Source of the DNA: Bacillota bacterium
GTDB lineage: Bacteria > Bacillota > Clostridia > Oscillospirales > Acutalibacteraceae
Reading direction: 5' to 3'
NCBI GenBank assembly: GCA_029005175.1
Contig: JAQXFQ010000032.1
Location: 1 to 35,107 of the forward strand
DNA length: 35,107 nt
Part shown: one piece after another, positions 1 to 35,107 of the stretch
Layout: every line of letters begins with the position of its first letter
Numbering within the stretch: the first letter of the stretch is position 1
Notes under the pieces: model-generated
What the model saw: the letters and a program-made list of their open reading frames with translations, nothing else
What the model was told of the DNA's origin: nothing
Database searches by the model: none
Position numbers and translations under genes: made by a program

Positions 1-623
1 ATCTTGCGAAGAAGATACGGCAGTGAGCCTATATGATCCTCATGTCCGTGAGTGAGAAAAATACCCCTGATTTTTTCTTTATTATTTTCCAGATAGGTAA
101 AATCCGGAATAACCAAATCTACACCGAGCATAGTATCATCGGGAAAAGCCATACCGCAGTCAACGACGATTGCATCATCACCGTACTCAAACATAGTGAT
201 GTTTTTGCCGATTTCATTCAAACCGCCTATAAATGAGATTTTCACAGGGAGCTTAGGTTCGTCAACCGGCTGGCGCGGGGAACGCTGATAATTTTTCTTA
301 TGATAATTATTCTGATAGCCATTCTGATAACTATTTCGATAGCTCCCGGAGCGTCTTACGTTTACCTCCTGAACTACGGGTTCTTTTTCGGACGCTGCGT
401 CCTGCCTGTACTGGTAATTCTTAAATCCGCTCTTGCTTCCGTAATTCTGACGATTCTTTCTGTATATACCGCTTGAGCGGACGTTCCGCTCACCTGACGC
501 ATTATCTGACGAATTCTGAGTTTTTCCGGGTAAAATCGCCGAATATTTATTCACTCCGTGCAAATCTTCATGACCTGTATTTTTACGATTCTTTTTAATA
601 TTGCTGTTGTTATTTTGCTGCAC
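1..623 (-). CDS. rnj: Ribonuclease J, N-terminal part (partial at window edge), with a ~125-aa Asn/Gln/Tyr/Arg-rich extension
   Basis: Manual reverse-complement translation: GTG start at 621-623 with a CGGAGG RBS at 631-636. After a low-complexity N-terminus comes ...LPVKISFIGGLNEIGKNITMFEYGDDAIVVDCGMAFPDDTMLGVDLVIPDFTYLENNKEKIRGIFLTHGHEDHIGSLPYFLR, the metallo-beta-lactamase/RNase J signature with HGHEDH. Not in the ORF track. Confidence 0.93.
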   Translation of the reverse strand, partial: MQQNNNSNIKKNRKNTGHEDLHGVNKYSAILPGKTQNSSDNASGERNVRSSGIYRKNRQNYGSKSGFKNYQYRQDAASEKEPVVQEVNVRRSGSYRNSYQNGYQNNYHKKNYQRSPRQPVDEPKLPVKISFIGGLNEIGKNITMFEYGDDAIVVDCGMAFPDDTMLGVDLVIPDFTYLENNKEKIRGIFLTHGHEDHIGSLPYLLRK

Positions 624-829
624 AAAAAGTCCTCCGTTTAAATTTTTTTACACACTGCAATGTAACAGCCATCAGCCCGAATCACCCAATATTAATGATA
701 CGAGCGAAACAGGCTTTGCCGCATTGCTTGATTTGATTTTTTATCCGAACACATTCTGCCGTTATCAATCGATTCAGATGTAAGTATGACTAAAATCCGT
801 CAAAACAACTGAGTCCACATATCGATGAC

Positions 830-859
830 ATTATAGCAAACTAAAACTGCTGCGGTCGA
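830..859 (-). promoter_or_regulatory. Candidate sigma-A promoter for rnj
   Basis: TATAAT at 830-835 (minus) with TCGACC 18 nt upstream; the -35 is a weak match. Confidence 0.35.
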
Positions 860-1057
860 CAGCCGATTACGGCTCATATTAAGCAAAGGTTGACAAAGCA
901 ACCAAAATAGATTTTATCTCAGTAATTTGCCGCAGCATATAAATCCGAACACATTATCTATTCTATATTACCTTTTTATGTTTGTTTTGTCAACTCCTCA
1001 TTTCTAAAATTATTTTAAACCTATATAAAAAAAATATGTCTGTTTGCACATTAAAAT

Positions 1058-1747
1058 TTAAGAAATTGAGCTTATGCAAAATGAAATCGTCACTCCTGCG
1101 GCCAGTCCGACAGCGGAAATATCCCGCTTTTCACTAAATGCGCTCGCAAATTCGCAAATAAATCCCGCCATGCCCATAAGCAGCAGAACAAGCGCAGCGA
1201 ATTCATTTTCCGCCGGAGATGCGCTGCGGTAAATCATAACAGCTATCGTTCTAATAATCAGTATTAACGAGGCTTCCGCGACTGTTACTGCAGATTTATT
1301 TCCGCCCGATTGGCTGCTTATATATCCGAGCGACAGTGCGATAAACGCAAACTCTGCCGCGTCGCCAAATATATAAAATTTTGCGCCAAACAGAATTGCA
1401 TAGTCCCTAAGCATACCTTTGCCCAATGCGAAGCAGGTCAGCGCGCAAAAGCCTGGCAGGCGGCTTTCTTTTACGTCAGAACTATTATCATAGGCAAGCG
1501 CGCGAAAAAAAAACATCCCCGCCGCAAACAATATGACCTGCACCGCTATGCCGATTTTCACCCCGAACAGAGCGGCAAATCCCCACCCGCATTCCGCAAA
1601 TATCCCCTTCACACAGCTAAATATGATTATCCCTGCGAAAACTGAAAAAATAACCGATGAGCCGCGCATTCTCTTTGTAAATACTGAAATAATAACCATC
1701 ATACTAATTGAGAGCAACGACGAAATGAGGGTGTATATAAAATTCAA
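1058..1747 (-). CDS. Integral membrane protein of unknown function (229 aa)
   Basis: Hydrophobic multi-TM translation, TTG start at 1747 preceded by GGAAGTGG; no family recognised with certainty. Confidence 0.6.
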   Translation of the reverse strand: MNFIYTLISSLLSISMMVIISVFTKRMRGSSVIFSVFAGIIIFSCVKGIFAECGWGFAALFGVKIGIAVQVILFAAGMFFFRALAYDNSSDVKESRLPGFCALTCFALGKGMLRDYAILFGAKFYIFGDAAEFAFIALSLGYISSQSGGNKSAVTVAEASLILIIRTIAVMIYRSASPAENEFAALVLLLMGMAGFICEFASAFSEKRDISAVGLAAGVTISFCISSIS

Positions 1748-1890
1748 ATTACCACTTCCAATAATAATTCAATATTTTTAATAATATTAAATTCAAATAT
1801 ATTTTTTAAAATAATTGAGTATTACGGATTTATCTGATATAATAGTTAAAGTCTTCATTTATAACAGATTATTTTAAAGAGGTTTTTAAT

Positions 1891-2346
1891 ATGACACATT
1901 CAGAAAAAGCCAGAGAATTATTCATGCAGGGCTATAACTGCTCTCAAGCAGTATTTGGTGCGTTCTGCGACGTAACAGGCATCGAATTTGACACTGCTGT
2001 TCGCATAGCTTCCTCGTTCGGCGGCGGCATGGGCAGAATGCGTGAGGTCTGCGGCGCTGTTTCAGGCATGTTTATGGCAGCCGGCATGCTGTACACCGCC
2101 GACACGCCAAAAGACAGCATGGCAAAATCAGAGCATTACGCACGAATCCAACAGCTCGCCGAGGCATACCGCAGCAGCAACGGCTCAATAATATGCCGTG
2201 AGCTGCTCGGTCTCGGCAGTGGTAAATCCTCACCAAATGCCTCTCCGCGAACCGCTGAATATTACAAAAAACGTCCCTGCGCCGAGCTGGTTGCAGAGGC
2301 CGCGCAGATTCTCGACGATTACATAGCCCAGCACCCCATTGCATAA
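1891..2346 (+). CDS. C_GCAxxG_C_C family (probable redox) protein
   Basis: Motif pattern: GYNCSQAVFGAFCD ... SFGGGMGRMREVCGAVSGMFMAAGML ... KKRPCAELVAEAAQIL; RBS AAAGAGG before the ATG. Confidence 0.88.
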   Translation: MTHSEKARELFMQGYNCSQAVFGAFCDVTGIEFDTAVRIASSFGGGMGRMREVCGAVSGMFMAAGMLYTADTPKDSMAKSEHYARIQQLAEAYRSSNGSIICRELLGLGSGKSSPNASPRTAEYYKKRPCAELVAEAAQILDDYIAQHPIA

Positions 2347-2452
2347 ATTTTTATTAATCTCAGCTGCAAAATATTGACAAATTCATTTTTATGGTGTATT
2401 CTCTATCTGTACTAGTTATCATAATACAGTGGATTGTTTAAGGAGAATTACT

Positions 2453-3292
2453 ATGAATCAACAGCATTTCGAGAAAAAATCAACAGATAAAAAGCGCACA
2501 CCGTTCAAATTGACCCTGATAATTTTAATATTGTGCTTTATTTGGTGGTTCAACAATTTCACGATCAGCGTCCACACTGAAATTGTTCACGATGACAGAA
2601 TAAATTCTGAAATCACCATAGTACATATTTCTGATTTGCACAGTGCTTCTTTCGGCAGGAACAATGCTAATCTGATTGCTGAAATCAAGAGGCAAAAACC
2701 CGACATAATCACCGTTACAGGCGATATGTACACATCAAACGACTCTAACGGTGAAGAAACTGCGCAAAATCTGCTTACAAAGTTAACCGAAATCGCTCCT
2801 GTCTATTATGTCAACGGAGAGCATGATTTAAAAAAGTCTTTCTCGGAAGCTTTGAGCGAAAGCGGTGTGAATGTACTGAATTATAAAGATGAAGTTGTAA
2901 CCATAAACGACACCTCACTTCACCTCTACGGCATTACCAATGTCTACTACACTCCGACATTTGACCTCGCCAACAAATTTGAACCCGACAGTGAGCGATA
3001 CAGCATACTGCTGGCTCACATACAAAACTTTGATAAATTTGCCTCGTTTGGTATTGACCTGTCGCTCTGCGGCGATACTCACGGAGGAATGATTCGTCTG
3101 CCGTTTGTCGGTGCGGTCTACACTCCCGACGGCGGTTTATTCCCCGAATTATCGGGAAACCGTATTAAGGGCATGTACCAAAAAAACGGCAAGCGCATGT
3201 TCATAACAAGCGGGCTGGGCAATTATCCTTTACCCATAAGATTCTGCAACCGCCCGGAAATTGCGGTATTAAAACTTAAGCCCAATAAATAA
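2453..3292 (+). CDS. Membrane-anchored metallophosphoesterase
   Basis: N-terminal TM segment, then VHISDLHS, VTGDMY, NGEHD and CGDTHGG calcineurin-like metal motifs. Start ATG at 2453 after AAGGAG rather than the track start at 2429. Confidence 0.85.
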   Translation: MNQQHFEKKSTDKKRTPFKLTLIILILCFIWWFNNFTISVHTEIVHDDRINSEITIVHISDLHSASFGRNNANLIAEIKRQKPDIITVTGDMYTSNDSNGEETAQNLLTKLTEIAPVYYVNGEHDLKKSFSEALSESGVNVLNYKDEVVTINDTSLHLYGITNVYYTPTFDLANKFEPDSERYSILLAHIQNFDKFASFGIDLSLCGDTHGGMIRLPFVGAVYTPDGGLFPELSGNRIKGMYQKNGKRMFITSGLGNYPLPIRFCNRPEIAVLKLKPNK

Positions 3293-3321
3293 ATAAATTC
3301 AACTCCACAGGAGGCTTTACA

Positions 3322-4518
3322 ATGATAAATCAATCATACAAGCAAATGCTTCAAAAAAAGTCAGTCATACGTGAGCTCAGCGAATACGCCACCGCCAGAG
3401 GTAAGGAAATCGGATACGAAAATGTATTCGATTACAGCTTGGGCAATCCAAGCGTTCCCTGCCCACCGGATTTTAACAGCACTATGATAGACTTGCTGCA
3501 AAACAGCAATCCTGTAACTGTTCACGGCTACAGCCCGTCGCTCGGCATTGAATCGGTGCGAAAGTCTGTTGCGCATAGTCTGAACGACAGATTCGGAATG
3601 AATTACGAGAGCAAACATATATTTATGACTTCGGGCGCGGCCGGTGCTGTGGCTCATGCATTGCGCTGCGTCACTCAGCCGGGTGACGAGGTGATCACTT
3701 TCGCCCCGTATTTCCCTGAATACAACCCTTATGTTAATCAAACCGGCGCAGTTCTCAAGGTCGTTCCCGCAAATACTGAAAATTTTCAGATAAATTTTGA
3801 AGCCTTTGAAGCTATGCTCAATGAAAAGGTTGCGGCTGTTCTGATAAACACTCCCAACAATCCCTCCGGCATTGTGTATTCCACAGAGACAATAACACGC
3901 CTCGCCGATATTCTTCGCCGCAAGCAGGAAGAATATGGTCATGACATATTCCTTATAAGCGATGAGCCTTATCGTGAAATTGTGTTTGACGGTGTCGATT
4001 CCCCCTATGTTTCAAAATTCTACAGCAACACGCTTTCATGCTATTCCTATTCAAAAAGTCTCAGCCTTCCGGGTGAGAGAATCGGATATATCGCCGTAAA
4101 CCCAAGCGCAACCGACGCGGATATAATTGCCGTCATGTGCGGTCAGATAAGCCGCGGTATCGGTCACAACTGCCCGCCGTCAATTATTCAGCTTGCAGTT
4201 TCACAGGTATTGGAGCAGACAAGTGATTTATCTGTATACGAGACAAACATGAATCTGATTTACAATAAGCTGGTGGAGCTTGGTTTCACCGTAGTCAAGC
4301 CCGGCGGAACTTTTTATATCTTCCCAAAGGCATTGGAGGATGACGCAAAGGCATTTTGTATGAAGGCAAAGAATTATGACCTGATTCTTGTGCCGTCTGA
4401 TGACTTCGGCTGTCCCGGATACTTCCGCATGGCATACTGCATTGACACCGAAAAGGTGGAAAGAAGCCTTGCCGTGCTGGAAAAATTCGTCCGTGAGGAA
4501 TACGGAATTAACAAATAA
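3322..4518 (+). CDS. Pyridoxal phosphate-dependent aminotransferase (class I/II)
   Basis: INTPNNPSG, SDEPYREIVFDG and SYSKSLSLPGERIGY (PLP Lys) motifs; RBS CAGGAGG. Confidence 0.9.
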   Translation: MINQSYKQMLQKKSVIRELSEYATARGKEIGYENVFDYSLGNPSVPCPPDFNSTMIDLLQNSNPVTVHGYSPSLGIESVRKSVAHSLNDRFGMNYESKHIFMTSGAAGAVAHALRCVTQPGDEVITFAPYFPEYNPYVNQTGAVLKVVPANTENFQINFEAFEAMLNEKVAAVLINTPNNPSGIVYSTETITRLADILRRKQEEYGHDIFLISDEPYREIVFDGVDSPYVSKFYSNTLSCYSYSKSLSLPGERIGYIAVNPSATDADIIAVMCGQISRGIGHNCPPSIIQLAVSQVLEQTSDLSVYETNMNLIYNKLVELGFTVVKPGGTFYIFPKALEDDAKAFCMKAKNYDLILVPSDDFGCPGYFRMAYCIDTEKVERSLAVLEKFVREEYGINK

Positions 4519-4526
4519 ATAAACAA

Positions 4527-4574
4527 AACCCCGCCCCGATTTTGACAATCTGATGTCATAATCGGGGCGGGGTT
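4527..4574. terminator. Bidirectional intrinsic terminator between convergent genes
   Basis: Inverted repeat AACCCCGCCCCGAT / ATCGGGGCGGGGTT with an extra internal TGAC/GTCA pairing. Confidence 0.85.
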
Positions 4575-4580
4575 CATATT

Positions 4581-5864
4581 TTAATTTACTTTAAATATAA
4601 TCGGTTTTCCGCTGCATTTTACTTTGCCGCCGCTTACTGTAATTTCTTCGCCGCTTATCTCCTCGATATATTCGCCGTCGGGAGCATTTACGCTGACCTC
4701 ACCGGAATTGCACTTCATACTGAACACGCCGACGATTTTCACATCTTTTTTGCTCAGATATGCAGTAACTATGTTCGTTTCGTCATTCGCACTTGCTGAA
4801 AAATCAGCGTCTACGGGGAACATACGCTTTTTGATTTCACCAAGTTTAATCATATAAGGCGTTATATCCTTTTCTGCGCTTCTGTCGAACACAGCCTTAT
4901 CAAAGAGCGTGCAATACTCCTGATTCTGCCACTCCTGTCCGCCGTAAAGCATTGTTGTGCCTTTTTGGAAGTAAACAAATGCCAGCCAGTTGAGCATTTG
5001 CTCGGTATCGGGGAAAAGCTTGCTTGCTCGCTGAGTATCGTGATTCTCGAGAAATCTGACTTTAATGTAGTCTGAAGTGAATATATGCTCCTGATATGTA
5101 AGCATGTTCATATATGCGCTCAGGGTGCCCTCGCCCTTTACATAGCGGTCAAAATAATCCTGCACATCATAGGGATATTCCATATCAAAGGCACGATACA
5201 AATCTGAATCGGTTGCCACCGGGTACCCGCATTCACGAGCAAATTGAACATGACCTGTATACACTGACTCGGCCAGCCAAATTGCGCCGGGGTTCACTTT
5301 GGCAACCTCTTCCACTGCGCGCTCCCAGAATTCAGCAGGGACGCAGGAAGCCACATCACAGCGGAATCCGTCCACGATTTCCGCCCACATTTTCAGCGTA
5401 TCAATCTGGTAATCCCACAGTTCAGCATTACTATAATCGAGATCAATTACATCTGTCCAGTCACCGTAACGATTGCCAAAGCTGCCATCATCCTTCTTAA
5501 AGAAAAATTCAGGGTGTTCCGCTCTCAGCACAGAATCATGAGATGTGTGATTGTATACAACATCAATGATACACAGCATTCCGCGCGCATGAATCTCATC
5601 AACGAGATGCTTGAAATCGTCAAGTGTTCCATATTCGGGATTAATTCCCCTGTAGTCACGGATAGAATACGGGCAGCCCAGTTCTCCCTTTTTATTAATA
5701 ACGCCGATGGGATGAATCGGAAGCAGCCAGATAATATCAGTTCCCAAAGCCTTAATTCTGTCCAGATCGCTCTCCAGCGCGCTGAATGTGCCTTCCTCAG
5801 TGTGATTGCGAAGATAAACCGAATAAATAATTTTACCTCGCAATGAAATATCTGTCTTTTTCAT
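4581..5864 (-). CDS. GH13 family alpha-amylase-like glycosidase
   Basis: IDVVYNHTS, DGFRCDVAS, WLAES and FLENHDTQR GH13 conserved regions, with catalytic Asp/Glu/Asp present. Confidence 0.9.
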   Translation of the reverse strand: MKKTDISLRGKIIYSVYLRNHTEEGTFSALESDLDRIKALGTDIIWLLPIHPIGVINKKGELGCPYSIRDYRGINPEYGTLDDFKHLVDEIHARGMLCIIDVVYNHTSHDSVLRAEHPEFFFKKDDGSFGNRYGDWTDVIDLDYSNAELWDYQIDTLKMWAEIVDGFRCDVASCVPAEFWERAVEEVAKVNPGAIWLAESVYTGHVQFARECGYPVATDSDLYRAFDMEYPYDVQDYFDRYVKGEGTLSAYMNMLTYQEHIFTSDYIKVRFLENHDTQRASKLFPDTEQMLNWLAFVYFQKGTTMLYGGQEWQNQEYCTLFDKAVFDRSAEKDITPYMIKLGEIKKRMFPVDADFSASANDETNIVTAYLSKKDVKIVGVFSMKCNSGEVSVNAPDGEYIEEISGEEITVSGGKVKCSGKPIIFKVN

Positions 5865-6019
5865 AAAGATACCATCCTTTGTAAAATTTCTGTCATTTTT
5901 GATATTTTTTTAATTATATTTAAAAGATTTTCGACTATGTTTATGATTAAATTATAGCACTGATTATCAGGCAAAGTCTTATACTATTCTATTAATTTGT
6001 GATACTTTTCTCGGATTTA

Positions 6020-6877
6020 TCAATACCTGTTCTCGCTGTATTTTGCATTTGGATTGTATGGCAGTTTGTGAATATGCTCCTCGCGCTCTAAATAATAATT
6101 GTAAATCATGTTAGCGATTCTGCCGCGCATTTTTTTTATTTCAAGCTTGTGTTTTACATCGTCTGTCGCGCCTGATACAAAAATCGCCAAAAAATAATCT
6201 ACATATCTCAAATAAAAAATTCCCGCCTCGTGCCCTGCCGTCGGCATTTCCGCCGATTTGCGACCGACATAAATATCATCGCAGATATAGCGCATGAATC
6301 CGCTGCAATCGCGCTGCCTGAGGAACAAACGCCCCGCATACTCACACAGCCAGCGGCTGAGACCGTGATTGCGGTAGATATTTTCAAAAAACGTCAGCAT
6401 ATCCTGCGCACAAGTGACATTGCGGTAATCATCTCCCGGCAAATCGTTTTGACCCAGATGGCATACAATTGAGGTATGACTCATTCCGAATTTTCGGCAG
6501 CAGCTATTGATATAATCGTATCCGAGAAGCTCGATAAGCATGTTAGCAGGAGTGTCTTCGTCGGCGATTATCATCCAGCTAAGCAGCTCATCAATGGAAT
6601 AAGACATGGAACCGCGCTCAAAGGCTACCGAATCGGGAGAGATCCACAAGTCCGGAACAATCACGCAGTTTTCCAGATTAAAAGCGCCCTCCTCAACCCG
6701 CATCAATGCGGCGAGCAAAATAGGAATTTTTATCATATCTGCAGCCGGCATTACATAATCGGGTGCAAATTGAAAAGGAATCAGGTTAGTGTCAAAATCT
6801 TTGTATATAATAGAAATTACACCGTCAACACGGTGTATTTCATCGAGTATTTTTTGGGCAAGATCGTGATGTGTCAT
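6020..6877 (-). CDS. Class A beta-lactamase-fold serine-hydrolase-like protein, catalytic motifs degenerate
   Basis: Layout MPAADMIKIPILLAALM ... DEDTPANMLIELLG ... GRKSAEMPTAGHEAGIFY matches class A SxxK/SDN/KTG positions, but Ser is replaced by Asp. ATG at 6877 with AAGGTGA RBS (track start 6889 is GTG). Confidence 0.8.
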   Translation of the reverse strand: MTHHDLAQKILDEIHRVDGVISIIYKDFDTNLIPFQFAPDYVMPAADMIKIPILLAALMRVEEGAFNLENCVIVPDLWISPDSVAFERGSMSYSIDELLSWMIIADEDTPANMLIELLGYDYINSCCRKFGMSHTSIVCHLGQNDLPGDDYRNVTCAQDMLTFFENIYRNHGLSRWLCEYAGRLFLRQRDCSGFMRYICDDIYVGRKSAEMPTAGHEAGIFYLRYVDYFLAIFVSGATDDVKHKLEIKKMRGRIANMIYNYYLEREEHIHKLPYNPNAKYSENRY

Positions 6878-7784
6878 TTCTAAATTCACCTTTTAAATAT
6901 ACTTCACATTTATTCGCCTGTGCGCGGATTTCGGCAGTCATACCCAGCGGAATCGATATAGAAGGAGTGCCGTGACCGCATTGCAGACCGCGCAATACGG
7001 GAATATTCAGCGGCTTTAATATTTCATCAAACAATTCCTGCAGCTGGTCGCAGGGCATACAATTCTGCCATGTGCCGAGTATAATGCCGCTGAATCGTTT
7101 GAGAATTCCGCTGTCACGCAGGTGTATCAGGCATCTGTCAACCGCATACGCTTCTTCACCCACATCCTCAAGAAAAAGTATGCGTCCGTGGGCTTCAATT
7201 TCATACGGAGTTCCCACCGTCGAGCAAATTACTGTGAGATTTCCGCCTGTCAGTATCCCCTCTGCCCTACCGCCGCATATACACTCAATATCGCCCGAGC
7301 AATTTATAAGTTTTTGCGGATAATTCCCTCGCAGTATATCAGCGAAGCATTGGCGGCTGAAGTCATCTCCGCACATCAAGGTATTTGACGGCATCGGGGT
7401 GTGAAAGGTCACAAGATTGCAGAATTTATTCAGCATGATGTGAAGCACGGTAACATCACTGAAGCCGCAGAATACCTTAGGATTCGCTCTAATTATATCA
7501 TAATTCAGATAATTTGCAAGCCTTGCGCCGCCGTATCCTCCGCGAATTGCGATAATTCCGCGAATTTTCGGGTCAGCAAACGCTTGATTGATGTCTGAGG
7601 CGCGTCTGCAATCATCACCTGCCAGATAGCCGCGCTCGCAGAAGCACGATGGAAACAGTTCGGGAACATAGCCGAGACTTTCAATAAATTTGGCGGCGGG
7701 GGCTATCAATTCTGCCTTGACAGGCGAACACGGTGCTACTATTGCAACCTTATCTCCTGCTGTCAACGGACGAGGAATTATCAT
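6840..7784 (-). CDS. LD-carboxypeptidase / MccF-like S66 peptidase
   Basis: AIRGGYGGARL, FCGFSDVT (nucleophile Ser), GILTGGNLTVI and GLQCGHG (catalytic His) motifs of S66. Confidence 0.9.
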   Translation of the reverse strand: MIIPRPLTAGDKVAIVAPCSPVKAELIAPAAKFIESLGYVPELFPSCFCERGYLAGDDCRRASDINQAFADPKIRGIIAIRGGYGGARLANYLNYDIIRANPKVFCGFSDVTVLHIMLNKFCNLVTFHTPMPSNTLMCGDDFSRQCFADILRGNYPQKLINCSGDIECICGGRAEGILTGGNLTVICSTVGTPYEIEAHGRILFLEDVGEEAYAVDRCLIHLRDSGILKRFSGIILGTWQNCMPCDQLQELFDEILKPLNIPVLRGLQCGHGTPSISIPLGMTAEIRAQANKCEVYLKGEFRNDTSRSCPKNTR

Positions 7785-7848
7785 ATCGTATCAATCCTTA
7801 CAAAAAATTTTTATATGATAATTTACGCGCATTTTTTACCGCATATGA

Positions 7849-7885
7849 AAAAACCTCTATGAAAATTAATTTCACAGAGGTTTTT
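7849..7885. terminator. Intrinsic terminator downstream of metK
   Basis: AAAAAACCTCTATGAAA ... TTTCACAGAGGTTTTT inverted repeat with A/T tracts on both sides. Confidence 0.75.
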
Positions 7886-7903
7886 CATATATTGTATCAA
7901 AAA

Positions 7904-9091
7904 CTACTTCACAGCGTCGAGCAATGCCTGAACCTTATCTGTCTTCTCCCACGGAAGGTCTATATCGGTTCTTCCCATGTGACCGTATGCCGCCACCTGA
8001 CGATAAATCGGGCGGCGCAGGTCGAGGTCGCGGATGATTGCTGCGGGGCGCAAATCAAACACCTTGCCTACTGCCTCGGAAATCACGCTGTCAGCGACCT
8101 TCCCTGTGCCGAATGTATCAACAAAAATCGAAACAGGATGTGCAACGCCGATTGCATAGGCTATCTGAATCTCGCATTTTTTTGCCAGACCTGCCGCGAC
8201 GATATTCTTTGCGATATATCTCGCCGCATATGCTGCCGAGCGGTCAACCTTTGTCGGATCCTTGCCCGAGAAAGCTCCGCCGCCATGACGTGAATATCCG
8301 CCATATGTATCAACGATAATCTTTCTGCCGGTCAGACCGGAGTCGCCCTGAGGTCCGCCCACCACAAAACGCCCTGTGGGATTGACGAATATTTTGAGAT
8401 TATCATCAACCAAATCTGCCGGCAGTGTGGGCATGATTACGTGCTTGATTACGTCCTCGCGGATCTGCTCAAGCGACGCGCTCTCGGAATGCTGAGTTGA
8501 CAGAACAACTGTGTGGATTCTAACGGGAGTGCCGTTTTCATCGTATTCGACAGTGACCTGCGTCTTGCCGTCGGGCTGGAGATAATCAAGAGTGCCGTCT
8601 TTGCGCACGTCTGCAAGCTTCTTTGCCATTTTGTGTGCAAGGGAAATCGGCATGGGCATAAGCTCCTCTGTTTCATCGCAAGCAAAGCCAAACATCATTC
8701 CCTGGTCGCCTGCACCTATCATGTCAATTTCACTGTCGCTCAGGCCGTTCTGCACCTCGTTGGACTTATTAACGCCCATTGCAATGTCAGGCGACTGCTC
8801 ATCAATTGACGTGACAACAGCGCATGTCTTGCCGTCAAAGCTCGCCTCCGCACAGTTATAGCCTATATCGCAGATAACCTCACGGGCAATCTTGGCAATG
8901 TCAACATAGCACTCGGTGGAAATTTCTCCCATGATTGAAACGTAACCTGTTGTAACAGTAGTCTCACACGCAACATGAGCATTCGGATCCTGCTCAAGAA
9001 TTGCGTCAAGCACCGCGTCTGAAATCTGGTCGCAAACCTTGTCGGGATGACCTTCAGTCACTGACTCGGAAGTAAAAAGATAATTTGCCAT
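7904..9091 (-). CDS. metK: S-adenosylmethionine synthetase
   Basis: [41 protein letters not shown] and [23 protein letters not shown]. True start ATG at 9091 with GAAAGGA RBS; the track start at 9151 runs into the riboswitch terminator. Confidence 0.98.
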
Positions 9092-9133
9092 TTTTACCGT
9101 TCCTTTCTTTTGATAAAAATATAATCTATCGCA

Positions 9134-9165
9134 ATAAAAAAATCCCGACATCTCAAGATGTCGGG
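9134..9165 (-). terminator. Expression-platform terminator of the metK SAM riboswitch
   Basis: CCCCGACATC TTG AGATGTCGGG followed by ATTTTTTTAT on the minus strand. Confidence 0.9.
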
Positions 9166-9168
9166 GAA

Positions 9169-9300
9169 AATATTTGCCTTAACCCCCTCATCTCTCGGCG
9201 CATTTGCCGCAGGAATTGGCACCTTACCCAACTAAAAAATTGGCAGGTTGCCGGACTTCACAGGGCCTGAACCCTCCGTCACTCTTGATAAGGAAATATT
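9169..9300 (-). ncRNA. SAM-I (S-box) riboswitch
   Basis: Minus strand CTTATCAAGAGTGACGGAGGGTTCAGGCCCTGTGAAGTCCGGCAACC ... GGTGCCAATTCCTGCGGC ... GAGAGATGAG matches the S-box consensus. P1 closes with AATATTTCCTTA / TAAGGCAAATATT. Confidence 0.97.
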
Positions 9301-9320
9301 CAATTTTTATTACAAATCAT

Positions 9321-9348
9321 ATTATACATGATTTTGCTCATAAGTCAA
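9321..9348 (-). promoter_or_regulatory. Sigma-A-type promoter of the metK riboswitch transcript
   Basis: TTGACT - 16 nt - TATAAT on the minus strand, just upstream of P1. Confidence 0.65.
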
Positions 9349-9377
9349 TACACATAACTCACAGAATGTGCATTGAC

Positions 9378-10307
9378 TTATTTAATAAATCCGTTTATTA
9401 TGCGCTCTTCTGCTTCTTTTTCGGTTAGCCCCAGCGTCATCAGCTTGATAAGCTGGTCGCCCGCAATCTTGCCGATTGCCGCTTCGTGAATTAATGAAGC
9501 ATCGGTAGAATTGGCACTGATTTTAGGTACAGCGCTCACTGAAGCCTCGTTCATAATGATTGCGTCGCACTCGGTGTGACCCATGCATTTATTATTGCCG
9601 TTTACATTGGAAATAAAAAGCTGCCTGGATTTATCTCTCGCAACCGAACGTGAGATAACATGTGCGCCGGAATCCACGCCGTTAAGGTCAACATCAAAAT
9701 GTGTTTCGGCATACTGCTCGCCATCGGTCATTATTCTTTCTGTTATTTTAAGCGTAGCCTTGTCTGCCAGCTTACCTTTGGTTGTGCGGATAGTGTTATC
9801 AACCCCCTGAATCTGAACTGTGTCCATTTCCATATAACCGCCCTCGTCAATTTCGACTATGGTAGTGGGGTTCATCACGTTTTTACCGTTTCCGCCTTCA
9901 CCGTAATGCTTTTCCAAGTAAATAACGCGGGAATTTTTGCCGATGTGGAAGGAGTGAATTCCGTCGTGTGAGCTTTCCTCGCTGCCACAGTTGTGGATTC
10001 CGCAGCCTGCGACTATGGTAACATCGCAATCGTCACCTATATAGAAATCGTTATACACCAAATCCTTAATACCGGTCTGTGTGAGAATGACGGGGATGTG
10101 GATTTTCTCGCCCTTTGTGCCGGCCTTGATACGAATGTCAATGCCCGGGAGGTCGGCTTTGGCAATGATTTTTACATTTTCGCTCGAACCCTTTGCGTAG
10201 GAGCTTCCGTCCACGCGCAGACTGAATGCACCGGTAAGATTATCCGCCATCACGCTTATTTTACTCAGCATATCCTGCTGTTCCGTACTGATTTTCAAAT
10301 CGCTCAT
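9378..10307 (-). CDS. Short SufB/SufD-like scaffold protein (SmsB-like)
   Basis: SufBD beta-helix-type sequence (GIHSFHIGKNSRVIYLEKHYGEGG ... GHTECDAIIMNEASVSAVPKISANSTDASLIHEAAIGKIAGDQLIKLMTLGLTEKEAEERIINGFI). Start ATG at 10307. Confidence 0.88.
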   Translation of the reverse strand: MSDLKISTEQQDMLSKISVMADNLTGAFSLRVDGSSYAKGSSENVKIIAKADLPGIDIRIKAGTKGEKIHIPVILTQTGIKDLVYNDFYIGDDCDVTIVAGCGIHNCGSEESSHDGIHSFHIGKNSRVIYLEKHYGEGGNGKNVMNPTTIVEIDEGGYMEMDTVQIQGVDNTIRTTKGKLADKATLKITERIMTDGEQYAETHFDVDLNGVDSGAHVISRSVARDKSRQLFISNVNGNNKCMGHTECDAIIMNEASVSAVPKISANSTDASLIHEAAIGKIAGDQLIKLMTLGLTEKEAEERIINGFIK

Positions 10308-10309
10308 AA

Positions 10310-11023
10310 TCAGTTTACCGCCTTTCTGCAATTACATGCTTCGTTTGCGGCGAGCAGCTTGGGCAGAATATCTTCCTTTGAGCCGACTGCCGCAATTTCG
10401 CCCGCCGAGAGCAGTATGATTTTTTCGGCAAAAGAGAGTATTCTCTCCTGATGAGAAATGATAAGAATGCTGCCGTTGGTCTGCTCATACATTCTCTCAA
10501 ACACCTTGATGAGACTTTGGAAGCTCCACAAATCAATGCCCGCCTCAGGCTCATCAAATATAGTCAGCTTTGTCGAACGTGCAAAGGCTGTGGCGATTTC
10601 AATGCGCTTAAGCTCGCCGCCCGATAGAGAATCGTTAATTTCGCGGGTGATGTATTCACGAGCGCACAAACCAACCTCCGAGAGATATTCACATGCTTCG
10701 TCAAAGGACACATCACGCCCCGCCGCAATTGAAATTATATCGCGCACAGTTATGCCCTTAAACCTGACCGGCTGCTGAAACGCAAAGCTCACGCCGTTAT
10801 TGGCGCGCTCAGTTATCGACATGTCAGTTATGTCAATACCGTCAAGGATAATTCTGCCCTCGGTAGGAGTGATAATCCCCGCAATAATTTTCGCCATGGT
10901 GGATTTACCACTGCCGTTAGGACCGGTTATTGCGACAAATTTCTCATCTACAGATAAATTTATATTTTTGAGTATAGTTTTGCCTTCCGATGTGGTGTAA
11001 GACAAATTTTTAATTTCAAGCAT
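10310..11023 (-). CDS. sufC: Fe-S cluster assembly ATPase SufC (SmsC-like)
   Basis: ABC ATPase with GPNGSGKST, LSGGELKRIEIA and FDEPEAGIDLWS, characteristic of SufC. Confidence 0.92.
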   Translation of the reverse strand: MLEIKNLSYTTSEGKTILKNINLSVDEKFVAITGPNGSGKSTMAKIIAGIITPTEGRIILDGIDITDMSITERANNGVSFAFQQPVRFKGITVRDIISIAAGRDVSFDEACEYLSEVGLCAREYITREINDSLSGGELKRIEIATAFARSTKLTIFDEPEAGIDLWSFQSLIKVFERMYEQTNGSILIISHQERILSFAEKIILLSAGEIAAVGSKEDILPKLLAANEACNCRKAVN

Positions 11024-11072
11024 CTGTTCTTCTTCCTTTGTTTTTGCATTTGAATAATGTCATGTAATGGTT

Positions 11073-11102
11073 ATTATACCATATATACATATATGATTTC
11101 AA
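11073..11102 (-). promoter_or_regulatory. Sigma-A promoter for sufCB
   Basis: TTGAAA - 18 nt - TATAAT on the minus strand. Confidence 0.6.
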
Positions 11103-11167
11103 TAGATTTTTTGCAATTGTTGCTGCCGACAAGTATTTGCACCGAACAAGCCCTATTATTTTTTTAT

Positions 11168-11208
11168 CAAAAAAAATCACCTTGAAATTAATCCAAGGTG
11201 ATTTTTTG
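11168..11208. terminator. Bidirectional intrinsic terminator between the zinc-ribbon gene and sufC
   Basis: AAAAAAAATCACCTTG ... CAAGGTGATTTTTT inverted repeat with flanking A/T runs. Confidence 0.85.
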
Positions 11209-11255
11209 CAAAGCCAAAAATGTCAAAAAGTATAAACTTATATTATATATATGAA

Positions 11256-11531
11256 TTATTCTTCTTTCATCTTTGCAAAGCACTCGCTGCAGTAAACAGG
11301 ACGACCCTCGCTGGGCTTAAAGGGAACCTTTGCTTCGCCGCCGCAGGAGGCACATGTCGCTGTGTACATCTCGTGCTGCTGCTTACCTGCATTCTTTCTT
11401 GCTGTGCGGCACTCTTTGCAACGCTGCGGTTCATTTTCAAAGCCCTTGCTTGCATAGAATTCCTGCTCGCCTGCTGTGAATACAAATTCATTACCGCAGT
11501 CTTTGCATCTGAGAGTTTTGTCTTCGTACAT
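11256..11531 (-). CDS. Small zinc-ribbon protein (91 aa)
   Basis: CKDCGNEFVFTAGEQEFYASKGFENEPQRCKECR ... CASCGGEAKVPFKPSEGRPVYCSECF: four CxxC pairs. ATG at 11531. Confidence 0.85.
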   Translation of the reverse strand: MYEDKTLRCKDCGNEFVFTAGEQEFYASKGFENEPQRCKECRTARKNAGKQQHEMYTATCASCGGEAKVPFKPSEGRPVYCSECFAKMKEE

Positions 11532-11564
11532 TGTAATAACCTCGCTTTTGAGAAAATAAATGAT

Positions 11565-11642
11565 TGCCCCAGAGCGGAATTGCACCGCTACCTTTGCAAA
11601 AAATACAATTGCAACGCTTCTGTTTAATTAAGCTACAAGGAC
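11565..11642 (-). ncRNA. Degenerate tRNA-like element (possible tRNA pseudogene or tRNA-like leader)
   Basis: Minus-strand cloverleaf: acceptor GTCCTTG/CTGGGGC (two G-U, one U-U), D arm GCTT/AAGC, anticodon-like arm TTGCAA-TTGTATTTT-TTGCAA (9-nt loop), 4-nt variable region, T arm AGCGG-TGCAATT-CCGCT, discriminator-like A, no encoded CCA. Confidence 0.55.
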
Positions 11643-11688
11643 ATTTCTAACCAATAAAGAAAAAATTGGAATCAGTGCCAACGGATAA

Positions 11689-12285
11689 TCACCGTAACGA
11701 TTTCATTTTTTGCCTTACTCTTTGAATCGCATTATCTACTGACTTTACCCCTATGCCGAGCTTATCGGCCGTTTCTTCGTAAGAATAACCGCAGATGCGC
11801 ATATTAAGCACATTTTTTTCCAGATCGGTCAGACTAAGCGAAATTTTGTCCATCAATCTGTCAAAGCTGTCACTCTCTGCCATAAATTCCTGCGGATCTC
11901 CCGAAGCACCCGACAAACCATATGAAACCACACTGCCCGAAATTTCCGAATCATTAAGTTCCTTATGATCATTAAGCGGCTGATTTTTATGACTCACATA
12001 AGAACGCACCGCCGAAATCAATACATTCTCCACACAAGTTTCAACATACGTTCTGAATTCTGCACCCTTGGAGGGATCATAGCTTTTCACGGCATTCAGC
12101 AGACCGATAGCTGCCTCCTGACACAAATCATCCACTATATCACACCCGCAAAGCCGGCTTTTAGCCACAGCCATAGAATGAATCAGTGAACTGTATCGTC
12201 CAAAAAGGCAGGCAAAAGCTGATTGATCACCGGAAACGGCAAGGCTTATAAGTTCATTGTCCGACTTATCCGACAGATAATTCAT
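11689..12285 (-). CDS. RNA polymerase sigma-70 family factor (SigH-like)
   Basis: Region 2 (DLCQEAAIGLLNAVKSYDPSKGAEFRTYVETCVENVLISAVR) and region 4 HTH (LTDLEKNVLNMRICGYSYEETADKLGIGVKSVDNAIQRVRQKMK). Confidence 0.88.
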   Translation of the reverse strand: MNYLSDKSDNELISLAVSGDQSAFACLFGRYSSLIHSMAVAKSRLCGCDIVDDLCQEAAIGLLNAVKSYDPSKGAEFRTYVETCVENVLISAVRSYVSHKNQPLNDHKELNDSEISGSVVSYGLSGASGDPQEFMAESDSFDRLMDKISLSLTDLEKNVLNMRICGYSYEETADKLGIGVKSVDNAIQRVRQKMKSLR

Positions 12286-12344
12286 ATAAAACCAACCGCC
12301 TTAAAAAGCTATATACAGAAAGTTAAATCAAATAATGCTTTTAT

Positions 12345-12373
12345 ATAATACACCTCAAACCCAAATTTGTCAA
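12345..12373 (-). promoter_or_regulatory. Sigma-A-type promoter for the SigH-like gene
   Basis: TTGACA - 17 nt - TATTAT on the minus strand. Confidence 0.65.
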
Positions 12374-12443
12374 TACTTTTTATCAAATTTAACTAATGAA
12401 TCGTCATCATTCTTTTTATGCTTAATTTAATGCAGTATCCGCC

Positions 12444-13823
12444 TTATCTTTTGTTATCAACCTGATTTTTGACCTCGGCCATAACATTTGAGGCTATTTT
12501 TCCCGCAACAGCCTTTCCGCTTCCTCCATTCTGCACACACACCACAAAGGCATACGGATATTTTTCATTCTGACAGAACCCGGCAAACCATGCATGTGAT
12601 TTCTGATTTCCGTCAAGCTCTGCCGTACCTGTTTTAGCACAAAATTCCATTCCCTCAGGATAATTTTTATCATTGTAGCCGTTTGTCACATTAAAGCGCA
12701 TCATCTTCGCAAGGGTGTTGGCAGTGTATTCGCTCAGGCAGCGTGTAGTGTTTTTATTAAGCATAAATGATGTGCGCATTCCACCTGACGTAGTAATTTT
12801 TTTCACTAAATACGGTTCCTGAACCACACCGCCGTTGGCAATCGCACCGACATAACGCATCATTGCAAACGGGTTAACTTCATCTGTGTGCTGACCGATT
12901 CCCGTCCATGCCAGCTCATTTTTCTCGCCCGATGTCGGGATACTCCCCTTTATCGTTTTGATTCCGCTCACGTCATGACTTTGGGTTATACCGGCTTTTT
13001 GAGCATATGCGGTCATATTTTCCCAGCCGACAAGCACTGATATTTCAGCAAATGCAACATTGCAGGAGTTTTTGAGTGCCTGTTGAAAATTCTGTTTGCC
13101 GTGTGTACCCGAGCACTTAATGGTTTGACCGTTAACAACTGTTTCACCCTTACAAGTAAATGTACGTTCAAATATATCATCGACAGTGTCAATAGCTGCC
13201 GCAGAAGTAATCAGCTTATAAACTGAACCCGGCGTGAATTTTGATGAAAGCAGGCGGTTGATATAAACTCCGTCGTACGCATTATCTCCCGACTGGATTT
13301 TTGGGGGATTTTCGGGGTCATAGGTCGGTGTGCTCACCAGACAGATTATTTCCCCCGTCTTGTAATTGTAAACCCCGACTGTGCCTTTCTTTCCCTTAAG
13401 CTGCTGATATGCCGCGGCACATACATCAGAATTTAAAGTGGTGTAAAGCTTTTTGCCGGTGCCGTCTACAGAGTACATACCGTTGATAAGGTTATACCCC
13501 ATAAGCTCATCGGCATATACTTTTTGCAGCGATGTGGAAATATTACTTTTTTTATCGCCGATTATATGCATTGTAGCACATCTTACATTTTTGTTTTCAC
13601 TGTATTTTCTTTTACCGTCAACCGTGTGAACCAACGGTTCTCCGTTGCTGTCATAGATTGCCCCGCCTATAAGCACTCCGTTAGAATATATGTGTTTATT
13701 TGCGGAAAAATTCACCCAGTCATTGCCCTCAGTAAAAAATCGGAATGTAAAATAACTAACCCCTATCATGAGAGCCAATATAATAACCAACACGCTCCAC
13801 GCGCGGTTACGAACTTTTTTCAT
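12444..13823 (-). CDS. Penicillin-binding protein, PbpA-like D,D-transpeptidase
   Basis: TPGSVYK (SxxK), SCN (SxN) and KTGTAE; single N-terminal TM and short non-catalytic N-domain like actinobacterial PbpA. Confidence 0.92.
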   Translation of the reverse strand: MKKVRNRAWSVLVIILALMIGVSYFTFRFFTEGNDWVNFSANKHIYSNGVLIGGAIYDSNGEPLVHTVDGKRKYSENKNVRCATMHIIGDKKSNISTSLQKVYADELMGYNLINGMYSVDGTGKKLYTTLNSDVCAAAYQQLKGKKGTVGVYNYKTGEIICLVSTPTYDPENPPKIQSGDNAYDGVYINRLLSSKFTPGSVYKLITSAAAIDTVDDIFERTFTCKGETVVNGQTIKCSGTHGKQNFQQALKNSCNVAFAEISVLVGWENMTAYAQKAGITQSHDVSGIKTIKGSIPTSGEKNELAWTGIGQHTDEVNPFAMMRYVGAIANGGVVQEPYLVKKITTSGGMRTSFMLNKNTTRCLSEYTANTLAKMMRFNVTNGYNDKNYPEGMEFCAKTGTAELDGNQKSHAWFAGFCQNEKYPYAFVVCVQNGGSGKAVAGKIASNVMAEVKNQVDNKR

Positions 13824-13848
13824 GCTGAACTTCGCCTCACTTTATTGC

Positions 13849-16038
13849 TCAATATCTGCGTCTTTTGCCGATATAGGAATCTCCATCATCGGCATTGTCA
13901 AATGCATCCGTATATTTACCTGTAAGCACACTGTCTGACTGGTTCGGTTCCGAATTTGTGCGTGACAAATCATTTTTCGCATTATCCTGCGAAGGTTCGG
14001 AATGCATTTTATCCTGTGAATTTGTGTTGGCATTTGTGCGCTCATTCTCAAGCTTTTCCGATTCGTTGACATTGTAATTTTCAGTATAGTCAATATTCTC
14101 CACGGGCTTTATTACACCTGCATCAATCAATTTGATTCTTATTCTTTCGGCAATCTGTCCCAGCTTGCTGAAATCATATTCACTGCGCCCGATTTTATTT
14201 TCAACAGCAGGCTCAGCCGCCGAAAAATTCGCTGCCGATGAAACCTCTCCGCCCTGTATGCGAACCTTGAAGCTCTCACGGGCGGCTGCAAAGCTGGCAT
14301 TTCGACGAGTGTCGGCCGCCTTGACAAACGCCAGCAGCCCCCATGACGAAAGCATACTTGAGCCGCCGTTGGATACAAACGGAAATGTAACGCCTGTGAG
14401 CGGAAGCAAATCAACCGAGCCAAGAGTATTAAGAATAGTCTGAACCACCATCATGGTCACAGCCGCGCAAGCCGCAATTACATAAAACGAAGAACGGGCA
14501 TTTGCAGCACTTTTGACCGTAAAAGCCGCCAATGCACATATGGCGATTACGGAAATTAAAGCTATTATGATTCCCCATTCCTCACAAACTACGCCAAACA
14601 CCAGATCGGTGTCGGCCGCCACGACATTTCTCAGCCAGCCGTTTCCCACGCCAACTCCGAAGACACCGCCACTTGCCGCCGCCGACATTGTGCGGGTCTG
14701 CTGATAGCCGGAATCATACGCATGCTCCCATGCATGCCCCCAAACGGCAAATCTGCGTGCAACATACGGCTTGAATTTTATAACCAGCATTATTCCGAAT
14801 ACAACTGTGGCGCATATGAGCGCAATTGTGGCAAAATCTCCCGAACGCATGAAGGCTATCACGATGAATGCAGCGAAAAATATCGCCGCAGTGCCAAAAT
14901 CCCCCATCAGTGCCAATGCACCTATGCAAACGCCGGAGAATCCGATGAAGTAAGCCAGATTTTTTCGTGTGAGCAGAATGTCAAGCGTTGCTGCGCCGAT
15001 AAACACGAATGCGATTTTGACAATTTCTGACGGCTGCAGAGAGATGCCGCCTAACGAGATCCAGTTTTTCGCACCGTTTATTGTCTTACCGAATATTAAA
15101 TTGAAAAACAGCAGTCCGACTGCAAATATCATAACGTACAGCTTCACAGACATTGCGCGCTTGAGATCGCGGAGAAAACAGCCAATCAGCACAAACAGCC
15201 CAAAGCCAAGTAAGAATGCAAAAAATTGTTTATAAAGCTCGCCCGGATCAGAGGATGCCGCCACGGAAAATCCTATGGTCGACAAGAAAAAAGCAAGCAT
15301 TTCCACCTCAATTCCGGTTTTGACCAATATGCGCATCACAGCATAATAACCCCACAGCAGTACGCAAAGACCGCCAAAGCACACGAAAACTGATGTTTTA
15401 TCCACCACACCGCCGGAAATTAATTCCGCAGCGGCCAAGAACATAAACAGACTGAGCAAAATCAAGGTATGCACAGGGCGAAGTATACGCGCTACCTTTT
15501 TATTTGTATCTTTTTGAGAGCGGCTTTGGCGTGTCACCAGAAATTTAGCCTTAACGTCGGAAAACATGAGTGTACTTCCCGCAGCAACTGCCGCAGTTCC
15601 GTTTACGGGTTTCCCGTTAAGGGTAACTCCGCCCTTTGAATCAAAATCCGAAATAGTCCAACGCTTATTCTCGTCGCGTATCAGCACGGCATGTGAGCGT
15701 GAAATCGTAGGGTAATCTATCACAATATCACTTGACGATGAGCGTCCGATTGTGTTTTCCCAATGGCTTACGGGAATTCTGCCGAAGCCCTCTACATCAA
15801 GATACGCCCATATTTCAGGAGCTTCATGACCGGAAAGCATAGATTTCATGCAGCGCGACAATATAATTATGGCCATAACAGGTATAATAAGCCGCGCAAA
15901 AAATGTTATTCCACCCACAGAATCAAAAATGCCCGAAAGCAAAGTCCAAAGTTCGCCTGCAAACGAATCGTTTTGAGCTGTCATATTAAACGTAATAATC
16001 GCCCGCCTTCCTATGTAATCAAATAAAATTCCTATCAA
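13849..16038 (-). CDS. FHA domain - SEDS (FtsW/RodA/SpoVE) fusion protein
   Basis: FHA core GRSSSSDIVIDYPTISRSHAVL...DFDSKGGVTLNGKPV, followed by FtsW/RodA membrane domain (GAKNWISLGGISLQPSEIVKIAFV, LPLTGVTFPFVSNGGSSMLSSWGLLAFV). Confidence 0.92.
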   Translation of the reverse strand: MIGILFDYIGRRAIITFNMTAQNDSFAGELWTLLSGIFDSVGGITFFARLIIPVMAIIILSRCMKSMLSGHEAPEIWAYLDVEGFGRIPVSHWENTIGRSSSSDIVIDYPTISRSHAVLIRDENKRWTISDFDSKGGVTLNGKPVNGTAAVAAGSTLMFSDVKAKFLVTRQSRSQKDTNKKVARILRPVHTLILLSLFMFLAAAELISGGVVDKTSVFVCFGGLCVLLWGYYAVMRILVKTGIEVEMLAFFLSTIGFSVAASSDPGELYKQFFAFLLGFGLFVLIGCFLRDLKRAMSVKLYVMIFAVGLLFFNLIFGKTINGAKNWISLGGISLQPSEIVKIAFVFIGAATLDILLTRKNLAYFIGFSGVCIGALALMGDFGTAAIFFAAFIVIAFMRSGDFATIALICATVVFGIMLVIKFKPYVARRFAVWGHAWEHAYDSGYQQTRTMSAAASGGVFGVGVGNGWLRNVVAADTDLVFGVVCEEWGIIIALISVIAICALAAFTVKSAANARSSFYVIAACAAVTMMVVQTILNTLGSVDLLPLTGVTFPFVSNGGSSMLSSWGLLAFVKAADTRRNASFAAARESFKVRIQGGEVSSAANFSAAEPAVENKIGRSEYDFSKLGQIAERIRIKLIDAGVIKPVENIDYTENYNVNESEKLENERTNANTNSQDKMHSEPSQDNAKNDLSRTNSEPNQSDSVLTGKYTDAFDNADDGDSYIGKRRRY

Positions 16039-16092
16039 GATTACTATACCATATTATGCCACATTTTTACAGATAAATTTCAAAAATAAATA

Positions 16093-16120
16093 TCCGGCAT
16101 CCACAATTACAGATGCCGGA
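16093..16120 (-). terminator. Probable intrinsic terminator after the HAD gene
   Basis: TCCGGCATC ... GATGCCGGA inverted repeat; weak U-rich tail on the minus strand. Confidence 0.6.
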
Positions 16121-16124
16121 AAAA

Positions 16125-16775
16125 TCACAACACTATTTTTAATATATCTTCGGGAGCTTCAACAATATATTCCGCACCCGCCTCGGCAAGCTCTTCTTTA
16201 GTGCCGAAGCCATAAGCCACACCAATTGAATGTACACCCGCGCTGATAGCGCCTTTGATGTCGTAAAACCTGTCACCTACCATTACAACTTCATTTTTAT
16301 CTGTAAAGCCTATTTGCTTTAATGCTGCGTTGATAAGTTCAACCTTATCGCTCCTGCTTCCGTCAAGCTCTGCACCGCAAATTGTATCGAAATACTTGCT
16401 AAGTTCGAAGTGATTCAGTATTTTTTCCGCCATAACCTGCGGCTTAGAGGTTGCCACACCTACTTTCAGGTTATTTGCCTTCAGCAATTTCAGGGTATTT
16501 TCCATACCTTCGTACATTCGGCATTTGTATATCCCTCCGCCGTTATAATGCTCACGGTAGATTCTTACTGCTTCTTTAACCTGGACCTCGTCAAGTCCGT
16601 AAAAATCGCGGTAGCTTATGTACAGCGACGGACCCATTACCTTGCGAAGCTCACTGTTGTCCTTTACAAATATACCGAATTTCTCAAGCCCCATTTTGTA
16701 ACATTCCATAATGCCTTCGGAAGTATCAAAGAGTGTTCCGTCCAAATCCATCAAAACACATTTAAAATTGCTCAT
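16125..16775 (-). CDS. HAD family hydrolase (phosphoglycolate phosphatase-like)
   Basis: LMDLDGTLFDT, VATSKPQ and MVGDRFYDIKGAISAGVHSIGVAYGFG HAD motifs. Confidence 0.9.
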   Translation of the reverse strand: MSNFKCVLMDLDGTLFDTSEGIMECYKMGLEKFGIFVKDNSELRKVMGPSLYISYRDFYGLDEVQVKEAVRIYREHYNGGGIYKCRMYEGMENTLKLLKANNLKVGVATSKPQVMAEKILNHFELSKYFDTICGAELDGSRSDKVELINAALKQIGFTDKNEVVMVGDRFYDIKGAISAGVHSIGVAYGFGTKEELAEAGAEYIVEAPEDILKIVL

Positions 16776-17165
16776 TTAAACCCCACCTCGAATTCTTGCT
16801 TTTTCGTTAAATTTATCAATAGACACGGCTACACGCTGATGTGTTGCCTCGCCGATTATTCCCATATTATCACGCGCCGTTATTTCAAAATAAAACTGCC
16901 CCTCGGAATGCTCCAGCAAGGTTGCCGTTGCATATACAGCAACACCCGCTATTGTTGGCGCAACGTGAGTTGTATTCATCATCACGCCCACAGTCGTTAA
17001 TCCCTCACTTAAATATCGAGCGGCCAATTGCTTCGCCGCCTTTTCCATTAAAGCTACCATCATAGCCATGGAAAACTTAATTGTATCACCGCAGCCGAGT
17101 GTGGAATCGAGCATGGCTTCGGTTACAACACATGAAACCGTGAGGGATTCCGGTTCAAATTCCAT
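16776..17165 (-). CDS. Hotdog-fold thioesterase (FlK-like)
   Basis: MEFEPESLTVSCVVTEAMLDSTLGCGDTIKFSMAMMVALMEKAAKQL...GVMMNTTHVAPTIAGVAVYATATLLE matches the thioesterase/FlK family. Start at 17165 has GGAGAGGGTGG upstream; track start is 17189. Confidence 0.82.
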   Translation of the reverse strand: MEFEPESLTVSCVVTEAMLDSTLGCGDTIKFSMAMMVALMEKAAKQLAARYLSEGLTTVGVMMNTTHVAPTIAGVAVYATATLLEHSEGQFYFEITARDNMGIIGEATHQRVAVSIDKFNEKARIRGGV

Positions 17166-18090
17166 ATTTATTTCCACCCTCTCCAACATAATCCGCTGTC
17201 AAGCCTTTTGAATTTACACCATCCTGAAGAATTGCCTGCTTCAACTCCTCCACAGAATCGAATTTGTGTTCTCCGCGCATATATTGCACCAAGCTCACTC
17301 TTATGCGGCGGCCGTATAAATCACCGCTGAATTCGGGAATCCATGTTTCACTGAGAGGCTTATCTGAACCGACTGTAGGCTTCACGCCGATATTGGTAAC
17401 GGAATGATAACGGCGACCGTCAATTTCGGTCACAGACGCATACACACCATACATAGGGATAACAAAATTATCCGGGAAATATTGGTTGATTGTCGGAGTG
17501 CCGAGAGTCCTTCCCAAGTGACGACCGCTCACCACCTCAAAATCATAGCTGAAAAGTCTGCCGAGCATTTTTTCCACAGCCTTAATATTTCCGTTGTTCA
17601 GCTCTCTGCGAATTCGTGAAGAAGAAATGATTTCACCGTCAAATTCAACAGGCGATATTACTTTACACTCGACGCCATATTCTTCGCAAAGCGAGCGCAG
17701 CTTATCTGTATCACCCGCAGCGTATTTGCCGAAATGGTAATTTTCACCGCACGCAATCAATTTGGCGTCAAGCTTTTTTATAAGTATCTCTTTGAAAAAT
17801 TCTTCAGGCGAATACTCGCTTATTGATGAAAATTTCGGAATAATCAGGCTGTCTGCACCCATGTCGGAAAATATTTTGCATTTATCATCAAACGTAATGA
17901 TGTGCCTGCTGTCCCTTTTGTAGGGAATATCATCTGAAAATGAGAAAATCACACTGTAAAGCAAATCAGATTTACCCGTAATTACATTCTTAATCACCTG
18001 CTGATGCCCAAGATGTACCCCATCGAAACAGCCAAGCGCAACCGCCGTATTCTTTAATTTAGGTATTTTTTCATAAATAATCATCTGCAA
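17155..18090 (-). CDS. ribF: Bifunctional riboflavin kinase / FAD synthetase
   Basis: ALGCFDGVHLGHQQVI, SSSRIRRELNNGNI, GRTLGTPTINQYF and VTNIGVKPTVG motifs. Confidence 0.95.
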   Translation of the reverse strand: MQMIIYEKIPKLKNTAVALGCFDGVHLGHQQVIKNVITGKSDLLYSVIFSFSDDIPYKRDSRHIITFDDKCKIFSDMGADSLIIPKFSSISEYSPEEFFKEILIKKLDAKLIACGENYHFGKYAAGDTDKLRSLCEEYGVECKVISPVEFDGEIISSSRIRRELNNGNIKAVEKMLGRLFSYDFEVVSGRHLGRTLGTPTINQYFPDNFVIPMYGVYASVTEIDGRRYHSVTNIGVKPTVGSDKPLSETWIPEFSGDLYGRRIRVSLVQYMRGEHKFDSVEELKQAILQDGVNSKGLTADYVGEGGNKYGI

Positions 18091-18119
18091 TCAAATCCTT
18101 AATTACGCCCGCCTGACGT

Positions 18120-19070
18120 TTAGAATCTTTTAAACACCTTCAATTCATCTCCGTCTTTAACGCCCAAACCGAGAAATTTTTGAGAACGGGTATACACTCT
18201 GTAAAGTGATCTGTCTTTATATATATCCGCGTTCAACCGTTCTGCTTGTTTTACCCCGTCAATCACTGGAGGATGCAGTCTTTCCAATGCCAGTGCCGCG
18301 CCGTTATTAAAACGCACGGTCTGATTGTCGGAAATGTACAGCGCTGGATGGCACTCAAATATGGTGTCAATCGGTAATATTTGCTGCTCAAGCAAGCCTT
18401 CGTCTTTATAGCTTTGCGCCTGCTGCATTGTAATGCATTTGTCAATTGTCATGCCCGACGCCATAGTGCGGCGAAGTGAAGTCAGCACGGCGCCGCATCC
18501 GAGAGCGTTTCCTATATCGTCAATCAAGGTGCGGACATACGTTCCTTTAGAGCATGAAACCGTCATTATTCCCGTTCCGCTCGCTCTATCATATTCATCC
18601 AGAGTAAGGCTGTAAATTGTGACCGGTCTCGCCTCTCGCTCAACCTCAATTCCCTGACGTGCCAGATCGTAAAGTTTCTTGCCGTTGATCGACACAGCTG
18701 AATACATTGGCGGCACCTGCATTATATCGCCTTTGAATTTCTCCATGGTTTCCAGCAGCAAGGCTTCTTCAACATCAGCCGCGCATTTCGACAAAACCTC
18801 GCCTGTAATATCCAGTGTATCAGTGCGAAGTCCAAGTCTGAACCCCGCGACATACGTTTTATCATGTGACGGAATCAAATCCAGCGCGCGTGTAGCAGAA
18901 CCAATCAGTATTGGCAGCACCCCCGTCGCCATCGGGTCGAGCGTTCCGGAGTGACCGATTTTTTTGGTATGAAGCATTCCGCGCATTACGGCGCAAACGT
19001 CAAATGACGTAAAGTCAGTCGGCTTGTCAATCAACAGTAAGCCGTTTACAGGGTTGTTTTGCCAACTCAT
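18120..19070 (-). CDS. truB: tRNA pseudouridine(55) synthase
   Basis: GLLLIDKPTDFTSFDV, KIGHSGTLDPMATGVLPI and CSKGTYVRTLIDDIG motifs. Confidence 0.96.
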   Translation of the reverse strand: MSWQNNPVNGLLLIDKPTDFTSFDVCAVMRGMLHTKKIGHSGTLDPMATGVLPILIGSATRALDLIPSHDKTYVAGFRLGLRTDTLDITGEVLSKCAADVEEALLLETMEKFKGDIMQVPPMYSAVSINGKKLYDLARQGIEVEREARPVTIYSLTLDEYDRASGTGIMTVSCSKGTYVRTLIDDIGNALGCGAVLTSLRRTMASGMTIDKCITMQQAQSYKDEGLLEQQILPIDTIFECHPALYISDNQTVRFNNGAALALERLHPPVIDGVKQAERLNADIYKDRSLYRVYTRSQKFLGLGVKDGDELKVFKRF

Positions 19071-19089
19071 AAAAAACTACCGCCCCTAA

Positions 19090-20118
19090 TTAATTTTTAT
19101 CTGTGTGATTTCCGAGCATTTCAGTTACAGCCTCGACAAGCTGGGCTTTGGCGTCGTCATAATCTGTTGCCAGCTTACAGCCGGCTGCTGCCTTGTGTCC
19201 GCCGCCGCCGAATCTTGCACACAAATCCGCCGCATTTATTTTATCTGTGGAACGCACTGAAATTTTCCATGCCTCACCGTCCTGCTTCATGGTAATACCA
19301 CATTCCACCCCGCTTATACTTCTCGGAATGGAAGCCACTCCATCCATATCCTCGGGCATAGCTTTGGATTCCGTCATCATTTGGCTTGTGATTGTGATTA
19401 CAGCGCATTTACCGCCGCAATAATAATCTAAAGTGGAAAGCGCCATATTTTTTAGAGCAAGCTTTGAAGGGGTTTCCTCGTCAATCAGTTTGAAATTTAT
19501 TCCCGCACAATCTATTCCGAGCTGCATTAGCTGAATTGCAATCAAATGCGTCCGTATTGTGACATTGCTGTATTTAAAACAACCGGTATCAGTGGAAATT
19601 GCGGCGAAAAGGCATTCTGACATTGACTTATCAAGCTTCACGCCCATAGCTTTAAGCAAAATCCAAATCACTTCACCTGTTGCCGACGCTGTATCGTCAA
19701 CAAACTTTACGCCTGCATTCACAGAATTCATACGGTGGTGATCTATGCACACGTCGAGCTTATCGCCATATTCCGCTTCAAGTGCGCCCATCAGGTGCGG
19801 CGCAGCAATATCCACAGATACAAAATGCTGCGGTACAATGTTATGCTCATTCAGGTTGTCAAACATAAACGAATATTTTTGCGGAATTTCATCAGCACAT
19901 TTCACATTAGCGCGCTTACCGAGAGAACGAAGTCCCCGACAGAGTGCAGAGGCAGAGCCCAGCGTATCACCATCAGGCGATTTATGGCAAATTATAACAA
20001 TATCATTCATTTCACGCAATGCGTTTGCTGTTTTAATAATGCCGTCGCGATAGCTTTTATCATCAATTCCACATATTTCCAACGCGTTTTCAGCGTTTTT
20101 CTTTACTGCAGAAAGCAT
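19090..20118 (-). CDS. DHH/DHHA1 phosphoesterase (NrnA-like)
   Basis: HKSPDGDTLGSASAL, CIDHHRMN, and FGGGGHKAAAGC DHHA1 motif. Start ATG at 20118 with RBS (track start 20172). Confidence 0.92.
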   Translation of the reverse strand: MLSAVKKNAENALEICGIDDKSYRDGIIKTANALREMNDIVIICHKSPDGDTLGSASALCRGLRSLGKRANVKCADEIPQKYSFMFDNLNEHNIVPQHFVSVDIAAPHLMGALEAEYGDKLDVCIDHHRMNSVNAGVKFVDDTASATGEVIWILLKAMGVKLDKSMSECLFAAISTDTGCFKYSNVTIRTHLIAIQLMQLGIDCAGINFKLIDEETPSKLALKNMALSTLDYYCGGKCAVITITSQMMTESKAMPEDMDGVASIPRSISGVECGITMKQDGEAWKISVRSTDKINAADLCARFGGGGHKAAAGCKLATDYDDAKAQLVEAVTEMLGNHTDKN

Positions 20119-20220
20119 AAACCTCAACCCCTTAATAAATTTCAATTTATAGCACTTTGGACTTTTCAGCATTACGCCAAAAAGTCCAAAGCTGACATTT
20201 GATTGTCAATAACGATGCAA

Positions 20221-20601
20221 TCACTCGGATATTTCCGTATCCTCATCGGATTTATCTTCTTCAATATTTAACCCTTTGAGAATTTTATTGATTTCCGCGC
20301 TGTATGCAATTGAATTATCAGCGACAAAGCGCAGCTCAGGCACATGACGAAGCTTAAGAGCCGCACCAAGCTCGTGTCGGATATATCCTTGTGCTGATTT
20401 AAGTCCTTTGACCGACTCCTTAGTTTTTTCCTCGCCCTCAATTGTGCTGACGTGAACAGTCGCGTATGACAAATCATTTGTCACATCAACGCGTAGCACA
20501 GTAATCATACTGCTGATTCTCGGGTCTTTCAGAGTTCTGAATATCGCAGACAGCTCGCGCTTAATATCCTCGCTTATTCTGTTAATTCTGTGTCCTGCCA
20601 T
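20221..20601 (-). CDS. rbfA: Ribosome-binding factor A
   Basis: RINRISEDIKRELSAIFRTLKDPRISSMITVLRVDVTNDLSYATVHVS; operon context downstream of infB. Confidence 0.95.
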   Translation of the reverse strand: MAGHRINRISEDIKRELSAIFRTLKDPRISSMITVLRVDVTNDLSYATVHVSTIEGEEKTKESVKGLKSAQGYIRHELGAALKLRHVPELRFVADNSIAYSAEINKILKGLNIEEDKSDEDTEISE

Positions 20602-20625
20602 ATATCAAAATTCCCTTTCGCTAAA

Positions 20626-23511
20626 TTAATCTCTATATTCTTCAACAACGAAGGCTTCGAGAATATCGCCTTCCTTGATGTCGTTGTAACGCTCAAGTGT
20701 TATACCGCACTCGTAACCCTCGGCAACTTCCTTCTGGTCGTCCTTGAAGCGTTTGAGTGATGCGAGCTTATCCTCAGCCAAAACTATACCGTCACGCACT
20801 ACGCGGATTTCAGCGTTGCGCTGAATCTTGCCGCTTGTAACGTAGCAGCCCGCAACAATACCGACATTGGTAATTTTGTAAACCATTCTGATTTCAGCCT
20901 TACCGAGTTCGACAATGCGCTTTTTAGGAGCGAGCATGCCTTTCATTGCATCCTGGATTTCCTCTATGCAATCGTAGATTATGCGGTAAAGTCTCATGTC
21001 AACACCCTGACGCTTTGCGTATTCCTCAGCAACGGGATCGGGTCGCACGTTAAATCCGACAATAATTGCCTGAGAGGCGTCGGCGAGCATTACATCAGAT
21101 TCGCTGATTGCACCAACTGCGCCATGGATTACATTCACGCGGACTTCTTCGTTGCTCAGCTTGACAAGCGACTGTCTGACAGCTTCAACAGAACCCTGAA
21201 CATCCGCCTTGATTATGATCTTGAGTTCCTTCATATCTCCGTCCTGCATCTGGCTGAAAAGATTGTCAAGTGTGACCTGTGTGCGCTGCTTGAATATCTC
21301 ATCCTTGATTTTCTGCTTTCGCTGCTCGACAAGCTCTCTCGCAAGACGCTCGTCAGATACTGAGTCGAACAAATCACCGCCTGTCGGTGCTTCATCAAGA
21401 CCTGTGATTTCAACAGGAATAGACGGACCTGCTTCTTCAACGCGCTCACCCTTGTCATTGAGCATTGCTCTGACACGACCGACAGATGTACCTGCGACAA
21501 TAATATCACCCACATGGAGAGTACCATTCTGAACCAGCACAGTCGCCACAGGACCTCTTCCCTTGTCTAGACGAGCCTCAATGACAGTACCCTTTGCGGA
21601 ACGGTCGGGATTCGCCTTAAGCTCCATAACATCCGCTACAAGTATTATGCTCTCGAGAAGGTCATCCAATCCCTCACGGGTTTTGGCAGATACAGGAACA
21701 CATATAACGTCACCGCCCCATTCTTCCGGAACAAGCTCATACTCTGTGAGCTGCTGCTTGATTGCGTCGGGGTTTGCGCCGACCTTATCCATCTTATTGA
21801 TTGCAACAATAATCTGAACATTTGCAGCTTTAGCGTGATTGATAGCTTCAACTGTCTGCGGCATGATACCGTCATCCGCCGCCACTACCAATATCGCAAT
21901 ATCTGTAACCTGCGCACCGCGGGCACGCATTGTGGTAAATGCCTCGTGACCGGGTGTATCGAGGAATGTAATTTCTCTGTCAGCCACAGGAACTCTGTAT
22001 GCGCCGATATGCTGAGTAATGCCGCCGGCTTCGGTGTCAGTGACATGTGCTGTGCGAATTGCGTCAAGAAGTGAGGTCTTACCATGGTCAACGTGACCCA
22101 TAACAACGACGACAGGACTTCTGGGAACGAGGTTCTCATCGGTATCCTGGCTGTCATCTATAATTCGCTCTTCAATTGTTACAACAACTTCCTTCTCAAC
22201 CTTAGCATGGCATTCTTCTGCCACTAAATACGCTGTGTCGAAGTCGATTACATCGTTTATTGTAACCATTGTGCCCATCAGCATGAGCTTTTTAATAACC
22301 TCGGAAGCTGTGACCTTCAGACGGCGCGCAAGCTCACCGACTGTGATTTCATCAGGAACAGTAATTGTGATAGGCTTGCTCTTGCGCTCCTTTTCAATGC
22401 GGCGCATGCGCTCGGCTTCGGTTTCCTTTTTGCCTGTTTTTTTCTTGCGGTAATCCTGAGACTTCTGGTGAAGCTTCTGCTTGCCCACCATATTCTCGTT
22501 GCGGCGGCCGACCTCTTTTTCAAACGCCATATCGTCATAACGGGTGTTATACTTATCGGCATTAAGCTCGGTGGTGCGTGTGTCAACTATTCGAGTTGTA
22601 GGCGGTTCAACGCGTCTGGGCTGCTGAGCAGGATTTTTCTGCTTCTGCGGCTGCTGGAATTTAGGATCGATCGGCTTATTGGTAGCTGCCTTGACAGGAG
22701 CCTTTGCCGCGGGCTTCTGAGCCTGCTGAGGCTTGCTCTGCTGTGCGGCAGGCTTCTGAGCCGACTGAGCCGCTGCATTGCCCTGATTCTGTCTGGACTG
22801 CTGCTTGCTGTCACGTTTCTGCTGATTATCCTGCACAGACTGCTGATTTCGGCGGTCACGATTGTCCTTTCCGCTGTCTCTGTTATCCTTTTTGCGTTCA
22901 TTCTGCTGCTTGCGCGGCTGTGGCTTTATCTGAATCTGACCTATAACTGCGGCACGCTGACCCACAGGAGCAGACGCAGTCTTAACCTGAACAGCAGGCT
23001 GCGCCGGCTTAGTCTCAACAGATTTCACCTCGGAAATCGGCTTTGCATTATCAACTTTAGGTTCATTGGCATTATCAGCTTTAACCTCAGTTTTGACCTC
23101 GACTTTAACCTCAGCTTTAACCTCGGATTTAACTTCAGTCTTTGCGGGTGAAGCGGTCTCGGATTTTTCCTTTTTTGGTTCTTTATCTTTAGGCTTGGCA
23201 GTTTCTTTCTTTTCCTCAGACTTGACTGCAGCCTTTTCTTCCTTTTCCGGCTTCGGTGCTTCAACCGTCCCGGAGTTGCTGTTTACGGTTTCCATACGCT
23301 TTGCCTGAGCGAGAAACTCATCGAAATTCTCAACTGAATGTTCCTTGGTAATTATTTCATAAGCCATATCAAGCTCGTCGCCCTCAAGCGTAGTGGTGGT
23401 TGTGTATTTCTTTTCGGGATTTCCGCTTTTTTTGAGAAGCTCTACAAGCTCCTTACCCGTCATTCCCATATCCTTTGCAAGCTGGCTTACTTTATATTTT
23501 ACTTTAATCAA
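20626..23511 (-). CDS. infB: Translation initiation factor IF-2
   Basis: [55 protein letters not shown] and NKMD; long low-complexity N-terminus. Confidence 0.98.
23078..23137 (-). repeat. Five 12-bp tandem repeats inside infB encoding xEVK units
   Basis: gctttaacctca / gttttgacctcg / actttaacctca / gctttaacctcg / gatttaacttca on the plus strand; minus strand encodes [20 protein letters not shown]. Confidence 0.85.
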
Positions 23512-23514
23512 TAG

Positions 23515-23856
23515 TTATTCCTCCCCGTCATTTGCTTCCGTCAAAAGCTTTGCCTTTTGAGCGAATCCTTTATCATTTATAGAAATAATTCTGACATTTT
23601 TGCCTATCGCTCTTCCGATTTCATCCTGTGTACAGGATATAGTCAGAATGCTGACTTTATTATTGATTTTATAATTCAGCTCCTTTAAGGTCTTTGGCGA
23701 AATATCCGCTGTTATCAATATCAAGCAGCTTTCGCCTGTTTTTGCGCTGTCTGTCACCGCATCAAACCCAAGTGACAGCTTTCCCGCCCTTCTCATAAGT
23801 CCGAGCAGGGAAAGCAGGGAATGCATATAATGCAGATTTTCATTCATCTGCGGCAA
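23515..23856 (-). CDS. ylxQ: L7Ae-family ribosomal-like protein (YlxQ)
   Basis: LLGLMRRAGKLSLGFDAV...LILITADISPKTLKEL; position between ylxR and infB. Confidence 0.88.
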   Translation of the reverse strand: MPQMNENLHYMHSLLSLLGLMRRAGKLSLGFDAVTDSAKTGESCLILITADISPKTLKELNYKINNKVSILTISCTQDEIGRAIGKNVRIISINDKGFAQKAKLLTEANDGEE

Positions 23857-24115
23857 TCCCCCTCATCAGTTCATCATATACTTCGTCCGGAATCTGCATG
23901 GAAAAGGATTTCTCCAGCCGCCTGCCCTTTCTGGCCTTTTTCATACATTCTGTATCGTGGCATATATATGCCCCTCTACCGTTCTTTTTACCCGTAAGGT
24001 CAATGCACAAACTTCCGTCCGGCTCCCGAACAACGCGCACAAGCTCCTTTTTCGGCTTTGTTTCTCCGCAGCCTATACACGTTCTCATCGGAATTTTCTT
24101 CTGCTTCTGCTGCAC
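23840..24115 (-). CDS. ylxR: YlxR family RNA-binding protein (DUF448)
   Basis: PMRTCIGCGETKPKKELVRVVR...DLTGKKNGRGAYICHDTECM. Confidence 0.94.
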   Translation of the reverse strand: MQQKQKKIPMRTCIGCGETKPKKELVRVVREPDGSLCIDLTGKKNGRGAYICHDTECMKKARKGRRLEKSFSMQIPDEVYDELMRGIAADE

Positions 24116-24149
24116 GGCTGTTTCCTCCTCTCTTAATTAAGTCAGGGAA

Positions 24150-25376
24150 TTACTCTTCTGTCTCGGCTTCTGCCGTAGCGTCTTCTGCTTCGGATACTGC
24201 TTCTTCTGTCGATACATCCTCATTCTCAATTATATCATCCACTGCGGGTTCATCGGTTTCTGCGGCTTCAGCTTCAGACTCTGCCAACGCAGCGGCTTCG
24301 CGTTCAGCCTTTACGTCTTCCTCTGAACGAATATCTATTTTCCAATTGGTAAGTCTGGCGGCAAGCCTTGCGTTCTGTCCCTTGTTGCCGATAGCCAATG
24401 AAAGCTGGCTTGAAGGAACGGTTACGCGGCATGACTTTGCAGCTTCGTCGATAATCTCAACATTTGTTACATCCGCAGGAGAAAGTGCCTTGGCGATAAA
24501 TTCGGACAGATCATCGCTGTATTTGATAATGTCGATTTTTTCTCCGCCGAGTTCATCTACAATTTTGCTCACACGTGAGCCGCGGGGACCTATGCATGCG
24601 CCCACGGGATCAACATTTTCATCATTGCTCCACACGGCGATTTTCGTTCTGCTACCCGCTTCTCTTGATACAGCCTTGATTTCAACTGTTCCGTCGAATA
24701 TCTCGGGAACCTCTGTTTCAAACAGCCGCTTGACCATACCGGGGTGTGTTCTGGAAATCGTCGGACGCGGCTCTCTTTCTCCGCTTTTGACATCCACTAC
24801 ATAAACCTTGATAAGATCACCGACCTCAAAATGCTCGTTGCCGACCTGCTCATTATGAGAAAGCAGCACATCGTAATTGCCGATTTTCACCATCACATCG
24901 CCGTTTTCTGGATTTATGCGGTCTACTGTTGCGGTGACAAGCTCCTGATGACGGCTCTGGAATTCCTCCATGACCTGCCCCTTTTCAACATCTCTGATAC
25001 CCTGGTGTATGATGTGCTTTGCTGTCTGAGCCGCAATACGTCCGAACTGCTTGGGATCCTGCTTAATAGCTACTGTTTCGCCTATTTCAGCGCACGGGTC
25101 GTTTTTGAGCGCAACATCCAGCAAAACCTCGCGACCGCTGTCCACAACTTCTTCAACAACCTTTTTGCGGATAAATACGCTGAAGACATTGTTTTCGGGT
25201 TCTATTCTCACGGTAATATCATCATTGCCGTTGTTGCTCTTTTTGAGCGCAATTTTAATAGCTCCGGAAATTTTCTCAATCATATAATCTACAGGAATAT
25301 GCATCTCCTGTTCCAAAAGTTCGAGAGCCTGAAAAATATTCTCTCCCTCTTCTTTTTTAGCTCTGCTTCTTGCCAT
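24150..25376 (-). CDS. nusA: Transcription termination/antitermination factor NusA
   Basis: S1/KH architecture: DPVGACIGPRGSRVSKIVDELGGEKIDIIKYSDD and LAIGNKGQNARLAARLTNWKIDI. Confidence 0.97.
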   Translation of the reverse strand: MARSRAKKEEGENIFQALELLEQEMHIPVDYMIEKISGAIKIALKKSNNGNDDITVRIEPENNVFSVFIRKKVVEEVVDSGREVLLDVALKNDPCAEIGETVAIKQDPKQFGRIAAQTAKHIIHQGIRDVEKGQVMEEFQSRHQELVTATVDRINPENGDVMVKIGNYDVLLSHNEQVGNEHFEVGDLIKVYVVDVKSGEREPRPTISRTHPGMVKRLFETEVPEIFDGTVEIKAVSREAGSRTKIAVWSNDENVDPVGACIGPRGSRVSKIVDELGGEKIDIIKYSDDLSEFIAKALSPADVTNVEIIDEAAKSCRVTVPSSQLSLAIGNKGQNARLAARLTNWKIDIRSEEDVKAEREAAALAESEAEAAETDEPAVDDIIENEDVSTEEAVSEAEDATAEAETEE

Positions 25377-25392
25377 TTATATACCTCCAAAG

Positions 25393-25938
25393 TTATTGTT
25401 CTTCTGAAATATCGTCTTCAAAGTTTTCTATATTATCGGAAGAATCCGAATCATCAAAATCCTCGCAATCGTAAAGCTTTACTGAAACAGCGTCCTTTTT
25501 GTTTATTTCAAACCTCACCCCGTCCAGGTCTGCAAGTACGATATTATCGCCCTCAAGCCCTATCAGTTCAGCTATAACTTCCTTATCGCCGTTCTCTGCA
25601 GGTCTGTAAAGGTTTACCGAAACATCTCTGCCCTTCATCATCTCAAAATGCTCAGGGCGGCTAAGCTCGCGCTCTATACCCGGAGACGAAACCTCAAGGA
25701 AATACGACTGACTTATGGGATCTGCCTCATCAATGGGACCGTTTACCGCGCGGCTCATTGCTTCACAGTCATTGATAGTCACGCCGCCCTCCTTATCAAT
25801 AAAAATGCGAAGATACCACGACGCGCCTTCCTTTACAAATCTTACGTCCCACAGAATCAAGCCCAATTCGTCAGCTATCGGTTTTGCAATTTTTGTAACG
25901 ATCGCCACCGTATTGCCTCCATGCTTTTTTCCTGCCAA
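25393..25938 (-). CDS. rimP: Ribosome maturation factor RimP
   Basis: LILWDVRFVKEGASWYLRIFIDKEGGVTINDCEAMSRAVNGPID. TTG start at 25938 after GGAGGTGG; an alternative GTG at 25908 after GGAGG; track start 25974 is less likely. Confidence 0.92.
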   Translation of the reverse strand: MAGKKHGGNTVAIVTKIAKPIADELGLILWDVRFVKEGASWYLRIFIDKEGGVTINDCEAMSRAVNGPIDEADPISQSYFLEVSSPGIERELSRPEHFEMMKGRDVSVNLYRPAENGDKEVIAELIGLEGDNIVLADLDGVRFEINKKDAVSVKLYDCEDFDDSDSSDNIENFEDDISEEQ

Positions 25939-25951
25939 ATCATCCACCTCC

Positions 25952-25989
25952 TGTATATGCCGATGTATATGCAAATCAATGCATATACA
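25952..25989 (-). promoter_or_regulatory. Repeat-containing leader immediately upstream of the rimP RBS
   Basis: TGTATATGC at 25952 and 25964 (plus) plus the perfect inverted copy TGCATATACA at 25980-25989. Confidence 0.6.
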
Positions 25990-25992
25990 AAC

Positions 25993-26018
25993 AAAAGAGT
26001 GGGTCGCCCCACTCTTTT
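25993..26018. terminator. Terminator-like hairpin in the rimP-nusA leader
   Basis: Minus strand AAAAGAGTGGG-GCGA-CCCACTCTTTT then GTTTGT: 11-bp stem with GNRA loop and U-rich tail. Confidence 0.75.
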
Positions 26019-26152
26019 ATCCTTTCTACATAATCTTGCTATTATAATATCATACATTATTGTAATTTACAAGATGTTTAATATTTTTCTCTCTTTTTGG
26101 CAAATTGTCGCGTCATTTTCGCCGATAGATTTGTGAACTATGCACAATCAAT

Positions 26153-27628
26153 TCACAATTTTTCAGCGTTTTCAAGAATCTGACTCAGCCATGTGGCAGA
26201 TACCGTATTTACAGGATAATCTCCCCACACCACCGCATAGGCACGGCTTGAATACTTGTAAAATTCGATAACATCGCTCTTTCTGCCGTAATTATCAAAA
26301 TAATCAACCGTTATGGTGACAGCGGGCTTTCCTGCAGGCTTCTTTACGTTCCAGTTTTGTACGACGCTGTTGTTAAGCAGCTTTATAAAATTGGTGTAAA
26401 CTGAATATTTCTTATCGTTGCCGTCGACCTTTACACTGTATGTGTAAATAACATCCTCAGAAATTTCCGCCGCTGCTGTTGATTCCTTTGCTTTGCGCGA
26501 AACTGCCATATTCCGTTTAACATTTGATGATTGTATTTTAATATTGCTTATGGTTTCGATAGAAATTGACAGCGCGGTGTCGCTGTAGATATTTTCGGGA
26601 GAGAGCTTATGCAGCATTGAAAGACCATCGACATCAAGCGAATATATTATCGGCTGACCCTTGAGCATAACATACATATCGGTTTTGGTGATATTTCCTA
26701 TATAAAGCGTGCAGGCTTTGCCGTTGCGTGTAAAGTTCATCGTGCATGACGGTGTGTCAAAACCGTATTGCTTAAGCTGCTTTTTAGTGGGATTGAGCAC
26801 CACAGCGTCGCTGGCGGTCATGTAAGTAAGCTCATGCACTATCAGCGCAGCGGACGATGACTTTGCCGGCCATCTTATCGGCGAGGTCACAATATAATCA
26901 TAGCCGCAGAACGGGTCGCTTTGGTTGCTGGTTTTGTTCTGCTGCATTACGAACTTGCCGTCAAAATTATCTCCGCTGAGATTGATATTGCCGATAGATA
27001 TATCCGACTCGCTCTCTAAATCTTTGTCATAGGAATAAAACACATCATCGCTGAGAAAGTAATCGTTGCCCATAAAAAACACAGAATCTATCGCACAGGC
27101 ATATACATTTTTATCTCCGCTGAGCCGCACATAATACGTATCCGTACAGCCGGGTACGGCGCTGCCTGCGATAAATTTGTATTTCTTATCTCCCTCAAAG
27201 GTCGCATTCACCATAAGAGAAGGCTTATCAAGACCGTAAGCCGACGCCTTGTAGCCCTCGGCATCAGTGGACGTTATCACACTGTCATAGGTAAGCTGAG
27301 TTACACCATACCATATATATTCCATAAAGTTCTGATTCACGGGCAGTCCTTTCAGCTCGCTGAATACAATTTCGCCCGCTTTTTTGTCAAGCGTCACGGT
27401 ATAACTCGCCTTTTCGTTGCTGTAGACGATTTTCTTCAAATTCTCGTCGTCCTCATTAATAAGTATTCCCGAGTCACTGCTGCTGACATTCTCTGACGTT
27501 TCAGACGTATCAGTGTCGTGTGTGTGGTCTATATTTTCTTCATCGAGCCTGATAACGAGCCACAGCAAGCCGCCCATAATTAAGGTTGCCGCAAGCAGCA
27601 AAATCAGATTGCGCTTTTTCTTTGTCAC
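26153..27628 (-). CDS. DUF4340 domain-containing protein
   Basis: N-terminal TM and extracytoplasmic domain with YGLDKPSLMVNATF- and YGFDTPSCTMNFT-type repeats typical of DUF4340; adjacent to GldG-like gene. Confidence 0.82.
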   Translation of the reverse strand: MTKKKRNLILLLAATLIMGGLLWLVIRLDEENIDHTHDTDTSETSENVSSSDSGILINEDDENLKKIVYSNEKASYTVTLDKKAGEIVFSELKGLPVNQNFMEYIWYGVTQLTYDSVITSTDAEGYKASAYGLDKPSLMVNATFEGDKKYKFIAGSAVPGCTDTYYVRLSGDKNVYACAIDSVFFMGNDYFLSDDVFYSYDKDLESESDISIGNINLSGDNFDGKFVMQQNKTSNQSDPFCGYDYIVTSPIRWPAKSSSAALIVHELTYMTASDAVVLNPTKKQLKQYGFDTPSCTMNFTRNGKACTLYIGNITKTDMYVMLKGQPIIYSLDVDGLSMLHKLSPENIYSDTALSISIETISNIKIQSSNVKRNMAVSRKAKESTAAAEISEDVIYTYSVKVDGNDKKYSVYTNFIKLLNNSVVQNWNVKKPAGKPAVTITVDYFDNYGRKSDVIEFYKYSSRAYAVVWGDYPVNTVSATWLSQILENAEKL

Positions 27629-29235
27629 AGTCTTTTCCTCCTGAAATATACCACCATACCGGCAAGAAGCACGACTATAGGAATAACATATCCGAATACG
27701 GCGCTGAGTATGGTCAGCGTCTGTATATCAACCGAGAAATCCACTGCATACAGCGATTTAGCCTCTATGTCTATATTGCCTGTATCAATGCCGCCTCGCC
27801 GGTTGAATATGTTCATCATCAGCGAAAGATTGCCATACACGTCTGAACCGAGAAATTCTGCATAATAAAGGCTGCCGGGAGCAACTATTATATCAGTGCG
27901 CAGTTCATCGCCGTCCAATGTATCACGATAGGTCGTGGAGTACGCCATAACTGTGCGGGTATCCTTATCCGCCTCGGTGTAATCCGATTTGACAAATTCC
28001 TTTGCACTGCTGCAAACATAGCCCTCGCTTGTAGAGGTGAGGACAGCTTCGACATCCGTATTTCCCTTTGATTCATACAGCAGGTCGAGCGCAACTGCAT
28101 TGGAAACGGCAGGATAATTCAATTCGTCAAGCAGCGAGTTGGTATAATCTGTAGTGAGCATCTGAGGGGTAAACGCACTCATCTGCGTGGAAATCGTATT
28201 TGAAGAATCTCCCTCATACACTATATTCTGCGTGATGGAAATGCCGTACTCGGACAGCAGCGCATTCAGATTCGGCAGCTCAGGCATTACCGAGGATGAA
28301 AACACCAGAAGCGTTCTTGAGTCTGAATCTGAATTCAAAAATTCATCCAACTTCTGCACCTGAGCCTGCGTCAGATCAGTCGTCGGGGCAGCCAGCATGA
28401 CAATGTCCGTATCCTCGGGGAAATCCTCCTTTCGTATATCCACAGCATGCACATCGTAACCGTTTATTTGCAGCAGACTCACCAGATCGCCGCTGTTTCC
28501 ATCGACATTCAAACCGCTGACAAATGCGACTACCGGGGTTTTATCCATTGTAACGGTCTTGATAAGCGAGGTCATATAGGTTTCTGTGTAGGACTGAGCC
28601 ACCGCGTCGCTCAGATTTGTGCTGTCGTATGTCGTATAACTTGACGAAAGCCCGGGAAGCATTTCATAAAATGAAGTCACGCGGGTGCGGCGTGTTGACT
28701 TTACAACAATTGAATAATAGTCCAGCGTATTGCTGTATTCGGGAAACTGCTGAATATACGCCGGAGTTTTGCTCAGGTCAACATAATTTATTGTAATATT
28801 GTCGTTTTCCTGAGCATAACGCTTAATAATTTCGTGTGCAATCGGAATCTGTCCATACGTATCTTCTATAACAGCAGATGCCGTAGTGCATTGCGCTTCA
28901 GTCGCCAGAATATCAATTTCCACTACCTCATCAATGTCTTTGATAATATCAATAGTGGTATCGGAAAGGGTATATCTTCCGTCATCAGTCATATCTATGG
29001 TCATGAACGAATACTTTTCAGACATTTTCATTGCAATGACATTCAGCAAAATAATGAAAACAAAAAATACAGCAGTCATTACAGTAGCCATTGTACCGTG
29101 TCTGAATCGGCTGCTGGTGCGTATAAGTGTGATCGTATTTTTTACGGATGATTTTATTTCAGTAAAGCTTGGCAGCTTGAATTGCTTCTCTTTTTTCTTT
29201 TTATCGTTATGTTTATTACTAGCCAATCTGCGCAC
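27625..29235 (-). CDS. GldG-like ABC-type auxiliary/substrate-binding membrane protein
   Basis: N-terminal TM, LSDTTIDIIKDIDEVVEIDILA, DIVMLAAPTTDLTQAQVQKLDEFLN, C-terminal TM; follows ABC-2 permease. Confidence 0.85.
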   Translation of the reverse strand: MRRLASNKHNDKKKKEKQFKLPSFTEIKSSVKNTITLIRTSSRFRHGTMATVMTAVFFVFIILLNVIAMKMSEKYSFMTIDMTDDGRYTLSDTTIDIIKDIDEVVEIDILATEAQCTTASAVIEDTYGQIPIAHEIIKRYAQENDNITINYVDLSKTPAYIQQFPEYSNTLDYYSIVVKSTRRTRVTSFYEMLPGLSSSYTTYDSTNLSDAVAQSYTETYMTSLIKTVTMDKTPVVAFVSGLNVDGNSGDLVSLLQINGYDVHAVDIRKEDFPEDTDIVMLAAPTTDLTQAQVQKLDEFLNSDSDSRTLLVFSSSVMPELPNLNALLSEYGISITQNIVYEGDSSNTISTQMSAFTPQMLTTDYTNSLLDELNYPAVSNAVALDLLYESKGNTDVEAVLTSTSEGYVCSSAKEFVKSDYTEADKDTRTVMAYSTTYRDTLDGDELRTDIIVAPGSLYYAEFLGSDVYGNLSLMMNIFNRRGGIDTGNIDIEAKSLYAVDFSVDIQTLTILSAVFGYVIPIVVLLAGMVVYFRRKRL

Positions 29236-29241
29236 CTCCCG

Positions 29242-29946
29242 TCAGCTCCAGCGGCGTTTTTCAAGCACTCGCACCGTGAGAAAAATAAACACAGCCGTAA
29301 TGCTCAGAAAAAATATTATGCTTGAAATATCCAGAATGCCGTTTGTAAACGGCGTGTATCTGCCCACAAACGAAATACTGTTTACCAATGACACTATAAA
29401 TTCATTGTCTGTTACAAGCGGAATTACATCTAGTATAATAAACACCGTTGCTATTGAAAATGAGCCCATAGCCGCAACAAACTGGCTCTCGGTCATTGAC
29501 GAGATAAACATACCCACAGCGATAAACGCCGCTCCGAATAAAATCGCACCAAGTATATTTCCCGCTATCAGCGACCACGACGGCGTGACGAAGAAGCAGA
29601 ACACAACTGCGTAAATCAAAGTAAAAAGCGTACATCCGACATACACTGTGAGCGATGAGAGAAACTTTCCCATAACAAGAGGCGTTATATTTATCGGTGA
29701 AGTCAGCAGCACCTGGTCGGTTTTATACTTGCGCTCCTCGCTGAAAAGACGCATGGTGAGCAGCGGCAGCATAAGCAGAACTATATTAAGCATGCCATAA
29801 TAAATCTGCGGAAATTCTGACGATTGACCTGTAGAAAGCACCGAGTTAAAATACATCGCGCTGAAAAACAGGTATATTGCGCAAAACACATAGCCTGTAG
29901 GAGAACGGAAGCACGAGCTGAGTTCCCTTTTATATATTGCCTTCAT
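29242..29946 (-). CDS. ABC-2 type transporter permease (GldF-like)
   Basis: MKAIYKRELSSCFRSPTGYVFCAIYLFF..., six-TM pattern with PLLTMRLFSEERKYKTDQVLLTSPI. Confidence 0.9.
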   Translation of the reverse strand: MKAIYKRELSSCFRSPTGYVFCAIYLFFSAMYFNSVLSTGQSSEFPQIYYGMLNIVLLMLPLLTMRLFSEERKYKTDQVLLTSPINITPLVMGKFLSSLTVYVGCTLFTLIYAVVFCFFVTPSWSLIAGNILGAILFGAAFIAVGMFISSMTESQFVAAMGSFSIATVFIILDVIPLVTDNEFIVSLVNSISFVGRYTPFTNGILDISSIIFFLSITAVFIFLTVRVLEKRRWS

Positions 29947-29965
29947 AAAAAAATCCGCTCCCTTC

Positions 29966-30904
29966 TTATTTTTTATCCACCAGTGACATGAAGATGTCTT
30001 CGAGTGAATATTCGGTGGTTTTCATTTCAATAATCGGTATCTTTTTGGCGGCAAATGCAAAGAAAATATCAGCACGGGCGCTTTCAGACGGGGATATGCT
30101 GACCGAAAATTCCTGCACATCGCCGTCTGAGTGTGCGTTTCGGCTGAAACGCTTGACGCACTTTACCGAGTTAAGCACCGACTGAATATCTCTTTCACTG
30201 CCGACTGCTTTGAGCGTCAGCGAATTTCCGCTGCCCAAACTGTCGCTAAGATTTTCCGCGGTACTGTCGGCAACCAGCTTGCCGTTATTCAGCACAATAA
30301 TTCTGTCGCATACCGCCTGCACCTCACTGAGTATATGTGAAGACAGAATTACGGTGTGATGTTCCCCAAGCTTTTTTATAAGAGTTCGCATTTCGATTAT
30401 CTGCTTCGGGTCAAGTCCGACTGTGGGTTCGTCCAGAATAAGCACAGGAGGATTGCCTACCAGCGTTTGGGCAATTCCAACGCGCTGACGGTAGCCCTTT
30501 GAAAGATTCTTTATCAGGCGTCCGCGAACCGCAGTGATCCGGGTAAGCTCACAGATTTCATTAAAATGCGGTGCTTTCTTTTGTTTGGCTTTTTTTAATT
30601 CATACAGAAAGTCGAGGTATTCGTCTACTGTCATATCGGGATAAAGCGGTGGAACTTCTGGCAAGTAACCTATCCTTTTCTTTGCCTCGGTAGGCTCTTC
30701 GAGAATGTCATAGCCGTCTATAGACACCGTGCCCGAGGTAGAGGAAAGATAACCTGTAAGTATGTTCATCGTGGTGGTTTTCCCTGCACCGTTAGGTCCG
30801 AGGAATCCCACGACTTCGCCTTTTTTTACTGAAAAGCTGACATTATCCAACGCTGAAATACTTCCGTACTTTTTGGTCAGATTCTTTACTTTAATCATCT
30901 GCAT
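29966..30904 (-). CDS. ABC transporter ATP-binding protein (GldA-like)
   Basis: GPNGAGKTTTMNILTG, LSKGYRQRVGIAQ and LILDEPTVGLDP motifs. Confidence 0.95.
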   Translation of the reverse strand: MQMIKVKNLTKKYGSISALDNVSFSVKKGEVVGFLGPNGAGKTTTMNILTGYLSSTSGTVSIDGYDILEEPTEAKKRIGYLPEVPPLYPDMTVDEYLDFLYELKKAKQKKAPHFNEICELTRITAVRGRLIKNLSKGYRQRVGIAQTLVGNPPVLILDEPTVGLDPKQIIEMRTLIKKLGEHHTVILSSHILSEVQAVCDRIIVLNNGKLVADSTAENLSDSLGSGNSLTLKAVGSERDIQSVLNSVKCVKRFSRNAHSDGDVQEFSVSISPSESARADIFFAFAAKKIPIIEMKTTEYSLEDIFMSLVDKK

Positions 30905-31037
30905 AACCGTCCTTATCTGATTTATGCGCTAATGCTAATATATTTTTATTGCCGATACATTAAATTTATCATACTAATCCAGCATATCACCGCAAATTGA
31001 TAAATATGTGACTATAGTATAAACATTCGTGTAATAA

Positions 31038-31943
31038 TCACAGCTCTGTCAGGTCAAAATCAGGTACATATTCTTCGCTCGCCGATGACAATTCCTGCAT
31101 GAAGCCGCCTATTCCCAGAGTATCCGCCTCGGCGCATACTTTATCGTATTCGCTTCTGTTTAAACGTCGGCTAAGTTCACTGAATTCCGAAATGTTTCCC
31201 GACGGAGTATACTGGCTCATTATGCTGACGAGTGTGCCTTTGGGCAGATTTTTTTCAATCGCGCGAAGCGCCGCAATTGAGTTGCGCACATTGTGCGGCA
31301 AAACCAAATGCCTTACAATGACGCCTCGCTTCATTATGCCATTTTCAATCACATTTTCGCCGCTAAGCTCGCACATCAAACTAATCGCAGCCATTGCTGT
31401 CTCGGGATAATTCCGAGCATGGGCATATTTTGCAGCTGCATCGGGAAGGGCAAATTTATAATCAGGCAGCCATATGTCAATATAATCCGCAAGCTGCCTG
31501 ACCGTTTCAACACGCTCATATCCTCCGCTGTTCCACACAGTGGGTATTGCGGGGCGGTAGATATTCAGCGCGTCTATTATTGCCGGAACATACTGAGTGC
31601 CGGTGACAAAGCTGATATTATGTGCGCCCTGCTTCTCAAGATTCCGCATGATTCCCGCAAGCTCTTCAGGTGTAACAGCGCGGCCGCGCAGGCTTGACGA
31701 AATCGCATAATTTTGGCAAAAGGCGCAGCCAAGTGTACAGCCGCTGAAAAATATCGTCCCTGAGCCCGCGCTGCCGCTTATCACCGGCTCTTCCCACATA
31801 TGCAAGGCCGCGCGTGAAATCACAGGATTTGTACCGCACCCGCAGAACCCGCTGCCTCGCAGAATATCTCTTTCCGCATTGCACAGCCTCGGGCAAAGAT
31901 TGCATTTTTCCGACACGCTCAGACTTCCTTTCCGCAAAATCAA
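31038..31943 (-). CDS. Radical SAM protein (PflA-activase-like)
   Basis: FSGCTLGCAFCQNYAIS (CxxxCxxC) and N-terminal Cys-rich CNLCPRLCNAERDILRGSGFCGCG. Confidence 0.9.
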   Translation of the reverse strand: MILRKGSLSVSEKCNLCPRLCNAERDILRGSGFCGCGTNPVISRAALHMWEEPVISGSAGSGTIFFSGCTLGCAFCQNYAISSSLRGRAVTPEELAGIMRNLEKQGAHNISFVTGTQYVPAIIDALNIYRPAIPTVWNSGGYERVETVRQLADYIDIWLPDYKFALPDAAAKYAHARNYPETAMAAISLMCELSGENVIENGIMKRGVIVRHLVLPHNVRNSIAALRAIEKNLPKGTLVSIMSQYTPSGNISEFSELSRRLNRSEYDKVCAEADTLGIGGFMQELSSASEEYVPDFDLTEL

Positions 31944-32020
31944 GATTCACTATATAATACAACAAAAACAGACAGACCGCAATAACAAAATTTTGCCGCC
32001 CGCCTGTTTGCAATAATTAT

Positions 32021-32884
32021 TCATGCCGTTTCATCGTCAGTCGAAGAACCGCCGATTTCAGTTAGTGTGTTTTTGTGCACCAGTCCATCGTATGTAATTT
32101 TGAACGAATGGGAAATATTGTAGCTTCTGCCGCAGCCTCCGCACTGATAACGCGCATAATGCTTTTTGTTGCGGTGCGAAAACTTTGTAAGCCGCTTCAT
32201 GTATATTCCGCAATTCGGACATTCAACCATCAGATTATTCTGTCTGATACGCTCGTCGTCGGGGTCGCTTATGCTGTACGACTTGAAGTTTATCCGCTCA
32301 TAAAACTCCTTATCGGCAACCTTGGCGAATTGATCGTATAAATCTTCAGTGAAAAGCTTGGCAAGGCATTTCGCCGTCAGCTTGCTGTCATTGAGCGCGC
32401 GGTGAAGCTGGGCGTCGCCAATGTCGATTTCCGCCATTTCCGCAAGCGCTGACAGTCCCACCTGCTTGGCAAGCGAGATTTCAAGAGCTTGCTGACACAA
32501 GAGCTGAGCATCACAAAAATGCCTGATAACATATATATCGTTCACCATATTGTAATGATTCAGATTTTCATATAAAACCAAAACATCGGCATTTCCCCAC
32601 GACAGCAGGCAATTGTCATCATCACAGCCTATCCACTTTTTCAGCTTGTTGTAAACGCTTACAAAGCCTTCCGCGTTTTTAAGCTCATCGTTTGTTATAT
32701 GAGTCAGCTCCTTGATTCTGCCTTTAAGCTTTTTGGTAACCTTGGGCTTAACAAGCTGCTGAAACTCGCTGATTACATTCATATTTTCATCCAGACTTAC
32801 CGCGCCTATTTCGATTATCTCATTGAAATATCCGTCTGCTGTCTGATTTCCGTTCCATTCCAGGTCGATTATTATATATTTCAT
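32021..32884 (-). CDS. DEDD 3'-5' exonuclease with C-terminal zinc ribbon
   Basis: YIIIDLEWNG, IGAVSLDE, LSWGNADV and LHRALNDSKLT exonuclease motifs; C-terminal CPNCGIYM...YQCGGCG. Confidence 0.88.
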   Translation of the reverse strand: MKYIIIDLEWNGNQTADGYFNEIIEIGAVSLDENMNVISEFQQLVKPKVTKKLKGRIKELTHITNDELKNAEGFVSVYNKLKKWIGCDDDNCLLSWGNADVLVLYENLNHYNMVNDIYVIRHFCDAQLLCQQALEISLAKQVGLSALAEMAEIDIGDAQLHRALNDSKLTAKCLAKLFTEDLYDQFAKVADKEFYERINFKSYSISDPDDERIRQNNLMVECPNCGIYMKRLTKFSHRNKKHYARYQCGGCGRSYNISHSFKITYDGLVHKNTLTEIGGSSTDDETA

Positions 32885-33149
32885 GCAAATAGCTGCTTTA
32901 CCTTACAGTCAATTGGCATAATGACCGCAAAATAATCTTTTCCTTTCCGAATTCACATTTTGAGCAGTGCATAACACACATACTATGAAGTAAAAAATTG
33001 ATTTTATTCATAATGAATTACATAATAATAATTTATTTTACATCAATATTTATATAAAATCAACCCTGACTTTATTATATTTTACATTTCGCCGGTCAAA
33101 AATATACAGTAAAAGTGAGTATAAATTGTATTATCCACATATATCGGCT

Positions 33150-34172
33150 TTATAACTTTGTAAATTTATAAATCGTAGTGCTGCGGAAAATCTCATCAGG
33201 TCGAAGAACGGTATCAGGAAAATCAGGATGATTCGGACTGTCGGGAAAATGCTGTGTTTCCAGTGCAAATGCCGGTCCTGCTGTACCGAGCGAAAAAAAC
33301 TGCACACCCGGCTGATCGGTAAAGCACTCCATCATAAGTCCCGACTTGCGGCTGAAAGCCGATGCACAGGGATTGTCAAGCGTGGGATTGTTAAGTACAA
33401 AATTATGGTCGTATCCGTCACTGTCCTTTACTTTGGCAGCGTCATCGGAAATAATCTTAGGTGAACGGAAATCAAACGGTGTTCCGCTTACATCAATCAG
33501 TCTTCCTGTAGGAATAGCATCGTGCAATTCGGTGATACAGTCAGCGTCAAGCATAAATTCAATATCACCGTTATTTCCGTCAGAGTCAGGCATACCGGAT
33601 TTATTTACACTGAATCCGTTGAGGTTGAAATAGCTGTGATTTGTAAGATTAAGCACAGTCGGCGCGTCGGTACTAGCTGTATATGATATTTTCAGACAGT
33701 CATCCTTTGTAACAGAGAAGCGTACCGATACATTCATATTTCCCGGATACCCCTCTTCACCGTCAGGGGATATGCGGCTGAATTCCACACCCGCTTCACT
33801 TTCCGTTTCAAACGGTGTTCCGTCCCAAACTTTCGTATTAAATCCATTATTGCCGCCGTGCATGTGGTTTCCACGCTGATTGCACGGCAATTGGTATTTA
33901 ACGCCGTCAATCTCAAACTGTCCGCCGGCAATACGTCCTGCATACCGACCCACTGTGGCGCCGGTGCAGCCACCGCTGAATTTTGCGTACTTTTTCACAT
34001 CCGGCAGAGAAAATATAATGTCATTGCCGTCGTAAGTCATGCGCTGTATGGTTGCGCCGAAGCTTATAAACGAAGCGGCGAGCCTGCTGCCCGAAACATT
34101 ATATTTATAAACAATTTCTCCGCCCGGAGCCTTGCCCCACTCTTCAATAGTAATTTTTTTAAATTCATTCAT
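33150..34172 (-). CDS. galM: Galactose mutarotase / aldose 1-epimerase
   Basis: TGATVGRYAGRIAGGQFEIDGVKYQLPCNQRGNHMHGG, VLNLTNHSYFNLNG and FALETQHFPDSPNHPDFP. Start set to MNEFKK at 34172, but 34178 or 34214 are possible. Confidence 0.93.
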   Translation of the reverse strand: MNEFKKITIEEWGKAPGGEIVYKYNVSGSRLAASFISFGATIQRMTYDGNDIIFSLPDVKKYAKFSGGCTGATVGRYAGRIAGGQFEIDGVKYQLPCNQRGNHMHGGNNGFNTKVWDGTPFETESEAGVEFSRISPDGEEGYPGNMNVSVRFSVTKDDCLKISYTASTDAPTVLNLTNHSYFNLNGFSVNKSGMPDSDGNNGDIEFMLDADCITELHDAIPTGRLIDVSGTPFDFRSPKIISDDAAKVKDSDGYDHNFVLNNPTLDNPCASAFSRKSGLMMECFTDQPGVQFFSLGTAGPAFALETQHFPDSPNHPDFPDTVLRPDEIFRSTTIYKFTKL

Positions 34173-34400
34173 CTGCATATCACCCATTTTGCTCATTTGT
34201 AATTTATTATACAATGCAAGAGCCGCAAGGTCAAGGATTAAAAGGTATTGAGATATAAATTAATTTATTGACAAAATAATCATGACAATTTGTTTTATTA
34301 TCCCCCCTTAACACTGATCTTTTCTATTGCAAATACTCCATCGATGTTGTTCGTAATTTGTTCAGCCGTTCAAAAACCCTGTAAACGGAAAGCTTGGCTC

Positions 34401-34429
34401 TTGACAACAAATGAAGATTGTGGTAACAT
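34401..34429 (+). promoter_or_regulatory. Sigma-A promoter of the metG T-box leader
   Basis: TTGACA - 17 nt - TAACAT directly upstream of the leader. Confidence 0.7.
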
Positions 34430-34449
34430 TTATAAAAACAAAATATTAT

Positions 34450-34740
34450 AACGGCTGTGAAAAGAAGAGTACACGCGAGATTACGTTTCAGAGAGCTTTG
34501 TTTGGTGAAAATAAGCACGGAAGGCGCGGCGGAAGATGATCTTGGAGCCTTGCACCGAATGAATCATTGATTCTGTAGGCTGCGGCGGGATACGCCCGTT
34601 AAAGCGTAAAAGTATCGCAAAAAACGGTACTTGCTAAGGCTGCGCATCGTGAGATGCCGGCAAATTAAGGTGGTAACACGAAGCATTTTTAAGCGTCCGC
34701 TCTCGTCCTTTGTTAATTTGGATCAGTCGGACGCTTTTTA
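34450..34740 (+). ncRNA. T-box leader, Met-specific
   Basis: Stem I AGAGTA / AGAGAG motifs, specifier region GGAAG-ATG-ATCTTGGAGC (AUG at 34536-34538), T-box AAGGTGGTAACACGA at 34667-34681, terminator AAGCGTCCG...CGGACGCTTTTTATT, followed by metG. Confidence 0.93.
34691..34740 (+). terminator. T-box-controlled terminator
   Basis: AAGCGTCCG at 34691-34699 pairs with CGGACGCTT at 34728-34736, followed by TTTATT. Confidence 0.88.
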
Positions 34741-34754
34741 TTATGTATTTTTGA

Positions 34755-35107
<353 letters not shown>

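Follow-up and report, generated by a model that had tools for sequence, protein, structure and literature searches.

We identified a 78-nt element with the fold of a tRNA ahead of the small zinc-finger gene zf_Tbcl, on the minus strand of the window, i.e., the complete 35,107-nt stretch of DNA analyzed here. Sequence comparisons make it very probable that this element is of tRNA ancestry, that selection acts on its fold, elbow included, and that it is linked in cis to zf_Tbcl, exclusively and at an even spacing. On balance, the best explanation as a whole, including a role in translation, appears to be that the element is an exapted tRNA, which goes back to the tRNA-Thr(GGT) gene at the SigH-like locus and now serves as a cis leader. 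We favor this reading because of the parent locus, the intermediates, the covariation, and the zf_Tbcl linkage described below. No published description of the element was found in the literature searched, outside of which lie most subscription journals.

The initial annotation had proposed a full cloverleaf on the minus strand, departing in several respects from a translating tRNA, and every arm is present at 11565–11642. The acceptor stem spans seven positions, with the 5′ strand GTCCTTG (11636–11642) pairing with the 3′ strand CTGGGGC (11566–11572) except at one U-U mismatch (U6-U67); some of its pairs are G-U. It is followed by the U8-A9 linker (11634–11635), each base of which is kept in 89 of 90 relatives, and by a 4-bp D arm, GCTT AATTAAACAG AAGC (11616–11633). 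The anticodon-like arm, TTGCAA TTGTATTTT TTGCAA (11594–11614), has a 6-bp stem, and the variable region AGGT (11590–11593) separates it from a 5-bp T arm, AGCGG TGCAATT CCGCT (11573–11589), in which T54 and A58 are invariant among relatives. The departures had also been described correctly: the anticodon-like loop is 9 nt long, the D loop lacks the GG pair (the window copy apparently has no G19), the T loop (UGCAAUU) carries G at position 55, and the discriminator A at 11565 is not followed by an encoded CCA.

As the annotation had suggested, the minus strand was compared with the Rfam tRNA model (RF00005), which scored the element at 37.9 bits against a gathering cut-off of 29 (E 1.4e-6; 401 bp scanned); four relatives also clear this cut-off unaided (36.5–37.5 bits). 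When the whole window was scanned with Rfam, the element was missed by the fast filter. ARAGORN called the window copy as tRNA-Tyr(gta). A translating tRNA was nevertheless rejected, since the element passes the Rfam cut-off yet has no usable 7-nt anticodon loop on a 5-bp stem, and the window copy lacks both G18G19 and T55C56. Folded alone, the window copy does not adopt the cloverleaf as its minimum free-energy structure (−18.1 kcal/mol, versus −21.7 kcal/mol for the best fold) and its folding z-score is only −1.34; the case therefore rests on conservation and comparison rather than on folding energy.

The element lies, as had been noted, between a SigH-like gene and the start codon of the zinc-finger gene. 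The SigH-like sigma factor gene (11689–12285, minus strand; Sigma70_r2/r4) is 46 nt upstream of the element, and its best NCBIfam matches are SigH-type models, with scores below their cut-offs. The zf_Tbcl gene (11256–11531, minus strand) begins with an ATG at 11531, 33 nt beyond the end of the element, and encodes a 91-aa protein with two CxxC zinc fingers (PF13451 and PF23477, i.e., zf_Tbcl and zf_Tbcl_2; TIGR04272). Its Shine-Dalgarno region, AAGCGAGG (11540–11547, minus strand), is conserved as AAGYGAGG, a motif that also precedes some zf_Tbcl genes whose leaders are unrelated. Searches of the PDB with the zinc-finger protein, by sequence and by fold, returned no useful relative of this small and highly conserved protein. 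Elsewhere in the window, a SAM riboswitch (RF00162, 82.4 bits; 9185–9294, minus strand) precedes an S-adenosylmethionine synthetase gene, and a single open frame at 13849–16038 (minus strand) fuses an FHA domain with an FtsW/RodA/SpoVE protein, beside the gene for a penicillin-binding transpeptidase (12444–13823).

Outside the SigH-like locus, zf_Tbcl was found directly behind raiA RNA (RF03072, 179–186 bits) in L156 and L162, and also in L143 and L170; in L156 and L162 it is followed by a ribosome-hibernation factor gene of the S30AE family. The zf_Tbcl leader, and the fact that zf_Tbcl is sometimes flanked by raiA RNA and a hibernation-factor gene, hint at a role for the protein near the ribosome. 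Two more groups of zf_Tbcl leaders (L144, L147, and L148; L152, L159, and L167) have conserved, structured-looking sequence and may be unknown leaders; no Rfam family matched the upstream regions scanned (L144, L147, L148, and L152).

To place the element in context, we collected the 80 nearest related zf_Tbcl loci. In most of them, the motif GCCC..GUAGCUUA..AGAGCGUUG..CAAAGGUG.CGGUGCAA.UCCG.C..GGGCA lies ahead of the start codon. A covariance model built from 45 relative sequences (R1) scores the window copy at 62.1 bits and reaches at least 48 bits in 62 of the 80 loci; the annotation had suggested looking for the same element ahead of zinc-ribbon homologs. Cultivable relatives with the element include Caproiciproducens and Pseudoruminococcus. 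A strong match is absent in about one in five of these near loci, and some shortened variants score 12–27 bits. The shortened elements have a different D arm or lack the anticodon arm (L013, L025, L038, L048, L016, and L044), and in L006 and L014 a single GC-rich hairpin occupies the element's place; this series suggests stepwise reduction of the element.

The linkage was quantified by searching 147 genomes of the window's order with R1, with zf_Tbcl starts located independently by protein search. There were 69 matches at E ≤ 1e-10, 58 of which have a zf_Tbcl start 23–43 nt downstream, while two further matches precede zf_Tbcl at contig ends. The remaining nine are of ordinary tRNA length and, where checked, are tRNA-Asp or tRNA-Arg. 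Hence all 60 matches of non-ordinary tRNA length sit just ahead of zf_Tbcl. The distance from element to ATG is 31 ± 4 nt, whereas the gap to the sigma factor gene varies from overlap up to hundreds of nucleotides. In three loci (L017, L021, and L041), no sigma factor gene was found upstream, and the element is kept behind its own promoter-like sequence, as read by eye.

Covariation and synteny in relatives had been named beforehand as tests of a functional RNA, and both were found. In the model-fitted alignment, compensatory changes occur in 16 of 20 pairs, with 108 compensatory cells compared to 44 ± 5 in shuffled alignments and at most 28 when the partners were slid, a comparison from which shared ancestry is not fully removed. 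A plain MAFFT alignment yielded 11 pairs and 46 cells, versus 26 ± 4 in shuffles. For example, the anticodon-like stem changes from UUG/CAA to CUA/UAG in L017 and L021. Among 2016 ranked column pairs, 12 of the top 14 are model pairs or nearly so; under a home-made tree-based null, one pair only reaches E < 0.05 individually. RNAalifold recovered the D and T arms and nothing else from the MAFFT alignment, because MAFFT misplaces the 3′ strand of the acceptor stem.

The contacts that shape the tRNA core are also preserved. The U8-A14 contact is kept in 89 of 90 relatives and T54-A58 in all 90. When all D-loop by T-loop column pairs were compared, the strongest Watson-Crick covariation (z 5.5) fell on the equivalent of the tRNA elbow contact 19-56. 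This pair is formed in 57 of 89 sequences against 38.5 expected, with shared ancestry not fully removed from the figure, and occurs as all four Watson-Crick types (46 G-C, 7 A-U, 3 U-A, and 1 C-G). Other features are looser: the D-loop GG and T55 are often lost, with mostly one G or none, though some relatives keep them; two positions of the acceptor stem are often unpaired or otherwise interrupted; and the anticodon-like arm varies widely in stem and loop length and is therefore not a decoding arm. Judged from these comparisons, the fold of the element, elbow contact included, is under selection and is neither a chance structure nor a dead pseudogene.

The origin of the element could be traced by extending the R1 search across the class. 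Where zf_Tbcl is absent, the strongest matches are genuine tRNA genes; 18 were examined, and every one proved to be tRNA-Thr(GGT), in most cases right after tRNA-Gly(CCC). Each of them also follows the same SigH-like gene, with tuf next in most. The parent cluster of other Clostridia thus reads SigH-like gene, tRNA-Gly(CCC) where present, tRNA-Thr(GGT), and tuf, and the element loci read SigH-like gene, tRNA-Gly(CCC) where present, element, and zf_Tbcl. In three genomes with further tRNA matches, tRNA-Thr(GGT) exceeds the next tRNA by 9–13 bits (54.5 versus 41.3 in G187, 54.8 versus 44.2 in G371, and 53.8 versus 44.5 in G215). The top matches in other Bacillota classes are again mostly tRNA-Thr(GGT), mostly beside a SigH-like gene. 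Intermediates are also found: tRNA-Gly(CCC) lies directly upstream of the element in L119, L134, L138, L150, L151, and L165, and a canonical UUCAA T loop together with the D-loop GG is kept in L119, L126, L134, and L138. A rough tree built on the shared arms places 19 of 20 elements closest to the Thr(GGT) isotype, although this tree comes from a short alignment, carries no support values, and over-samples Thr(GGT).

The simplest history would begin with the order SigH-like gene, tRNA-Gly, tRNA-Thr, and tuf. The zf_Tbcl gene would then have come to lie behind tRNA-Thr, which would have become the zf_Tbcl leader with loss of its anticodon and CCA, and tRNA-Gly would finally have been lost in the window's order; we infer the order of these steps. 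Of the readings first offered, a decayed tRNA was right as to ancestry, given the relation to tRNA-Thr(GGT) at the SigH-like locus, but "decayed" does not describe the element today, since selection acts on its structure. In gut Clostridia, a tRNA gene would have been put to new use in gene control, something of which clear examples are rare. The origin of riboswitches and leaders is seldom visible; in this instance the parent tRNA, the syntenic slot, and the intermediates all occur in living genomes, and the passage from tRNA to leader is therefore traceable and can be tested step by step. A hidden class comes into view as well: by score its members look like poor or pseudo tRNAs, or the filters miss them, and annotation may easily drop them or give them the wrong name.

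We propose that the 5′ region of the zf_Tbcl cistron holds the element as a leader with the shape of a tRNA, in most loci placed between this cistron and that of the sigma factor. Ending some 31 nt short of the start codon, with the Shine-Dalgarno region close behind it, the folded element would set zf_Tbcl translation by presenting its tRNA-like elbow to the initiating ribosome or to a tRNA-binding factor. Precedent comes from tRNAs grafted in cis upstream of a Shine-Dalgarno sequence, which raised translation 2- to 6.3-fold in vitro in a manner that depended on the tertiary fold and not the ACCA end (PMC9142559). By analogy with these grafted leaders and with yjdF, action on zf_Tbcl translation through the elbow is a credible possibility, if one we would put at just short of even, and the preservation of core and elbow at a fixed distance from the start codon would fit such a mechanism. 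Control is most likely post-transcriptional, because the Shine-Dalgarno region is well kept and no terminator-like site was found in the gap between element and start codon. We looked for conserved pairing of the element with the Shine-Dalgarno region as an off switch and found none; the element holds just ~14% of the Shine-Dalgarno pairing probability. No built-in off state is therefore visible, and the element may instead enhance expression constitutively or be under the control of a protein. Overall, the mRNA leader that had been offered among the original readings is the one supported, by its exclusive, regularly spaced association with zf_Tbcl, its covariation, and its retention after relocation.

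The main rival is that the element acts as RNA-processing punctuation, where RNase P and/or RNase Z would cleave it, part the two cistrons, and define the 5′ end of the zf_Tbcl mRNA. This would fit the intercistronic position, mostly 5–35 nt from the sigma stop codon, and the derivation from a tRNA within a tRNA cluster. RNase P recognizes the tRNA elbow and T arm, and these are the parts preserved. However, the relocated loci weaken this explanation, as the element persists there without an upstream sigma cistron; CCA has been lost, the acceptor stem is often interrupted, and punctuation has no need of a tight spacing to the start codon. The processing signal put forward in the annotation thus retains some probability but is disfavored as the whole story, and we consider it unlikely.

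Slightly less likely still, in our view, is a regulated switch in which a ligand, a tRNA-binding protein, or zf_Tbcl itself (by feedback) alters zf_Tbcl expression. The loops and junction are highly conserved, yjdF illustrates how a tRNA fold can turn into a small-molecule riboswitch, raiA RNA provides another structured leader ahead of some zf_Tbcl genes elsewhere, and the protein has two zinc fingers. Yet there is no alternative Shine-Dalgarno pairing, the short gap contains no terminator, the gene offers no clue to a ligand, and the fold search gave no informative relative. It is very improbable that the element works in trans as a small RNA, or is an odd tRNA, and lies before zf_Tbcl by chance: some copies in family f47 are very tRNA-like and placed after tRNA-Gly, but the anticodon arm can be of any length, CCA is absent, and the zf_Tbcl linkage is exclusive and fixed in spacing. 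Chance hairpins or a dead tRNA pseudogene, to which the weak folding z-score of the window copy might point, are hardly credible in light of conservation, covariation, and synteny over tens of genera.

The element was also compared with known systems. Only RF00005 scores significantly on it, with no such match to the T-box model or to another Rfam leader or riboswitch, and a string reminiscent of cobalamin riboswitches, GGTGCAANTCC, merely reflects T-loop resemblance. The parent elongator tRNA-Thr(GGT) shares with the element its sequence, cloverleaf, and place behind the SigH-like gene and tRNA-Gly(CCC); in contrast, the element has no working anticodon arm or CCA, an interrupted acceptor stem, an altered D loop and position 55, and zf_Tbcl rather than tuf as its neighbor. 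Some aminoacyl-tRNA synthetase mRNAs, e.g., E. coli thrS, carry tRNA-mimicking operators that bind the encoded synthetase. These are likewise tRNA-like leaders near a start codon, but zf_Tbcl is no synthetase. The raiA RNA (RF03072) also precedes zf_Tbcl in other Clostridia; it is ~210 nt long, is unrelated to the element in structure, and has been reported as trans-acting in C. difficile (PMC11706538).

The yjdF riboswitch comes closest: it is homologous to tRNA-Lys, its tRNA-like fold increases translation, and >97% of its members conserve the D-loop GG (PMC9142559). Both RNAs have a tRNA-homologous four-way junction, a D-loop/T-loop contact, and a place just upstream of the start of the gene concerned. 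However, yjdF has an extended purine-rich J1/2 ligand pocket where the element has a conserved two-base UA linker, its near-universal D-loop GG is mostly absent from the element, and its T-loop/P4 pairs with the Shine-Dalgarno sequence in the off state, for which no equivalent was seen here. The two also differ in the gene they precede, and the element has an origin that can be traced to a particular locus, that of tRNA-Thr(GGT). The Rfam yjdF model (RF01764) gave no match up to E 10 in the 401 bp around the element. That a neighboring protein gene captured an entire tRNA gene, which became, by way of traceable intermediates, a switchable translation element, turning its elbow (with the 19-56 contact preserved by compensatory changes) toward the ribosome or a tRNA-binding factor and forming a second, independently arisen tRNA-based riboregulator after yjdF, is a tentative proposal that leans to the doubtful side. 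The element is not a yjdF riboswitch and, at most, works like one.
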